Position numbers and translations under genes: made by a program. Positions 1 to 64,000 of a stretch of 64,000 bases of DNA are shown one piece after another. Numbering within the stretch: the first letter of the stretch is position 1; every line of letters starts with the position of its first letter. Under the pieces are notes generated by a model, which saw only the letters and a list, made by a program, of their open reading frames with translations, searched no databases and was not told the origin of the DNA. The DNA is taken from NCBI GenBank assembly GCA_900316395.1, contig ONCT01000002.1, positions 1 through 64,000 on the forward strand, read 5' to 3'. Source of the DNA: an uncultured Lachnospiraceae bacterium. GTDB taxonomy: Bacteria > Bacillota > Clostridia > Lachnospirales > Lachnospiraceae.

Positions 1-1767
1 ACCATCAAGGTAATCTCTTTCACCTATATCAAGTGTGTAATGATGATCACCGGTAAAAGGATTATAAAGCCTATAGACTGGTTCTCCTCCATCAAGTGGA
101 GCATTCCATGCAACATCCTCGTACTGCCAACCTATTTGACCCAGATATACAACCTCAGAATAATTAGATGTGTAAAAATGTTCTCCTGTGTATGGATTAT
201 ACATTCTATACATAGGTATCGTTCCTTCGTCCGTAATTACAGGAGTTGTAGGAACACCACCTTTCAAGACAGGTTCAACAACATCACCGTAAAAAACCTG
301 TACCCAATGATATTCATCACGCCATGCTCCCGGCACACACACACATGCTATTCCTATAGATTTATACTGCTCATATAATATGTTATTTCTATGACCAGTA
401 GAATTCATCCACGATTGCATAACCTCCGAAGGATTGTCTTGCCCCTTAGCAATATTCTCACCTACAATACTATTATATCCTTTGGGAAGAGCAGTACTAC
501 ATGGCTCTCCATTTAGTCTTGTATGCGCAAATAATATAGTTATCTCCTCAGCTCTCTGTTGCGCAGCTTTCAACAATCCTTTATCCATAACAAGAGGTCC
601 AACACCAACTTTAGCTCTCTCTTGATTGACTAAATCTAGCACCTCCCATGAATAATCATTAATCTGTTTTATTTCTTTTTCTTTTTCAATCTCACCCTTT
701 ACAGTAACAGTGCAACTAGCTGACTGTCCCGTTTCTGCTGTTACAAATGTAATAACAGCTGTACCTTCACAGACTCCAACAACATAATATTTTTTATCGG
801 ATTGATTAAACCAAACATTCGCAACAGAAGGATTGCTGCTTGATTCATAAACAATATAATTACTTGCATTAGATGGCATAAGTTCAAATGAAATATTAAA
901 AGATTCACCAACTTTAATTGTTTTTTCCGACGGAGACACGCTAATTCCTGTAATAGGAATGTATGTACTGTCATTCTTTAATGTAATGCTATTGGTCTGA
1001 TTAATAGGTAATGAACTATACCAGGCTCCTTCATTACCCTCTTGGTACCAAATTATTGACTTACTGTTTTGAAGCATTATATTATTTATAGGCACATCAA
1101 TTTTTAGATTAATAGGTGTTTTTATCTCACTCAGTCTCAAACAATTAACGAACATTGACCTATAATCCTGTATATATTGTTCCGTTGATTTGATTTCCAA
1201 ATTAGACAAATCCCAATGGCTGAGATCCAGCTTTCTTACATAACATCCAGCAAACATATCAAACATATACTTTACATTATGCGTATCAAAGCCACTTACA
1301 TCCAAGTTATCTAAACTAGTACACTGTGCAAACATACCACTCATATCAGTTACATTTCTCGTATCAAAGCCACTCATATCTATGCTTACCAAGTTCGTAC
1401 AGCCACAAAACATACCTGACATATCAATAACATTACTTGTATCAATATATCTGTCAAAGATAATCGTTCTAAGCGATTGATTACCACTAAAAAGGTACCC
1501 ACAATAATTATTGAGCTTTACGTTATACTCTACTCCGTCAACAGTTGCTTTTGATGGTATTACCAAGTCCGTGGCAGAGCCAGTATAACGATTAAGAATC
1601 ACATTATTATCAGATAATGTATAATCAAAATTGTTCAGCCATGTATTATCATAAAATGCTTCTTCATTACCTGACAACTTATTATTTGCTTCAACAGGAA
1701 TGTAATACCCAATTACAGAGAATAATACTATGACTGCACATAACATAAAAACAGATAATCTTTTCAT
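1..1767 (-). CDS. Secreted BspA/Big2/CAP/DUF5648 surface protein (3' end beyond window)
   Basis: The frame is open for 589 codons from ATG at 1767 to the window edge, so the C-terminus is missing. A GGAGG ribosome site precedes the start. Residues 1-27 form a signal peptide (MKRL, then a hydrophobic run). Residues about 85-195 hold DUF285/BspA-type leucine-rich repeats, with FDTxNVxxMxxMF units. A Big2 immunoglobulin-like domain starts near 269 (ITGISVSPSEKTIKVG). A CAP/SCP-like domain spans about 370-500 and shows GENIA and SWMNSTGHRNNIL. DUF5648-like repeats (YRLYNPFTGDHHYT) follow from about 510. CAP and DUF5648 modules are common in secreted proteins of gut Clostridia. The ligand is unknown. 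The gene follows two co-oriented membrane-anchored genes. Confidence 0.85.
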   Translation of the reverse strand, partial: MKRLSVFMLCAVIVLFSVIGYYIPVEANNKLSGNEEAFYDNTWLNNFDYTLSDNNVILNRYTGSATDLVIPSKATVDGVEYNVKLNNYCGYLFSGNQSLRTIIFDRYIDTSNVIDMSGMFCGCTNLVSIDMSGFDTRNVTDMSGMFAQCTSLDNLDVSGFDTHNVKYMFDMFAGCYVRKLDLSHWDLSNLEIKSTEQYIQDYRSMFVNCLRLSEIKTPINLKIDVPINNIMLQNSKSIIWYQEGNEGAWYSSLPINQTNSITLKNDSTYIPITGISVSPSEKTIKVGESFNISFELMPSNASNYIVYESSSNPSVANVWFNQSDKKYYVVGVCEGTAVITFVTAETGQSASCTVTVKGEIEKEKEIKQINDYSWEVLDLVNQERAKVGVGPLVMDKGLLKAAQQRAEEITILFAHTRLNGEPCSTALPKGYNSIVGENIAKGQDNPSEVMQSWMNSTGHRNNILYEQYKSIGIACVCVPGAWRDEYHWVQVFYGDVVEPVLKGGVPTTPVITDEGTIPMYRMYNPYTGEHFYTSNYSEVVYLGQIGWQYEDVAWNAPLDGGEPVYRLYNPFTGDHHYTLDIGERDYLDG

Positions 1768-1824
1768 ATCCGGCCTCCTACACTATTATTAAAACATGAA
1801 GCACAATACTACAACCCATTATAG

Positions 1825-2755
1825 TCAACGAGTAACCCAAGTGTATGAATCTGGGCCAATCGTTTTATTATCTAAAGCAATATCCAATTTCGCTGCCCAT
1901 CCTTGGTCTAAATCTTGTGCAGTAATCACAGAAACATTTACAATCGCATAATCACTTTCAAATGCGTACGGCGATGAAGGATTACCCTTTTGTATTCCAC
2001 CAAAGCTTGGATACGCACCATCATTGTTTCCTTGATAACTCATTTTGTTAACAAGTTCTTCTGGCGCCATATAATCATCAAGATTTTTAATAATGTTTTT
2101 TAGTTTTCCTTCTATTCGTTTAGGAGAAGTATTATCCGCTGGTTTTTGTCCACCCGATGAAGGATATACAATCTCAAAACCCAATCTTGGAAGTAAATAA
2201 TGACATTCCATAGCAGTGTATGGAATCTGTTGAATTTCATTTCCATATTTTTCAACAAACCTACCATGAGTTATATGAAGCAACTCTTCGATTTCAGGAT
2301 TAACTATTAACCTCTCTCTATCTCTCTTCACCGCATTAATCCTATTGTTTATAATTCCTATTTGATTCGCAACACTAGCATTTAGAATTGTTTTCTGTTC
2401 TGGAGTAATAAATGTATCATTATTGATGTCGTCAACAACTCTATTAAGTTCGTTTACAGCATTATTCATAGCATCGACATCCTCATTATTGTCTATGCTT
2501 GCAACACCATCTTTTTCAACATTCAAAGATGCCACTATCTGATTAATTCGATCATTGTATGTATTTACAACATTGTTTCTTGCATCATCTATACTTTTCT
2601 GTAGAGCAATCGCTGCTTCTTCCTGTTTCTTCTCTTGATACGCATTGTATGCATATACACCACCTATAGTACCACCTAAAACTACTACAACTCCAACAAC
2701 AATTAATACAATAACTACCGTTGATAATCCCTTATTGTTTTTTTAGAAATATCAT
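1825..2755 (-). CDS. Membrane-anchored hypothetical protein, frame broken at an A7 tract
   Basis: An ATG at 2755 has a strong GGGGGG site 7 bases upstream, but it reads only MIFLKKQ before a stop. One base fewer in the A7 tract (2738-2744) would join it to a 300-residue frame starting LKNNKGLSTVVIVLIV, a single membrane anchor followed by a charged helical segment. The long frame has no good in-frame start of its own: the first GTG is at 2535, far inside, and leaves out the anchor. The N-terminus matches that of the gene upstream (2848-4239). The soluble part (GQKPADNTSPKRIEGKLK, C-terminal SYTWVTR) is not recognised. This may be a frameshifted gene, a phase-variable one, one rescued by slippage, or a sequencing error. 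Confidence 0.55.
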
Positions 2756-2847
2756 TCTATATCCCCCCACATTAAATATTTATTAAAAACTTAATAATCA
2801 AAATTTTAAAAATTTTATATAATATTACTCTCTTTTATTGCACCAAA

Positions 2848-4239
2848 TCACTTGTTCATCAACGATCCCGTCTTATCAGATGCGACGCAGTATACTTCAT
2901 ACCTATCAAAAACAATATTTGAATATTTACAATGAACAGTATTTGATTCTTCTGGCTGAATAGTTAATACATCAGATGCTTCAGACATTTTAACAATCTT
3001 TCCATCCTTATAAAACAGTACAGAAAAACCCGTATTTCTAATTGCCTTATCAGTGTTATTCTTATAAGTAATATCAATTTGTTTCCCTGTGTCTATAGAG
3101 GAATACTCTACTCCGTCTGTAGTAAATTCAGTTATGTTATATTTTGCATTCGCCAAAAATGGATCATATACATCTGGTGCAAGCTCAATTCTAAATGTGA
3201 TGTCAGAATATTCTTCATATGTTTCCTTTTTATTATTTTTATTATATGCTTTAACACTAGCAATCCTTGAACCATTAGCAGGAATATATATATATCCCGT
3301 TTGGCCTCTAAATCCAAAAAAACCACTTTTATCTTTATATGTTGCAACAATATGAGAAATATAAACAGGTTTATCATTATTATTTACTACTTTGAAAGCA
3401 AGCGCTGGTTCATTATCTGAATTACCACTAATATAGTCTATTTTCTCTATTAAGATATTATCTTTTGACACAGATTGTGCCCATGAACCTTCTTTATTTT
3501 CACATATCTCTGCACCCAGAAAATAAACCTCATACCTGTCAAATTCAAGTTTTTCAGGATTCCTTGATGATTCATCTATATATTTAATATTCAAATAATC
3601 TTCATTTCCATTCGGAGTTAATACAGCATCTTCATCTTTATTTTTTGCACCACCAATACCTACTATTTCATTTCCTCTATAGAAAAAAACATGTGCTTTA
3701 GGATAACCTATTATTTCCCCAGTATTATTTTTTAAGGTAATTGCAATTTTCTTTCCTGTATCAACATAAGAAACATCAATATCTTCTGACGTAAACTTTG
3801 GAGAATCACCCGCAAGTTGCTTTGAAAAAGTTACTTCCGAATATTTTTTATAATCTTCATTAACTGGCATACCAAAGGTAGTCATAATATAACTATGTGC
3901 CGGAATAACAATATTTGATACAGTAGATTCACACTTTAACCCAATATTCCCATCTGAATCTTTATATAATGCTGAAACACTTGACAAACAGATCTCTTTA
4001 TAATTATTATTTGTTATTTTTACAACGAGAATTCCATTTGGTGTATAACACACTTGTTCAACCTCAACATTTTTCTCTGTTATTTGAGATGATAAACCAC
4101 TATCCTCACCTGTTGGTTCTTCTCCAACATACATATTATATATAATAACCCCTCCTATAACCCCAACAAGAATAAAAGTTACTGCAATAACAATTATTAT
4201 TGCTATTGTCGCTACACCTTTGTCATTAAATGTTTTCAT
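2848..4239 (-). CDS. Membrane-anchored protein with two tandem ~190-residue domains
   Basis: ATG at 4239 is preferred to an upstream TTG because an AGGTG site lies 8 bases before it and the protein then begins MKTFNDKG, followed by one long hydrophobic helix (residues about 9-35). The rest is extracellular-looking. It consists of two copies of one module, roughly residues 60-255 and 265-455. Each ends in FDRYEVY and contains an SxDTGKxIxITxKNNT segment. The repeated beta-rich pattern resembles FxLYD or DUF4352-like folds, but I do not recognise a family with certainty. The gene heads a co-oriented trio with the two genes downstream. The KG-x-x-T start of the hydrophobic segment recalls class III (prepilin-like) signals; that is inference only. 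Confidence 0.7.
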   Translation of the reverse strand: MKTFNDKGVATIAIIIVIAVTFILVGVIGGVIIYNMYVGEEPTGEDSGLSSQITEKNVEVEQVCYTPNGILVVKITNNNYKEICLSSVSALYKDSDGNIGLKCESTVSNIVIPAHSYIMTTFGMPVNEDYKKYSEVTFSKQLAGDSPKFTSEDIDVSYVDTGKKIAITLKNNTGEIIGYPKAHVFFYRGNEIVGIGGAKNKDEDAVLTPNGNEDYLNIKYIDESSRNPEKLEFDRYEVYFLGAEICENKEGSWAQSVSKDNILIEKIDYISGNSDNEPALAFKVVNNNDKPVYISHIVATYKDKSGFFGFRGQTGYIYIPANGSRIASVKAYNKNNKKETYEEYSDITFRIELAPDVYDPFLANAKYNITEFTTDGVEYSSIDTGKQIDITYKNNTDKAIRNTGFSVLFYKDGKIVKMSEASDVLTIQPEESNTVHCKYSNIVFDRYEVYCVASDKTGSLMNK

Positions 4240-4321
4240 AACATCTGCACCTACTCTCAATAATTAAATAATATTCCAGAAAAACTCCAGCTCTACCATC
4301 CATATACATCACAAGCTATAG

Positions 4322-4516
4322 CTATAACCTTTTTTCATCTAAACATGAAGGAATAATTACATCTTCGTCTGTTCCTATATATCTCGTGATTCTACATAAA
4401 CTATAATCAATTCTATCTATACCATATTTATAATCTCCAGATGTGTACACTGTTGCTAATGTTACTTCTTCATATTCTTCAGCATTTGAAAGAACTGTCA
4501 AATCAACCCACATCAT
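4322..4516 (-). pseudogene. Remnant of a BspA-like surface protein
   Basis: A 64-residue open frame ends in RITRYIGTDEDVIIPSCLDE and then stops. That pattern (ITxYxGTDxDVxIPSxxDG) normally begins a long run of LRR_5/BspA repeats, as in the surface protein at the left edge of the window. Here nothing follows. There is no ribosome site before its ATG codons. An overlapping frame just upstream (MKNEMYHGPTEISYYLF, about 4519-4572) could be the start of the same gene, displaced by a frameshift. I read this as a decayed 5' fragment rather than a working small gene. Confidence 0.45.
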
Positions 4517-4603
4517 CGAAACAAATAATAGCTTATTTCAGTCGGTCCATGATACATTTCATTCTTCATTGAAACATTAACATTAGATGATTAAAACACT
4601 CTT

Positions 4604-4963
4604 TTAATTAACTATCACATTAACAATTATTGGAATGATTGTCACTGCCAATCCAATAACCACAAGACATATTCCTATTATTAGCCTATATAAAGGAACT
4701 GTCGAATTCGTTGATGTGACAGTCTGAGATGTATTGTTATTAGTATGATTTATTCTAGCTCCACATTTCCTACAATATGCCGCTTCAGCACTAATATACA
4801 TACCACAATTAGGGCAAGACAAATTCTCATCATTGTTTTGAGATAAATCTTCCATATCAGACCTTTTACAAGATAATACATATTTAATTATTAATACTAT
4901 TCCAACGATTATTAATACTATGCTTATAATAATCAAAATCCCATATTTTCCAATAAACCACAT
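4604..4963 (-). CDS. Small zinc-ribbon membrane protein
   Basis: This 119-residue protein has a clear AAGGAG site before ATG 4963. An N-terminal membrane helix (residues about 5-30) is followed by a zinc ribbon with two CxxC pairs (CPNCGMYISAEAAYCRKCG), a short Asn/Thr-rich linker and a second membrane helix at the C-terminus (about 92-117). Zinc-ribbon plus membrane proteins of this build are common in Clostridia and have no assigned function. The next gene upstream (5047-5517) has the same parts in a different order, so the two probably belong to one small cluster. Confidence 0.7.
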   Translation of the reverse strand: MWFIGKYGILIIISIVLIIVGIVLIIKYVLSCKRSDMEDLSQNNDENLSCPNCGMYISAEAAYCRKCGARINHTNNNTSQTVTSTNSTVPLYRLIIGICLVVIGLAVTIIPIIVNVIVN

Positions 4964-5046
4964 TTTCTACTCCTTAATCTTTAGTATTTTGACGCATTAG
5001 TCTTTTTCTCCTATGCTCTCCCATATTCAAATGCTACATACTCAAA

Positions 5047-5517
5047 TTACTTGATAGACCATTTACTATTATTTAACATAATTGTTTTTTGATCTTCTAA
5101 TAATTGAATTATCTCACCAACAGCAAAGAATCCTAAACTAGAAAGAAAACTCGCAACTAAAACTATAATTCCAACTCCAGAACCAAGTCCGCCGAACACA
5201 GAAGTATAACTGTTACTTCCACTTTTACTGAATGAATACAATATGATGATAATCCCTATAATTCCACCAATACACATTATCAACCAAGCCACTACATTAA
5301 AAGCAGTAGCAGCTTTATTTCTTTTAAATCTTATTGTTAACTCATTTTGAGTTTGAGTACCACCACTATTTAGCCTCTTCTCAAACTCCCTTGCGCTATT
5401 AAGTGTTTTATTATCATCTGTAATTTTCACTTCATAAATATCCTCTATCTTTGCACCACATATTGGGCAATAAACGTTATCATCCTTTATTTCACTTCCA
5501 CACTTTTCACAAAACAT
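5047..5517 (-). CDS. Zinc-ribbon domain membrane protein
   Basis: The start is ATG 5517, where MFCEKCGSEIKDDNVYCPICG begins and a GAAAGGAGAGAA site sits just upstream; the longer open frame adds an unsupported leader. The protein is 156 residues. It has an N-terminal zinc ribbon (two CxxC pairs in the first 22 residues), a polar middle part and two hydrophobic helices (about 70-93 and 105-135) separated by a Gly/Ser-rich loop. It is probably a small membrane protein with a cytoplasmic metal-binding head. Function is unknown. It is divergent from the HTH gene at 5747, with a palindrome between them. Confidence 0.7.
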   Translation of the reverse strand: MFCEKCGSEIKDDNVYCPICGAKIEDIYEVKITDDNKTLNSAREFEKRLNSGGTQTQNELTIRFKRNKAATAFNVVAWLIMCIGGIIGIIIILYSFSKSGSNSYTSVFGGLGSGVGIIVLVASFLSSLGFFAVGEIIQLLEDQKTIMLNNSKWSIK

Positions 5518-5633
5518 AGTTCTCTCTCCTTTCAAGCATTTATCGAGTATTCGTATAATTGATATACATAGTATGACCACAATACTAAACAATGAATTTT
5601 ATCTAAGTGAAAACTTCATGAGTTTTATCTAGT

Positions 5634-5654
5634 TTGACATTCACTGAATGTCAA
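5634..5654. promoter_or_regulatory. Perfect 10-bp inverted repeat, candidate operator
   Basis: TTGACATTCA (5634-5643), one base, then TGAATGTCAA (5645-5654). It lies in the 229-bp region between the divergent zinc-ribbon gene (start 5517) and the Xre-type regulator gene (start 5747). A partial copy of one arm (AGTGTCAAAC) follows at about 5700. An autoregulatory operator for the neighbouring regulator is the simplest reading; a TTGACA -35 element is also embedded in it. Confidence 0.5.
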
Positions 5655-5746
5655 CCTTGAAGATAGAATATCATAAAACTATATTGGTGACAAGCAGTGA
5701 GTGTCAAACAATCTTCTGATAATACAATGATTAAAAGGATTTTCCA

Positions 5747-5989
5747 ATGTTTATAAACAAAACAGACGAAGGACTTAATAACATATGTGGAAAAAATGTG
5801 GCAAAATATCGCACAAAAATGAAAATATCTCAACGCGAATTAGCTGACAGGCTACAAGTCGAAGGTCTTGATGTTGACAAGAACGCTATACAACGCATTG
5901 AAGCTGGAAAAAGATTTGTTACAGATATAGATTTAGTTTATTTATGTAAAGCTCTATCATGTTCTCTCAATGACCTATTATCAGTCTAA
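5747..5989 (+). CDS. Xre-family HTH transcriptional regulator
   Basis: This 80-residue protein is almost wholly one Cro/C1-type helix-turn-helix: GKNVAKYRTKMKISQRELADRL, then the recognition region with KNAIQRIEAGKR, then the packing helices to LLSV. An AAAAGGA site precedes ATG 5747. It lacks a sensory domain, so any signal would act through partners or concentration. It is one of only two likely plus-strand genes in the window. It is divergent from zinc-ribbon gene 5047-5517, and the palindrome at 5634-5654 lies between them. Confidence 0.85.
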   Translation: MFINKTDEGLNNICGKNVAKYRTKMKISQRELADRLQVEGLDVDKNAIQRIEAGKRFVTDIDLVYLCKALSCSLNDLLSV

Positions 5990-5994
5990 TAATC

Positions 5995-6022
5995 AAAAAA
6001 GAGGGGCTCCTTCACCCCTCTT
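5995..6022 (-). terminator. Rho-independent terminator of the DUF4143 ATPase gene
   Basis: GAGGGG (6001-6006) pairs with CCCCTC (6015-6020) around an 8-base loop. Read on the minus strand the stem is followed by six U residues (A-tract 5995-6000). It lies 36 bases past the stop of the 6058-7377 gene and also faces the end of the plus-strand HTH gene, so it may work for both. Confidence 0.75.
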
Positions 6023-6057
6023 AAGACTTGTATTCCTCTATGATACACAACTATTAA

Positions 6058-7377
6058 TTATATAAACATCGCCATATAATGTGGAAGCGTTACTTTACTG
6101 CCAACTCTACCAACATTTCCTGCAATAAATTTGTATGCACAATGAGGTTTATAATCATTAATATAGTTATTTAACGATACAGTTGCTGAATTCTTGGCCT
6201 TTACTTCTATAGGAACAACACCGCCATCTTTTTCAATCAAAAATTCTAATTCATGATCATCATCAGGTTTATAGTAATATATTTTATATCCATTTCGAAT
6301 CAAGCAATTAGCAATTATGTTTTCATATATTCCACCTTTTGCATTACCCTTAATTGAACCATCAAGTATTGATCGTCTAGTCTCAAATCCGTATATTGCC
6401 GTTAGAAGACCTGTGTCATTAATATATAGTTTAAATTGCTCTTCAACCGAATTAGCAAGAAGAGGAATATATGGCTCTCTTATATTATAGCATGGTTGTA
6501 CCATTGAAGAATCTATAAGCCACCTTATACTGTCGCCATACTTTTTTGATGAAGACTTTTTCTCTACGGTAGAATACTGAAACTTTTTCAATTCCTTGGC
6601 AAGTTGTTTAGGAATCGCATCATAGCACGCTCTGACTTTTTGCTTTTCTGCTCCCTTTGCATGTTTTGATATATCAAACCGATAGTTTTCAAGTATTTGC
6701 TCTTGTATTGACAACACCTCGTTGAAATCATGATGTGAACTATATACTTCTACTACTTCAGGCATTCCTCCCACAACTATATATTCTCTAAAAAGCTCTT
6801 CAAATTTTTTATTAATAAAATCATCAACCTTCAATTCATTTATAAATGAATTCCTAAGATCCGATATAATATCTGGACTGTATCCTTCCGCCCACAAAAA
6901 CTCTTCAAAATCAAGAGAATACATTGTCATAAAAGATTCATATCCTGTCGGAACAGATTCAGGTGCTTCCGCTTCCTCATCACCATTCTCTGCATACGCA
7001 AGACCTAACAAACTACCAGACGAAATAATATCAAATCTCTTATCTTCTGTCAGAAATTTTATAGCTGTACGGGCGTTGCCACAATTCTGTATCTCGTCTA
7101 GAAAAATAAGAGTTTTCCCCGGGATAAGTCGTATATCGGGCATCTCTATCGACATACGCTTATATATAGTATCTGCATCCAAGCTAGCATCGAAGATTCT
7201 TTTTAATTGTTTCTGATTAAGAAAGTTAATCTCTATGTAAGAATCATATTCATTTTTTCCAAACTCTCGCACTAAATAAGTCTTCCCTACTTGTCTAGCG
7301 CCTTTTACCATCAAACTCTTTTTATTTGTGCTATTTTTCCATTTTAATAATTTATCATAGGCTTTTCTCTTAAGCAT
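6058..7377 (-). CDS. AAA ATPase of the AAA_14/DUF4143 family
   Basis: ATG 7377 (MLKRKAYDKLLKWK) is chosen because GGAGGGGTGT stands just before it; longer frames have no ribosome site. At 439 residues it has the length usual for the family. It shows a Walker A GARQVGKT, a Walker B LIFLDEIQNC and, C-terminally, the nuclease-like DUF4143 part with ELEFLIEKDGGVVPIEVKAKNS. These proteins are frequent in gut anaerobes, often in many copies; their role is unclear. The gene stands alone, with an unusual 33-bp tandem repeat and a structured palindrome directly upstream. Confidence 0.85.
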   Translation of the reverse strand: MLKRKAYDKLLKWKNSTNKKSLMVKGARQVGKTYLVREFGKNEYDSYIEINFLNQKQLKRIFDASLDADTIYKRMSIEMPDIRLIPGKTLIFLDEIQNCGNARTAIKFLTEDKRFDIISSGSLLGLAYAENGDEEAEAPESVPTGYESFMTMYSLDFEEFLWAEGYSPDIISDLRNSFINELKVDDFINKKFEELFREYIVVGGMPEVVEVYSSHHDFNEVLSIQEQILENYRFDISKHAKGAEKQKVRACYDAIPKQLAKELKKFQYSTVEKKSSSKKYGDSIRWLIDSSMVQPCYNIREPYIPLLANSVEEQFKLYINDTGLLTAIYGFETRRSILDGSIKGNAKGGIYENIIANCLIRNGYKIYYYKPDDDHELEFLIEKDGGVVPIEVKAKNSATVSLNNYINDYKPHCAYKFIAGNVGRVGSKVTLPHYMAMFI

Positions 7378-7434
7378 AATACACCCCTCCATACACATAA
7401 AATACATCAAATTACTTAATCAGTCAACAAAAAA

Positions 7435-7585
7435 GGAATAGAATCGGAGGTTCATATTGCCAAAAAAGGAATAGAATCGGAGGTTCATATTGCCAAAAAA
7501 GGAATAGAATCGGAGGTTCGTTTTAGGGAAAAAGGAATAGAATCGGAGGTTTGTTTTGCCAAAAAAGGAATAGAATCGGAGAATC
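7435..7585. repeat. Five tandem copies of a 33-bp repeat
   Basis: GGAATAGAATCGGAG recurs at 7435, 7468, 7501, 7534 and 7567, an exact 33-bp period. Each core is preceded by an A-run and, except after the last copy, followed by GT, TT or TC and a partly varying AT-rich stretch. The last copy runs straight into the left arm of the palindromic element that begins at 7586. There are no spacers, so this is not a CRISPR. Because 33 is a multiple of three the array stays open in one frame, but that frame has no sign of being a gene. It lies upstream of the ATPase gene, in its 5' region. Confidence 0.9.
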
Positions 7586-7906
7586 GGGTGTGTGGCGCTA
7601 GTGTCATTCACAGTTAACGCTAATCCCACCCTGGGACGTGTGGCGCTAGTGTTATCTGCGACATTAATTCAAGCCTATACATATGTTAATGATTGATTGC
7701 AGGAAGGAATTTCTCGCTAGGGATGGCGAGAAAAGTCAGGCGGCGTCTGAGACGCATCGCCTGACGGTTTCTGTCCAACTTGTTAATTGCACTAATATCA
7801 ATCATTTACATATGTAAGGCGAAGGATTAGGAGCAGATGATACTAGCGCCACACGCCCCAGGGTGGATTAGTTAATTCAAGCAGCTGATACTAGCACCAC
7901 ACACCC
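7586..7906. repeat. 320-bp palindromic structured element (copy A)
   Basis: GGGTGTGTGGCGCTAGTGTC at 7586 is matched in inverse by GATACTAGCACCACACACCC ending at 7906. A second inner copy of the arm motif (GTGTGGCGCTAGTGTTATCT, about 7639) pairs with a stretch near 7832-7853. Further in, CATATGTTAATGATTGAT pairs with ATCAATCATTTACATATG. The core holds a hairpin with stem TTTCTCGC/GCGAGAAA and an AGGGAT loop (7710-7733), then a nested hairpin GTCAGGCG/CGCCTGAC (7735-7765) enclosing GCGTC/GACGC. No protein is encoded. A related element lies at 32725-33010. It could be a MITE-like mobile element or a structured RNA; I cannot match it to a named family. Confidence 0.75.
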
Positions 7907-7914
7907 TAAAACAC

Positions 7915-7957
7915 AAAAAAAGTACCCCAGCATCTGAAAATCAGATGTTGGAGTACT
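7915..7957 (-). terminator. Rho-independent terminator of nifJ
   Basis: A 17-bp stem starting AGTAC (7921-7937) pairs with 7941-7957 around AAA with few mismatches. The A-run 7915-7920 gives U residues on the minus-strand transcript. It lies 31 bases past the nifJ stop. Confidence 0.85.
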
Positions 7958-7988
7958 TATTATTTATCTATTTAACTTTAGGAGTTAA

Positions 7989-10900
7989 TTAGTCTGCCTT
8001 GTATAGGCTAACAAGCTTCTGCAAGTATGCATAACGCTCTTCTGCAATCTGCTCTGACTTAGCAAACAATTCTGCAGCTCTCTCAGGGTTGAACTTAGCA
8101 AGTGATGCATATCTGTTCTCTCCCTTAAGGAAGTCTTGATATCCATCGAATGCAGGAGCCTTAGAATCTAAGCTGAATGCATCCTTACCTTCAGCGGCAA
8201 GTGCAGGATTGTATCTGAAGTTGAACCAGTAACCTGATTCTACAGCTAACTTCTCTTCTGTCTGAGCCTTGCTCATTCCCTTACGGATACCATGGTTAAT
8301 ACATGGAGCGTAAGCGATGATTAATGAAGGTCCTGGATAAGCTTCTGCTTCTGCAATAGCCTTAACACACTGGTTCATATCAGCACCCATTGAAATGTGT
8401 GCAACATATACATAACCGTAGCTCATTGCGATTCCAGCAAGATCCTTCTTCTTAGTCTCTTTACCACCAGCAGCGAACTGAGCAATAGCACCAACTGGAG
8501 TAGCCTTAGAAGACTGTCCACCTGTGTTAGAATAAACCTCTGTATCGAATACCATAATGTTGATGTCCTTACCAGAAGCAAGTACGTGGTCAACACCACC
8601 GAATCCGATATCATAAGCCCATCCGTCACCACCGAAGATCCATTGTGACTTCTTAGCAAGATAATCCTTCTCTTTGAGGATTTCGTTACCTCTGTCGCAG
8701 TTGCAAGCCTCTAATACCTTAACAAGCTTATCTGTAGCCTCTCCGTTAGTAACACCAGAATCGAATGTATCATTCCATTCCTTAATAGCATCCTTAACTT
8801 CCTGCTTCTCAGCCTTGTCATAGATATCATTAAGCTCATCTCTTAATCTATCACGAATAGCACGTTGAGCTAGTAACATACCATATCCGAACTCAGCTGC
8901 ATCCTCGAATAATGAGTTAGACCAAGCAGGACCATGACCAGCCTTATTAACTGTATAAGGTGTAGAAGGTGATGAGTTAGCCCAGATTGATGAACAACCT
9001 GTTGCGTTAGCAATATACATTCTATCACCGAATAACTGTGTAATTAACTTAGCATAAGGTGTCTCTCCACATCCACCACAAGCTCCTGAGAACTCAAGAA
9101 GTGGCTGTCTGAACTGAGAACCCTTAACAGTATTAATCTTGAACTTAGCAATAACATCTTCCTTATCATCAAGAGATACTGCATAGTTGAAGTATTCCTG
9201 CTCTTCCTTGTTATCTTCAAATGACTTAAGTGTAATAGCCTGTACCTTGTCAGGACATACATTTACACAAGAGCCACATCCTGTACAGTCGTAAGCAGAA
9301 ATAACAACTGCAAATTTGTACTCAGGCATTCCAACCATATCCTTGCATTGCATTCCTTCTGGAGCCTTAGCAGCCTCATCAGCTGTCATAGCAACAGGTC
9401 TGATTGCAGCATGTGGACATACGTAAGAACACTGGTTACATCCGATACACTTAGTAGCATCCCATACAGGAACGTCTGTTGCTACACCACGCTTCTCATA
9501 TGCAGCTGTACCTGATGGTGTCCAACCTGTCTCATATGTTCTTGTAACAGATACAGGAATTGTATTACCCTGCTGTCCGTTAACCTTAGCCTGAATATTC
9601 TTAACGAAGTCAACAACTTCTTTACGTCCGCCTTCAGGAATAGCCTCACCAAGCTCATCATCCTTGCAGTTCTTCCAAGAATCAGGAACATCAACCTTGA
9701 TGTATGCCTTAGCACCAGCATCGATAGCGTCATGATTCATCTTAACGATGTCATCACCCTTCTTAGAGTATGCCTTAGTAGCGGCATCCTTCATAAGACC
9801 GATAACCTTCTCTTCAGGAATAAGCTTAGTAATTGAGAAGAATGCTGACTGAAGTACAGTATTGATACGATTGCCAAGACCAATCTCTTTACCAATCTTA
9901 ACACCATCAATAATGTAGAATTCAATATTGTTCTCAGCGATATATCTCTTAACCTGACCTGGTAATTTCTCATCTAATTCATCAACTGACCACTGTGTAT
10001 TGAATAGGAATCTACCACCTGGTACAAGCTCCTGTACCATATTGTACTTATAGATATAAGCTGTACAGTGGCAGGCAACGAAGTCAGCCTTAGTAATAAG
10101 ATATGTAGATCTGATTGGTGAATGTCCAAAACGAAGATGTGACATTGTAACACCACCAGACTTCTTAGAGTCATAATCGAAATATGCCTGAGCATACATA
10201 TCTGTATTATCACCGATAATCTTAATAGAGTTCTTGTTAGCACCAACAGTACCGTCAGCACCAAGACCCCAGAACTTACAGTTAGTTGTTCCCTCTGGTG
10301 TTGTAACAGGATTCTCTGTAACCTCAAGAGATAAGTTAGTTACATCATCAATAATTCCAAGTGTGAAATGCTTCTTAGAATCATTATTGAATGCTGCAAT
10401 AATATCACCAGGCTTTGTATCCTTAGCACCAAGACCAAATCTACCACCGAATACAGGTGTTGTCTCGAACTTAGAACCCTTAAGTGCTGCAACAACATCT
10501 AAGTATAGAGGCTCACCATGTGAACCTGGCTCCTTAGTTCTATCAAGAACAACGATTCTCTTAGCAGAATCAGGAATAGCATTAACAAATGCTTCCTCTG
10601 AGAATGGACGATATAATCTAACCTTAACAAGACCAACCTTGCTTCCGTTAGCATTCATATAATCGATTGTCTCTTCAATTGTCTCATTAACAGAACCCAT
10701 AGCAACCATTACTACTTCTGCATCAGGTGCACCATAGTAATTGAATAACTTATAGTCTGTACCAATCTTCTCATTAACCTTGTCCATGTACTTCTGAACA
10801 ACAGCTGGAAGATCATTGTAAGTTGTATTACAAGCTTCTCTTGACTGGAAGAAGATATCAGGGTTCTGAGCTGAACCCAACTCCTTAGGATGGTTAGGGT

Positions 10901-11525
10901 TAAGTGCGTTAGCTCTGAATGCATCAACTGCATCCATATTAACCATATCCTTAAGGTCTTCATAATCCCAAGCTTCAATCTTCTGAATCTCGTGAGATGT
11001 TCTGAATCCATCGAAGAAGTTCATAAATGTCATTCCACCATCGATAGCTGCACAGTGAGCTACAGGTGTAAGGTCCATAACTTCCTGAACTGAAGATTCA
11101 CAAAGCATAGCAACACCAGTCTGACGACAAGCCATTACGTCTGAATGATCACCGAAGATGTTAAGTGCGTGACTTGCTACACAACGTGCAGATACGTTGA
11201 TTACACCTGGAAGTCTCTCACCAGCCATCTTATAGAGGTTAGGAATCATAAGAAGCAAACCTTGTGATGCTGTAAATGTTGTTGTTAATGCACCAGCTGT
11301 AAGTGAACCATGTACTGATCCAGCTGCTCCAGCCTCTGATTGCATTTCTGTTACTTGAACTGTCTGTCCGAAGATATTCTTACGTCCAGCAGTTGCCCAC
11401 TCATCAGTGTGCTCCGCCATAACTGATGAAGGTGTGATAGGATAGATAGCCGCAACATCAGTATATGCATAAGAAGCATGTGCTGCTGCCTGGTTACCAT
11501 CCATGGTTTTCATAGATCTTTTCAT
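7989..11525 (-). CDS. nifJ: Pyruvate:ferredoxin (flavodoxin) oxidoreductase
   Basis: This single-chain, 1178-residue enzyme oxidises pyruvate with CoA to acetyl-CoA, CO2 and reduced ferredoxin, the central energy step of anaerobic Clostridia. ATG 11525 (MKRSMKTMDGNQAAAHA) follows an AGGAGGA site. Domains in order are the pyrimidine-binding domain (YPITPSS near residue 30), the gamma and domain II regions, a two-cluster ferredoxin insert (CIGCNQCSYVCPHAA and CTGCGSCVNVCP) and the C-terminal TPP-binding domain (SGACGGCGETPY, GGDGWAYDIGFGG). The length is that of full POR. The gene is monocistronic, closed by a strong terminator. Codon use appears biased, as expected for a highly expressed gene. 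Confidence 0.97.
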   Translation of the reverse strand: MKRSMKTMDGNQAAAHASYAYTDVAAIYPITPSSVMAEHTDEWATAGRKNIFGQTVQVTEMQSEAGAAGSVHGSLTAGALTTTFTASQGLLLMIPNLYKMAGERLPGVINVSARCVASHALNIFGDHSDVMACRQTGVAMLCESSVQEVMDLTPVAHCAAIDGGMTFMNFFDGFRTSHEIQKIEAWDYEDLKDMVNMDAVDAFRANALNPNHPKELGSAQNPDIFFQSREACNTTYNDLPAVVQKYMDKVNEKIGTDYKLFNYYGAPDAEVVMVAMGSVNETIEETIDYMNANGSKVGLVKVRLYRPFSEEAFVNAIPDSAKRIVVLDRTKEPGSHGEPLYLDVVAALKGSKFETTPVFGGRFGLGAKDTKPGDIIAAFNNDSKKHFTLGIIDDVTNLSLEVTENPVTTPEGTTNCKFWGLGADGTVGANKNSIKIIGDNTDMYAQAYFDYDSKKSGGVTMSHLRFGHSPIRSTYLITKADFVACHCTAYIYKYNMVQELVPGGRFLFNTQWSVDELDEKLPGQVKRYIAENNIEFYIIDGVKIGKEIGLGNRINTVLQSAFFSITKLIPEEKVIGLMKDAATKAYSKKGDDIVKMNHDAIDAGAKAYIKVDVPDSWKNCKDDELGEAIPEGGRKEVVDFVKNIQAKVNGQQGNTIPVSVTRTYETGWTPSGTAAYEKRGVATDVPVWDATKCIGCNQCSYVCPHAAIRPVAMTADEAAKAPEGMQCKDMVGMPEYKFAVVISAYDCTGCGSCVNVCPDKVQAITLKSFEDNKEEQEYFNYAVSLDDKEDVIAKFKINTVKGSQFRQPLLEFSGACGGCGETPYAKLITQLFGDRMYIANATGCSSIWANSSPSTPYTVNKAGHGPAWSNSLFEDAAEFGYGMLLAQRAIRDRLRDELNDIYDKAEKQEVKDAIKEWNDTFDSGVTNGEATDKLVKVLEACNCDRGNEILKEKDYLAKKSQWIFGGDGWAYDIGFGGVDHVLASGKDINIMVFDTEVYSNTGGQSSKATPVGAIAQFAAGGKETKKKDLAGIAMSYGYVYVAHISMGADMNQCVKAIAEAEAYPGPSLIIAYAPCINHGIRKGMSKAQTEEKLAVESGYWFNFRYNPALAAEGKDAFSLDSKAPAFDGYQDFLKGENRYASLAKFNPERAAELFAKSEQIAEERYAYLQKLVSLYKAD

Positions 11526-11635
11526 ACTTAATTTCCTCCTAAAGAAATAATTTACGCTAAAGAATATTCTACTATATAAACACACCAAAAATCAATAGAG
11601 AGTATTGATGGTTTTGTTCTAAATCAGAAACTTGC

Positions 11636-12826
11636 CTATATTTTCTCCTTAACATCCTCTGTTACGTCCTTAAGAAACTGGTCCATATTGTCTCTAAGCT
11701 CCTCCCATTCATAATTCTTAATGGAATCAAGTGGTATAGGTGCATCAGATATAGGCTCATACTCAATGTTAGTTGTAGTCACCCTTCCATTGATATATGC
11801 CTGTCCTATTAACGCCCCATCCTTATAGGCCTTAAGCCTCTTGACCTGAATATCATAGCCATCATTGTTTTTACCATATACAACTGCTCCATTACCTGTA
11901 TATACATTTCCATCCTTGGTATCATATTGAAATGCTACATCAATACAATTTGAATACAAATAGTCCCCTCTCTTAACAAGCAGCACAGTGACCTTCTCGT
12001 TATCAGGAAGCTTCTTGGTCAATGTAACATTTCCCATACTAACACCATCTACAGTCACAAATGCATCAGGAAGAACATTATCTATATCCATATTAATTCT
12101 TCTAATCTTGCAGCCTCTTGTAATATACATGCTAAACTCTATATTCTCTTTAGGCACTTCCATTCCAAGGAGCTGCCAGATGAATTCACCCTTACCTGTA
12201 GGAATGGTGATGGCATACTCGTAGCTAACCGTTCCATCATCGTCAACAAGCTTCTCCCCTGTCTCTTCTATCTCAATATCATTGGCAAATTCTATGAAGT
12301 TGCCCATATTATCAGCAAACCATTCACCACTCAAATTACCGTTAAGCATTGGAGCCTTCGGGTAAAGGTCAGCGTCAGAAGTAAGGGAATATGCAAGATT
12401 CTGGAGGCTTGGCACAATTAGATACATGGTTTTATCAACAGCATAAAAATCCACTTCCCCTACATCAACAAATAGGACCTTGGCATCCGCCTTTACAGAC
12501 ATCTGTTTCCTATCAAAGCATCTCACACCATGGATAACCGCACTAGACGTATAACCAAATCCTTCTATATCACTGGCAATCAAATCACCATTGAATTCTA
12601 TATCGCCATTTGCATAATCTCTACACAGCTCCATAATATCCAGATTATACCCTATGAAGCTACTGTCATTAAGCTCTTCTACTGCGAATCGAGCGATACC
12701 CACAAGGAATTTTACCCTGGGATTAAAGACAGCAAAAAGAAGACTACTAATAATAATAGCCGCAAAAATACTAGCAATTATAATTAATGCCTTAACCCCT
12801 TTCTTCATAGGTTTCTTCTCTTTCAT
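11636..12826 (-). CDS. Hypothetical protein with N-terminal membrane anchor
   Basis: This 396-residue protein begins with a basic stretch (MKEKKPMKKG) and one hydrophobic helix (residues about 11-32), so it is probably anchored in the membrane with the bulk outside. The rest is rich in beta-strand patterns and acidic residues and has no motif I recognise. A GAGAGGGAT site precedes ATG 12826. It starts 12 bases after the RNase HIII-like gene and is surely co-transcribed with it. A weak inverted repeat downstream (about 11590-11617) might end the transcript. Confidence 0.65.
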   Translation of the reverse strand: MKEKKPMKKGVKALIIIASIFAAIIISSLLFAVFNPRVKFLVGIARFAVEELNDSSFIGYNLDIMELCRDYANGDIEFNGDLIASDIEGFGYTSSAVIHGVRCFDRKQMSVKADAKVLFVDVGEVDFYAVDKTMYLIVPSLQNLAYSLTSDADLYPKAPMLNGNLSGEWFADNMGNFIEFANDIEIEETGEKLVDDDGTVSYEYAITIPTGKGEFIWQLLGMEVPKENIEFSMYITRGCKIRRINMDIDNVLPDAFVTVDGVSMGNVTLTKKLPDNEKVTVLLVKRGDYLYSNCIDVAFQYDTKDGNVYTGNGAVVYGKNNDGYDIQVKRLKAYKDGALIGQAYINGRVTTTNIEYEPISDAPIPLDSIKNYEWEELRDNMDQFLKDVTEDVKEKI

Positions 12827-12838
12827 AGATATCCCTCT

Positions 12839-13840
12839 CTAGTGCACATTTCCAGTATTGATATAATTCTCATAATAAACTGTATGCTTGAACTTCTCTT
12901 CTATCTCAGGGCTGTCCAAATTTCCGTACACCCTTACAATCTCGTCAAATGCGTATTGCACATCTTCTATTCCATTGCTAAAGCCATGAGCATCCAAATC
13001 GCCGCCCTTGCTTCTTATACTATCCCTGGCGTGATTAACATATAACTGCTCAACGTAGTTAGCAATATTAGATGCAACTGCAACTGCTGGATATTTCCCT
13101 TCTGCCTTGGTCACATAGTTCATCCTAACGCCACTAGTATCTAAGCGGTACTTTTCTTTTGATACGTATTTGCCATAATTATCGGAAGCATTAGTTACCC
13201 CAAGGAAATTATCAAGTACAACATCCTTAATAATTATCCCCTGCTTCGCAAGATGATTGGCAAGATTAAAGCCCGCTCTGTTATGCATAATTGCAAGAAT
13301 CTTGTTAGCGCTCATCTTCTCATCATGAAGCTTATTATAGTAATCATTATCAATTGAATATACGCTGTATGTGATTCCTAAGGCCTCATTAACATATATG
13401 CCGTTTTTGACTTCACTATAATCTGTAAAATGTGTAAGCTGGCTTCCAATCTTAACACATTTGTCAGTATCTAATCCGTAATTCTTAGAATCCCTTGTGG
13501 CACTAATGCTCTTAAGCTCGACCATATGAGCCCCATCGAGATATGCAGCAACAACAACAGGTATACGAAATGGTTCTCCCTTGCCCACCTCGTCCTGACC
13601 AATGTAGTAATCTGATATAGACACCAGATTATCAGCTTCCTCGGCAACATCTACTGAAGGGCTGTCGGAATCTGATTCTGCCCCATCTTCATTCATGTAA
13701 TGCTGTGCCTCGGCTAAAGTAGTAAACCCTTTATAATCCGCCTTAGGATACCCCTTAACATTAGCCTCACACTCAGCCCATGTCTCATATATACCTGGTG
13801 TCAACCCCACCTTTACTGCGTAAAATTTCTTCTTCGCCAT
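12839..13840 (-). CDS. RNase HIII-like protein with N-terminal viroplasmin domain
   Basis: Residues 1-50 (KKFYAVKVGLTPGIYETW, then YPKADYKGF) form a viroplasmin/RNase H1 N-terminal domain, which binds RNA:DNA hybrids. An acidic linker follows. The catalytic part resembles RNase HIII: GQDEVGKGE matches the GxDEVGxGD motif with its two acidic ligands, RDSKNYG matches the KDSK segment, VVLDNF supplies the next aspartate and AVASNIANY matches the AAASIxARY helix. The expected activity is cleavage of RNA in RNA:DNA hybrids. RNase HIII usually carries a TBP-like N-domain instead, so this pairing is unusual. The ribosome site is AGAGGAAATGT before ATG 13840. Whether it is active cannot be judged from sequence. 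Confidence 0.75.
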   Translation of the reverse strand: MAKKKFYAVKVGLTPGIYETWAECEANVKGYPKADYKGFTTLAEAQHYMNEDGAESDSDSPSVDVAEEADNLVSISDYYIGQDEVGKGEPFRIPVVVAAYLDGAHMVELKSISATRDSKNYGLDTDKCVKIGSQLTHFTDYSEVKNGIYVNEALGITYSVYSIDNDYYNKLHDEKMSANKILAIMHNRAGFNLANHLAKQGIIIKDVVLDNFLGVTNASDNYGKYVSKEKYRLDTSGVRMNYVTKAEGKYPAVAVASNIANYVEQLYVNHARDSIRSKGGDLDAHGFSNGIEDVQYAFDEIVRVYGNLDSPEIEEKFKHTVYYENYINTGNVH

Positions 13841-13874
13841 ACATTTCCTCTAATGCACATTTCCTCTATAATGA

Positions 13875-13904
13875 AACACCCCCTCATATTCATTCGGGGG
13901 CATT
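13875..13904 (-). terminator. Terminator-like hairpin after the ABC-F gene
   Basis: CCCCC (13879-13883) pairs with GGGGG (13896-13900), extended by AACA/CATT, between the stop of the ABC-F gene and the start of the RNase HIII-like gene. On the minus strand the stem is followed by GTTTC, a weak U-tract, so termination may be partial. Confidence 0.55.
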
Positions 13905-13934
13905 CTGATTATACTTTATCTTAATACTTATAGA

Positions 13935-15578
13935 TTAATTATCTTCCTCAGCCTCAGCAGACTTAGCATAAACTGCCTGACGCTTACGAGCCATCTCGTC
14001 ACTCTCAAGGTATTCGTCGTATGTAGTAACCTTGTCAATGATTGTACCGTCTGGCATAATCTCAATAATTCTGTTAGCTGTTGTCTGAACAACCTGATGA
14101 TCTCTAGAAGAAAACAGCACTACTCCAGGGAACTTAGTAAGTCCTGTGTTAAGAGCAGTAATAGATTCCATATCCAAATGGTCTGTTGGCTCATCTAATA
14201 CAAGTACATTAGAATTCTCAATCATCATTCTGGATAAAAGAACTCTTACCTTCTCTCCTCCTGATAATACGCGCATCTTCTTAACACCGTCTTCACCAGC
14301 GAATAACATTCGTCCAAGGAAGCCTCTTACATAAGTGGCATCCTTAATCTCAGAAAACTGTGTTAACCAGTCAACAATAATAAGGTCAGTATCGAATATC
14401 TTCGTATTGTCCTTAGGGAAATAACTCTGTGTTGTTGTTACACCCCATTTGTAGCTGCCCTCGTCTGGTTCAAGTTCGCCCATAAGTATCTGGAATAACG
14501 TTGTCTTGGCAATCTCATTTGCACCAACAAAAGCAATCTTATCATCATGTCCCACTGTAAATGATACATTATCAAGAACCTTCACGCCGTCAATTGTCTT
14601 GCTGATTCCCTCAACACTAAGAACCTCGTTACCAATCTCACGCTCTGGTCTAAAGTCGATATATGGATACTTTCTGCTAGATGGCTTAATGTCATCAAGC
14701 TGAATCTTCTCTAATGCACGTTTTCTAGAGGTAGCCTGCTTAGACTTAGAAGCATTAGCAGAGAAACGTGAAATGAATTCCTGCAATTCCTTAATCTGCT
14801 CTTCCTTCTTCTTATTAGCTTCCTTACGCTGCTTCATGATCAATTGTGAAGACTCATACCAGAAGTCGTAGTTACCGGCATAAAGCTGAATCTTGCCATA
14901 ATCAATATCAGCCGTATTAGTACATACCTTATTAAGGAAATATCTATCGTGGCTTACCACTATTACTGTATTATCATAGTTAATTAGGAACTCCTCAAGC
15001 CATGCAATAGCATCAAGGTCTAAGTGGTTAGTTGGCTCATCAAGAAGTAATATGTCAGGATTACCAAATAGTGCCTTAGCAAGAAGCACCTTCACCTTCT
15101 GGTCACCATTGAGATTACTCATAAGCTCATAGTGAAGTTCTGGCTCAATTCCAAGTCCATTAAGAAGAGTTGCTGCATCACTTTCTGCATTCCAGCCATC
15201 CATCTCAGCAAACTCAGCTTCCAATTCAGATGCCTTGATTCCATCTTCATCAGAGAAATCCTCCTTCATATAGATGGCATCCTTTTCCTTCATAATGTCA
15301 TATAGACGCTGGTTACCCATAATAACAGTATCAATAACCGGGTACTCATCGTATTTGAAATGGTCCTGCTCTAATACTGACAGACGCTGACCTGGCGTAA
15401 TTATTACATCACCATTAGTAGGCTCTAGCTGTCCAGATAATATCTTAAGAAATGTTGATTTACCAGCTCCATTTGCACCAATAAGACCATAGCAGTTACC
15501 TTCTGTGAACTTAATATTAACATCCTCAAATAGAGCTTTCTTACCTAATCTTAAAGTAATATTACTTGCTTGAATCAT
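13935..15578 (-). CDS. ABC-F family ATPase (YbiT/YkpA-like)
   Basis: At 547 residues with two ATP-binding cassettes and no membrane part, this is a ribosome-associated ABC-F protein. The first cassette has Walker A GANGAGKST, a degenerate signature LNGDQ, and LLLDEPTNHLD. The linker is lysine-rich and charged. The second has an altered Walker A (GANEIAKTTL), a standard signature LSGGEK and VLDEPTDHLD. The C-terminal FSSRDHQVVQTTANRIIEI is typical of the YbiT/YkpA branch. Such proteins tune translation factor access or rescue stalled ribosomes; antibiotic resistance is not implied. The gene follows hairpin H1 and is closed by a hairpin at 13875-13904. Confidence 0.88.
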   Translation of the reverse strand: MIQASNITLRLGKKALFEDVNIKFTEGNCYGLIGANGAGKSTFLKILSGQLEPTNGDVIITPGQRLSVLEQDHFKYDEYPVIDTVIMGNQRLYDIMKEKDAIYMKEDFSDEDGIKASELEAEFAEMDGWNAESDAATLLNGLGIEPELHYELMSNLNGDQKVKVLLAKALFGNPDILLLDEPTNHLDLDAIAWLEEFLINYDNTVIVVSHDRYFLNKVCTNTADIDYGKIQLYAGNYDFWYESSQLIMKQRKEANKKKEEQIKELQEFISRFSANASKSKQATSRKRALEKIQLDDIKPSSRKYPYIDFRPEREIGNEVLSVEGISKTIDGVKVLDNVSFTVGHDDKIAFVGANEIAKTTLFQILMGELEPDEGSYKWGVTTTQSYFPKDNTKIFDTDLIIVDWLTQFSEIKDATYVRGFLGRMLFAGEDGVKKMRVLSGGEKVRVLLSRMMIENSNVLVLDEPTDHLDMESITALNTGLTKFPGVVLFSSRDHQVVQTTANRIIEIMPDGTIIDKVTTYDEYLESDEMARKRQAVYAKSAEAEEDN

Positions 15579-15611
15579 TATTCTAACCTCTTTCTATACT
15601 TATATATTTCT

Positions 15612-15673
15612 GATTAACTGTAAATAAGTCCACGCTCATGAGAAAATCGCTTTGGACTTATTTACAGTTAATC
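15612..15673 (-). repeat. Hairpin H1 with conserved GCGATTTTCT loop
   Basis: A perfect 21-bp inverted repeat (15612-15632 with 15653-15673; begins GATTAACTG) encloses a 20-base loop that reads AAGCGATTTTCTCATGAGCG on the minus strand. It lies between the UPF0210 gene stop and the ABC-F start. The loop sequence recurs in six places of the window while the stems differ. It could terminate UPF0210 transcription, although no U-tract follows. Confidence 0.85.
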
Positions 15674-15689
15674 CAAGCTATACTTATAG

Positions 15690-17054
15690 CTAATTCTTAA
15701 AGCTGTGTACTGGCCTAGGAATGCTTCCAGTTCTGTTAATAAAATCATCACAGGAGAACTTATTAACAGGCATTATTGGGGCATAGCCAAATAATCCACC
15801 AAACTCAACGCTCTCTCCTACATCCTTGCCAATAACAGGTATTATTCTAACAGCAGTTGTCTTACCATTAACCATTCCTATTGCCATCTCATCAGCAATT
15901 ATTCCTGATATGGAAGTTGCCTTAGTTGAGCCAGGGATAGCAATCATATCAAGTCCAACAGAACATACACATGTCATTGCCTCTAGCTTCTCAAGTGTAA
16001 TTGCTCCAGCCTTAACAGCATCAATCATTCCCTGGTCTTCTGATACTGGGATAAATGCGCCCGATAAGCCTCCAACATAAGAAGAAGCCATTACGCCTCC
16101 CTTCTTAACCTGATCATTAAGAAGTGCTAACGCTGCAGTTGTACCAGGAGCTCCTGCATACTCTAATCCCATCTCACAGAGAATATCAGCAACAGAATCA
16201 CCTATTGCTGGTGTTGGTGCAAGGGACAGGTCAACTATACCAAATGGAATGCCAAGCATTCTAGATGCTTCCTTGGCAACTAACTGTCCTACTCTTGTTA
16301 CCTTGAAGGCAGTCTGCTTAATTGTCTCGCATAATACTTCGAAGCTCTCGCCTCTTACTGATTCAAGTGCTGTCTTAACAACACCAGGGCCAGATACACC
16401 TACATTAATAACGGCATCACCTTCTGTCACACCATGAAAAGCTCCTGCCATAAATGGATTATCATCTGGTGCATTACAGAATACAACAAGCTTCATGCAA
16501 TCCACTGAATCTCTGTCCTTAGATGCATCAGCAAGCTCAAGTATAATCTGTCCCATTAATCGTACAGCATCCATATTGATTCCTGTTGTTGTGGCACCAA
16601 GATTAACAGAGGAACATACCCTCTGGGTATTAGTTAATGCCATAGGAATTGATTTAATCAGCATTTCTTCTGCCTTAGTCATATCCTTGCCAACAAGAGC
16701 AGAGTACCCACCAATAAGATTAGCGCCAACTTCTGTTGCCGCTTTATCAAGAGTCTTAGCAATTGTTACAAAATCCTCTGGCTTATTGCAGGCGCTGGCT
16801 CCTACAATAGAGACTGGCGTTACAGATATTCTCCTATTCACAATAGGAATACCGAACTGACTCTCTATCTTGCCTGCAACCTCGTCAAGGTCCTTGGCAG
16901 TTGATGTAATTTTCTTATATATATTCTCATTAAGTTCATCAAGATTGCTTGAGCCACAATCTAAGAGACTAATTCCAATTGTGATAGTTCGAACATCTAG
17001 GTTCTCCTTATCAATCATCTCATTAGTCTCAATAACTTCTCTACTGTTAATCAT
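15690..17054 (-). CDS. UPF0210 (DUF711/PFL-like) family protein
   Basis: This 454-residue cytoplasmic protein belongs to UPF0210, whose fold is like that of glycyl-radical pyruvate formate-lyases but without the radical loop. Recognisable parts are the N-terminal [49 protein letters not shown], and the C-terminal [16 protein letters not shown]. The function is unknown. It is nearly always found next to a small ACT protein of UPF0237, as here (17201-17473), and the pair is thought to bind a small ligand. Two hairpins (H2, H3) separate the two genes. Confidence 0.92.
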
Positions 17055-17081
17055 ACTTTGCTCCTATATGGTATCGTTCTT

Positions 17082-17147
17082 ATTATATTCTAGGGGTGTC
17101 CGCACGCTCATACAGAAAATCGCTTAGCAGACCCCCTAGAATATAAT
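17082..17147 (-). repeat. Hairpin H2 with conserved GCGATTTTCT loop
   Basis: ATTATATTCTAGGGG at 17082 pairs with CCCCTAGAATATAAT ending at 17147; one base bulges in the inner stem. The loop reads AAGCGATTTTCTGTATGAGCG on the minus strand. It lies in the ACT to UPF0210 gap. The loop plus TAGCAG is repeated 50 bases downstream in H3. Confidence 0.85.
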
Positions 17148-17180
17148 CTGCCTACGCTCATAAAGAAAATCGCTTAGCAG
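17148..17180 (-). repeat. Hairpin H3, short copy with conserved loop
   Basis: CTGC (17148) pairs with GCAG (ending 17180) with a partly paired inner part. The 27-base stretch 17154-17180 copies 17104-17130 of H2 with one mismatch, so this is a second, truncated family member directly abutting H2. Confidence 0.75.
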
Positions 17181-17200
17181 CATTTTGAAATCTTCATCTT

Positions 17201-17473
17201 TTATATTCTATGCATCATCTCAAATATTTCTTCACGTTGACAGCGGATTTGCACACCGATTTCATTGCCAAGCTTCTCCAGAGCCTCCTGACAAGCACCG
17301 AAGTCGACGTCGCTAGAAGAGCGATCTGCAATCATCATCATATTGAAATATCCAGAGACAATTGTCTGGGATATATCAAGCACGTTAATCTTTACTTCTG
17401 CAAGATAAGTACATACCTTAGCAATTATTCCAACTGTATCTTTTCCAACTACTGTAATAATTATTCTTTCCAT
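17201..17473 (-). CDS. ACT domain protein (UPF0237 family)
   Basis: The start ATG 17473 gives a 90-residue protein, the usual UPF0237 size; an AGAGGA site lies upstream, and longer frames lack one. MERIIITVVGKDTVGIIAKVC is the first strand and helix of an ACT domain, and the GxIAKV turn is where ACT domains bind amino acids. It is the first gene of the conserved pair with UPF0210. A ligand-sensing role is likely from the fold, but the ligand is not known. Confidence 0.9.
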   Translation of the reverse strand: MERIIITVVGKDTVGIIAKVCTYLAEVKINVLDISQTIVSGYFNMMMIADRSSSDVDFGACQEALEKLGNEIGVQIRCQREEIFEMMHRI

Positions 17474-17524
17474 TACTATTCCTCTTACCAATTATCTTAA
17501 TATAGTATGAGCCGCTATCAATCG

Positions 17525-18322
17525 CTATACAACTACTCTCTCTGACGCCTCATATCTTGGAGCGCATATAATCTTGAAATCATCAGGTTCATAAGGCGTA
17601 TCGCTTAATTTGACTTCACACCTTACAGCTTCATAAGCAAGCTCAGGTACATTGTTCTCCTTACTCATATGACCCAGAAGAACTGTCTGAAGATTATCAC
17701 CTGCTATACGACATAGTAGCTGTCCTGACATCTCATTAGATAAATGTCCTCTATCACTATTAACTCTTCTCTTAAGCCAAGGCTCATATCTTCCGACCTG
17801 CAACATATTATAGTCGTAATTAGCTTCAAGAAGAATCGCATTGACATCCTGTAATTTGCCAACGATATAATCATCGTATTTGCCAAGGTCTGTCATGATA
17901 GCCATCTTCTTGTCATCTCCTGATATAGCATAGGCAACAGGTTCGTATGTATCATGACTAATCTTAATAGGATCAACTGTTAATGGTCCCACCGAAAATG
18001 TCTCATCATAGTGAATCTCATTAAAAAGGGACTCATCAATCTTACCTACACTCTTGCATTCCATAATGCCCTGCCAAGTGCCCTTAGTAGTATAAATTGG
18101 CACATGCAGCTTCCTGGATAATACACCCAGTCCACTTATATGGTCACCATGCTCGTGAGTAACAAGTATGGCATTAATATCAGTACTTGTCAGATTATAT
18201 CTGTTAAGACCTTCTTCAACCTTCTTACCTGTTATACCAGCATCAACTAATACATGATAATCACCTGTTCCAACACAGATACAGTTGCCACTGCTGCTTG
18301 ACGCTATTGAGAACATTTCCAT
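17525..18322 (-). CDS. MBL-fold hydrolase (YycJ/WalJ family)
   Basis: This 265-residue metallo-beta-lactamase-fold protein has the metal motif VTHEHGDHISGL (HxHxDH), SSSSGNCICVG at the N-terminus as in YycJ, and a later aspartate in IMTDLGKYDD. The C-terminal LLGHMSKENNVPELA supplies the last histidine. YycJ/WalJ proteins are thought to be DNA exonucleases tied to replication and the cell envelope regulon. Here the gene follows the FtsA-like pair rather than walRK. ATG 18322 is preceded by a GGAG site. Confidence 0.88.
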   Translation of the reverse strand: MEMFSIASSSSGNCICVGTGDYHVLVDAGITGKKVEEGLNRYNLTSTDINAILVTHEHGDHISGLGVLSRKLHVPIYTTKGTWQGIMECKSVGKIDESLFNEIHYDETFSVGPLTVDPIKISHDTYEPVAYAISGDDKKMAIMTDLGKYDDYIVGKLQDVNAILLEANYDYNMLQVGRYEPWLKRRVNSDRGHLSNEMSGQLLCRIAGDNLQTVLLGHMSKENNVPELAYEAVRCEVKLSDTPYEPDDFKIICAPRYEASERVVV

Positions 18323-18351
18323 AATCTAATCTGCTCCTATATAACCTCTAC

Positions 18352-19314
18352 CTATTTCCCACCAAGCTCCTGCCAATATATGTCTATCTTATCACCACTC
18401 TTAAGAGTATCTGAATAGCCACATCTATTGCCATTAATCAATGTGACAATTGCTCGACCTCTGCTGTCTCTTGTGTCGAAATCAATCACATCGAAGACAT
18501 CAACAAATACATATTTACTCTTACCAGTTAATGTAACCTCTTCATTATTAACAATTACATTAAGTGGGATAGGAATCTCTTTAGTCATGCCATCAATTCC
18601 CTCACCAGAGGCATTATCAGAATCAGATGCCATTGAATCATGAGATTCTTCTGAGGAATCCTCAATTATATCATCAACAATTGCATCTATCTGAGAGTCA
18701 GCAATCTCTAGTGGGTCAGCGTTATTCTCTGCAGATACTGTATCATCAGCTGACTCATCATCTACTGATGTATCGTCTAAGGAAGCAGCCTGGGATTCAT
18801 CTCCTTCATTAGCTGATTGTTCTTCATCCGTATTAGGCGGATTATTAATATTTTCAATAGCTTCATCAACCTGTTCCTTAGTCATGCCTCCTACAATTGT
18901 ATCTCCACCTTCACCTTCAGTAGCTCCATATCCTGTTACTGTCCAGTCAACGTTGAAATTCTCATATACGAGGGTATCCTTATCAGCCTCTCTGTTATTA
19001 ACGAGAATGCTGTAATTATCATCAATCTCAACATCCATGAATTCAGCAATCTGACCTACACTATAGAAACTTCTAGTCTCAATCACATCTCCATCCTTAA
19101 TCTGGTAGCTTCCAGGCTCTAATGAACCATTAACCTCAACGAATTTAGGACATGTAATCTGCTTACCACATACGAAGAAGCTAACAGTAGCAGATGTGAA
19201 TTCATCAAGCTGTTCAATAGTGGAGCTGGCCTTGCCACCTTCGGTAGATGCCTCAATAGTAATATATGAGTTAGGCTCTAAAGGAGTGTTAAGTCCAACT
19301 ACAGTATCGTTCAT
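18352..19314 (-). CDS. C-terminal half of an FtsA-like protein, separate after an in-frame UAG
   Basis: The 320 residues continue, in the same frame, the FtsA-like protein ending at 19315: the stop TAG (19317-19315) is followed at once by ATG (19314). The sequence has beta-grasp-like parts (SFFVCGKQITCPKFVEVNG, VYENFNVDWTVTGYG), an acidic low-complexity linker (about residues 155-230) and a second beta domain (LNVIVNNEEVTLTG). In my recollection such domains occur as C-terminal extensions of long FtsA-like proteins of Lachnospiraceae. There is no ribosome site at normal distance, so it needs readthrough, or reinitiation at the UAGAUG. A nonsense mutation is the alternative. Confidence 0.65.
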   Translation of the reverse strand: MNDTVVGLNTPLEPNSYITIEASTEGGKASSTIEQLDEFTSATVSFFVCGKQITCPKFVEVNGSLEPGSYQIKDGDVIETRSFYSVGQIAEFMDVEIDDNYSILVNNREADKDTLVYENFNVDWTVTGYGATEGEGGDTIVGGMTKEQVDEAIENINNPPNTDEEQSANEGDESQAASLDDTSVDDESADDTVSAENNADPLEIADSQIDAIVDDIIEDSSEESHDSMASDSDNASGEGIDGMTKEIPIPLNVIVNNEEVTLTGKSKYVFVDVFDVIDFDTRDSRGRAIVTLINGNRCGYSDTLKSGDKIDIYWQELGGK

Positions 19315-20685
19315 CTAAACAACTGCAGACTCCCCTTCTTCACCACGAATCATTTTAGCAACGCCATTAACAGTATAATGAATCTCTTTGCCACGACGAG
19401 GGAATAGTTCATCAGTATCCCATCCTGCCTGCATAGCGGCATCAACAACAGTAAGATGACCGTTATCATATAGCTTCATCATCTCATCATTAAAATGAAT
19501 CATAATGAAATTGTTCTTCTGCTCATAATAATTAAGGCATATTCCAATTGGTGTAACAATAAGAGAATCCTTCGTCAAATCATTAGACTCGAAGATAATT
19601 CCCTTCATTACCTCCTCGCCTCTAATGGCTACGCGGTCCGTGGAAATGTCTAATTTCTTAGCAAGGGAATCAGTAAATCCATGTACTCTTCCGCCACCAC
19701 CTACAACAAATGCAGCTGACACTGGCTTATCACCATTAAGCTCAATTATCTTCTCTGCAACAGCGTCAGCCATTTTCTTCTGAATTGGCTCAACTAACTT
19801 CCATACATCCTTAGACGGAATCGTATGCGTAAGTCCCATAATATCGTCATAAGTAACCTCCTTCTCTTCAGAAGAAGTCTTCTTAATAGACTCAGCAGTA
19901 TCAAAGTCAACGAGATATTCATGAACTATTGCCTCTGTAAGCTCATCACCTGCGTAAGGAATCATTCCATAGGCAATGATACTTCCATCTCTTGTGATAC
20001 AGATATCACTTGTACCTGCTCCAACATCCACAAGAGCAATGTTAAGCATACGGAAGCTTTCAGGAATAGCAACATTAATAGCAGCAATAGGCTCCAATGT
20101 AAGATTAGCAACCTTAAGTCCTGCTTTCTCTACTGCAGAATATAGTCCGTCAACAACGTCCTCTGGAAGAAATGTTACAATAATAACCTCTTCTATCTTG
20201 TTAGCCTTATGACCTTCAAGGGCTGTAAATATCTCACCATTGAGATAATACTTCATAACAGAGTAGCCTACACAATAGAACTTGTACTTCTCGTCTTCAT
20301 TCTCCTTAAGAATACTCTGTGCCTGATCAACACCCATTAAGTCAAGAGTATGAAGGTCTTCTCCACTAACAACAGTTTCTTCTTCATAATCATATTCAAC
20401 TCTGGTTGTTATTGTACGAAGCACACGACCAGCGGCAGCAATACATACATCTCTTAGCTGCATCTTAAGCTGTGACTCCAAGGCCTCTTTAACGTTGCCA
20501 ATAGTTTTAGCAACTCTTGCAATATCATGAATCTGGCCATCAATCATAGCTCTTGAATCGTGCTCCTCGCTATACTGACCAACTACATGAAAGCCATCCT
20601 CATCATTATATCCAACCGTACCTACTACGTTTCTTGTTCCAATATCTAATCCGAATACATAATCCTTATCTGAACTAGTTGCCAT
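19315..20685 (-). CDS. FtsA-like actin-fold ATPase
   Basis: This 456-residue protein has an actin-like ATPase fold with phosphate 1 GLDIGTRNVVG, phosphate 2 ALVDVGAGTSDICI and adenosine motif FVVGGGGRVHG. The MIDGQIHDIARV segment is typical of FtsA-like proteins. It is the paralogous type found in Clostridia outside the ftsZ cluster rather than canonical FtsA; it may link membrane and division or envelope proteins. The end (YTVNGVAKMIRGEEGESAVV) leads in frame into the next gene across a UAG. ATG 20685 has an AGGAGG site. Confidence 0.82.
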   Translation of the reverse strand: MATSSDKDYVFGLDIGTRNVVGTVGYNDEDGFHVVGQYSEEHDSRAMIDGQIHDIARVAKTIGNVKEALESQLKMQLRDVCIAAAGRVLRTITTRVEYDYEEETVVSGEDLHTLDLMGVDQAQSILKENEDEKYKFYCVGYSVMKYYLNGEIFTALEGHKANKIEEVIIVTFLPEDVVDGLYSAVEKAGLKVANLTLEPIAAINVAIPESFRMLNIALVDVGAGTSDICITRDGSIIAYGMIPYAGDELTEAIVHEYLVDFDTAESIKKTSSEEKEVTYDDIMGLTHTIPSKDVWKLVEPIQKKMADAVAEKIIELNGDKPVSAAFVVGGGGRVHGFTDSLAKKLDISTDRVAIRGEEVMKGIIFESNDLTKDSLIVTPIGICLNYYEQKNNFIMIHFNDEMMKLYDNGHLTVVDAAMQAGWDTDELFPRRGKEIHYTVNGVAKMIRGEEGESAVV

Positions 20686-20704
20686 TTTATCCTCCTAAAA
20701 ATAA

Positions 20705-20739
20705 AAATGGTATAAAAAACCTAAGTTATTATACCATTT
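20705..20739 (-). terminator. Rho-independent terminator after coaE
   Basis: AAATGGTATAA (20705-20715) pairs perfectly with TTATACCATTT (20729-20739). On the minus strand it is followed by a U-rich stretch (TTATTTTT). It ends the polA-coaE transcript just before the FtsA-like gene. Confidence 0.85.
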
Positions 20740-20746
20740 CATATAG

Positions 20747-21403
20747 TTAGTCGCAATGTAAAATGTGACTTATATTGTTATATAAATCTTCAATATTTCC
20801 ATCATTATTAATTGTATGTGTACAATGAGCCTTATACTCTTCATCACTTAGCTGTGATGACATAATTTCGTCTATTCTTCCTTCAGAATATCCACGGGTT
20901 CTCTTAAGGCGCTCACACCTTGTACTCCTAGAGGCGTATATAAACCATGTCTCATCAAATAGCTTATCATATCCTTCTTCAATAGCAAGGGCAACCTCGA
21001 AGAAATAATAATCATAACTACCCTTTTTGTCTTCACCTGCAACATCCTCAAGAACATATTCTTTTACAGCAGGATGCACTATGGAATTAACAATCCCGCG
21101 CCCCTTATCACTTGCAAATACTAATTCTGATAGCTTCTTCTTATCAAAGGGAGGATAATCCGATTTATTGTCTGCTTGCACTGCGTCTTCTTCTAAGCTT
21201 AAGCCACTCTCTACTTCTTCCCTTACTAATGTCTTATCAGGAAAAGCCTTAATTATATCGAAGTAACACTTTTCACCTGGAATCATAAGCTTTTTGGCAA
21301 TATCATCTGCTCTAATAATCTTGCAGTTACAATTATCCTTAAGATACTTAAGGACCTTACTCTTGCCTGAACCTACGCCACCTGTAATAACAACCTTCTT
21401 CAT
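20747..21403 (-). CDS. coaE: Dephospho-CoA kinase
   Basis: This 218-residue P-loop kinase phosphorylates dephospho-CoA to CoA, the last step of CoA synthesis. GGVGSGKSKVLKYL is the Walker A, IIRADDIAKKLM carries the substrate-site aspartate and FFEVALAIEEGYDKLFDETWFIY the core strands. An acidic insert between residues 65 and 85 is longer than usual. ATG 21403 shares its A with the polA stop (TGATG), so translation is coupled; a GTG one codon upstream is possible. PolA followed by CoaE is a common pairing in Gram-positives. Confidence 0.92.
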   Translation of the reverse strand: MKKVVITGGVGSGKSKVLKYLKDNCNCKIIRADDIAKKLMIPGEKCYFDIIKAFPDKTLVREEVESGLSLEEDAVQADNKSDYPPFDKKKLSELVFASDKGRGIVNSIVHPAVKEYVLEDVAGEDKKGSYDYYFFEVALAIEEGYDKLFDETWFIYASRSTRCERLKRTRGYSEGRIDEIMSSQLSDEEYKAHCTHTINNDGNIEDLYNNISHILHCD

Positions 21404-24069
21404 CACTTAGCCTCATACCATGTATCACCTGAATGTATATCAATTTCAAGAGGAACAGATAACTTCAGCGCACCCATCATCTCTTCTTCTAACAACTTGT
21501 ATACTTCATCCTCTTCATCCTTAGAAGCCTCGATTAATAATTCATCATGAACCTGAAGAATTAGTCGTGACTTCATATTCTGACTGCGAAGTCTCTTATC
21601 TACATTGACCATTGCAATCTTAATAATATCTGCTGCACTACCCTGAATAGGTGTATTCATTGCAACTCTTTCGCCAAATCCCCTTAGATTATAATTCTTA
21701 GATTGCAGTTCTATGATAGGACGCTTTCTTCCAAGTATCGTCTCAGAATATCCCTTTTCCTTCGCAGTTGCAACTAATCCATCTAAGAACTCCTTCATCT
21801 TAGGATAAGCCTTGAAGTAGTCTTCTATATATTGCTTGGCTTCCTTACGAGATATCCCCAGATTCTGAGACAGCCCAAATGAACTTTCTCCATATACAAT
21901 TCCAAAATTAACCGCCTTGGCAGTTCTGCGCATTAGCGGTGTCACCTCATCAGCTTCTACATCAAATATCTTCGATGCAGTACTTGTATGAATATCATCC
22001 CCTCTGTTAAATGCATCAATTAATTCCTGATCCTCTGACATATGCGCCAATACTCTAAGCTCTACCTGAGAATAATCAGCATCTACGAATACATAATCCT
22101 TCTTAGGAATAAACACTTTACGAATTAATCTTCCAAGCTCCATCCTAATCGGAATATTCTGAAGATTAGGCTCAGTACAAGACAGCCTTCCTGTTGCTGT
22201 TACTGTCTGCTGGAAATTACAATGAATCTTGCCATCAGCAGCCTGTTCCTTAAGCAGCCCTTCTACGTATGTAGAATGAAGCTTACTTAGACCACGATAC
22301 TCTAATATATCCTGTATTATCTCATGCTCTGGCGCTAACTTCTCTAACACATCTGCCGCTGTGGAATAGCCAGACTTAGTCTTCTTAGAACCAGGTAGTC
22401 CCAGCTTATCTTCTGAGAAAAGTATCTCTCCTAACTGCTTAGGTGAATTAATATTGAACTTCTCCCCAGCGAGCTCATATATTGTAGATTCTAATTCCTT
22501 AATCCTGCCATCTAAGGTAACACCATACTCTACCAATTCGTTTCTATCTAATGTGATTCCTTCGTTTTCCATATCATACAAGGTATATAGAAGAGGCATC
22601 TCAATATCAAAATACAACTGATTATATTCATTCTTAAGCTGTGGCAACACCTTAATATAAGAAGCGCAGGCTATATATGCATCATTACATATATACTCAA
22701 TGATTTCCTTCTGCTTTGTGTCAAATACAGAGGCAATATTCTTCTTACCAATCAACTCCTCTTTGTCAGGAAGCATTAGCCCCAGGTATTCGCTGGCAAC
22801 ATCAGCATATTCATATTCCTTCTTGGTAGGATTGAATAGGTAAAATGCTACTGCCACATCAAAGCATTTATCCCTGTTAAGCTTAGGAAAATCATATAGC
22901 GTATCCTTGAGATTAAAGCATACGATATTACATTTATCAGACAAGTCGTATATTGCATTAGTAATATATGTCTCGCTAATCTCTTCGCTTAGGTCAACAC
23001 AGTAGCAGTCCTTTTTATCGGACAGGGCAACCAGTCGCAGAGCATCCTTGCTAAACAAATCAAGCTGACCATCCTTCTCATCATCATTGAACTTCACATA
23101 GTCAAATCCCACATATTCTTCGAAGGATAATCTCTCTAACAACTTCTCTACCTGGGAAAGCTTATTAATAACCTTGTACTCCTGCTTGTCTAGAGACTTC
23201 ACATTATCTTCGAATCTAGGAAGAAGTCTCTTAATCTCCCATTCCTTACATAGAAGATAGGCTTCGTTAGTATATATATTCTCAAGCTTGCAATCATTAA
23301 TATCATAATCAATGTCAGCCTCAACGCATATTGTGGCAAGCTCCTTAGACATTACTGCCTGGTCATAGAATTCCTTAAGATTCTTAGACGCTTTAGGCGG
23401 CTTAAGCTCATCCACATTTGCATAGGCATTCTCAATTGACTTATACTTACTAATAATTGTCTTAGCTGTCTTCTCTCCAATTGATGGCACCCCTGGAATA
23501 TTATCAGAAGAATCTCCCATTAACGCCTTAACATCTATAAACTCAATAGGAGTACAGCCATACTCCTCTTCTACATCCTTGTCGTAATAATAGAAGGTGG
23601 TGGTAACACCTTTGCTAGTCTTAGGAATTACAATCTTAACCTTAGAGGTTGCAAGCTGAAGTAAATCTCTATCTCCTGACAGAATTGCAACATCCATTCC
23701 TTCTGCTTCCCCTATGCGAGAAATTGTTCCTAATATGTCATCAGCCTCATAGCCTTCCTTCTTAACAATAGTAATGCCCATTGCCTCTAACATCTCTTGA
23801 ATCATAGGAACCTGAACTCTAAGGTCTTCGTCCATAGGCTTACGAGTTCCCTTATATTCTTCGAACATCTTATGTCGAAATGTTGGCGCACTTACATCAA
23901 ATGCAACTGTAATATAATCAGGCTCTTCCTCTTCAATATACTTAAACATCATATTAAGAAAGCCATATACCGCATTAGTTGGCACTCCCTTAGAATTAGA
24001 AAGTCCACGAACACCGTAATATGCTCTATTCAATATGCTATGTCCATCTATTAGAAGTAATTTGCTCAT
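21403..24069 (-). CDS. polA: DNA polymerase I
   Basis: At 888 residues it is full length. The start ATG 24069 (MSKLLLIDGHSILNRAYYG) has an AAAGGAG site. Residues 1-290 form the 5'-3' exonuclease (DDILGT, GDSSDNIPGVPSIGEKTA). The middle 3'-5' exonuclease-like domain is degenerate: the catalytic DxE is replaced around GFDYVKFN, as usual in Bacillota, so no proofreading is expected. The polymerase domain has motif A DADYSQVELR, motif B RRTAKAVNFGIVYG and motif C QVHDELLIEA. It removes RNA primers and fills gaps in repair. Confidence 0.97.
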   Translation of the reverse strand: MSKLLLIDGHSILNRAYYGVRGLSNSKGVPTNAVYGFLNMMFKYIEEEEPDYITVAFDVSAPTFRHKMFEEYKGTRKPMDEDLRVQVPMIQEMLEAMGITIVKKEGYEADDILGTISRIGEAEGMDVAILSGDRDLLQLATSKVKIVIPKTSKGVTTTFYYYDKDVEEEYGCTPIEFIDVKALMGDSSDNIPGVPSIGEKTAKTIISKYKSIENAYANVDELKPPKASKNLKEFYDQAVMSKELATICVEADIDYDINDCKLENIYTNEAYLLCKEWEIKRLLPRFEDNVKSLDKQEYKVINKLSQVEKLLERLSFEEYVGFDYVKFNDDEKDGQLDLFSKDALRLVALSDKKDCYCVDLSEEISETYITNAIYDLSDKCNIVCFNLKDTLYDFPKLNRDKCFDVAVAFYLFNPTKKEYEYADVASEYLGLMLPDKEELIGKKNIASVFDTKQKEIIEYICNDAYIACASYIKVLPQLKNEYNQLYFDIEMPLLYTLYDMENEGITLDRNELVEYGVTLDGRIKELESTIYELAGEKFNINSPKQLGEILFSEDKLGLPGSKKTKSGYSTAADVLEKLAPEHEIIQDILEYRGLSKLHSTYVEGLLKEQAADGKIHCNFQQTVTATGRLSCTEPNLQNIPIRMELGRLIRKVFIPKKDYVFVDADYSQVELRVLAHMSEDQELIDAFNRGDDIHTSTASKIFDVEADEVTPLMRRTAKAVNFGIVYGESSFGLSQNLGISRKEAKQYIEDYFKAYPKMKEFLDGLVATAKEKGYSETILGRKRPIIELQSKNYNLRGFGERVAMNTPIQGSAADIIKIAMVNVDKRLRSQNMKSRLILQVHDELLIEASKDEEDEVYKLLEEEMMGALKLSVPLEIDIHSGDTWYEAK

Positions 24070-24133
24070 TGTATCTCCTTTACATATAAGATGTATAGCC
24101 ACATCTATTATCTAGCCTGGCCACATCTATGAT

Positions 24134-25939
24134 TTACTCTATTATTGCTGTGACCTTACCAAGCCACTTGCATTCTTCCTCAGTAAGGTATGGACTAATC
24201 TTCTCATATACCATTCTGTGATAATCATTAAGATATGATAATTCATCATCAGTTAGCATCTCTATATCGATGCATTCTCTTTCGAATGGCGCAAGGGTAA
24301 GACAATCAAATCTGTAAAATGTGCCATAGGAATTAGTAACATCTTCAACACATAACAGTTCATTCTCAAGTCTGATTCCATACTCCCTTTCAAGATATAT
24401 TCCTGGCTCATCAGTAGTAATCATACCAGGTCTAATAGCAATATCCTTCCTATTCCTAAAGCTAATATTGTTAGGGCCTTCATGAACAGATAAGATATGA
24501 CCAACACCGTGGCCTGTACCATGAAGAAAATCTATTCCTTCCTGCCACAGCACATCTCTGGCTAACATATCAAGGCTCTTACCAGTGGTGCCGCTTAAGA
24601 ATCTGGCCTTGGCAAGATTAATATTACTCTTAAGCACCAGAGTATAATCCTTAATCATCTTAGGACTTGCCTTACCTATAAGAAATGTTCTTGTAATATC
24701 AGTGGTTCCCTCTAAGTAATGACCACCTGAATCTACTAATAGAAAATTATCCTTGGTAATTGCAGCGTCTGTCTTAGACGTAGCTTCGTAATGAACAATA
24801 GCGCCATGCTCAGCCCAGGCTGAGATTGTATCGAAGCTCTCATCTATGAAGCCTTCCTGTAAAGCTCTAAATTCATGCAGTTTCTTCTCTAATGAAATCT
24901 CCGTCTCATTAGGACTACTTTCTCCTGAAAATCTATTACTCAAATAATACATGAACTTTGTTACTGCAACACCATCTCTTACATGCGCTTTAATAGTATT
25001 ATTAATTTCTACATCATTCTTAACACATTTTAGAGAAGATGGAATACTATCAAATCTCAACACATCAACCTTCTCATTAAGCAAAGTATATACCGATGTA
25101 TTAAGACTCTTCATATCAATCAGCATCTTGTATATTCCGAACTTGCGATAAAAGTCGCTGTCAGATAAGTCACTATAAATGTCATTATAATCTCTAACTT
25201 CAACACCGTTCTTCTCAAGGTATTCTTCTACATTCTTAAGATGAGATTTATTAGCATACAAAATCACATCTCTATTAGTTATTATAAGATAGGAATAGAA
25301 CACCATAACATGACTAATATCACTCCCCCTAAGATTAAGTGTCCATGCAATATCACATAGATTAGATATTATTACTCCATCTACCTTCTTAAAGTTATTA
25401 CCTTCTCGAATTCTATTAATCTTACTTGTTAAAGTCTCGCCGTTATATTCATCAGCTAATAGCCATACATCAGTGTATCCAACCTCATCAAGACTATCTC
25501 TACTTACTATATCAGCATCGCATATACGACGATTCATATTAGGACGAAGCAATCTGTCATTGTACCTCTTATAAGTATCTACATTAACAATTCTTCCATC
25601 AAATGCAAGCACATCCTCAGGTCCCATATTAGCATCTAAGAACTCTTCTACACTAAGAACTCCCTTAAGCCCCTGCTTCATTAGAATAACATCAGTTCCC
25701 TCAAGCTCCATCTCAGCCTGAATAAAGTATCTGCCATCAGTCCACATATACACCTGACTTGGAGTTACAATAAGAGTAGCATTAGAACCAGAAAAACCAG
25801 TAAGATATTCTATCAAGTTAAAGCGTTCATTAGGAATCTCACTATTATGATAGTCTGAAAGCGGAATATAATAATAGTCAATCCCCTTATCTCTTACATT
25901 CTGATGTAATTGTAATAGTCTGTCCTTATAATCGTACAT
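24134..25939 (-). CDS. Xaa-Pro aminopeptidase (M24B, PepP type)
   Basis: This 601-residue protein has two creatinase-like N-domains and a C-terminal pita-bread peptidase domain, the long three-domain form of aminopeptidase P. It removes N-terminal residues before proline. Metal ligands can be seen as the two aspartates in LVDSGGHYLEGTTDITRTF, the histidine in HGTGHGVGHILSVHEGP, and the glutamates in TTDEPGIYLE and RLENELLCVE. It is cytoplasmic (no signal peptide). It stands between polA and hairpin H4 without close operon partners. Confidence 0.92.
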   Translation of the reverse strand: MYDYKDRLLQLHQNVRDKGIDYYYIPLSDYHNSEIPNERFNLIEYLTGFSGSNATLIVTPSQVYMWTDGRYFIQAEMELEGTDVILMKQGLKGVLSVEEFLDANMGPEDVLAFDGRIVNVDTYKRYNDRLLRPNMNRRICDADIVSRDSLDEVGYTDVWLLADEYNGETLTSKINRIREGNNFKKVDGVIISNLCDIAWTLNLRGSDISHVMVFYSYLIITNRDVILYANKSHLKNVEEYLEKNGVEVRDYNDIYSDLSDSDFYRKFGIYKMLIDMKSLNTSVYTLLNEKVDVLRFDSIPSSLKCVKNDVEINNTIKAHVRDGVAVTKFMYYLSNRFSGESSPNETEISLEKKLHEFRALQEGFIDESFDTISAWAEHGAIVHYEATSKTDAAITKDNFLLVDSGGHYLEGTTDITRTFLIGKASPKMIKDYTLVLKSNINLAKARFLSGTTGKSLDMLARDVLWQEGIDFLHGTGHGVGHILSVHEGPNNISFRNRKDIAIRPGMITTDEPGIYLEREYGIRLENELLCVEDVTNSYGTFYRFDCLTLAPFERECIDIEMLTDDELSYLNDYHRMVYEKISPYLTEEECKWLGKVTAIIE

Positions 25940-25964
25940 ATATTATCTCTTTCATATTCGTAAA

Positions 25965-26032
25965 TTGTCTAAGCAGCCAAAACCTGCATAGCGATTTTCT
26001 TATGAGCGCGCAGGTTTTGGTGCTTAGCACAA
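25965..26032 (+). repeat. Hairpin H4 with conserved GCGATTTTCT loop
   Basis: TTGTCTAAGCAGCCAAAACC at 25965 pairs, with two single-base bulges, with GGTTTTGGTGCTTAGCACAA ending at 26032. The loop reads AGCGATTTTCTTATGAGCGC on the plus strand, opposite to its four minus-strand relatives. It begins one base after the TtcA-AlkD stop on that gene's 3' side. Its stem core CAAAACCTGC is shared with H7. Confidence 0.85.
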
Positions 26033-26033
26033 T

Positions 26034-27659
26034 CTATTTAATCCTTAAAGTTCTAAGATAATCCTTAGTATCCTTATCAATGCGATTAGATTCTACAGCT
26101 TTCTGAATGGTCTTATTATGCACCCATTTAGAAAGCTTCTTCTCAGTTAGAAATGCTACGGCATCATCATACTGCTTAGCAAGTGCTGTTGCAAAATACC
26201 ATGCCTGCATCATATTAACATAGTATTCATCTGACTCAACACCTGCCACCTTATACATATAATCAATAGAATAATCCTCGTCTAGGTAGTGAGTCATAAG
26301 AAGCTTCATTGCATATCTTACATAATAAGTCTTATTAGAATCAATCCATCTGTCAATATGAGGCACCAGCTTATCCTTGCATTTGCCAAGTACCTTAGGA
26401 TTGGTACAATCACAGGTCGCCCAATTATCGACATATTCTAAGAAATCATCTAACTCACTAATACAGGTATCGAAGTCCTTATTCTTCTCAATTAGGAAGC
26501 CATGAAGATTCATCTCATCATAATAATCATGTGGCAAATGCTTCTTAAATGTTAAAGCATCCTTCTCGTGCTTGGCAAACTGGGTAGCATACTTTCTAAG
26601 CTCCGGCGTCCTAACTCCAATTATTCTATCCTTATCAACCTCTGGTATAAGATTAGCGTGAAAATCCTTATACTTTTCATCTGCTAATTCCTTCAAGTCT
26701 GTCTGGACCTTATCTATTATATCCTGACCATCGAACTTCTGACTAATACCACTACCATAAAACAGGGAGTCACCATCATGATAAGTATCTAGGAAATGAT
26801 GGGTTACTCCATCGTCCTTGTATGCAATTATAGTCTTAAGATTAACATTTTCCACAGAGCGGAAAATATTCTTCTCAACAAACGGATTCACTTCATGAAG
26901 GGATGCAATTAATTCCTTAATCTCCTTACGCTTAGAGGATGATTCTATTTTGGACATATCATCCACATTACCGCCCTCACTAATAGCTTTCTGGCGCTTC
27001 TCTTCTTCAATCTGTTCTGTAAAACGACAGGCACATCTTAGGAATTCAAGCTCGTTATAATTAGCCCAGTGGATTATATCATTCTCGCGAATCAGATAAA
27101 GAGGCCGAATAAGTTCCATTCCTTCGAAGTTAGTAGAATGTAATTTCGGCATCATTGTCTGAAACTGACCTGAATAAAGCATCCCCATTAAGATAGTTTC
27201 TATTACATCATCAAAATGATGACCTAGGGCAATCTTATTACAGCCTAACTCCTTTGCCTTATTATATAGATGTCCTCTTCTCATTCTAGCACATAAGTAA
27301 CATGGCGAATCATCTACAGTTGATACGGCATCAAATATGTCACTTTCAAACATTGTAAGTGGAATATTAAGATGCTTGGCATTGTCAATAATCCTCTGCT
27401 TATTCTTCTCATTATAACCAGGATTCATAGATAGGAATACAACATCAAAATTCTTTTTGCCATGACGCTCAAGCTCTTGAAAAAGCTTGGCCATAAGCAT
27501 GGAATCCTTGCCACCAGAGATACATATGGCAATCTTGTCTCCATCCTCAATTAACTCATATTCATTAATTGCCTTCGTGAAGGGACGCCATATCTTCTTT
27601 TTGAATTTCTTAATTATACTTAGTTCAATTTCTTTTGTCGTCTTCATAATACGCACCAT
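26034..27659 (-). CDS. Fusion of TtcA-like tRNA thiolase and AlkD-like DNA alkylation repair protein
   Basis: Residues about 30-250 are a PP-loop enzyme of the TtcA/TilS superfamily: CISGGKDSMLMAKL binds ATP, and CYLC plus a later RCAC fit the three cluster cysteines of TtcA, which 2-thiolates cytidine in tRNA. Residues about 310-541 are a HEAT-like AlkD domain; VDNWATCD preserves the tryptophan and, four residues on, the aspartate that AlkD uses to excise alkylated bases. The 541 residues run in one frame without a break. The gene is last in an SOS-type operon with a Y-family polymerase and a YolD-like protein. Two nearby ATG codons (27659, 27647) both lack a good ribosome site. Confidence 0.8.
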   Translation of the reverse strand: MVRIMKTTKEIELSIIKKFKKKIWRPFTKAINEYELIEDGDKIAICISGGKDSMLMAKLFQELERHGKKNFDVVFLSMNPGYNEKNKQRIIDNAKHLNIPLTMFESDIFDAVSTVDDSPCYLCARMRRGHLYNKAKELGCNKIALGHHFDDVIETILMGMLYSGQFQTMMPKLHSTNFEGMELIRPLYLIRENDIIHWANYNELEFLRCACRFTEQIEEEKRQKAISEGGNVDDMSKIESSSKRKEIKELIASLHEVNPFVEKNIFRSVENVNLKTIIAYKDDGVTHHFLDTYHDGDSLFYGSGISQKFDGQDIIDKVQTDLKELADEKYKDFHANLIPEVDKDRIIGVRTPELRKYATQFAKHEKDALTFKKHLPHDYYDEMNLHGFLIEKNKDFDTCISELDDFLEYVDNWATCDCTNPKVLGKCKDKLVPHIDRWIDSNKTYYVRYAMKLLMTHYLDEDYSIDYMYKVAGVESDEYYVNMMQAWYFATALAKQYDDAVAFLTEKKLSKWVHNKTIQKAVESNRIDKDTKDYLRTLRIK

Positions 27660-27680
27660 GTATTGTAAGGAATAATCACC

Positions 27681-28043
27681 TTAAATTGATTCAATATCAT
27701 ATATATCTTCAAATCGTATCTTAGTATTAATTACCTGGAGGATACGGGCCGTCACATCAATTCGTGCAACCATTCCCGTCACTCGAAGATACTCACCCTT
27801 GTTATAATATACAACTGTAATCACATCATTCTTTCTAATCCTCTTGAACTTATTATCAAGTTCTTCTAAGCTTTCTTCTGACAGGTCCTTCTTATCAACA
27901 TATACTTTCTCCTGCCAGTGAATAGTATCGCCAAAGCCTTTGAGTGCTGCAAAGGGAGCAAACTGCTTGGCCCTGTTCTCACGACTCATCTTCGGTCTGT
28001 TAGGATTAACTTTTCTTACTATCTTAGCATTTTCTTCAAACAT
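27681..28043 (-). CDS. YolD-like protein
   Basis: This 120-residue protein matches the YolD-like family: RAKQFAPFAALKGFGD at residues about 25-40 and the C-terminal small beta domain (VVYYNKGEYLRVTGMVARID). YolD-like genes nearly always accompany UvrX/UmuC-type Y-family polymerases in Bacillota, and here it is 77 bases downstream of one and 22 bases upstream of the TtcA-AlkD fusion. It probably helps or restrains the polymerase; the mechanism is unknown. Confidence 0.85.
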   Translation of the reverse strand: MFEENAKIVRKVNPNRPKMSRENRAKQFAPFAALKGFGDTIHWQEKVYVDKKDLSEESLEELDNKFKRIRKNDVITVVYYNKGEYLRVTGMVARIDVTARILQVINTKIRFEDIYDIESI

Positions 28044-28120
28044 AACATACTATTCCACACAATATCATACCCACCATCCAAATACAACACTAATCAAACC
28101 ATCACTATCACTAATAAGTC

Positions 28121-29401
28121 TTAATCCGATTCTCCGCTTCTATGGCCACCAATCTGTGAGTTGCGCTCTATTGTCTTAGCTCCTTCTTCTAAGTTCATCC
28201 CCTTCAAGATGGCATTCTTGCCGAACTTACTCTTAATATCAATAATAGCCTTCTGCATATTGTGCTCTCTTGCCAATTCCTCGGGGTCAACGAACATATT
28301 ATATTGCTCAAAGCCTCTTGGCACTATATTATTAAAATACACATAGGCACGCCTCATAGGATATCTGCTATCCTTTATCTCATCGTACAGCTTAGCTATA
28401 GCTTCTACAATGATACGAGCAGAGCTTGTGGGAAATGATAATCTGGCACTGCCATGTGCTGCCTTAAGATTAAGCGCATTGGAATAACCAATATGTAATG
28501 TCAACGACTCAGTAACACAGTCTCTTGCCACAAGGTCAAGGCATAATAAATCCGTCATCTCCTTAACAATTAATCTTCCTTCATCATGAGCATAGTCTCT
28601 GTCAAGCACCTGCCCACTGGTAATGGAATTAGTTGTAGGACTGTATGTCTTAATATCCGATATTAATGTAGGCTCAACTCCCCACGCATGGTCTATCAGA
28701 AGCTCAGCATCTACCCCGAACATCTTGTATAGCATATCCTCATCTGCCATGGCAATCTGCTTCATATTGAATATACCAACACTTTCAAGCTTCTTAGCTG
28801 TTCCAGGGCCAAGCCTCCAGAAATCAGTAAGGGGCTGATACTCCCACAAGGTCTCACAGTACAATTCCTCTGTCAGATAGCCAATGTTGTCATCTGCATG
28901 CTTCGCCGTAATATCTAAGGCAATCTTGGCAAGATAAAGATTAGTTCCTATACCACAAGTAGCAGTAATCCCTGTTGTCTCGACAATGTCCTCAATTATC
29001 TTAACTCCCAATTCCTTTGCGCTCATCTGATACAAATTAAGGTAGTCTGTCACATCAAGGAAGGCCTCATCTACAGAATACACATGTATATCATCCTTGG
29101 AAATGTACTTAAGATACACAGAATAAATCCTGGCCGAATACTCCATATAAAGAGCCATTCTAGGAGCCGCGGCAATGTACTCAATATTCTTAGGAATCTC
29201 AAACACCCTGCATCTGCTACTTACACCAAGTGCCTTAATAGCAGGGCTTGCTGCAAGACATATTGTCTTCTCGGTTCTACTAAGGTCAGCTACTATTAAA
29301 TTGACCTTGTACGGATCAAGCCCCCTCTCTACGCACTCTACAGATGCGTAGAAGGACTTAAGATCTATACATAGATACATCCTGTCCTTCTTCTCGCTCA
29401 T
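28121..29401 (-). CDS. Y-family translesion DNA polymerase (UmuC/UvrX type)
   Basis: This 426-residue polymerase copies past damaged bases. CIDLKSFYASVECVERG holds the first catalytic aspartate and YSVDEAFLDVTDYL the two others. The thumb helices (GIGTNLYLAKIALD), the finger/HhH region (FWRLGPGTAKKLESVGI) and the C-terminal little finger follow. The YolD partner and the size place it with the UvrX/UmuC branch rather than DinB. It starts 43 bases downstream of a promoter that holds a perfect LexA box, so it is SOS induced. Confidence 0.92.
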   Translation of the reverse strand: MSEKKDRMYLCIDLKSFYASVECVERGLDPYKVNLIVADLSRTEKTICLAASPAIKALGVSSRCRVFEIPKNIEYIAAAPRMALYMEYSARIYSVYLKYISKDDIHVYSVDEAFLDVTDYLNLYQMSAKELGVKIIEDIVETTGITATCGIGTNLYLAKIALDITAKHADDNIGYLTEELYCETLWEYQPLTDFWRLGPGTAKKLESVGIFNMKQIAMADEDMLYKMFGVDAELLIDHAWGVEPTLISDIKTYSPTTNSITSGQVLDRDYAHDEGRLIVKEMTDLLCLDLVARDCVTESLTLHIGYSNALNLKAAHGSARLSFPTSSARIIVEAIAKLYDEIKDSRYPMRRAYVYFNNIVPRGFEQYNMFVDPEELAREHNMQKAIIDIKSKFGKNAILKGMNLEEGAKTIERNSQIGGHRSGESD

Positions 29402-29443
29402 CTCTTCCTATTCTCTTATCAATAAAAGTTACGAATTAACTAT

Positions 29444-29472
29444 ATAATACCACGCGAACATATGTTTGTAAA
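29444..29472 (-). promoter_or_regulatory. SOS promoter: LexA box between -35 and -10
   Basis: CGAACATATGTTTG (29455-29468) is a full match to the Gram-positive LexA/DinR box CGAACRNRYGTTYG. It sits between -35 TTTACA (29467-29472) and -10 TATTAT (29444-29449), spaced by 17 bases, so bound LexA would block RNA polymerase. It drives the polymerase, YolD-like and TtcA-AlkD genes. Confidence 0.92.
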
Positions 29473-29505
29473 TACATAATATGTAAAATGTTAAGAAAAA
29501 ATAAA

Positions 29506-30297
29506 TCACCCTGCAATCAGCTTCATCTCTTCATCAGTAAGCAGCCTGAATTCTCCAGCCCCTAAGTCCTTATCAAGTCGTAGTCCGGCGAATTCGACCC
29601 TGTTAAGATAAAGTATTTCCCCGCCAAAATGAGAAAACATTCTCTTTACCTGATGATACCTTCCTTCGCTAATTGTAAGATAATAGGAATAAACTAAGTC
29701 AGCTGTATAATCCGAAAGCTTATCTATTCTTTCGAATAAAGACACCACATTTCCCATAGCAATATTGTATGTATTACATGCCTCTTCTAAGGTAGTCTTA
29801 CTAATCTTAGAAGGCCTCGTTATCTTATCATCACCAATGTCAATTCCCTCTTCCATCAAGCGAAGCTCTTCGTCTGTAAGAGGCTTATTGGTTACACATA
29901 AATAAGTCTTATCCACATGCCGTCTGGGGGATAACAGGTTGTGGCTAAGCGCACCATCATTTGTTATAAGAAGAATCCCTTCTGTATCCTTGTCAAGTCG
30001 ACCTATGGGAAATATGTCATCTCGCCCCTCTTTCTTTAATAAATCCACAACAGTCTTATCGACGCCGTCTGTTGTGGCGCTTACTACTCCCGCAGGCTTA
30101 TTAAGCATATACACACAATTAGCCAAGGGAACAATAATCTTCCCTTGGCATGTTATACATGAATTTTCATCTATTTTGGCGCTGCTATTAGTGCACACCG
30201 AACCATCAACTGTAACAGCGCCGCTTTTTATTAACTTCTTAACCTGACTTCTAGTGCCAACATTAGCATTTGCCAGGAATCTGTCCAGACGAATCAT
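29506..30297 (-). CDS. Pseudouridine synthase of the RsuA/RluB/E/F family
   Basis: ATG 30297 (MIRLDRFLANANVGTRSQV) follows GGAGGAA and leaves 263 residues, normal for the family. An S4 RNA-binding domain spans residues 1-60. The catalytic region has GRLDKDTEGILLITNDG with the essential aspartate, LNKPAGVVSA, and ISEGRYHQVKRMF near the end. It makes pseudouridine in rRNA; whether in 16S or 23S cannot be decided here. It begins one base after the stop of the SmtB-like gene, so it is translated from the metal-efflux transcript. Confidence 0.92.
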   Translation of the reverse strand: MIRLDRFLANANVGTRSQVKKLIKSGAVTVDGSVCTNSSAKIDENSCITCQGKIIVPLANCVYMLNKPAGVVSATTDGVDKTVVDLLKKEGRDDIFPIGRLDKDTEGILLITNDGALSHNLLSPRRHVDKTYLCVTNKPLTDEELRLMEEGIDIGDDKITRPSKISKTTLEEACNTYNIAMGNVVSLFERIDKLSDYTADLVYSYYLTISEGRYHQVKRMFSHFGGEILYLNRVEFAGLRLDKDLGAGEFRLLTDEEMKLIAG

Positions 30298-30298
30298 C

Positions 30299-30601
30299 CT
30301 ATTCCTCCAAATGTTCTCTTCCCATATCAAGAATGTTGCTAACATGTTCATCAGCAAGAGAATAATATATGGACTTGCCTTCTCTTCTGGCATGCACCAG
30401 CTTGTTCTGTTTCAATATCTTAAGCTGATGGGATACAGCCGACTGTGTCATATCAAGAGAAGTGGCAATATCCTGTACACATAGCTCCTCCTGTAGGAGT
30501 ATATACATTATTCTCACCCTGGAATAATCTCCGAAGACCTTATACAAATCCGCCAGATCTATTAACAGCTCATCACTTGGCATATCTAGTTCTTTACTCA
30601 T
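30299..30601 (-). CDS. ArsR/SmtB-family metal-sensing repressor
   Basis: This 100-residue winged-helix repressor has the recognition helix segment DMTQSAVSHQLKILKQ. The C-terminal helix carries DEHVSNILDMGREHLEE: the spacing of D, H, H and E (0, 2, 13, 16) equals the alpha-5 zinc site of SmtB (D104, H106, H117, E120). The alpha-3 site has ELCVQD, with one Cys of the CadC motif lost. A zinc sensor is therefore predicted. It is third in the operon it would control, behind the HMA protein and the ATPase, and a fitting operator lies at 33264-33283. Confidence 0.9.
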   Translation of the reverse strand: MSKELDMPSDELLIDLADLYKVFGDYSRVRIMYILLQEELCVQDIATSLDMTQSAVSHQLKILKQNKLVHARREGKSIYYSLADEHVSNILDMGREHLEE

Positions 30602-30613
30602 ATCTAACTCCTC

Positions 30614-32566
30614 TTATTGCTTAATCCTTAGACATCTAACTGCGTTAAGAACAGCAAGTATCATAACACCTACATCTGCAAATATTGCCATCCACATGGT
30701 TGCAATTCCTATCGCTCCAAGCACCAGCACAAGCAGCTTGATTCCGATTGAAAAATAAATATTCTCATATACGATTCTCATGCATTTCTTAGCTAATCTG
30801 ATAGCAAGAGATACTTTCTTAGGATTATCATCCATAAGCACTACGTCACTTGCTTCAATAGCTGCATCAGAGCCAAGCGCTCCCATTGCAATTCCCACAT
30901 CAGCTCGCATAATAACAGGGGCATCATTGATTCCATCACCGACAAATGCCACCTTTGCACCAGTGTTAATTTCATCCTCAACAGCCTTAACCTTATCCTG
31001 AGGAAGAAGCTTTGCTCGAACCTTAGTTAAACCAATCTTAGCTGCGATGTCACCTGCCACATCTTCATTATCTCCTGTAAGAATACCTGTATCCTTAACA
31101 CCACAGTCATAAAGGGCTGCAATGGCATCAGCACTATCTTCCTTAATCTCATCATTTATAACGATATATCCTGCAAATGTTCCATCAATACTTACATATA
31201 CGATTGTTCCAATCTCAGTTGCTTTGTCAGCCTCCTCGTTAAATGCATTACATTTATTCTTCATAAGAAGAATATTACCAACTGCAACTTCCTTTCCTTC
31301 AATCATTGCAACAATTCCCTGACCACTGATTTGCTCAATATTATCAGGCTTGATTATTTCTTTTGTTGCCGTATCAGGATTGTTCTTGCCTGTGTAAGCA
31401 TTTACCAGGCTAAGCCCAATTGGATGATTTATATAATACTCTGCCGAAGAAGCGTATTTTAACAAATCATATTCGTTGTACTGCGTATCCTCAGACTTAC
31501 CGGAATCAGAATCCATCTTGGAATTAACATTTGTTACAGTGAAATTACCCTTAGTGAGAGTTCCAGTCTTGTCGAAGAATACAGTCTCAACCTTGCTAAG
31601 CTCCTCTAGATAATTAGAACCCTTAATCATTACACCCTTAGAACTTGCGCCACCGATACCAGCGAAGAAGCTAAGAGGAATAGATATAACAAGTGCACAT
31701 GGGCAACTAATTACAAGGAATGTAAGTGCACGATATATCCATGTTGAAAATGTGTATCCATCATGAAGAATAAGTCCACTAACAAGTGGTGGAACTATGG
31801 CAAGGATTAAGGCTAAGCCACACACAATTGGAGTATAGTATCTTGCGAACTTGGATATGAAATTCTCAGAGTGAGCCTTGTTAGAGCTTGCAGATTCTAC
31901 AAGATCCATAATCTTAGAAGCCGTAGACTCGCCAAATTCAGCAGTTGTCTTAATCCTTATTACAGAAGACATATTAATTGTTCCGCTAAGTACGCTGTCA
32001 CCAACTGTGACATCAATTGGCTTACTCTCACCTGTTAGAGCAGCGCTGTCAAGAACACTAGAGCCCTCTACAATCTCTCCATCAATAGGAACCTTGTCGC
32101 CAGGCTTAACCTCAATTATTGAGCCTATCTCAACCTCATCTGAGTCAACCTGAACAACCTCATCACCATCGACAAGATATGCCACATCCTCTGTTATATC
32201 CATAAGCTCAGATATATTCTTACGGCTCTTACCAATAGCGTAGCTTTCGAACAATTCACCAATCTGGTAGAACAATACAACTGCTACACCTTCCATACAT
32301 TCCCCTAAAGCAAATGCTCCAAGAGACGCTACTGCCATTAGGAAATTCTCATCTAAGAACTGCCCCTTGGCAATACCTTTCACAGACTTCATAATAATGT
32401 CGTAAGCAATAAGTACATATGGCACTAGGAATATAAGTCTTTCTATCCACGGATTAAGAAAATCCTCTGGCAGCACCCAGCCAGATTCTATTACAATATA
32501 CAGTCCAATTAATAGGACAGCTGTAACTATTATTCTAATTAGCTTAGTCTTTTGCTTCTTATTCAT
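30614..32566 (-). CDS. Zn/Cd/Pb-exporting P1B-type ATPase
   Basis: This 650-residue heavy-metal pump has the membrane motif CPCALVISIP, the phosphorylation motif DKTGTLTKGN, actuator TGES, the SEHP loop seen as a variant NHPIG, and the hinge GDGINDAP. It exports divalent zinc-group metals across the membrane. It lacks the usual N-terminal HMA domain: residues 1-30 go straight into the first helix. A free HMA protein is encoded upstream (33015-33233), so the domain appears to have been separated. ATG 32566 has an AAGGGA site. The gene is followed closely by the repressor gene. Confidence 0.93.
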   Translation of the reverse strand: MNKKQKTKLIRIIVTAVLLIGLYIVIESGWVLPEDFLNPWIERLIFLVPYVLIAYDIIMKSVKGIAKGQFLDENFLMAVASLGAFALGECMEGVAVVLFYQIGELFESYAIGKSRKNISELMDITEDVAYLVDGDEVVQVDSDEVEIGSIIEVKPGDKVPIDGEIVEGSSVLDSAALTGESKPIDVTVGDSVLSGTINMSSVIRIKTTAEFGESTASKIMDLVESASSNKAHSENFISKFARYYTPIVCGLALILAIVPPLVSGLILHDGYTFSTWIYRALTFLVISCPCALVISIPLSFFAGIGGASSKGVMIKGSNYLEELSKVETVFFDKTGTLTKGNFTVTNVNSKMDSDSGKSEDTQYNEYDLLKYASSAEYYINHPIGLSLVNAYTGKNNPDTATKEIIKPDNIEQISGQGIVAMIEGKEVAVGNILLMKNKCNAFNEEADKATEIGTIVYVSIDGTFAGYIVINDEIKEDSADAIAALYDCGVKDTGILTGDNEDVAGDIAAKIGLTKVRAKLLPQDKVKAVEDEINTGAKVAFVGDGINDAPVIMRADVGIAMGALGSDAAIEASDVVLMDDNPKKVSLAIRLAKKCMRIVYENIYFSIGIKLLVLVLGAIGIATMWMAIFADVGVMILAVLNAVRCLRIKQ

Positions 32567-32584
32567 ATTAAGTCCCTTTCTAAT

Positions 32585-32638
32585 GTGTGGTGTGGTTCTA
32601 TTGTGTGTTGTGGTTCTATTGTGTGGTGTGGTTCTATT
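32585..32638. repeat. Three tandem copies of an 18-bp GT-rich repeat
   Basis: GTGTGGTGTGGTTCTATT stands at 32585 and 32621, with GTGTGTTGTGGTTCTATT at 32603 between them. The array lies just upstream of the P-type ATPase ribosome site on the minus strand, next to structured element B. No function can be given. Confidence 0.9.
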
Positions 32639-32724
32639 GTGATGCTAAGTATTAAATCTACATTCATGTTTCCCATACCATATCGAATATAGAATAATGA
32701 GTATCTATAATTGCTATTAATTCT

Positions 32725-33010
32725 ATACGATGCTAAGTATTAAAAAATACATCCATCACCTTAGTACGAGATTAGAATATATTAGTGATTGATTAAGTAA
32801 GGGGAATTTTTGACAGGGATGTCAAAAATAGCGACAACTGAGCCTGGATGGCGAATTTGTCGCGGTCCCCGACATATGTCGTAAGGAGGGACCCGTATGC
32901 GGGAGGATTCCTTACGATTAAAGGTCAGAATAGTATAGCATCAATCACTTATATATTCTTATCGAAGTACTATCAGTGATGGATGTATATTTAATACTTA
33001 GCATCTATAT
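32725..33010. repeat. 285-bp palindromic structured element (copy B)
   Basis: The left arm GATGCTAAGTATTAAAAAAT (32729) is inverted at the right end (ATTTAATACTTAGCATC, to 33005). The arms continue through CCATCAC/GTGATGG and GTGATTGAT/ATCAATCAC with some mismatches. The core has a hairpin TTTTTGAC/GTCAAAAA with loop AGGGAT (32807-32828) and a second stem GCGACAA/TTGTCGC (32831-32863), then G/C-rich hairpins. An extra copy of the left end (TGATGCTAAGTATTAAA) lies at 32640. The element abuts the stop of the HMA gene, separates it from the ATPase gene, and encodes no protein. Arms and core order match the element at 7586-7906. Confidence 0.75.
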
Positions 33011-33014
33011 AGGA

Positions 33015-33233
33015 TTACAAGTAAATCTCACACTCATCCTCTACCTTTTTACAATTAGTAAGAACATTCTGCATTACACTATCAACATCAGCACCATCAT
33101 CAAACTCCACCTTCATCTTAAGTGTCATATAGTTAACAACACAGTCCTTAACACCATCAGTATTCTTAGCAGCCTCTTCCATCTTGTTAGCGCAGTTAGC
33201 ACAATCTACTTCAATCTTATAAGTCTTCTTCAT
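33015..33233 (-). CDS. Stand-alone heavy-metal-associated (HMA) protein
   Basis: ATG 33233 with a GGGAGGA site gives a 72-residue HMA protein. MKKTYKIEVDCANCANKMEE has the metal-binding CxxC at the usual place after the first strand. It likely binds and hands over zinc-group metals to the ATPase encoded 450 bases downstream, which lacks its own HMA domain. It is the first gene behind the metal-regulated promoter. Confidence 0.9.
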   Translation of the reverse strand: MKKTYKIEVDCANCANKMEEAAKNTDGVKDCVVNYMTLKMKVEFDDGADVDSVMQNVLTNCKKVEDECEIYL

Positions 33234-33263
33234 TTGTATGTCCTCCCAAAATAAAATATTAAT

Positions 33264-33283
33264 ATATGAATAACTGTTCATAT
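33264..33283 (-). promoter_or_regulatory. SmtB/ArsR-type 12-2-12 operator
   Basis: ATATGAACAGTTATTCATAT on the minus strand is very close to the well-known SmtB/CzrA-type operator (TGAACA-N2-TATTCA). It lies just past the -10 element, in the 5' leader of the HMA gene. The SmtB-like protein encoded in this operon is the obvious ligand. Confidence 0.9.
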
Positions 33284-33292
33284 GTTAATATA

Positions 33293-33320
33293 ATAATACC
33301 ATACTCTCCTATTATGTCAA
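33293..33320 (-). promoter_or_regulatory. Promoter of the zinc-efflux operon
   Basis: -35 TTGACA (33315-33320), 16 bases, -10 TATTAT (33293-33298). The operator overlaps the initial transcribed region. Confidence 0.8.
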
Positions 33321-33349
33321 CCCTTAAATATACAATTATTAATAATATC

Positions 33350-33386
33350 AAAAAGGCGCCGTAGCCTTAGCTACAACGCCTTAAAA
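33350..33386 (-). terminator. Rho-independent terminator after the GPH transporter
   Basis: AAGGCGCCGTAGC and GCTACAACGCCTT (33353-33382) form a stem with one mismatch around CTTA. U residues follow on the minus strand (A-run 33350-33354). It closes the carbohydrate operon. Confidence 0.85.
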
Positions 33387-33407
33387 ACATTTCATTTATC
33401 AAATATA

Positions 33408-34868
33408 TTAAGCTTCTGCTGATTTGTTAGCATCCTCAGATACATTACCCTCAGCTGCATGACGAGCATCTAATTCCTTAGTAATCTCATCAAGTCTCTC
33501 ATCTGTAAGCTTATACTTAGCCTTGAATACGATAAGACCGATAATAAGGATTATAATAGGAATAATTGTCATACACATTCTAAGTCCCATACATGAAGCA
33601 TCTGATGCTCTCTGATATACCATATTAGCTGTATCAGCACCCTCTGCATCCTCTGTAATGCTGAAGATTGAAAGCACAAGTGATGCAACGAAAGCAGCAA
33701 CACCTGATGCAAGCTTAACTACGAATGTCTGCATAGAGAAGATAACTGACTCATCTCTTCGATGATTCTTAAGTTCTCCGTAATCACAGGTATTCGCCAA
33801 GAATACGGTAACTACTACGTTAAGCATACCAATAGCTGACATAATTAGGAATGCAGGGATAAGAAGTAGATATACATTATCCATTCCTGTAAATGCAAGT
33901 CCAAGAAGAACTACATATCCAGCCATAGCCATAAAGAAGCTTACATAGAATATCTTCATAGTATTCATGAACTTTCTAAATAGTGGGAACAATACCATCA
34001 TAGCAAGTATCTGGAATCCACCACCTGCGATATTGAATATTGTATAATTACTCTCCCATTGAGCAGGACTAAAATCATATTTGAAGAAATATATTACAAG
34101 GTTAGATGTAATATAAAGGGCAATGTTGATACATACAATTGAGATAACGATTGTCATAGCCTGATCATTCTTAAATAGTGCCTTGAACATATCGCCTACC
34201 GAAGCAGTCTTCATCTCAACGTTAGACTTCTCTTTGATAACGATACACATTATTGTTGTAAATACCACGAAGAGTGCAGCAACAACAATTGCAAATCTCT
34301 GATATCCAGCAACCTCGTTAGTAGCACCGTTATCTAATGTACCACCTAAGAACTTAACTGCCATAACAGTTACTACTGAGATAAGAGCAGAGCCAACGCC
34401 AGCACAAGATCTTGCAAGTGCAGAAAGACCTTCTCTCTCTTTACCAGCTCTTGTAAATGCAGGAATCATTGACCAGTAAGGGATATCCATCATTGTATAT
34501 GTTACACCCCAAATGATGTATGTAACTGCAGCGTATGCAATCAAGCCACCTGCGGACAAATCCGGCGGACATGAGAACATCAATATCAACAGAACCGCAT
34601 TAGTAATTGTACCAATCATAAGCCAAGGTCTGAACTTACCCCACTTAGTCTTAGTCTTAGCAACAATAATACCCATAATAGGATCATTAAACGCATCAAA
34701 TACACGAGCTATCAGAAGGATAACACCCATTGCAACAGCGCTAACACCCATTACATCCTGGAAGTAATATAGAACATATGATGCAGAGAACATATATACC
34801 ATATCTTTTCCGACAGCACCTAAACCGTAGGCGAACTTCTCGCCGCCACTAAGCTTCTTTGTCTCCAT
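33408..34868 (-). CDS. GPH-family (MelB-like) sugar:cation symporter
   Basis: This 486-residue protein has twelve hydrophobic segments and the GPH signature DAFNDPIMGIIVAKTKTKWGKFRPW near residue 60. The second half begins after a loop near residue 220 (KEKSNVEMKT). GPH transporters import glycosides, pentosides or hexuronides with sodium or protons. Next to a GH2 enzyme, a beta-galactoside or beta-glucuronide is the likely substrate, which cannot be decided from the sequence. It has its own promoter-like region (34934-34969) as well as the upstream operon. Confidence 0.9.
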   Translation of the reverse strand: METKKLSGGEKFAYGLGAVGKDMVYMFSASYVLYYFQDVMGVSAVAMGVILLIARVFDAFNDPIMGIIVAKTKTKWGKFRPWLMIGTITNAVLLILMFSCPPDLSAGGLIAYAAVTYIIWGVTYTMMDIPYWSMIPAFTRAGKEREGLSALARSCAGVGSALISVVTVMAVKFLGGTLDNGATNEVAGYQRFAIVVAALFVVFTTIMCIVIKEKSNVEMKTASVGDMFKALFKNDQAMTIVISIVCINIALYITSNLVIYFFKYDFSPAQWESNYTIFNIAGGGFQILAMMVLFPLFRKFMNTMKIFYVSFFMAMAGYVVLLGLAFTGMDNVYLLLIPAFLIMSAIGMLNVVVTVFLANTCDYGELKNHRRDESVIFSMQTFVVKLASGVAAFVASLVLSIFSITEDAEGADTANMVYQRASDASCMGLRMCMTIIPIIILIIGLIVFKAKYKLTDERLDEITKELDARHAAEGNVSEDANKSAEA

Positions 34869-34933
34869 TAGTTTTTCTCCATTTCTTTAAAATATAATTA
34901 ATGTCTTTTCACTAGACATAACGCCTATATACC

Positions 34934-34969
34934 ATTATACACGAAACTATATGGCTAGTATATAGTTTC
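34934..34969 (-). promoter_or_regulatory. Candidate promoter with 10-bp palindrome, transporter gene
   Basis: A TATAAT -10 (34934-34939 on the minus strand) stands next to a perfect inverted repeat GAAACTATAT / ATATAGTTTC (34943-34952 with 34960-34969, 7-base loop), which covers the -35 position. No consensus -35 is present, so an activator or repressor site is likely. The region lies between the GT-B-like gene and the transporter. Confidence 0.55.
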
Positions 34970-35030
34970 CTATATTTTTGTGGTTGTTCACAATTTGTAC
35001 ACACTTATTTAGTGTATTTTTACCAACAAC

Positions 35031-36527
35031 TTATTTATTCTTAAGTCCCATTGCAATCTCAACAACCTTATATGCGCCGTCATAGATTCCAACTTTCTTA
35101 TTCTCCTTGATAGCCTCACACATTTCACCAAGAAGATGGTCGTCCTTTTGGAACATATCTACCATCTGTAAAATGTGTGGAACATCTCTACACTCTAATG
35201 TTCCATCGCCAATCTCTGCAGAGTGGATAGCACCCCACATCTCGTGCTTACCAACACGTCTGATGAATAGCTTAGGTACTGGGTAGAATGCAAGCTCAGA
35301 TGGCTTTGTAGCAAGAACATCACAGCTTCTCATAAGAAGGTTTGTAGCATAAACTGCTTCAAATATGTTCTTATGCCAGAATACATGTACACCACTTACA
35401 TCAGTATTAGGATCAAGAGCACTCTCGCAGAACTTTTCTGTCTCAGACCAATTGTCCATATGCTCTGTTGCCACATCTGCGATTCCCTGAATCTCCTGCT
35501 TCATCCAATCCCATACTTCCTTATAATCACCGATGTTAAGGTAGATTACAGCCTTACCTTCCTTAATCTCAGGCATAAGATGCTGAATGATTGGTGCGAA
35601 TAATTCTCTTTGAGCACCTGCTCCACCGATTGTAAGTAAGTATCTTGTAGCCTTGCCGTTAGCCTTACGAGCCATACGAGCATCACAGTCAGCTTCGATA
35701 TTAGATACAAGCTCGTGGTCAATATAGTGACCTGTATATACAAGTGCGTCGTTAGGCATTGGACTACATACCTTTTTCTTCTGCATTCCGTTACAGATTC
35801 TGTATCCCATGTAAGCGTTCTTACACTGAATAGCGTGAACTGCTCCCTCTGAGAAATGTAAAGCCATTGGCCAGTTGTCTGGAATAGCATTAACTACATA
35901 CTTCATTCCTGCTGCAACTGCTGCCTGTGCTGGCCATGCATGTGTTCCAATTACAGGCATATCCTTAGGAACGTTATTATATACCTGAGCCATAATCTCA
36001 GCATTTTTCTGATCACTACAGTTATATGCTAACTGACGGAATGTCTCATAGTTAACTGGCTCCCATACAAGCTTGTTGAAAATAGGATTCTTAGACCAGC
36101 GTGATCCAAGAGAATATAGCTCATTAGAAGCTGCAATTATCTTAGTACATGGTGTCTCGTTATATGAATTAAGGTCCATCCAATATGGCTTGTAGCCCAT
36201 TGACTTAGCACAGCTTGCCATAGCCATTGATATTCTGTAATGTCCGAATCCCATACGAATATTACCTACAATAATACCTTTATCCATATCGAATTCTGTT
36301 GTAGTAGGTAATTCCTTATCATAATGATTGTTAGTGTCAAGCTCACCTACAAGAATGTTGTCAACATCAAGAGAATCACCAATGTATGGGTTCTTCTGAA
36401 TAACTGTAGGATATGACTTGTTCTCATCATAATTCCATTTCTTGGCATTCTTCTTCTTGCCATTGCATGCCTTCCTGTAGGTGCTGTCAGGCATCACATT
36501 TCCAAATATAACTTTTGCTCTGTCCAT
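35031..36527 (-). CDS. GT-B-like protein of unknown substrate (MurG/MGDG-synthase resemblance)
   Basis: This 498-residue soluble protein has RMGFGHYRISMAMASCAKSMG near residue 90, like the GxGHxR loop of MurG and diacylglycerol glucosyltransferases, and YLLTIGGAGAQRELF near 300, like the glycine loop of the second GT-B domain. A C-terminal MRSCDVLATKPSELAFYPVPK recalls the nucleotide-sugar site. It lacks membrane segments. The N-terminal 80 residues are specific to it. Its place between GH2 and a GPH transporter suggests glycoside metabolism, but the substrate is unknown. It may be a glycosyltransferase or a UDP-sugar-using relative. Confidence 0.6.
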   Translation of the reverse strand: MDRAKVIFGNVMPDSTYRKACNGKKKNAKKWNYDENKSYPTVIQKNPYIGDSLDVDNILVGELDTNNHYDKELPTTTEFDMDKGIIVGNIRMGFGHYRISMAMASCAKSMGYKPYWMDLNSYNETPCTKIIAASNELYSLGSRWSKNPIFNKLVWEPVNYETFRQLAYNCSDQKNAEIMAQVYNNVPKDMPVIGTHAWPAQAAVAAGMKYVVNAIPDNWPMALHFSEGAVHAIQCKNAYMGYRICNGMQKKKVCSPMPNDALVYTGHYIDHELVSNIEADCDARMARKANGKATRYLLTIGGAGAQRELFAPIIQHLMPEIKEGKAVIYLNIGDYKEVWDWMKQEIQGIADVATEHMDNWSETEKFCESALDPNTDVSGVHVFWHKNIFEAVYATNLLMRSCDVLATKPSELAFYPVPKLFIRRVGKHEMWGAIHSAEIGDGTLECRDVPHILQMVDMFQKDDHLLGEMCEAIKENKKVGIYDGAYKVVEIAMGLKNK

Positions 36528-36588
36528 ATCAAATCCCCTTTACTTAATTATTGATAAATGTATGTTATAGATATTACATCTTATAACC

Positions 36589-39030
36589 TTATTTCTTAAC
36601 AACTACCTCTAAAGGAATTGTTACGCTTTCCTTCACATTAGTTGCCTTAAGCGTAATCTTGGCCTTGCCGCCTTCGCCCTTAGTTCTAACGTAAAGTCCT
36701 GCCATTCCACCACGAAGTGGAATTATCTCAGGTCCAATCAAATCAATTGGTCCTTCTGTAAGTGCTACAACTGCTTCCTGGAAGAATGGAACAAGATTAC
36801 CATACTGGTCAACCGCTCTTATTCTAACTGAAGCCACATCATATGTTATATCTTCTACTAACAAATCGTTAGATACAGTTGTCTCTAAGCTTACATCCTG
36901 TACTGTGCCCACAATCTGAGTCTTAACAAGCTTGCCCTTCTTATAGCCTTCTAGCTTGTACTCTGCGGACTCACCACCCCAGTCTCCTACGTATCTTTGG
37001 AATAGTGGAACAGCCTGTCCTGGGTCCATGTGGTATTTCATAACAAGAGGAATTGCCATCTTAGCAACCTTGAAATTCATAAGGTCATCCCAGCCATTAA
37101 GTGCTGCCCAGTTAAGAAGGTCAGCTACTGCCTTGGCGTGGTCCTTAGAATAACCCTCACCCTTGATTATATCATCAAGTACCACAAATGTGTCCATTAA
37201 AATTGGACCATGCTTAAGATTACTATATTCTGAATCCTTGGATGTATATTCACGAAGCAACTTGTCGTTCTTATACATCTTAACTGTATCCATATTACTT
37301 AAAATGTATGTCCTACCTCTATTACATGCAGGATGCTCACCTACATCCATTGTAGAAGCAAGCTCTAATACATCAATATCATCTGACTCACTTGAGTACA
37401 CATTTGCAGCCATCTTAGGATTACGGAACATATCGCATACACCATGGTAGCAAATTCTGTCTCCAGAACCAAAGTCCTTATGAGTGTTGTAATCGAACAT
37501 ACACCAGCCAATTGCACCTGACACTCCGCTCTCTCCAGCAATGTCATTCATAACCTTGGCATGGCGAAGCATGTGGTCTCTTCTATGCTCCTCTGTATCA
37601 TAATTCTTAGTTGGGAACATATGACCATTATACTCTGTTACAAGATAAGGCATATCAGCCTTCTCCTTAGGAACAACGTCCTTCTTCTTGTGACATCCTT
37701 CATTACTTCCACTATGAATGAAATCATTGTATGCATATACATCTTCAAATGTCTGCATCTTAGTTCCTGCCTTAGTACCACCTGTTGGACGGGTAGGATC
37801 ATAATGATGTGCAATCTTGTTAGTTCTCTTGTAGAATTCTTCATCATCCTCTGATTCATTAATTCTAACTCCCCAGAGAATAATTGATGGATGATTACGA
37901 AATTCCTTAATCATCTCCTTAACATTTTTGCATGCTAATAGCTTCCATTCCTCATCACCGATATGCTGCCATCCTGGGAATTCTGTTACAACAAGAAGTC
38001 CTAATTTATCACATTCATTCATAAAGTATCTTGACTGTGAATAGTGAGAGGTTCTTACTGTATTAACGCCTAATTCATTCTTAAGAATCTTAGCATCCTC
38101 TCTCTGCATTGATTCTGGCATAGCATATCCAACATAAGGATAACTCTGATGACGGTTAAGTCCTCTTATTAGGACACGTCTTCCGTTAAGATAGAATCCC
38201 TCTGACTTGAATGCAATCTCTCTAAATCCAATTGTCTCTTCATTAACATCAACAACATTTCCGTTATGAACAAGCTCAGTTCTAACAGTATATAATGTAG
38301 GTGATTCAATGTCCCACAGCTTAACCTCTGACAGAGGAACTGTAGTCTCTAATTGAAGGTCAAGTGGAAGTTCTAATATTGGCTTATCATCAAGATACTG
38401 CTTAACAACAAGCTCGTTATTCTTAATTGCGTCCTTAGCTTCTTCAGATACTTTGTATTCTGTCTTAAGGTGACCTGCCACTGTCATCTTGGCAATTTCT
38501 TTCCTGCTCTTCTTATCAGTATTTGCAGCAAGTGGTGCAGGCTGATAGAAACAGCTAATAATATGAACAGGCTCCTTAACCTCAAGATATACATCTCTAT
38601 AGATACCACCGAATGTCATGTAATCAATAACATAACCGAACGGAGGCTGATTGATGCTCTCGTTAGAATCACATTTTACAGTAACAAGGTTATCACCTTC
38701 GCTAAGCAACTCAGTAACGTCTATGGAAAATGCGTTATAACCATTCTTGTGACATTTCTTATGCTCACCATTAATATAGATGTCTGCTTTGTGGCCAACC
38801 GCCTCGAAGACAAGATAGAGGTTCTTACCCTCCCAAGCCTTGTCATACTTGATATTCTTCTGATAGCAGCTTACCATCTGATAATCGTGCTCATCGAAAT
38901 AGTTATATGCCACTTCCTTAACAGTATGAGGAACATTAACAACCTGGCCATCTGTTATGGCAGACGAGATGTACTCCTCTTTGAATTCTTCAGAAAACAA
39001 CCAATTCTTATCTAGAAAAATCTTCGACAT
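36589..39030 (-). CDS. Glycoside hydrolase family 2
   Basis: ATG 39030 (MSKIFLDKNWLF) with an AGGGGTGGA site is used; 813 residues. An N-terminal sugar-binding domain (WEGKNLYLVFEAVGHKADIYING), an Ig-like domain and the TIM-barrel catalytic domain follow. GVRINESEDDEEF has the acid/base Asn-Glu and YLVTEYNGHMFPT the nucleophile. C-terminal beta domains complete it. No signal peptide, so it acts in the cytoplasm on imported sugar. GH2 covers beta-galactosidases, glucuronidases and mannosidases; the exact specificity is open. It is 21 bases behind the TetR gene and 61 bases ahead of the GT-B-like gene. Confidence 0.9.
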   Translation of the reverse strand: MSKIFLDKNWLFSEEFKEEYISSAITDGQVVNVPHTVKEVAYNYFDEHDYQMVSCYQKNIKYDKAWEGKNLYLVFEAVGHKADIYINGEHKKCHKNGYNAFSIDVTELLSEGDNLVTVKCDSNESINQPPFGYVIDYMTFGGIYRDVYLEVKEPVHIISCFYQPAPLAANTDKKSRKEIAKMTVAGHLKTEYKVSEEAKDAIKNNELVVKQYLDDKPILELPLDLQLETTVPLSEVKLWDIESPTLYTVRTELVHNGNVVDVNEETIGFREIAFKSEGFYLNGRRVLIRGLNRHQSYPYVGYAMPESMQREDAKILKNELGVNTVRTSHYSQSRYFMNECDKLGLLVVTEFPGWQHIGDEEWKLLACKNVKEMIKEFRNHPSIILWGVRINESEDDEEFYKRTNKIAHHYDPTRPTGGTKAGTKMQTFEDVYAYNDFIHSGSNEGCHKKKDVVPKEKADMPYLVTEYNGHMFPTKNYDTEEHRRDHMLRHAKVMNDIAGESGVSGAIGWCMFDYNTHKDFGSGDRICYHGVCDMFRNPKMAANVYSSESDDIDVLELASTMDVGEHPACNRGRTYILSNMDTVKMYKNDKLLREYTSKDSEYSNLKHGPILMDTFVVLDDIIKGEGYSKDHAKAVADLLNWAALNGWDDLMNFKVAKMAIPLVMKYHMDPGQAVPLFQRYVGDWGGESAEYKLEGYKKGKLVKTQIVGTVQDVSLETTVSNDLLVEDITYDVASVRIRAVDQYGNLVPFFQEAVVALTEGPIDLIGPEIIPLRGGMAGLYVRTKGEGGKAKITLKATNVKESVTIPLEVVVKK

Positions 39031-39051
39031 AATATCCACCCCTATACTTAA

Positions 39052-39621
39052 TTATTCTTTAATTATAATACCTTCAGTCAGAATATTAACAAGCTCTCTT
39101 AGCGCTTCCTCGTAAGTAATCTTATTCTTCTGAAGCTCATCGCCCATAAGAAATCTCTCCAAAGTCGCCTCGTGAGCTAACTGGAATATAACCCTGTTAA
39201 CATCCTTAATAAGACCTTGCTTAACGCCTTCATCCATCAGCTCTAAGGTCTGCTCCCAGCCATTCTCCAAGCGCTCATATAACCTTGCGTATGCCTTAGG
39301 GTATTTGCCCTTAAGCACATACAACTGGGTGAAGTCAACGCCAACATAAGCATCAGGAAGAACGCCTAATATGGTCTTAAGCTTCTCGATTAATGAAAGC
39401 TCTGGGTCATTTACAACCTTACTTTGTAATTCGTTAACAGAGTCAAATGTGTAATCAACCACTTCATATAATAGTGTACCCTTGTCAGGGAAGACAGTGT
39501 AAATTGTCTTCTTACTCATACCAAGTTCGTTGGCAAGGTCATCCATAGTGAACTTAACTCCCTTGGTCTTATACACATTCAAAGCCCCTTCTAATATCCT
39601 AGCCTTGTTATCTATTGTCAT
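39052..39621 (-). CDS. TetR-family transcriptional regulator
   Basis: ATG 39621 has a GGGAGGT site and gives 189 residues. FTMDDLANELGMSKKTIYTVFPDKGTLLYEV is a TetR helix-turn-helix at residues about 20-55; the rest is the helical ligand domain. It heads the carbohydrate operon and lies next to a palindrome (39658-39678), so it probably represses its own transcript and is released by a sugar or metabolite. Confidence 0.9.
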   Translation of the reverse strand: MTIDNKARILEGALNVYKTKGVKFTMDDLANELGMSKKTIYTVFPDKGTLLYEVVDYTFDSVNELQSKVVNDPELSLIEKLKTILGVLPDAYVGVDFTQLYVLKGKYPKAYARLYERLENGWEQTLELMDEGVKQGLIKDVNRVIFQLAHEATLERFLMGDELQKNKITYEEALRELVNILTEGIIIKE

Positions 39622-39657
39622 TTCATACCTCCCAGGCAAATAGTTCTGCTTTTAATA

Positions 39658-39678
39658 TGGAAACGATTTTAGTTTCCA
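39658..39678. promoter_or_regulatory. Candidate TetR operator
   Basis: TGGAAAC and GTTTCCA surround GATTTTA in a perfect 7-bp inverted repeat, 37 bases upstream of the TetR gene start. This is the size and place usual for TetR autoregulation. Confidence 0.65.
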
Positions 39679-39799
39679 CAGTTTCTTCCATTTTATCATT
39701 AGTTAGGGGCAGTTACAAGCATATTTTATGTATAAAATAAATGTGAAGTTTTTGTGAACTTTATATAAAAACCTATGCCAGCGCAATATATAGTGGAAG

Positions 39800-40516
39800 C
39801 TACTTGCATATAGCACTAGATATCATACATATGAGGGTTACGCTTACAGGAATTGTCACTGTATCTATGCTTCCCTTAGAAACAAGTTCGACAAATGTTG
39901 CAACAACTGCTATTACAAGAGACTGTAGCATGACTCTTAGAACCGAATAGTCATATAACACGAGCATTGCAATTATTGATACTGCAAATGCTACAATAAA
40001 CATAGCTATACTTCCAGCATAAGTCTTATCATTATTCGCAATGCGAAAATGCTTCTTGCCTAATTTCTTACCAATCAGGGCAGCCGCCGCATCACCTAGT
40101 GCCCATACTAATAGCTCAATACATACTATTCCAATATCGCCATAAACTCCGCATACAATAATGATGCAAGCCTGTAGGCAACAATACTGTATAAAGCTTT
40201 TTCTTATTTCTCCGTCAGTTCGTTCAACGAAGAAGTCAGTGTATCCTTTTACCTTACTTATTAGTCGAAGACCTATATTCGCTCCTATGGCGAATATAAA
40301 TAATGAAAATGCTGCTATATAGAAATCAATAGCAAAATAAAGGCATAGTGGTGTCATGGCTATTGCTGTAAAATGCATTAGCTTGCGAAACACTTCTTCA
40401 TTAACCTTCGTCTTCTTTCTAATTAGCATTAAAAGAAGAACGATTACAAGAGTAATCGTTCCTGTTAATAGCACTGTTATTAATAAATTCTCTAATGCGT
40501 ATCCTTCTATCATCAA
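39800..40516 (-). CDS. CTP-dependent lipid kinase-like membrane protein (SEC59/VTE5/Dgk1 type)
   Basis: This 238-residue protein has about seven membrane segments. WALGDAAAALIGKKLGKKHF is the nucleotide motif of the phytol, dolichol and CTP-dependent diacylglycerol kinase family, and NDKTYAGSIAMF the following KTxxGSxAxF motif. FRKLMHFTAIAM is the first conserved segment. It would phosphorylate a lipid alcohol with CTP, perhaps polyprenol or diacylglycerol; the substrate is open. The start ATG 40516 lies two bases past the stop of the DnaA-domain-like gene, so both are co-translated. Confidence 0.82.
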   Translation of the reverse strand: MMIEGYALENLLITVLLTGTITLVIVLLLMLIRKKTKVNEEVFRKLMHFTAIAMTPLCLYFAIDFYIAAFSLFIFAIGANIGLRLISKVKGYTDFFVERTDGEIRKSFIQYCCLQACIIIVCGVYGDIGIVCIELLVWALGDAAAALIGKKLGKKHFRIANNDKTYAGSIAMFIVAFAVSIIAMLVLYDYSVLRVMLQSLVIAVVATFVELVSKGSIDTVTIPVSVTLICMISSAICK

Positions 40517-40518
40517 AC

Positions 40519-41199
40519 TTACCTGTTAAGTGAATTCTCCAAACCCTTAAGTGCTGCCTTAACGTCCTCAACATCTGCTACAAGTTCATCATCTTCCTTG
40601 ATCTTGTCGGCGATGCTCTTCTTAGCATTTGTTACAGACGTAGAACCAATTCCACCGAACTCTTCACAGATTGTAGCGTTGCTGGCCTTAAGCTCATTAG
40701 CACATACATAGATGGCAATTCTTCTTGCATTAGCAACATCTGCTTTTCTAGACTTAGATAAGATGTCTTCTGAAGATACTTCTAATACATCAGCCACGCA
40801 ATCAATTACATCCTGGCATGAAAGTGATGAAGCTACCTTCTTAGCTGGCGCCTTCTTAGTCGCTGTAGCTTTCTTAGTTGCTGTAGCCTTCTTAGGCTCT
40901 GCTTTCTTTGCTGGCGCTGCTGCCTTAGGTGCTGCTGAAGCCTTAGGTGCTGCTTGAGCTTCCTTCTTTGCAGGAGCTGCTTCATTCTTCGCTGGTGCAG
41001 CTGCCTTAGGAACAGTTATCTCTTCACTGAAGAACTCATCATCAAATTCCTTGAAATCATCTTCTATATCATCGAAGAATTCTGGCGACAATAAGTCGCT
41101 ATATTGTTTTTCCTTAAAATAATCGTAACATAATTTTGCTGCAACACCAGCTGCTGCAACAGTAGCAATTCCTGTTAATGCCTTGAACAATTTGCCCAT
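40519..41199 (-). CDS. Membrane-tethered DnaA-domain-IV-like protein
   Basis: An N-terminal hydrophobic helix (MGKLFKALTGIATVAAAGVAAKL) is followed by an acidic stretch, an Ala/Pro/Lys low-complexity linker (residues about 65-120) and a C-terminal domain: DVIDCVADVLEVSSEDILSK, ADVANARRIAIYVC, EEFGGIGSTSVTNAKKSI. These three parts match the helices of DnaA domain IV (xxVAxxxxVxxEDIxSK, RxxxxARQIAMYL, GxxFGGRDHTTVxHA). The DNA-contacting R, D and H of GGRDHTT are replaced by I, G and S, so a DnaA box is probably not its target. It is followed by a lipid-kinase-like gene. A nucleoid or membrane anchor is a guess. Confidence 0.65.
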   Translation of the reverse strand: MGKLFKALTGIATVAAAGVAAKLCYDYFKEKQYSDLLSPEFFDDIEDDFKEFDDEFFSEEITVPKAAAPAKNEAAPAKKEAQAAPKASAAPKAAAPAKKAEPKKATATKKATATKKAPAKKVASSLSCQDVIDCVADVLEVSSEDILSKSRKADVANARRIAIYVCANELKASNATICEEFGGIGSTSVTNAKKSIADKIKEDDELVADVEDVKAALKGLENSLNR

Positions 41200-41316
41200 T
41201 AACCTATCCCCCTTATGTAAATGTAATTATCAATCTATAAAACTACAACTTATATTCTATATATTACGGGGGATTAAGTCAAGGAAGGATGTGTTTGGGT
41301 TGACAAAACAAGCCTG

Positions 41317-42729
41317 TCAACTTTTCCTCTCTAGGAAGAACTGCCGCGTCTCCTTGGCAATTATGCCAGAGAGAGCGAAGATGGCAATCATATTCGGAAT
41401 CGCCATTAGGCCGTTGAAGATATCGGCAATTGTCCATACTGCTGATACAGTCATATATGGACCAATAAATACAGCGATTATATATAGGATTTTGAATGAT
41501 GTAACAACCCATGGTTTGTCAGGATGAAGGTACATCATACATCTTTCAGCGTAATAGTTCCAACCTAGAATTGACGTAAATGCGAAAAAGGTCAGACATG
41601 TCATTAAGAGAAATGCTGTCACATCATCATTAAGAGGAAGGCCTGTCTGGAATGCGTATGTTGTAATCTGAACGCCCTCTAAGCCTTCCATTTGCCATGC
41701 ACCTGTTAGGACAATACAAATACCTGTCATACTACATATTATAATAGTGTCGAAAAATGTACCTGTCATAGACACGAGGCCCTGACGAACAGGTTGATTT
41801 GTCTTAGCCGCAGCTGCAGCGATTGGTGCAGAACCGAGTCCTGCCTCATTAGAGAATATTCCTCTTGCCATACCCTTTTGCATTGCAACGAAGAATGAGC
41901 CGACCAGTCCTCCTGTAACAGCCATAGGGTCAAATGCAGCCTCAACAATAATTGCAATTGCTCTAGGCACCTCAGTAATATTGAATATTATAAGACCAAT
42001 GCACATTCCAAGATATATTACAAACATAACCGGCACAAAGACTGAGGACACCTTAGTTATTCTCTTAATTCCGCCAAATATTATGAGGCCTACCACCACT
42101 GCAATAACTACTGATGTTACAACAGTATAGATGCTGAAGGAACCAATTCCTGGAATTGTTATTGGTGTTGAATTATCTCTATTGAAGAAATCATTAATCG
42201 CAAGATTAATTCCATTAACCTGTGTAAATGTTCCTATACCAAATAGTCCTACACATGCTCCAAAGAATGCAAAAACTCTTGCAAGCCATTTCCACTTAGG
42301 GCCCATTCCCTTCTCAATGTACATAAAGGGACCGCCAAGGGCTTTGCCATCAGCGTCAAAATCTCTAAATCTTATGGCGAGAAAGCCCTCAGAGTATTTT
42401 GTTGCCATTCCAATAAATGCAGTAACCACCATCCAAAACAGTGCACCTGGACCACCAGTTGATACAGCTGTTGCAACACCTACGATATTACCAGTTCCAA
42501 CTGTGGCAGACAAAGCAGTCATTAAGGCACCAAAGCTTGACACTTCACCCTTTTCATCACCATTATCTTCTTTATCGAATATCCACTTAAGAGCAAGCGG
42601 CAGCTTCCTTAACTGAATTACGCCTGTTCTTATTGTAAGCAGCAAACCTCCCGCCAGGATAAGTACTATTAATGGGACACCCCATACAAATCCATCTATT
42701 ATCTCTAAAGTTTTATTTATTGTTTCCAA
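41317..42729 (-). CDS. AGCS-family sodium:alanine/glycine symporter
   Basis: This 470-residue protein has about eleven membrane helices. ATVGTGNIVGVATAVSTGGPGALFWM near residue 80 and KYSEGFLAIRFR are AGCS family hallmarks; RGIFSNEAGLGSAPIAAAAA is the second conserved motif. It imports alanine or glycine with sodium. It is monocistronic; an inverted repeat (GTTGAC/GTCAAC, 41299-41321) overlaps the stop and could act as a weak terminator. The arginine cluster begins further upstream but does not obviously share it. Confidence 0.92.
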   Translation of the reverse strand: METINKTLEIIDGFVWGVPLIVLILAGGLLLTIRTGVIQLRKLPLALKWIFDKEDNGDEKGEVSSFGALMTALSATVGTGNIVGVATAVSTGGPGALFWMVVTAFIGMATKYSEGFLAIRFRDFDADGKALGGPFMYIEKGMGPKWKWLARVFAFFGACVGLFGIGTFTQVNGINLAINDFFNRDNSTPITIPGIGSFSIYTVVTSVVIAVVVGLIIFGGIKRITKVSSVFVPVMFVIYLGMCIGLIIFNITEVPRAIAIIVEAAFDPMAVTGGLVGSFFVAMQKGMARGIFSNEAGLGSAPIAAAAAKTNQPVRQGLVSMTGTFFDTIIICSMTGICIVLTGAWQMEGLEGVQITTYAFQTGLPLNDDVTAFLLMTCLTFFAFTSILGWNYYAERCMMYLHPDKPWVVTSFKILYIIAVFIGPYMTVSAVWTIADIFNGLMAIPNMIAIFALSGIIAKETRQFFLERKS

Positions 42730-42765
42730 TGTCTTATTGTTCCTTTATATGATTTGGGGTACATC

Positions 42766-43959
42766 TTATGATAGTACATCTATAATAGTATCAATTGCCT
42801 TGTCAATATCAGCCTTGCTTATTACAAGAGGTGGAAGAAGACGAAGAACATTTCCACCAGCAGAGAGAACCACAAGACCTCTGCTTAGGCATTCCTTCAC
42901 AACATCTCCTGCCTTAATGCTCTCATCTAATACAACGCCCTGCATAAAGCCTTTGCCACGATGTGACATAGCCTTATCACAAGTTGCTACAATATCATCT
43001 AACTTCGACTCTAGGTATGGTGTTAGTTCATTAACATTTTCAAGAACATTGTTCTTATTCATAATATCAATTGACGCTTCAACCGCAGCACAGCATAGTG
43101 GATTGCCACCGTAAGTTGTACCATGGTCACCAGGTGTAAGACTACTCTTAGCCACCTTGTCAGTCACAAGAAATGCGCCAATTGGAAGACCGCCACCCAA
43201 GGCCTTGGCAGTTAGCAAAATGTCAGGCTTAACATCGTATCCCATATAGGCATAGACATTCCCCGTACGACACATGCCACACTGAATCTCATCAAATATC
43301 AGAAGAATGTCCTTACTGTCACATATCTTCCTTACATCCTCTAGGAATTCCTTCTTTGCAGGTGTAACTCCACCCTCGCCTTGAACAGGCTCAATTATAA
43401 TTGCGCATGTATCATCATCAACTGCGGCTTCAACTGAAGCGTAGTCGTTGAACTTGGCAAATGTAACCTTATCCATAAGTGGATAGAATGGATTACGGTA
43501 GCTCTCAGTTCCAGTTACTGAAAGGGCTCCTACTGTCCTTCCATGAAATGAGCTTTCCATGGCAACAATGCCATATCCATTATGACCACTCTTGTTATAT
43601 GCATACTTCTTCGCAGTCTTAATTGCACCCTCTACTGCCTCAGCACCTGAGTTTGTAAAAAATGCTTTGTCCATTCCACTCACCTTGCAAAGTGCCTTGG
43701 ATGCATTAGCAAGTGAAGGATGATAATATAGGTTGGATGTATGATACAGCTTATCAACCTGAGCCTTAATAGCATCATTGAATTCCTTATTGTTATAGCC
43801 TAGGGCCATAACACCAATACCTGATGCGAAGTCAAGATACTCCTTGCCATCTGTATCATAAAGTGTAACACCCTCCCCCTTCTCGAACACAACGTCAAAA
43901 CGATTGTATACGTGGAAGCAATTTTCTTCTGTTACATCTATTATCTCTTGTTTATTCAT
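42766..43959 (-). CDS. argD: Acetylornithine aminotransferase
   Basis: This 397-residue class III PLP aminotransferase converts N-acetylglutamate semialdehyde and glutamate to N-acetylornithine. LLIFDEIQCGMCRTG holds the PLP-binding aspartate, LLTAKALGGGLPIGAF the Schiff-base lysine, TNSGAEAVEGAIKTA the phosphate loop. An AGAGGA site precedes ATG 43959. It is last of the argC-argJ-argB-argD operon, 15 bases behind argB. Confidence 0.95.
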   Translation of the reverse strand: MNKQEIIDVTEENCFHVYNRFDVVFEKGEGVTLYDTDGKEYLDFASGIGVMALGYNNKEFNDAIKAQVDKLYHTSNLYYHPSLANASKALCKVSGMDKAFFTNSGAEAVEGAIKTAKKYAYNKSGHNGYGIVAMESSFHGRTVGALSVTGTESYRNPFYPLMDKVTFAKFNDYASVEAAVDDDTCAIIIEPVQGEGGVTPAKKEFLEDVRKICDSKDILLIFDEIQCGMCRTGNVYAYMGYDVKPDILLTAKALGGGLPIGAFLVTDKVAKSSLTPGDHGTTYGGNPLCCAAVEASIDIMNKNNVLENVNELTPYLESKLDDIVATCDKAMSHRGKGFMQGVVLDESIKAGDVVKECLSRGLVVLSAGGNVLRLLPPLVISKADIDKAIDTIIDVLS

Positions 43960-43974
43960 AATGATTATCCTCTC

Positions 43975-44874
43975 TTACACATTATAGTATCTGTCTGCAT
44001 TATCATTAAGAATTGCAGTTCCAATTCCTTTATTAGTAAATATCTCAAGAAGCAGGCAATGCGCCACTCTTCCATCAAGAATATGCACTCTGCCAACACC
44101 TTCTTCAATAGCATCCATACAGCTTCTCATCTTAGGAATCATACCACCCTTAATAGTTCCATCCTCAATAAGAAGTCTGGCCTCACTAATAGTAAGCTCA
44201 GATATTAATGTACTCTCATCCTCAGGATTTCTGCACACTCCAGATGTGTCTGTAAGAAATGCGAGCTTTTCAGCCTCAACAGCCTTGGCAATGGCGCAGG
44301 CTGCATCATCAGCATTAATATTATATGTATCGAAATTCTCATCAAGGCCAATCGGACATACAATTGGAAGGAAATCCTTCTCTAACATATCAAATATTAT
44401 CTTAGGATTAACCTTGGAAATCTCACCAACATAACCTATGTCCTTGCCATCAGACAGCTTCTTCTTAACAGTAAGAAGGTTGCCATCCTTACCACTAATT
44501 CCAATGGCATTAACACCTAATTCCTGTACCAGTGATACAAGAGACTTATTAACTCTGTTGAGCACCATCTCAGCAATCTCCATAGTATTAGCATCAGTCT
44601 TCCTTAAGCCGTTAACGAACTCTGGCGTCTGTCCACTTTTCTCAACCCATTTACTAATGTCCTTGCCACCGCCATGAACAATAATAGGCTTAAATCCAAC
44701 AAGCTTAAGCAGAGTAACATCCTGAATAACATGCTGCTTTAATTCTTCATCAAGCATGGCACTACCGCCATACTTTACAACAATTATCTTCCTGTTAAAT
44801 CTCTGTATATAAGGAAGTGCTTCAACAAGCACTGCTGCTTTCTCTAATACACTTTCCATATTCTTATCGTCCAT
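43975..44874 (-). CDS. argB: Acetylglutamate kinase
   Basis: The 299 residues show the amino-acid-kinase fold: [41 protein letters not shown] and the C-terminal [14 protein letters not shown]. It phosphorylates N-acetylglutamate. The N-terminal helix ([21 protein letters not shown]) is like that of arginine-inhibited, hexameric enzymes, so feedback control by arginine is possible. It lies between argJ and argD with short gaps. Confidence 0.96.
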
Positions 44875-44898
44875 TTCACATAATCCTTTCTCTATAAA

Positions 44899-46122
44899 CT
44901 AAGACCTGTAATCTGCATTAATGCTAACATATTCATGTGTAAGGTCGCAGCCCCATGCAGTTGCCTTAGCATCACCCATATGCATATCACATATTGCTGT
45001 TACAGCATCCTCTGATAATATCTTAGTTGCTTCCTCTTCGCTGTATCCAGTGGATACTCCCTTAGATACAATCTGAAGTTTACCTGCTTTACTTTCAAAA
45101 TACAAGTCAACATTTTCAGGGTCAAAATCTACTCCTGCATAACCTAGCGCACAAAGGATACGTCCCCAATTAGCGTCGTGACCGTATATTGCCGCCTTAG
45201 TCAGTGATGATGTAACAACAGACTTGGCTAAGGTCTTAGCATTTGCCACATTATCAGCGCCAACAACCTTAACTTCGAATAAAGCGTTAGCTCCTTCGCC
45301 GTCACCTGCCATCATCTTGGCAAGAGTGCGATTGACCTCGAACAACGCCTCAGTAAATGCGTCAAAGTCAGGACCTTCGCTATCAATAATATCATTACCA
45401 GCCCTGCCGTTGGCAAGTAAAAGGCAGGTATCATTGGTGGATGTATCTCCATCAACACTAATCATATTGTAAGTATCTTCCACTACAATGCTTAGGGCCT
45501 TCTTAAGCATTTCCTCAGATATGTTAACATCGCTACTAACAAATGCAAGCATGGTACACATATTAGGATGAATCATGCCGCTTCCTTTGGACATGCCACC
45601 AATTACAACCTCCTTGCCGCCGATTTCAACAGACACAGCAGCTTCCTTAGGAATTGTATCTGTTGTCATAATAGCCTGGGCAGCACCATGAGCTGCATCA
45701 TTATCATAGGATAGCTTCGGCACCATATCATTAATTCCGTTCTTAATCTTGTCCATAGGAATTTGCATACCGATTACACCAGTAGATGCAACGAGCACAC
45801 CCTCGTAAGGAATATGAAGTGCACTTGATGCCGCCTGGGCTGTCTTAATGCACATGCTTATTCCTTCGTCGCCGGTACACGCGTTAGCAATTCCAGAATT
45901 AACAACAATAGCCTGAACACCTATGTTGTTATTAACAATATTCCTATCCCATATTACAGGAGCCGCCTTAACCACATTCCTTGTAAATGTTCCTGCAACC
46001 TTGCATACATCTTCAGAATAGATAAGTGCCATATCCTCCCTGTTTTCGTATTTTATGTTAGCTGCGCAGCTGGCAGCCTTAAAACCCTGCGGCGCCGTCA
46101 CGCCTCCATCTATTGTTTTCAT
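44899..46122 (-). CDS. argJ: Bifunctional glutamate N-acetyltransferase/ornithine acetyltransferase
   Basis: This 407-residue ArgJ transfers acetyl from acetylornithine to glutamate, closing the acetyl cycle. KGSGMIHPNMCTMLAFV holds the self-cleavage site: the threonine after MC becomes the new N-terminus of the beta chain and the nucleophile (usually MATML, here MCTML). GDGEGANALFEVKV and the C-terminal HEYVSINADYRS are typical. Two hairpins (H5, H6) lie upstream of its start. Whether it also makes acetylglutamate from acetyl-CoA cannot be told. Confidence 0.95.
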   Translation of the reverse strand: MKTIDGGVTAPQGFKAASCAANIKYENREDMALIYSEDVCKVAGTFTRNVVKAAPVIWDRNIVNNNIGVQAIVVNSGIANACTGDEGISMCIKTAQAASSALHIPYEGVLVASTGVIGMQIPMDKIKNGINDMVPKLSYDNDAAHGAAQAIMTTDTIPKEAAVSVEIGGKEVVIGGMSKGSGMIHPNMCTMLAFVSSDVNISEEMLKKALSIVVEDTYNMISVDGDTSTNDTCLLLANGRAGNDIIDSEGPDFDAFTEALFEVNRTLAKMMAGDGEGANALFEVKVVGADNVANAKTLAKSVVTSSLTKAAIYGHDANWGRILCALGYAGVDFDPENVDLYFESKAGKLQIVSKGVSTGYSEEEATKILSEDAVTAICDMHMGDAKATAWGCDLTHEYVSINADYRS

Positions 46123-46161
46123 AGTAGTTTGTTTCCTTTCAGTAATTGTTTAGTCATATCA

Positions 46162-46228
46162 CATATTTTCTACAAGAACTCTCGACCGATTTTCTTCATG
46201 AGGGAGAGAGTTACTTGTAGGAAATATG
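46162..46228 (+). repeat. Hairpin H5 with conserved CGATTTTCT loop
   Basis: CATATTTTCTACAAG (46162) pairs with CTTGTAGGAAATATG (ending 46228), continued by ACTCTC/GAGAGAGT. The loop reads GACCGATTTTCTTCATGAGG on the plus strand, a variant of the family loop. It lies in the GNAT to argJ gap. Confidence 0.8.
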
Positions 46229-46236
46229 TATGTCGC

Positions 46237-46306
46237 ATGCATATTTTCTGCAAGAACTCCTTAGGCACATTCTTAGTGCCGGGGAGTTGCTTGCAGAAAT
46301 ATGCAT
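46237..46306 (+). repeat. Hairpin H6, same outer stem, different loop
   Basis: ATGCATATTTTCTGCAAG pairs with CTTGCAGAAATATGCAT around AACTCC/GGAGTT and an inner GGCAC/GTGCC stem with loop ATTCTTA. The outer stem resembles H5 (CATATTTTCTgCAAGAACTC), but the GCGATTTTCT loop is missing, so the two arose by duplication and then diverged, or by exchange of the tip. Confidence 0.75.
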
Positions 46307-46337
46307 ATGTGTTACTTCATAACTTGTGCATTAACTA

Positions 46338-46793
46338 TTAGGAATTAAACTTAGTAATATTCTCTTCATTAAGGAGGAAATCATACATATTATAATCGTC
46401 TCTTAACTTGTAGCCCTCGCCACTCCAGAAACTATTACCAAGATTATTCCTCTTAAATGAATTAAGTGATACACAATTAATTCCTTCATCCTTAAGGGCT
46501 CTCATGCATGCAACAGACATAGCCTTACCTATTCCCTGTCGTCTCAAGTCCTCCCTTACACATACATGATAAAAGCATCCTTTACGACCATCATGGCCAC
46601 ATAGAATTGTACCAACTATTTCATTATCCTTTACAGCTACAACAGAAAGACCAGGATTTCTGTCAATAAAAGCATGAATTCTCTCTTCTTTATCATCAAC
46701 AGACAGAAGACCAAAGCCATGTATTGTCTCCCATAGCTTATAGGCTCCTTCATAATCTTCTTTTGTCATTGCACGAAGTGTTACACCTTCCAT
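46338..46793 (-). CDS. GNAT-family N-acetyltransferase
   Basis: This 151-residue protein has the acetyl-CoA motif VREDLRRQGIGKAMS (QxxGxG/A as RRQGIG) and the usual GNAT fold order. It lies inside the arginine operon, 9 bases downstream of argC and upstream of argJ. It may acetylate glutamate or another arginine intermediate, or be unrelated; it does not resemble canonical ArgA closely enough to name it. Confidence 0.82.
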   Translation of the reverse strand: MEGVTLRAMTKEDYEGAYKLWETIHGFGLLSVDDKEERIHAFIDRNPGLSVVAVKDNEIVGTILCGHDGRKGCFYHVCVREDLRRQGIGKAMSVACMRALKDEGINCVSLNSFKRNNLGNSFWSGEGYKLRDDYNMYDFLLNEENITKFNS

Positions 46794-46802
46794 CTTACTC
46801 TC

Positions 46803-47867
46803 CTAACACATAGGAACTAACTCGAGTCCCTCTTGCTCCTTAAATCCAAATAAAATATTCATATTCTGTACTGCCTGTCCAGCAGCTCCCTTACAGATAT
46901 TATCAAGAGCTCCCATCATTATCACTCGATGAGTTCTCTCATCAATTACAAAATTAATATCCACAAAGTTACTTCCTTCAACCCATCTTGTCTCTGGGTT
47001 CATTCCCTTATCAAGGAGTCGTATGAAATATTCGTCCTTATAATATTTCTTATAACAATCCCTAATCATATCTTCATCAGGATAGCCTACGCTTCCATCA
47101 GGCAGATTAACCTTCTTAAGTGATGCATATTCTGTTGCAAGAATTCCACGATTCATAGGAATAAGATGAGGTGTGAAATTAATTACAACATCTCCACCGC
47201 AGGCATAGCCTAGCTGCTCTTCAATCTCAGGTGTATGTCTGTGACTCGCAACACCATAAGCCTTAATATTCTCATTAACCTCGCAGTAGAGATTAGCAAC
47301 CTTGGCACCACGACCTGCACCTGATGTTCCAGACTTCGCATCCACAATAAGAGTATCTACATCAATAAGTCCGTCTCTTACAAGTGGGTACGCAGTAAGA
47401 ATAGAACAGGTTGTATAACAGCCAGGGTTAGCAATTAATCTTGCTCCCTTAACCTTATCTCTATTAATCTCGCACAGACCATATACAGCCTCCTCTATAA
47501 ACTGAGGACTCTTATGTGTGATTCCATACCATTTCTCATAAGTAGCGACATCCTTAATACGATAGTCAGCACTCAAGTCAATCACCTTGGTATTAGACAA
47601 AATGTCCTCTGTAAGAACACCTGCAAGGTATCCTTGAGGTGTGGCTGTAAATATTACATCAACCTCCTTAGACAATTTCTCAATATTATCATCTAAGCAT
47701 TTATCCTCAATAAGCTTGAACATATTCCTATATATATTGGCATACTTCTCATCCACATAGCTACGAGAGCCGTACCAAACAACCTCAACTTCTGGATGGC
47801 CCATCAATAACCTAACCAGCTCATTACCCGCATAGCCTGTAGACCCAATTATTCCTGCTTTTATCAT
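46803..47867 (-). CDS. argC: N-acetyl-gamma-glutamyl-phosphate reductase
   Basis: ATG 47867 (MIKAGIIGSTGYAGNELVRLL) with an AAGGAGAA site gives 354 residues. GSTGYAG is the NADP loop; NPGCYTTCSIL contains the catalytic cysteine, and the later ASHRHTPEIEEQLG and HLIPMNRGILATEY complete the type 1 ArgC pattern. It reduces acetylglutamyl phosphate. It is the first gene of the arginine operon, facing ARG-box-like sites and divergent argG. Confidence 0.95.
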   Translation of the reverse strand: MIKAGIIGSTGYAGNELVRLLMGHPEVEVVWYGSRSYVDEKYANIYRNMFKLIEDKCLDDNIEKLSKEVDVIFTATPQGYLAGVLTEDILSNTKVIDLSADYRIKDVATYEKWYGITHKSPQFIEEAVYGLCEINRDKVKGARLIANPGCYTTCSILTAYPLVRDGLIDVDTLIVDAKSGTSGAGRGAKVANLYCEVNENIKAYGVASHRHTPEIEEQLGYACGGDVVINFTPHLIPMNRGILATEYASLKKVNLPDGSVGYPDEDMIRDCYKKYYKDEYFIRLLDKGMNPETRWVEGSNFVDINFVIDERTHRVIMMGALDNICKGAAGQAVQNMNILFGFKEQEGLELVPMC

Positions 47868-47925
47868 ATCTATTCTCCTTATAAATGTATTGTTATAATC
47901 GTAATAAGTATTCTTGCAAGATAAT

Positions 47926-47954
47926 ACTATACTACATTTTATATAGAAGGTAAA
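47926..47954 (-). promoter_or_regulatory. Candidate argC promoter
   Basis: -35 TTTACC (47949-47954), 17 bases, -10 TATAGT (47926-47931), 59 bases upstream of argC. ARG-box-like sites follow immediately upstream. Confidence 0.6.
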
Positions 47955-47962
47955 GCATTTTG

Positions 47963-47998
47963 TTGAATATTTGCTCAAAAAATGTGTATATTTATTCA
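47963..47998. promoter_or_regulatory. ARG box pair 1
   Basis: TGAATATTTGCTCA (47964-47977) and TGTATATTTATTCA (47985-47998) resemble the ArgR box TGAATWWWWATTCA; their starts are 21 bases apart, the spacing ArgR hexamers need. They lie just upstream of the argC -35. Confidence 0.6.
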
Positions 47999-48036
47999 GG
48001 GCAATTATTGAATTTGTTAATTATATACATCTATCG

Positions 48037-48071
48037 TGCATATTTATAAATATATTGTGCATAAATTTAGT
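48037..48071. promoter_or_regulatory. ARG box pair 2
   Basis: TGCATATTTATAAA (48037-48050) and TGCATAAATTTAGT (48058-48071), again 21 bases apart and less conserved, end one base before the argG -35. Together with pair 1 they suggest joint control of both divergent arginine transcripts. Confidence 0.5.
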
Positions 48072-48072
48072 C

Positions 48073-48101
48073 TTGCTAATATATATCATTTGCTGTATAT
48101 T
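48073..48101 (+). promoter_or_regulatory. Candidate argG promoter
   Basis: -35 TTGCTA (48073-48078), 17 bases, -10 TATATT (48096-48101), 74 bases upstream of the argG ATG. Confidence 0.6.
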
Positions 48102-48175
48102 ATTATTTGTTAGACAATATTGGATTGTGTGAAAGGCGCAATCGTTAAATACTATACAAAGGAAGGTAACTAATT

Positions 48176-49402
48176 ATGAAAGAAAAAGTTGTACTAGCAT
48201 ACTCAGGAGGACTTGATACTACTGCTGTTATCCCTTGGTTAAAGGAGACATTCGACTATGATGTCATCTGCTGCTGTATTAACTGCGGCCAGGGAGAAGA
48301 ACTTGATGGACTTGAAGATAGAGCAAGACTATCTGGTGCAGCCAAGTTATATATAGAAGATATTACAGACGAGTTCTGTGATGATTATATTATGCCATGC
48401 GTACAGGCAGGGGCTGTATATGAGCACAAGTACTTAATGGGTACAGCTATGGCTCGTCCTATTATTGCAGCTAAGCTTGTTGAGGTTGCTCGCAAGGAAA
48501 ATGCTGTTGCAATCTGCCACGGTGCTACTGGTAAAGGAAATGACCAGATAAGATTCGAGCTTGGAATTAAGGCTCTTGCTCCTGATATTAAGGTTATTGC
48601 TCCTTGGAGAGATGACCGTTGGGGTATGGATTCTCGTGAAGCTGAGATTGAGTATTGTCATGCACATGGCATCGATCTTCCATTTGGTAACGACCAGTCA
48701 TATTCACGTGACCGTAACCTATGGCACATTTCCCATGAGGGACTTGAGTTAGAAGATCCTGCTCTTGCTCCTAATTATGAGCATATGCTTGTTCTTGGTG
48801 TAACACCTGAGAATGCTCCTGATGAACCAGAGGAAGTAACAATGACATTTGAGAAGGGTATACCTAAGAGTGTCAATGGCGTAGAGATGAAGGTCTCTGA
48901 TATCATTCGCGAATTGAATCGTCTTGGTGGAAAGCACGGCGTTGGAATAATTGATATTGTAGAGAATCGTGTTGTTGGAATGAAGTCTCGTGGCGTATAT
49001 GAGACACCAGGTGGAACAATCCTAATGGAAGCACACGACCAGTTAGAAGAGCTTGTTCTTGACAGAGATACAATGGAAGCTAAGAAGAAGCTTGGCTCAC
49101 AGTTAGCTCAGACAGTATATGAAGGAAAATGGTTTACACCACTTCGAGAAGCAATCAGCGCATTTGTAGAGAAGACACAGGAAGTTGTAACAGGCGAAGT
49201 TAAATTCCGCCTATATAAAGGTAACATCATTAAAGCAGGAACAACTTCTCCATACTCACTTTATTCTGAAACTCTTGCAAGCTTCACTACTGGTGATATG
49301 TATGATCATCATGATGCTGACGGATTCATTACATTATGGGGACTACCACTTCAGGTAAGAGCCATGAAGATGAATGAACTTAAGAATGAGAATAAGAAAT
49401 AA
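48176..49402 (+). CDS. argG: Argininosuccinate synthase
   Basis: This 408-residue enzyme joins citrulline and aspartate with ATP. VVLAYSGGLDTTAVIPWL is the PP-loop; GATGKGNDQIRFE and SYSRDRNLWHISHEG are further family motifs. ATG 48176 has a GGAAGG site. It is alone on the plus strand, without argH next to it in this window, and closed by a strong terminator. Confidence 0.97.
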   Translation: MKEKVVLAYSGGLDTTAVIPWLKETFDYDVICCCINCGQGEELDGLEDRARLSGAAKLYIEDITDEFCDDYIMPCVQAGAVYEHKYLMGTAMARPIIAAKLVEVARKENAVAICHGATGKGNDQIRFELGIKALAPDIKVIAPWRDDRWGMDSREAEIEYCHAHGIDLPFGNDQSYSRDRNLWHISHEGLELEDPALAPNYEHMLVLGVTPENAPDEPEEVTMTFEKGIPKSVNGVEMKVSDIIRELNRLGGKHGVGIIDIVENRVVGMKSRGVYETPGGTILMEAHDQLEELVLDRDTMEAKKKLGSQLAQTVYEGKWFTPLREAISAFVEKTQEVVTGEVKFRLYKGNIIKAGTTSPYSLYSETLASFTTGDMYDHHDADGFITLWGLPLQVRAMKMNELKNENKK

Positions 49403-49419
49403 TGCTACATTACAACAAA

Positions 49420-49448
49420 GGACATCGCCAAACGGCGCTGTCCTTTTT
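49420..49448. terminator. Bidirectional rho-independent terminator
   Basis: GGACA and TGTCC surround CGCC/GGCG with an AAA loop, followed by TTTTTT on the plus strand. It lies between the converging argG and the solute-binding lipoprotein gene, ending both. Confidence 0.9.
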
Positions 49449-49449
49449 T

Positions 49450-50436
49450 CTACTCATATGTTCCATCGTAATACTTAGAATTACAATAGTTTGTTATATC
49501 ATATTTATTAATCTTTCCAATCTTCGCAAGGAAATTTATAGTATCATTGAGTGAATCTATATCCTTTTGAGTAATCTGTACGCTGAAATTGTATTTAGAC
49601 AGGATAGACTTAACCTGCGATACATCAATTCCTAAATACTTAGCCACGTATGTCCATGTTTCGTCTGATGTGTTATCAATATTATCAGCAGCCTTCTTAT
49701 ACTCCTTTAGAACAGTCTCAACAATCCTAGGATTTGCCTCACAGAAATCCTTACGACCAACTATTGTGTTAGTTCCTTCCAACCCACAATCAGAACCTTG
49801 CGCTAAGATACGACAATCACCTGAATCAACAAGCTTAGTAATGCTTGGTTCCCATAGAGATACAGCATCAACCTGACCATAGCGAACCATATAAGGCATA
49901 TCTGCTGGTGAAGCGCTTATAAGCTCAATATCATCAAATGTAAGACCTGCTGTAGATAGATACTTATCTACCATGTTATGAGCTGTACTACCTATGTTAG
50001 TTGCAACCTTCTTACCCTTAAGATCAGCTGCAGACTTAATAGGAGAATCCTTGCGAACAACTATGGCATATGAATTCGGTGCCTCAGCTGTAATACCAAC
50101 CACTTCTCTAACACACCCCTGCTCTATAGCTGATACAGTAGGAACATCACCATATAAAGAAAGGTCAGTCTCACCCTTTCCCATTGCGTTATTCATTGGA
50201 GGTCCAGACTCAAAATCATACCACACAACGCTTACACCCTCTTCCTTAAGGGCCTTCTCCAAATCTCCAGTTTGTCTCGTTATCATCATAGGAATAAATG
50301 CTGCTGAAGGTTGAAGCGCTATACATACCATATTAGTCTTATTAGCATTGTGGTCTTTATCAGAATTGCCACATCCTGTTAGAAGACCTAAGGCCAGAAT
50401 GCTAATTATAAAAAATGCTATTATTTTATTCTTCAT
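49450..50436 (-). CDS. NMT1/SsuA-like ABC transporter solute-binding lipoprotein
   Basis: The lipobox LLTGC puts the lipid-modified cysteine at residue 22 of 328. The body has the pattern of the NMT1/THI5/SsuA group of binding proteins for sulfonates, nitrate, or thiamin precursors (DLSLYGDVPTVSAIEQG, GKKVATNIGSTAHNMVDKYL, QVDAVSLWEPS). No ABC permease or ATPase gene is near it: it follows the Lon-like ATPase gene by only 11 bases. The ligand is unknown. Confidence 0.85.
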   Translation of the reverse strand: MKNKIIAFFIISILALGLLTGCGNSDKDHNANKTNMVCIALQPSAAFIPMMITRQTGDLEKALKEEGVSVVWYDFESGPPMNNAMGKGETDLSLYGDVPTVSAIEQGCVREVVGITAEAPNSYAIVVRKDSPIKSAADLKGKKVATNIGSTAHNMVDKYLSTAGLTFDDIELISASPADMPYMVRYGQVDAVSLWEPSITKLVDSGDCRILAQGSDCGLEGTNTIVGRKDFCEANPRIVETVLKEYKKAADNIDNTSDETWTYVAKYLGIDVSQVKSILSKYNFSVQITQKDIDSLNDTINFLAKIGKINKYDITNYCNSKYYDGTYE

Positions 50437-50447
50437 AGCATCCCCCT

Positions 50448-51938
50448 TTAGTTATCACTCAACAGATTTATAATATCTTCTCCACTAAATTCTACCACAC
50501 TCTTTCCTTCTGCTTCAATCTGATAGAGCGCATTAGCCGCAATATGCTCTGCTGCCTGCTCTATGTCACGAATTCCAGAGGTGTCCTTATATATGGACAT
50601 AAGTTCATCCAAGGCATCATCACTCATTATAAATTCGGTATCCTTAAGACCCATTCTCTTAAGAACCTTAGGCATTGCATAATCAGTAAATATTACCTTC
50701 TTCTCTTCTACCGTATAGTCAGGGAGCTCAATAACTGCAAACCTTGACATAAGAGGCGCACTAATCTGACTCTTATCATTGGCAGTAGCTATTGGATATA
50801 CACCTGTTGTTGGTATATTACATTCTATATAGTTATCAGTAAATCCCAGATTGTCTAATAATGTAAGAAGTACATCTGCAGGATTAGCATTTCCCTTACC
50901 TGAAGCAGCCTTATCTAACTCATTGATTATGAATACAAGGTTAGAGCTTTCTGCCTCAGCAAAGGACTCCATAATAAGTCCTGGCTTGGCATTAGAATAG
51001 ATTCTTGAACTTCCTGTAAGCTGTTCCGGGTCGTTGATTGAACTCATCTCAAGTGTTGCCCATGGCATCTTAAGAATTCTTGCAACTGCATATGCAATCT
51101 GTGATTTACCTGTTCCTGCAGGACCAATAAGTAGTAGTCCATAGGCAGGTAATGTATGTGTACGGTTAATCTGGATAATTGTCTCTATTATTCTCTGCTT
51201 AACTTTATCCATTCCGTATAATTCTTCATCAAGTATTCGACGCGCTTCAACAGGGTCAATTGATTCAAAATAATTATTCTTCCATTGAATCGATAGCATC
51301 ATTGAGATGGCACGCTGCGCATGACGTCTCTCTTCTGGTGTAACTTCAGAAGACTTGGCAACAGCTAGGTTACGCCTTGCCCACTGATTAATATTATCAG
51401 GCAGTGTTCTTCCAGCACATGTAAGGAAATCAGTAATAGATTGAACAGATGTAAGCTTCATTCCATCTCCTTCAATCTCTTCTTCCTCATCAAGCTCAGG
51501 TCCTGGTGGGTCACTTAAGAATAATCTCTCCATCATAAACTGAAGGAAACCATCCTGTGCTGAAAGCTTGGCACCTCTGACACTAACACCTGTCTCTCTA
51601 ATCTTATATACGCAGTAGCCCTCATCATTATTGCGACCTGATAATAATACCTGTATATGATTCTCACCTAACCACTTAATTAGGTTGACGAATCTCGAAT
51701 CAATCTTAATTATATCAGCAATCTCAATAGTATCATCCACTCTGAACTCAAAACCACTTCCCTTAAGGGGACTTTGGAACATACCATTAGAATGATGAGC
51801 CCACTGTCTCTTATTATTATCAATTATTAAAATGGGGTTGTTATAATCAGCGCTCTTTCTGTCAGAATCGAACACCTCATATGTAACAACCTCACTTTTG
51901 TTATCTTTCTTAATATCGTTAAATTCAAAAACTGCCAT
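50448..51938 (-). CDS. Lon-like AAA+ ATPase without protease domain
   Basis: At 496 residues it has a unique N-domain (residues 1-200), an acidic stretch LDEEEEIEGDG, then an AAA+ module like that of Lon: RRILDEELYGMDKVKQRIIE, Walker A GPAGTGKSQ, INDPEQLTGSSRIY, sensor 1 PIATAND and arginine finger APLMSRF. The Walker B reads VFIINELDK, with Asn where Lon has the first Asp (LFLLDEIDK). No Ser-Lys protease follows. ATG shares its A with the stop of the DUF2225 gene (TAATG), so both are translated together. It may remodel proteins or sense the DUF2225 partner. Confidence 0.8.
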   Translation of the reverse strand: MAVFEFNDIKKDNKSEVVTYEVFDSDRKSADYNNPILIIDNNKRQWAHHSNGMFQSPLKGSGFEFRVDDTIEIADIIKIDSRFVNLIKWLGENHIQVLLSGRNNDEGYCVYKIRETGVSVRGAKLSAQDGFLQFMMERLFLSDPPGPELDEEEEIEGDGMKLTSVQSITDFLTCAGRTLPDNINQWARRNLAVAKSSEVTPEERRHAQRAISMMLSIQWKNNYFESIDPVEARRILDEELYGMDKVKQRIIETIIQINRTHTLPAYGLLLIGPAGTGKSQIAYAVARILKMPWATLEMSSINDPEQLTGSSRIYSNAKPGLIMESFAEAESSNLVFIINELDKAASGKGNANPADVLLTLLDNLGFTDNYIECNIPTTGVYPIATANDKSQISAPLMSRFAVIELPDYTVEEKKVIFTDYAMPKVLKRMGLKDTEFIMSDDALDELMSIYKDTSGIRDIEQAAEHIAANALYQIEAEGKSVVEFSGEDIINLLSDN

Positions 51939-52831
51939 TATTTATTTTTACTTTCCTTAATCTTCGCAAGAATAACTGGTTTCAAATCATGACATTTGTC
52001 CTTAATACGTCTATTAACACCAGGAGTAACAATTAAGTCAGCAACAAGCTTAGCTGCCTTATCGTATTCCTCGAAGCTCATAGCCATATTAGCAAGCATG
52101 AATTGTACTGTCTGTGTATCCATACCACAGAAAGGTGGCATCTCAGTAGATAACACCTGCATAAAACCATCATACGCCTGACGATAGAAGCCCTTCTCTT
52201 CTTCTTGGATTTCCTTCTTCTCTTCATCAGAAGATACCAGACCATTCTCAAGCTGGCCACGACGAAGCCATGCTATCTTAAGGCAAATGTATGATTTCTC
52301 ACTAAGCTTAGCCTTCTTAGCCATAGCTGTTACAAGAGCCAGCTTATGTCTCTCTACAGCATAGTCGTATGTATATGTATCCCCTTCTGGTGGCTTGGTA
52401 GGATTAAAGCTATCACATACTGCTGCCCTAATCATCTTTCTCTGACCTGCAGATACATGCTCGAACTGCTTAGTTAGTGCCGCATAACCACAGCTATGAC
52501 ATAGTATTACACCATACTTAGTATCATCAATTCCTTCAAAATTAGGTCTTAAGTCAGCATCAGGCTCTAATCTCTTAAGCTTAGTTGTAAGAGTTGACTT
52601 ATATACAACCTGTCTACTACAAAGTGGACATTCAACCTTCTTATCAATTATTAAGTCCTTCTCTTGAACCTTTGGTTTGCTCTCTTTCTTCTCTATACTA
52701 TTAGAGGTAGCCTTCGTATTCTTATCATCCTTAAGAATATCAACACCACCTGATACGTCTAATCCGAATTTTTCAAGTCCTGATAATAAATTACTCATTT
52801 TAACCTTCTTCCCATTATCTCTTTTTTTCAT
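51938..52831 (-). CDS. DUF2225 protein with zinc-ribbon
   Basis: The 297-residue protein has a charged N-terminus and a split zinc-binding region: CPLCSRQVVYKSTLTTK, then about 35 residues later LCHSCGYAALTKQF. This is the DUF2225 pattern. The rest is helical, with TPR-like helices near the end (EEYDKAAKLVADLI). The stop overlaps the ATPase start. The pair is probably one functional unit. Function is unknown. Confidence 0.82.
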   Translation of the reverse strand: MKKRDNGKKVKMSNLLSGLEKFGLDVSGGVDILKDDKNTKATSNSIEKKESKPKVQEKDLIIDKKVECPLCSRQVVYKSTLTTKLKRLEPDADLRPNFEGIDDTKYGVILCHSCGYAALTKQFEHVSAGQRKMIRAAVCDSFNPTKPPEGDTYTYDYAVERHKLALVTAMAKKAKLSEKSYICLKIAWLRRGQLENGLVSSDEEKKEIQEEEKGFYRQAYDGFMQVLSTEMPPFCGMDTQTVQFMLANMAMSFEEYDKAAKLVADLIVTPGVNRRIKDKCHDLKPVILAKIKESKNK

Positions 52832-52873
52832 CAGTGTATTTCATTATATCACACATCTTAAATATATGTATAT

Positions 52874-54538
52874 TTATTTTGGCAACTTAAATGAACTCTT
52901 AAGAGACACTATCCTATTAAATACTGGCGCACCCTCAACCGAATCCTTAGAATCTACAACGAAGAATCCCTGTCTTACGAACTGGAATCTGTCGTATATC
53001 TTAGCGTCCTTAACAGATGGCTCAATATAGCAATCCTTAAGAACAGTAAGAGAGTTAGGATTTACATTCACATTTCCGTTCTCATCCTTAACACCCTTCT
53101 CTTCATCAACTAGATTCTCATATAAGCGAACTGTCGCCTTAAAGCATTCCTTAGCGCACACCCAGTGAATTGTTCCCTTGACCTTACGACCGTCAGGACT
53201 GTTACCACCCTTAGATGCAGGGTCATAGGTACAGTGAATTACGCTAACTTCACCATTCTTGTCAGTCTCATAGCTTGTACATGTTACGAAATACGCATTC
53301 ATCAGGCGCACCTCGTTACCTGGGTACAATCTAAAATATTTCTTAGGCGGCTCTATCATAAAATCATCACGATTAATATATAGCTCCTTGCCAAATGGAA
53401 TCTGTCTACTTCCAAGCTCAGGATTCTCCATATTGTTAGGAGCCTCAAGCATCTCAACATCATCACCTGGATAATTATCAATAACAAGCTTAACTGGGTC
53501 AAGCACAGCCATTACACGAGGCGCCTTCATCTTAAGGTCTTCCCTGATACAATACTCAAGCATTGCATAATCTACTGAAGAATTAGACTTAGACACACCA
53601 CATAATTCCACGAACTTCTCAATTGATTCTGGTGTATAACCACGACGACGAAGTGCCGCAATTGACACAAGTCTTGGGTCATCCCAGCCATCAACAATTC
53701 CGTCTTCCACAAGCTTCTTAATATATCTCTTACCTGTAACAACATTAGTAAGATACATCTTGGCGAACTCTATCTGTCTTGGTGGGCGCTCAAACCCAAC
53801 CTCTCTTACAACCCAGTCATAAAGAGGTCTGTGGTCTTCGAATTCGAGGGTACATATAGAATGAGTTACGCCCTCAATAGCATCCTCAATTGGATGAGCA
53901 AAATCATACATAGGGTAAATGCACCATTTATCACCAGTATTGTGATGTGTAAGATGAGCAACGCGATAGATAATTGGGTCTCTCATATTGATATTAGGGG
54001 AACTCATATCTATCTTGGCGCGAAGCACCTTGCTTCCATCTTCATATACCCCATTCTTCATCTCCTCGAAGAGCTTCAGATTCTCTTCAACACTTCTGTC
54101 AGAATATGGATCCTTCTTACCAGGAGATTCTAATGTGCCACGATACTCTCTAATCTCATCAGCATTAAGGTCAGACACATAAGCCTTGCCATCCTTAATT
54201 AGCTTAACCGCAGCTTCGTACATTTGGTCGAAATAGTTAGAAGCGAAGTACAGATGGTCCTCCCAATCTGCTCCCAGCCACATAATATCTTCCTTAATTG
54301 AATCAACGAATTCAGTCTTCTCCTTGGTAGGATTAGTATCGTCGAATCTCATATGAAATGTTCCATTATATTTCTTCGCTAATCCGTAGTTGAGAAGAAT
54401 TGATTTGGCATGTCCTATGTGAAGATATCCATTAGGCTCAGGTGGAAATCTTGTAACCACCTCGTTATAGACACCTTCCTCTAAGTCCTTCTCAATTTCT
54501 CTTTCTATAAAATTCTTAGATACGTTTTCGTTTTCCAT
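52874..54538 (-). CDS. glnS: Glutaminyl-tRNA synthetase
   Basis: ATG 54538 ([16 protein letters not shown]) has an AGAGGAA site and gives 554 residues. [17 protein letters not shown] is the class I HIGH motif and [13 protein letters not shown] the KMSKS-like loop; the C-terminal beta-barrel anticodon domain ([14 protein letters not shown]) is complete. It charges tRNA-Gln with glutamine directly. Many Bacillota lack it and use the GatCAB route, so Clostridia with GlnRS are a recognised subset. An inverted repeat lies just upstream. Confidence 0.96.
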
Positions 54539-54566
54539 TGAATTCCTCTTTTCATTATTTCTAGTT

Positions 54567-54586
54567 ATGTACATTAAAATGTACAT
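54567..54586. promoter_or_regulatory. Perfect 9-bp inverted repeat upstream of glnS
   Basis: ATGTACATT and AATGTACAT separated by two bases, 28 bases before the glnS start and after the rhomboid-like gene. It could be an operator or a small terminator stem. Confidence 0.4.
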
Positions 54587-54621
54587 CTAATTATGCACCT
54601 TGAAAATGTGCGTTTTACCTT

Positions 54622-55617
54622 CTATTTCTTATGCATATGAGTGTATATATGCTCCTGACAATATTCATAATTGCCATTACATTTTGAACAAAATCTAAAT
54701 GTCATATTAGGGTCTGTAATATCAGTCCTTCCGCAGATTGCACATTTGTGTCTTGCTACAGGCTGATTCTTACTCCTGTTAGGATTAGATGTGCTCTGCT
54801 GTTCACTACCTGTCCCATTAAACGGTCTGAACCCAGCGCCACCACCATTAGAATGATAGCCGTTCTTCGTTCTTCTCGTATTGGCATTACGACCTCTTGC
54901 ACCAAATGGCGACCAGTTAGAAGAACTATTTCCAGCAGACGACGAATTAAAGTTACGAGTTGTAAGCCAGAACAGTCCAAAGTTAAAGAGTGATGCAACA
55001 ATCATAATACATACAATCCAGTTATGGCTTATAAGATTAACAACAACCTCATATCCAGTAATAACCGCATATATTAATGCCATCCATTTCATCTTAATTG
55101 GAATGATGAACATAAATAGAACCTGCATATTAGGATAGCATAATGCAAATGCTAAGAATATGGACATATTAAGATAATTAGTACTAACATAATTGCCAAT
55201 TCCTATTACCTGCCCTGCATCGCCAGCTAATCCAACATAAATAGCATATCCGATAAATGCTCCAATCACTGTAAATATTACACCACCGAACATATATAGG
55301 TTGAACTTAAATGCTCCCCATGTTGCTTCTAATGTGTTTCCTAACTGATAATAGAAGAACATCATAATAAGCATGAAGAATATTCCCATAAAACCGCTTC
55401 CTGAAGAAGGAGGCATAAGTACCCATGTTATTAATCTCCATAATTGCAGATTATGAATAATATAATATGGCTCTAATGTAAGATAGCTTAGTAGGTTAAC
55501 ACCTGCAAGACGAGATACAAGCATCAACAGATATCCTATGGCGTATCCAATTAGAAAATAATTAATAAGATGAGGAATAGCATATTTCCCCAGTTTTCTT
55601 TCCATTTTGTATAACAT
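54622..55617 (-). CDS. Rhomboid-like membrane protein with C-terminal zinc finger
   Basis: The 331 residues have six hydrophobic segments with a rhomboid/Derlin-like layout (LWRLITWVLMPP corresponds to the conserved WR in loop 1, EATWGAFKFNLYMFG to later parts). The catalytic GxSG serine is not seen, so it is probably a pseudoprotease. The tail is Asn/Ser/Gly-rich and ends with a zinc finger: CAICGRTD, then CSKCNGNYEYCQEH. Such proteins may bind membrane clients. AAAGGTGAA precedes ATG 55617. Confidence 0.72.
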   Translation of the reverse strand: MLYKMERKLGKYAIPHLINYFLIGYAIGYLLMLVSRLAGVNLLSYLTLEPYYIIHNLQLWRLITWVLMPPSSGSGFMGIFFMLIMMFFYYQLGNTLEATWGAFKFNLYMFGGVIFTVIGAFIGYAIYVGLAGDAGQVIGIGNYVSTNYLNMSIFLAFALCYPNMQVLFMFIIPIKMKWMALIYAVITGYEVVVNLISHNWIVCIMIVASLFNFGLFWLTTRNFNSSSAGNSSSNWSPFGARGRNANTRRTKNGYHSNGGGAGFRPFNGTGSEQQSTSNPNRSKNQPVARHKCAICGRTDITDPNMTFRFCSKCNGNYEYCQEHIYTHMHKK

Positions 55618-55651
55618 AAATTCACCTTTTATTTCTAATTACTATTTCCTT

Positions 55652-58600
55652 CTATGAGTTAACTGCTTTCTTCAATTCTTCCTCTTCATCTCTGTTAAGA
55701 TTCTTCATGGCAGTTGATAACATAAGCTTAATTCTATTAAGCTGGTTAACCTCAGATGCTCCAGGGTCATAATCGATGGCTACAATGTTAGCTGTAGGAT
55801 TCATATGACGAAGCTTCTTGATAACACCTTTACCAACAATATGATTAGGCAGACAACCAAATGGCTGAATACATACAATATTAGATGCACCAGACTCGAT
55901 TAACTCTAACATTTCACCTGTAAGGAACCAGCCCTCACCAGTCTGATTACCTGTTGATACTACAGCCTCTGCTGCCTTAGCAAGGTCCTCAATGTGTGCA
56001 GGTGGGTCGAATCTTTCACTTTCTTCAAATGCTATTCTTGCTTCCTTGCGAAGCCACTCGAAGAATTTAATTCCGTAATTACTAATCCTCTTACTCTTCT
56101 TACTCATTCCAAGATTCTCTTCCTTGAAATTATTGTTATAGAAGCAATATAGCAAGAAATCAGTAAGGTCAGGAACTACTGGCTCGGCACCTTCCTGCTC
56201 AAGTAAGTCTGCCAAATGATTGTTAGCAGCAGGCAGGAACTTAACAAGAATCTCACCAACAATACCAACACGAGGCTTCTTAATATCAAGAATAGGAAGT
56301 GTATCGAAATCTTTGATTACATCTCTAATCATTTTCTTGTACTTAGAGTGTGATACATATCCATCCTTCGTTACAAAATCAATGATTTTCTTCTTCCATT
56401 TCTCATGAAGCTCATCAGTAGAACCTGGAATAGCCTCATAAGGTCTGATTCTGTAAATACAACGGAGGAATATATCGCCGAATATAAGGGCGTACAAACC
56501 TCTTTGTATAAGACTTGGTGTAAGCTTAAATCCAGGATTGCTCTCTAATCCACTTAGGTTAATTGAGATAACTGGAATCTCTGGATGGCCTATCTTAGCT
56601 AAGGCTCTTCTAATGAATCCAATGTAGTTACTTGCTCTACATCCACCACCTGTCTGAGAGATTAGTACTGCTGTCTTAGACAAGTCATACTCTCCACTTG
56701 TAATAGCTGTCATAATCTGACCTACAACAATAAGTGATGGGTAGCAGGCATCATTATTAACAAACTTAAGTCCTACATCAACACATGTCCTTGCAGGTAC
56801 ATCAGGAATAACAAGCTTATATCCTGCTGCATTGAAGGCAGGCTCGATTAACTCGAAATGGAATGGTGCCATCTGAGGAGCGATGATTGTATATTCGCTC
56901 TTCATAGCCTTGGTAAATATTCTTCTATTGTAATTAGCAGGCACAATCTCTCTCTCCTGCTTATTCTTCTCACGAACTCTAATTGCAGCAAGAAGTGACC
57001 TAATTCTAATTCTTGCAGCACCAAGGTTATTAACCTCGTCAATCTTAAGACAGGTATAAATCTTACCTGAATCTGTAAGTATATCAGCAACACAGTCAGT
57101 TGTAACAGCATCAAGTCCACAACCGAATGAATTAAGCTGAATCAAGTCAAGATTCTCTGTCTTCTTAACATAGTTAGCAGCTGCGTACATTCTTGAATGG
57201 AACATCCACTGATCCATAACGATAAGTGGTCTTTCCACATTTCCAAGATGAGAGATAGAATCCTCTGTAAGTACAGCAATGCCATAAGAATTAATAAGCT
57301 CTGGGATACCATGGTTAATCTCAGGGTCAACATGGTATGGTCTTCCTGCAAGAACAATTCCTCTCTTACCAGTCTCTTCAAGATACTTAAGTACCTCTTC
57401 ACCCTTGTTAGTCATGTCCGCTCTGAAGGCATTCTGCTCAGCCCATGCTTTAGCTGCGGCTCCCCTTACTTCATTACCAGTAATGTCAGGGAACTCATTC
57501 TTGAAGACCTTAACTAACTGATTTGTTAGTATCTCCTCTGACGAAAATGCCATGAAAGGATTAAGGAATCTTACCTTGCCTGCAGTAATCTCATCCACGT
57601 TATTCTTAATATTTTCAGCATAAGAAGTAACAATTGGACAATTGTAATGGTTGTTAGAATCAGGGAACTCATTCCTCTCGTATGGAATACAAGGATAGAA
57701 TATGAAATCCACTTCCTTATTAATTAACCATTGTACATGACCATGAGCAAGCTTGGCTGGATAACACTCTGACTCACTTGGGATTGACTCGATTCCAAGC
57801 TCATAGATTTTCCTGTTAGAGCGAGGTGACAATACCACCCTAAAGCCCAACTCCTTGAAGAAGGTTGCCCAATATGGATAATTCTCATATAGATTAAGTA
57901 CTCTTGGAATACCAACGCTTCCACGAGGAGCCTGCTCACCCTGAAGTGGTGGATACGCAAATAATCTCTTGTACTTATATTCGTACAGGTTAGGGATGTT
58001 GTCCTTGTTCTTCTCCTTACCAAGTCCTCTCTCACATCTGTTACCTGTGATGAACTGTCTGTCACCTGAGAACTTGTTAATTGTAAGAAGACAATGGTTA
58101 TTACAATTCTGACATCTTGTAAGACTTGTCTTAAATGTCAAATTATTAATCTCTTCAATAGAAAGAGTTGTAGTTGTTGGATTCTCTTCGTAGCGCTCCT
58201 TGGCAATAAGAGCCGCACCGAAAGCTCCCATAATACCAGCAATATCAGGTCTGATTGCCTCAACACCAGATATCTTCTCGAAGCTTCGAAGAACTGCGTC
58301 GTTATAGAAGGTTCCACCCTGTACAACAACATTTTCACCAAGGTCAGATGCATCAGATAACTTAATAACCTTAAACAAAGCATTCTTAATTACAGAGTAA
58401 GCAAGACCTGAAGAAATATCGGCTACGCTGGCGCCCTCCTTTTGTGCCTGCTTAACCTTAGAATTCATGAATACTGTACATCTAGTACCAAGGTCAATTG
58501 GATGCTTGGCAAATAAAGCTTCCTTGGCAAAATCTCTTACAGAATAGTTAAGGGACTTAGCAAATGTCTCTATAAATGAACCACATCCTGATGAACATGC

Positions 58601-59935
58601 TTCATTAAGCTGAACGGAATCAACTGTGTTGTTCTTAATCTTAATACATTTCATATCCTGACCACCAATGTCAAGGATACAGTCAACCTTAGGATTGAAA
58701 TGTGCAGCGGCGTAGTAATGTGCAACCGTCTCAACCTCACCATCATCAAGCATAAGGGCAGACTTAAGGAGTGCCTCACCATAGCCTGTTGAGCAGGAAT
58801 GAACAATAGATGCTTCCTCAGGAAGTAGCTCGTAAATCTCCTTCATAGCCTTAATACATGTATTAAGTGGGCTACCATTATTGTTGTCGTAGAATGAGTA
58901 TAGAAGGCCACCATCCTCATCAACGAGAGCAACCTTAGTTGTTGTAGAACCTGCGTCGATTCCAAGATAGCAATTGCCCTTGTATGACTTGATATCAGAA
59001 GTCTTGACATGATTGCTGCCATGTCTCTTAGTGAACTCCTCATATTCCTTATCGTCCTTGAAGAGAGGCTCCATTCTGGCAACCTCGAATTCCATAACGA
59101 TGTCAGAATCAAGCTTCTCTAAGATAGATTCTAACTCTGTATAGCTCTCCTTCTTGCAATTAAGGGCAGAACCAATTGCAGCAAACAAATGGGAATTGTC
59201 AGGGGCAATTACATGCTCATCGTCAAGCTTCAATGTTCTTATAAATGTCTCTTTTAATTGGTCTAGGAAATGAAGTGGACCACCAAGGAATGCAACATGA
59301 CCTCTAATAGGCTTACCACAGGCTAGACCTGAAATTGTCTGATTAACAACAGCCTGAAAAATAGATGCTGACAAGTCTTCTCTTGTGGCACCCTCATTGA
59401 TAAGCGGCTGAATATCCGTCTTCGCGAAAACACCACATCTTGCAGCTATTGGATAAATTGCTTTATAACTCTTAGCATATTCATTAAGACCACTGGCATC
59501 TGTCTGAATAAGTGAAGCCATCTGGTCAATAAAGGAACCTGTACCACCGGCACAGATACCATTCATTCTCTGCTCTACATTACCATTTTCAAAATAAATA
59601 ATCTTGGCATCCTCACCACCAAGCTCAATGGCAACATCAGTCTTAGGAGCATAGAAAGTAAGTGCAGTAGATACAGCAATAACCTCCTGCACAAATGGAA
59701 TCTCAAGATGCTTAGCAAGTGTAAGTCCACCTGAACCTGTAATCATAGGCATAACCTTAATAGGTCCTGTAACCTTATACGCCTTCTTAAGCAAGTCTTG
59801 CAGAGTCTCTCTAATATTGGCAAAATGTCTCTCATAATCTGAGAATAACAGCTTGTCATTTTCATCAAGAACGGCTACCTTAACCGTTGTTGAACCTATA
59901 TCAATTCCAAGTTTATGTAATGTATTTGAACTCAT
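55652..59935 (-). CDS. Acyl-CoA dehydratase activase family protein (BcrA/BadF plus HgdB-like)
   Basis: ATG 59935 ([23 protein letters not shown]) has an AAAGGATT site; 1427 residues. Two ASKHA ATPase modules stand in tandem: the first with [10 protein letters not shown] and [12 protein letters not shown], the second with [10 protein letters not shown] and [12 protein letters not shown]; each cysteine would bind a [4Fe-4S] cluster between subunits. A CxxC...C segment ([11 protein letters not shown]) and DUF2229/HgdB-like regions follow. In 2-hydroxyglutaryl-CoA dehydratase systems the activase passes ATP-driven electrons to the dehydratase. The long fused form is widespread in Clostridia, and its true substrate is unknown. 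It has its own promoter. Confidence 0.9.
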
Positions 59936-59973
59936 AATAATCCTTTCTATAATCACATACACACGTATTCATA

Positions 59974-60002
59974 ATTATAGAATAGTATTAGGATAGTTTC
60001 AA
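59974..60002 (-). promoter_or_regulatory. Promoter of the activase gene
   Basis: -35 TTGAAA (59997-60002), 17 bases, -10 TATAAT (59974-59979), 39 bases upstream of the activase ATG. Confidence 0.75.
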
Positions 60003-60073
60003 CACATAAAATGCCTAATAAAGTTGACAGGTAGACGGTCCTTTTGTTACATTTCCCAAGTTATAAAAATATC

Positions 60074-60132
60074 TTAGCAGGCAAAACCTGCACGCTCATA
60101 CAGAAAATCGCGTCGCAGGTTTTGGCTGCTAA
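60074..60132 (-). repeat. Hairpin H7 with conserved GCGATTTTCT loop
   Basis: TTAGCAGGCAAAACCTGC (60074) pairs with GCAGGTTTTGGCTGCTAA (to 60132), 17 of 18 bases. The loop is GACGCGATTTTCTGTATGAG on the minus strand. It starts five bases past the gtfB stop on the transcript and is followed by GATATTTTTAT, so it may end the accessory Sec operon. Stem core CAAAACCTGC is shared with H4. Confidence 0.85.
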
Positions 60133-60137
60133 ATCAT

Positions 60138-61475
60138 CTAAATTATATAACTATCAGGACTCTCTGACAGCGCATGGCCTCTTTGGATATCAAGGTCTTC
60201 ATCCCAGTCAGCTTTATTAGCGCAGACTTTCCTAATCATTTCAATCATATCTTCATAATCATCTATCTTGAATCGATTAGCCTTCGCAACATAATTAATA
60301 TTATGAATTGTCTCATCAAATGCGAATATTAGCTGGTTATTAAGGAACGCTCTGTTTACCGCATTAACAATCTCATTTTCTCTGTTGATGTCAAGGTAGA
60401 TATCACATTTTCCATATAAATCATCTATCCGCTCACTGGTAATAGTAGGATATAGCGATACGTTATCGTACTTGCCTAAAGAAAGCAGCTTCGATGACAT
60501 CTCGGTAAGAGCACCAATGAAAAAATGCACATCACTAAGGGCTTCAATAAAGTCAATAATGTGCTCAACCTTATCAGAGTTAGTTAGGATTAGTGCATTC
60601 TTCCTGCGCTTGGTATTACGAGCATAAGGATACACATATCCCTTGCATTTGACGATTGATTCAGGCACGCCGAGCTCAACTAATGCATCATATGCGTCCT
60701 TCTTCTGAACATATACGCTGCCAACTCTTGTGGCTCTTCCATCAATAATGTACTGCATATTGCCAGGGATATCGTCCCTTCTGTACTCCTGCCAGAACAG
60801 GACATCCGACTTGTTATTCTCCTCTAGCATGTTAGATACGAAGAAAGGTATGCCAAGGGAATTAATGAAAAGCCTTGTATTATCCAGGCCTCGCTCCTTA
60901 AGATAATACATTACGAAATCAGCCTTGCTTTTGAATATCATTACCCTCTCTTTGTAATTTAAGATAATATCGTTAGTGACATAGTCCTCCACAATTATCT
61001 CACGATTCTTAGAATCAAAGTAGGACTTTAAGATTATCTTCTGCTTTTTGTCAAATGTGGCTCTAGCATAAAGTGTGCCGAATCTGTTGTAGTAATCACA
61101 GCTTCTGACAACTCCATTATCATCAAGCCATTCCACGCAGCGAACGATTCTCGTATTAGTCGGAATGGAATAGAACATCCTGGCCCTAAGCTTATTCAAA
61201 TCATGGATTTCACCTGAGTTATTGGTACTTGATATTTCCCAAAAATCAGGCACATCTATCTCATTAAAATACTTAGACTTGCCCTTCTTCTTGAACCCGC
61301 CTAAGAAATATTCATACATGGAATCTACGCCCTCTGGCAAGAAACCATCATCATTAATAACCACAACATTACAAGGAATACCTGCAGTAACAAATGAATT
61401 ATGAAGATTCTTACTCTCTATATGATATGCATCAAATAATAATGTTATTTCTTCTGGTTTATTACATTTTCCCAC
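60138..61475 (-). CDS. gtfB: Accessory Sec glycosylation chaperone GtfB
   Basis: The 445 residues match GtfB: LHNSFVTAGIPCNVVVINDDGFLPEG near residue 25 is the family N-terminus, followed by long beta-meander parts (RIVRCVEWLDDNGVVRSCDYYNRFG) and a GT-B-like second half without catalytic residues. GtfB helps GtfA add GlcNAc to serine-rich surface adhesins. A GTG start at 61475 with an AGGTGA site overlaps the end of gtfA by 31 bases. It is the last gene of the locus. Confidence 0.88.
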   Translation of the reverse strand: MGKCNKPEEITLLFDAYHIESKNLHNSFVTAGIPCNVVVINDDGFLPEGVDSMYEYFLGGFKKKGKSKYFNEIDVPDFWEISSTNNSGEIHDLNKLRARMFYSIPTNTRIVRCVEWLDDNGVVRSCDYYNRFGTLYARATFDKKQKIILKSYFDSKNREIIVEDYVTNDIILNYKERVMIFKSKADFVMYYLKERGLDNTRLFINSLGIPFFVSNMLEENNKSDVLFWQEYRRDDIPGNMQYIIDGRATRVGSVYVQKKDAYDALVELGVPESIVKCKGYVYPYARNTKRRKNALILTNSDKVEHIIDFIEALSDVHFFIGALTEMSSKLLSLGKYDNVSLYPTITSERIDDLYGKCDIYLDINRENEIVNAVNRAFLNNQLIFAFDETIHNINYVAKANRFKIDDYEDMIEMIRKVCANKADWDEDLDIQRGHALSESPDSYII

Positions 61476-62944
61476 TTCCTAATCACCTCGCTTGTAAGGT
61501 ATTTCTCAGCAACAACATATGACTTGTCACTGAAACTACTTAGGTCATCATGACTAAACAACCTTACGATTCTGTCTGCTAATAGATTAATCTTATCCTT
61601 ATCCTCTAAGCTGTCATCAATATCAATAAGATATCCATTCTCACCCTCTTCAATAAATGTCTGGTTACCATATCTGACATTGAAGCCTATAATAGGTAGT
61701 CCTGATGATACCGCTTCAAGAAGCGTCAATCCGAAGCCTTCACTTGTTGAACCAGACAGATACGCTTCATAGTTAATATACACATCTGTCAGGTCCTGCT
61801 GTCCCATTAAATGTACATATTCTTCAGCTCCAACTTCCTCTATTGCTTTCTTTATATCCTCTTCACATGCGCCTTTGCCATAGATATCTAAGGATACATC
61901 ATCAATGTCTTCTCTCGCCTTGGCAACAGCTCTTACAAGCCATTCAACATGCTTCTCATTTGCCAGTCGAGATGCAGTAATCATACTGTGTTTTTTACGC
62001 TTTTTGTCCGGATACTTTAACTCATCAACACTTCCTACAGGAATTGTAATTATGTTAGGCTCAACCCCTTTATATTCTAAGAACTGCTCACGAAGCAGAA
62101 TATTCTGCGCATCAGTAGCAGTAACATAAAAGTCAATATATTTATTCTGCGAAAAGGAATACTCGTAGAAATTATTCCAAAGTATATTCTCCTCATTGGT
62201 TCCGCTCTCACTAAAGTGATCTGCGTGAATAACAACACCAATTCTGGCAGGCTTTGCATTCATAATAATAGCCTGACCAATGCCTGTAGTTCTGTCAATA
62301 AGCACAATATCTCTCTTGGTAAGCTTCAGGCTTCTAACCATATACCCTACTAATTCTTCCTTGGAGTATAGTATGGTATCCTTCATTCGAAACATTACAC
62401 TATCGCCATCAATCACCTGCTCAAAAGCGACTGTTCCATCAGTATTGAAAAACCTTCTAAGATATAGATGGGCCTTGTTATCAAGTGGAGCATAATATTC
62501 AGAGAACACCCTGCCATAGGAATAATAATCCTTCCTTACAAGACATCCCTCTGACACCCTCTCAACTCTGTGAAGCAAGTCGGATTCCTCATCCACAAGA
62601 TACGCCGTATAGAAATTACCTTTTCCAGGGAAGACATATTTTGCCACCTTCCCATCCCTTGAAAATGTATATTCTTCCCCTTCAATATCCTTCTCTAAAT
62701 CCTTCAAAGTAATGGTTACAGGGGCAGTCTTAAAGTCAGTAAAATACTGATACATCCATATTACTTCACTATCAAGAAATCCAATATTATCACTTAGATG
62801 TTCAATATTGTCCCGCACAAATACATCTGTGAAAATGAACTTGCATGGAGCGCCAATCTGCCTAAAAATATTGGCTCTGTAGCTTTGAGCATATTCCACA
62901 CCAGAACTGGCCCAGCCAAGTCCAAGATTAAAACTATATATCAT
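61445..62944 (-). CDS. gtfA: Accessory Sec glycosyltransferase GtfA
   Basis: This 499-residue GT4/GT-B enzyme starts MIYSFNLGLGWASSGVEYAQ, the GtfA N-terminus. The C-domain has MITASRLANEKHVEWLV, VDELKYPDKKRKK and the sugar-nucleotide motif AYLSGSTSEGFGLTLLEAVSSG with its EX7E glutamates. With GtfB it transfers GlcNAc from UDP-GlcNAc to Ser/Thr of the substrate adhesin in the cytosol. AAGGAGG precedes ATG 62944. It follows secA2 by 18 bases. Confidence 0.92.
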   Translation of the reverse strand: MIYSFNLGLGWASSGVEYAQSYRANIFRQIGAPCKFIFTDVFVRDNIEHLSDNIGFLDSEVIWMYQYFTDFKTAPVTITLKDLEKDIEGEEYTFSRDGKVAKYVFPGKGNFYTAYLVDEESDLLHRVERVSEGCLVRKDYYSYGRVFSEYYAPLDNKAHLYLRRFFNTDGTVAFEQVIDGDSVMFRMKDTILYSKEELVGYMVRSLKLTKRDIVLIDRTTGIGQAIIMNAKPARIGVVIHADHFSESGTNEENILWNNFYEYSFSQNKYIDFYVTATDAQNILLREQFLEYKGVEPNIITIPVGSVDELKYPDKKRKKHSMITASRLANEKHVEWLVRAVAKAREDIDDVSLDIYGKGACEEDIKKAIEEVGAEEYVHLMGQQDLTDVYINYEAYLSGSTSEGFGLTLLEAVSSGLPIIGFNVRYGNQTFIEEGENGYLIDIDDSLEDKDKINLLADRIVRLFSHDDLSSFSDKSYVVAEKYLTSEVIRKWENVINQKK

Positions 62945-62962
62945 ATAATCCTCCTTATTCCC

Positions 62963-64000
62963 TTAAGGATACATAATTCGAAATTCCTTCTCTTCATCAA
63001 TGGACACATCAGAGAGCAGGATGTTTCTCACAACATTTCTCTTAATGTCACGCTCCATCATACGAAATGCGCTTAAGGCATCCTTCTGGTATTCGAAGAC
63101 GAGATTACGCTGTGCCGTAGCCCTTCCTGAAACTGCTGATTGCAGCTGTTGTAGGTAATCTACTTCCTCTACCCATGCATCATCAATGGCCCTAAGAGTC
63201 GCAATCCTCATGAAGTTGGCCATATCTTCCTTGCTGCCTAGCTTATCCTGCTGACGCTTCAAGCCTGATTTGACAATCTCAATTATCTTCTCTCTGACAA
63301 ATGTTCTATCATCGAGCCTCTCTAGCATTTCCATTGCACGATTATCTAGTGTATAGCTTATATTATCAAGTATAAATCTTGTTATAACAGGACTTGTCAA
63401 CTCCTCGTTATCCTCAAAGAACACATCAACATTTTCATTAGCAATACCAATAATATCATCAAATGTTAGCTTGGCTCCGAATAACAGCTTATCTCTTGTC
63501 TCGTATAGGAGCTGTCTCTGCAGCTTCATAACCCTGTCGTAATCAAGCGCTTTCTTACGAGACTCCCTTGCGTTCTCCTCAGTCATTTTCTGAGATTTGT
63601 TGACATAACGCTTAATCTTTCTAGATGAAATCTTGCGCTTGCCATCAATGTATGGCTCGATTTTCTCAGTATTGAAATTGCTGACTACGTCGTCTTCTAA
63701 GGATACAAAGAACTGTGAAAATCCTGGGTCTCCCTGCCTTCCTGCACGACCTCTAGCCTGACGCTCCTGCCTTATGTTAGTCATTCTACCAACACCAATA
63801 ACAGCAAGGCCACCTAAGGCCTTCACCTCGTCAGAAAGCTTAATATCAGTACCTCTTCCAGCCATTGAAGTTGCAACAGTAACAGCCCCTAAGTCCCCTG
63901 CTTCCTTAATAATCTCAGCTTCCCAGAAGGCGTTGTTGGCATTAAGCACATTATGGGGAATTCTCTCGTTAATTAGCAGCGCTGATAAGTATTCTGTCTC
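62963..64000 (-). CDS. secA2: Accessory preprotein translocase ATPase SecA2 (5' part beyond window)
   Basis: Only the C-terminal 345 residues are in the window; the frame is open to base 64000 and reads NERIPHNVLNANN before the first internal ATG at 63949. MAGRGTDIKL, GRMTNIRQERQARGRAGRQGDPG and DDVVSNFNTEKI are SecA nucleotide-domain-2 and scaffold hallmarks. The protein stops right after EEKEFRIMYP and has no CxCx8C zinc tail, which fits SecA2 and not SecA1. It powers export of a glycosylated serine-rich adhesin. Confidence 0.93.
   Translation of the reverse strand, partial: ETEYLSALLINERIPHNVLNANNAFWEAEIIKEAGDLGAVTVATSMAGRGTDIKLSDEVKALGGLAVIGVGRMTNIRQERQARGRAGRQGDPGFSQFFVSLEDDVVSNFNTEKIEPYIDGKRKISSRKIKRYVNKSQKMTEENARESRKKALDYDRVMKLQRQLLYETRDKLLFGAKLTFDDIIGIANENVDVFFEDNEELTSPVITRFILDNISYTLDNRAMEMLERLDDRTFVREKIIEIVKSGLKRQQDKLGSKEDMANFMRIATLRAIDDAWVEEVDYLQQLQSAVSGRATAQRNLVFEYQKDALSAFRMMERDIKRNVVRNILLSDVSIDEEKEFRIMYP

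Follow-up and report, generated by a model that had tools for sequence, protein, structure and literature searches.

In an uncultured Lachnospiraceae bacterium, a small gene combines a probable N-terminal membrane anchor with a diverged copy of domain IV, the DNA-binding domain of the initiator DnaA. The gene lies in the window, which is the whole stretch of 64,000 nucleotides that was analysed. We put at about one in two the probability that its product is a cytoplasm-facing, membrane-tethered DNA-binding protein with a specificity of its own, and no other reading fits the sequence better than the suggestion, in a preliminary description of this DNA, that the protein may tether specific DNA to the membrane. 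The observation behind that suggestion is confirmed as real: the open reading frame begins with ATG at 41199 and its stop ends at 40519, the protein ends in domain IV and carries no ATPase, and the described Ala/Lys/Pro spacer is present as a basic linker. The gene and its parts are as follows.

41254-41282, minus strand: candidate sigma-A-like promoter, TTGACT-17-TAGAAT, from a consensus scan (such sites in the region are not above shuffles)
41208-41214, minus strand: good Shine-Dalgarno sequence, AAGGGGG, similar in the orthologs
40519-41199, minus strand: open reading frame of 226 aa with membrane helix, acidic patch, K/A/P linker and DnaA domain IV; orthologs in 8/8 genus members
41125-41190, minus strand: predicted N-terminal membrane helix, residues 4-25, from dG_app; the model shows a helix at 3-36 with low confidence
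41020-41085, minus strand: acidic juxtamembrane segment, residues 39-60, from the alignment; F41, D44, D47, D48 and F49 invariant
40828-41019, minus strand: flexible Lys/Ala/Pro-rich linker, residues 61-124; pLDDT under 50, pI 9.4-10.5
40543-40824, minus strand: DnaA domain IV fold, residues 126-219, from Pfam PF08299, AF2 (pLDDT about 90) and 1J1V (Z 17.3)
40744-40755, minus strand: basic loop K149-S150-R151-K152, equivalent of E. coli K397-S400, invariant in 8 orthologs
40618-40650, minus strand: recognition segment IGSTSVTNAKK, residues 184-194, which replaces RDHTTVLHACR; fixed in the genus against 37 DnaA proteins

The C-terminal part of the protein is identified as DnaA domain IV by several comparisons. 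Pfam Bac_DnaA_C (PF08299) matches residues 129-196 with E=8.6e-15, well outside what chance would give; the score is 55 bits, where the cut-off lies at 31.5. All PDB sequence matches are DnaA proteins. In the AlphaFold model, built from 8 orthologs, the C-terminal domain has a pLDDT of about 90 and residues 55-123 lie below 50. VIA-align places model residues 126-219 on residues 374-467 of 1J1V with an rmsd of 1.1 Å and a Z of 17.3, and gives a Z of 18.1 against 3PVP; below the DnaA entries, Z drops to 5.9 or less. Therefore, the fold prediction that had been proposed as a check does return domain IV, with six helices in the model instead of the three-helix pattern described earlier. With the NCBIfam DnaA models, the match is limited to the last 100 or so model positions and scores far below cut-off. 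The protein thus belongs to the broad kind of ATPase-less DnaA-IV domain proteins, having domain IV on a separate polypeptide. As an initiator it is incomplete: the domain IV fold is there, the AAA+ ATPase domain III is absent, and from the base-contact set R399, D433, H434 and T435 it keeps R399 and has T or S for T435, with D433 and H434 replaced in 8/8 orthologs. Cys128, Cys166 and Cys178 of the domain are invariant across the 8 orthologs. A match to DUF6465 (E 0.002, below cut-off) was judged a composition match of the linker, and membership of that family was rejected.

The residues by which DnaA touches DNA are well described. In E. coli DnaA, R399 reaches into the minor groove, and P423, D433, H434, T435 and H439 are among the residues of specific recognition (PMC7561715, PMC5742627); an excerpt of a further article places R442 and K443 at the DNA backbone (PMC9638019). 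The 8 orthologs were compared with 37 DnaA proteins in an ungapped structural register (query number + 248). At the equivalents of K397, R399 and R407 every ortholog has K, R and R, and among the DnaA proteins R399 is kept in 35/37 and R407 in 37/37. K152, R160, K193 and K194 are further invariant basic residues, and Q408 is represented by R. The recognition stretch is different: position 432 is I, 433 is G or A, 434 is S or A, 435 is T or S and 436 is S or T, against K/R at 432 in 36, D at 433 in 34 and H at 434 in 35 of the DnaA proteins. Position 439 is N, as it also is in 10/37 DnaA proteins, 442 is K, and 443 is S, N or I, so that the K443 backbone contact is lost. The changed contacts of GGRDHTT noted earlier are thus borne out, and the change is fixed across the genus.

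With R399 and R407 kept and 432-434 exchanged, the minor-groove arm is retained and the major-groove code swapped for another conserved one. The exchange of R/K-D-H-T-T for I-G/A-S/A-T/S-S/T makes ordinary DnaA-box reading by this domain unlikely. Across the orthologs the stretch is conserved as I-G/A-S/A-T/S-S/T-V-x-N-A-K-K, as would be expected for a new code and not for decay. The domain is also under purifying selection, at a dN/dS of about 0.1. Its values by the Nei-Gojobori method run from 0 to 0.13, with small counts and some synonymous saturation, and in one pair of orthologs (G007/G006) the domain is at 0.09, the N-terminus at 0.24 and the linker at 0.17.

The N-terminal part probably forms a membrane anchor. 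In the 8 orthologs, the calculated dG_app of the helix lies between 0.4 and 1.2 kcal/mol. Six soluble proteins of the window reach 2.1 to 4.0 kcal/mol with their best segment, and two polytopic membrane proteins taken as control give -2.6 and -3.8 kcal/mol. The membrane helix proposed earlier therefore stands as a hydrophobic N-terminus present in 8/8 orthologs, and its strength is marginal. The linker behind the acidic segment varies in length and sequence among orthologs. In a model search with the N-terminus, 34 further genera out of the 200 sampled gave matches (E 1e-3 to 8e-9). The matching proteins are small, stand-alone membrane proteins of Lachnospiraceae that combine a TM helix with an FDDDFDDDF acidic tail. 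Because its N-terminal 50 or so residues resemble these proteins, if only over a short stretch and in part through composition, the gene has the look of a fusion in which a small membrane/acidic N-terminus of Lachnospiraceae type is joined to a diverged DnaA domain IV. Unlike the 226-aa protein, most of these small proteins end after 80-140 aa. A surface protein at L120 (G167:C3), with a TM helix, a Lys-rich stop and an acidic tail, likewise resembles the N-terminal module.

The protein exists beside an ordinary DnaA. The DnaA of this organism is encoded on another contig (C56), cut off at its N-terminus, and its orthologs in the genus are complete and carry the recognition helix 'KDHSTI'. The idea of a split initiator was rejected, and the protein is an additional one. 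Orthologs were found in 8/8 sampled species of the genus. A search of 397 genomes from 334 genera of the family gave no ortholog outside it, the other matches having frames of DnaA length. A scan of 84,980 GTDB species returned 7 loci in the genus (uncultured Lachnospiraceae, several from ruminants) and 11 other loci, of which the 5 examined were all full-length DnaA. In a class-wide search with the domain model, the other matches listed were all DnaA-sized frames of 441-620 residues. Thus, the protein appears to be genus-restricted by these searches, which used specific peptide patterns and sampled genomes and which a more diverged case could escape; the conservation across Lachnospiraceae that had been envisaged is confined to one genus among the 397 family genomes.

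The origin of the domain was also considered. In a tree of the domain, the orthologs group together as a single, long-branched clade, and since support for its neighbours is weak (0.67), the tree does not tell duplication from transfer. A tblastn search of phages and plasmids gave weak matches only, and as the three examined were two full DnaA proteins and one distant small HTH protein, no close source was seen there. An IMG/VR scan gave two matches, both weak. Other arrangements of domain IV were encountered in two places. A stand-alone 128-aa DnaA-IV protein is encoded at L095 (G139:C8, 1405-1791) in another Lachnospiraceae genus, apparently on a mobile element, next to a ClpP-like protease gene and a DnaA domain-I-like fragment. 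A 564-aa frame at L094 (G075:C41, match 110773-110976) is a different fusion, with a C-terminal DnaA-IV domain, two N-terminal hydrophobic stretches and a middle part that looks PolC-like by eye.

Two genes downstream complete the neighbourhood.

39800-40516, minus strand: polytopic membrane protein of 238 aa, starting at TTG 40516 or ATG 40513; no Pfam match
39052-39639, minus strand: TetR regulator (Pfam TetR_N), the next gene or the next but one in 8/8 genomes

The membrane protein gene follows 2 bp after the stop, so co-translation, as claimed earlier, is plausible here, but the gene is present in 6/8 genus members and missing in two. It carries motifs that we take to be like those of CTP-dependent polyprenol/phytol kinases. 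No Pfam or NCBIfam model matches it above cut-off, and its AF2 model is poor (pLDDT 48). As it is absent in 2/8 species and TetR is the common neighbour, a tight functional pair is not supported, and neither is an obligate pairing with a lipid-kinase-like gene, whose putative kinase identity is drawn from the motifs. Relatives of the membrane protein also occur fused behind a TauE/SafE-type transporter domain (L039 and L041, about 505 aa), and genus member G005 has one of these fusions as well as the short gene. Beyond TetR, a GH2 gene is found in the 7 genomes whose contig extends that far; other neighbours are MFS and similar genes. The inverted repeat TGGAAAC-7-GTTTCCA (39658-39678), in the gap that separates the TetR gene from the membrane protein gene, is a possible TetR operator. 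A 498-aa DUF6937-DUF6938 protein (35031-36527) is kept beside GH2 and TetR in the genus.

Multiple systems offer partial parallels. The domain shares with DnaA domain IV (PF08299; 1J1V, 3PVP) the fold, the R399 and R407 equivalents and a T435-type hydroxyl residue; it differs in standing without domains I-III, in having I-G/A-S/A for R/K432-D433-H434, in being acidic and in lying behind a membrane anchor. In the Alphaproteobacteria, GafY (first named HdaB) and the N-terminal domain of GafA are DnaA-IV-like, have no ATPase and act away from replication, according to excerpts of two articles (PMC9632790, PMC9638019). The likeness to this protein is one of described features, and these excerpts mention neither a membrane helix nor a basic linker. 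Among the neighbours listed above, no GTA genes were seen. Stand-alone DnaA C-terminal-domain proteins of phages and plasmids are likewise small, ATPase-less forms of domain IV, and many BFVD models match the fold (12-28% identity in structural matches), whereas this gene sits on the chromosome, is fixed in a bacterial genus and encodes a product with a probable membrane anchor. Rv3852 of Mycobacterium tuberculosis is a DNA-binding nucleoid protein anchored in the membrane (PMC8233713). Its likeness lies in the mode of action; its anchor is C-terminal and not N-terminal, and the NCBIfam model NF050153 scores 15.9 bits against a cut-off of 100. ATPase-less DnaA-IV proteins are therefore already known, from phages and from GafY/GafA. 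In limited queries of the open-access literature, no DnaA-IV protein was found that combines a membrane anchor, a long basic linker and a re-coded recognition helix fixed in a bacterial genus.

For a membrane-tethered DNA-binding protein, the following mode of action can be proposed. The N-terminal helix would anchor the protein in the membrane and leave the remainder in the cytoplasm. The basic disordered linker of about 60 residues would be long enough for the domain to make contact with the nucleoid, and it may also contribute some unspecific affinity for DNA. Domain IV would grip DNA through the kept minor-groove arm (Arg151 and Arg159), and the altered recognition helix would read a sequence other than the DnaA box. 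Selected chromosomal sites would thereby be held at or brought to the membrane, beside DnaA but independent of it. The fold and family, the R399/R407 equivalents, the conserved new stretch, the low dN/dS, the hydrophobic N-terminus and the invariant cysteines, which suit the cytoplasm, all point to such a tether. By analogy, GafY/GafA and Rv3852 offer precedents for its two halves, the former for a DnaA-IV domain that binds DNA independently of an ATPase and the latter for a nucleoid protein held in the membrane. Against it stand the acidity of the domain, whose 93 residues carry a net charge of -5 to -8 where the DnaA domains compared range from -2 to +4 with one exception (L092, at -8), the lost K443 contact, the failure to find a target site or an upstream motif, and the conservation pattern: in the chosen set of DNA-proximal positions, no excess of invariance was found (15/30 against 25/57 others, permutation p 0.37). 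The same acidity, absent conservation excess and loss of the Arg432, Asp433, His434 and Lys443 equivalents would suit a domain that has given up specific DNA binding and, held at the membrane, interacts with a protein, for example DnaA or some other component of the nucleoid. This is rather unlikely, since the Arg399, Arg407 and Lys397 equivalents and the further basic residues are invariant and the substituted stretch is conserved, with no drift.

Continued binding to DnaA boxes such as TTATCCACA, with oriC anchored at the membrane or with competition against DnaA, would draw on the fold, R399 and the T435-type residue, and on the absence of YabA from the genus, which could leave room for another regulator. 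YabA is a known DnaA regulator, but since C. difficile lacks it too (PMC7561715), little can be read from its absence. D433, H434 and R/K432, kept in 34-36 of 37 DnaA proteins, are replaced in all orthologs, and the window shows no enrichment of boxes (TTWTNCACA), with 6 where 8.5 would be expected, which makes this reading improbable; the titration of origin factors raised earlier is disfavoured because of the same replacements at Arg432, Asp433 and His434 in 8/8. The N-terminus could also be a cleaved signal or an outward-facing anchor that puts the domain to another use outside the cytoplasm. By eye, the alignment shows a short positive n-region, an Ala-rich weak hydrophobic stretch and small residues before the invariant K22, and the charges on the two helix flanks do not settle orientation. 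However, conserved hydrophobic and YD residues run past the possible cleavage site, the three invariant cysteines and the DNA-binding fold fit a cytoplasmic location, and in the surface protein L120 a TM-KK-acidic segment of similar composition probably forms the cytoplasmic tail; export is improbable. Local, membrane-bound regulation of the TetR, GH2 glycosidase and MFS sugar-transport genes is very unlikely. TetR and GH2 do follow consistently, the fold is an HTH, and excerpts on GafA/GafY show that DnaA-IV domains can activate transcription (PMC9632790, PMC9638019), but the protein has no sensory or extracellular domain, TetR is already an obvious regulator, and an alignment of ortholog upstream regions showed no shared motif besides the Shine-Dalgarno sequence and a -10-like stretch. 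A replacement of ParB was rejected as well, since ParB is present in 8/8 species of the genus.

This gut and rumen Lachnospiraceae genus thus has, next to its normal DnaA, a small conserved protein that is a putative tie between DNA and membrane, and it shows that selection can maintain domain IV in a chromosomal gene that lacks the initiator ATPase. Tentatively, and with some doubt, the genus may have recruited the initiator's DNA-binding domain as a dedicated tether to the membrane and given it a new DNA code, which would make a chromosome-to-membrane link unrelated to ParB, RacA, Noc and Rv3852. If the domain binds DNA, it would be a compact natural example of DnaA-box recognition that was re-coded and moved to the membrane, and chromosome-membrane attachment in Lachnospiraceae would become directly testable with one small protein.
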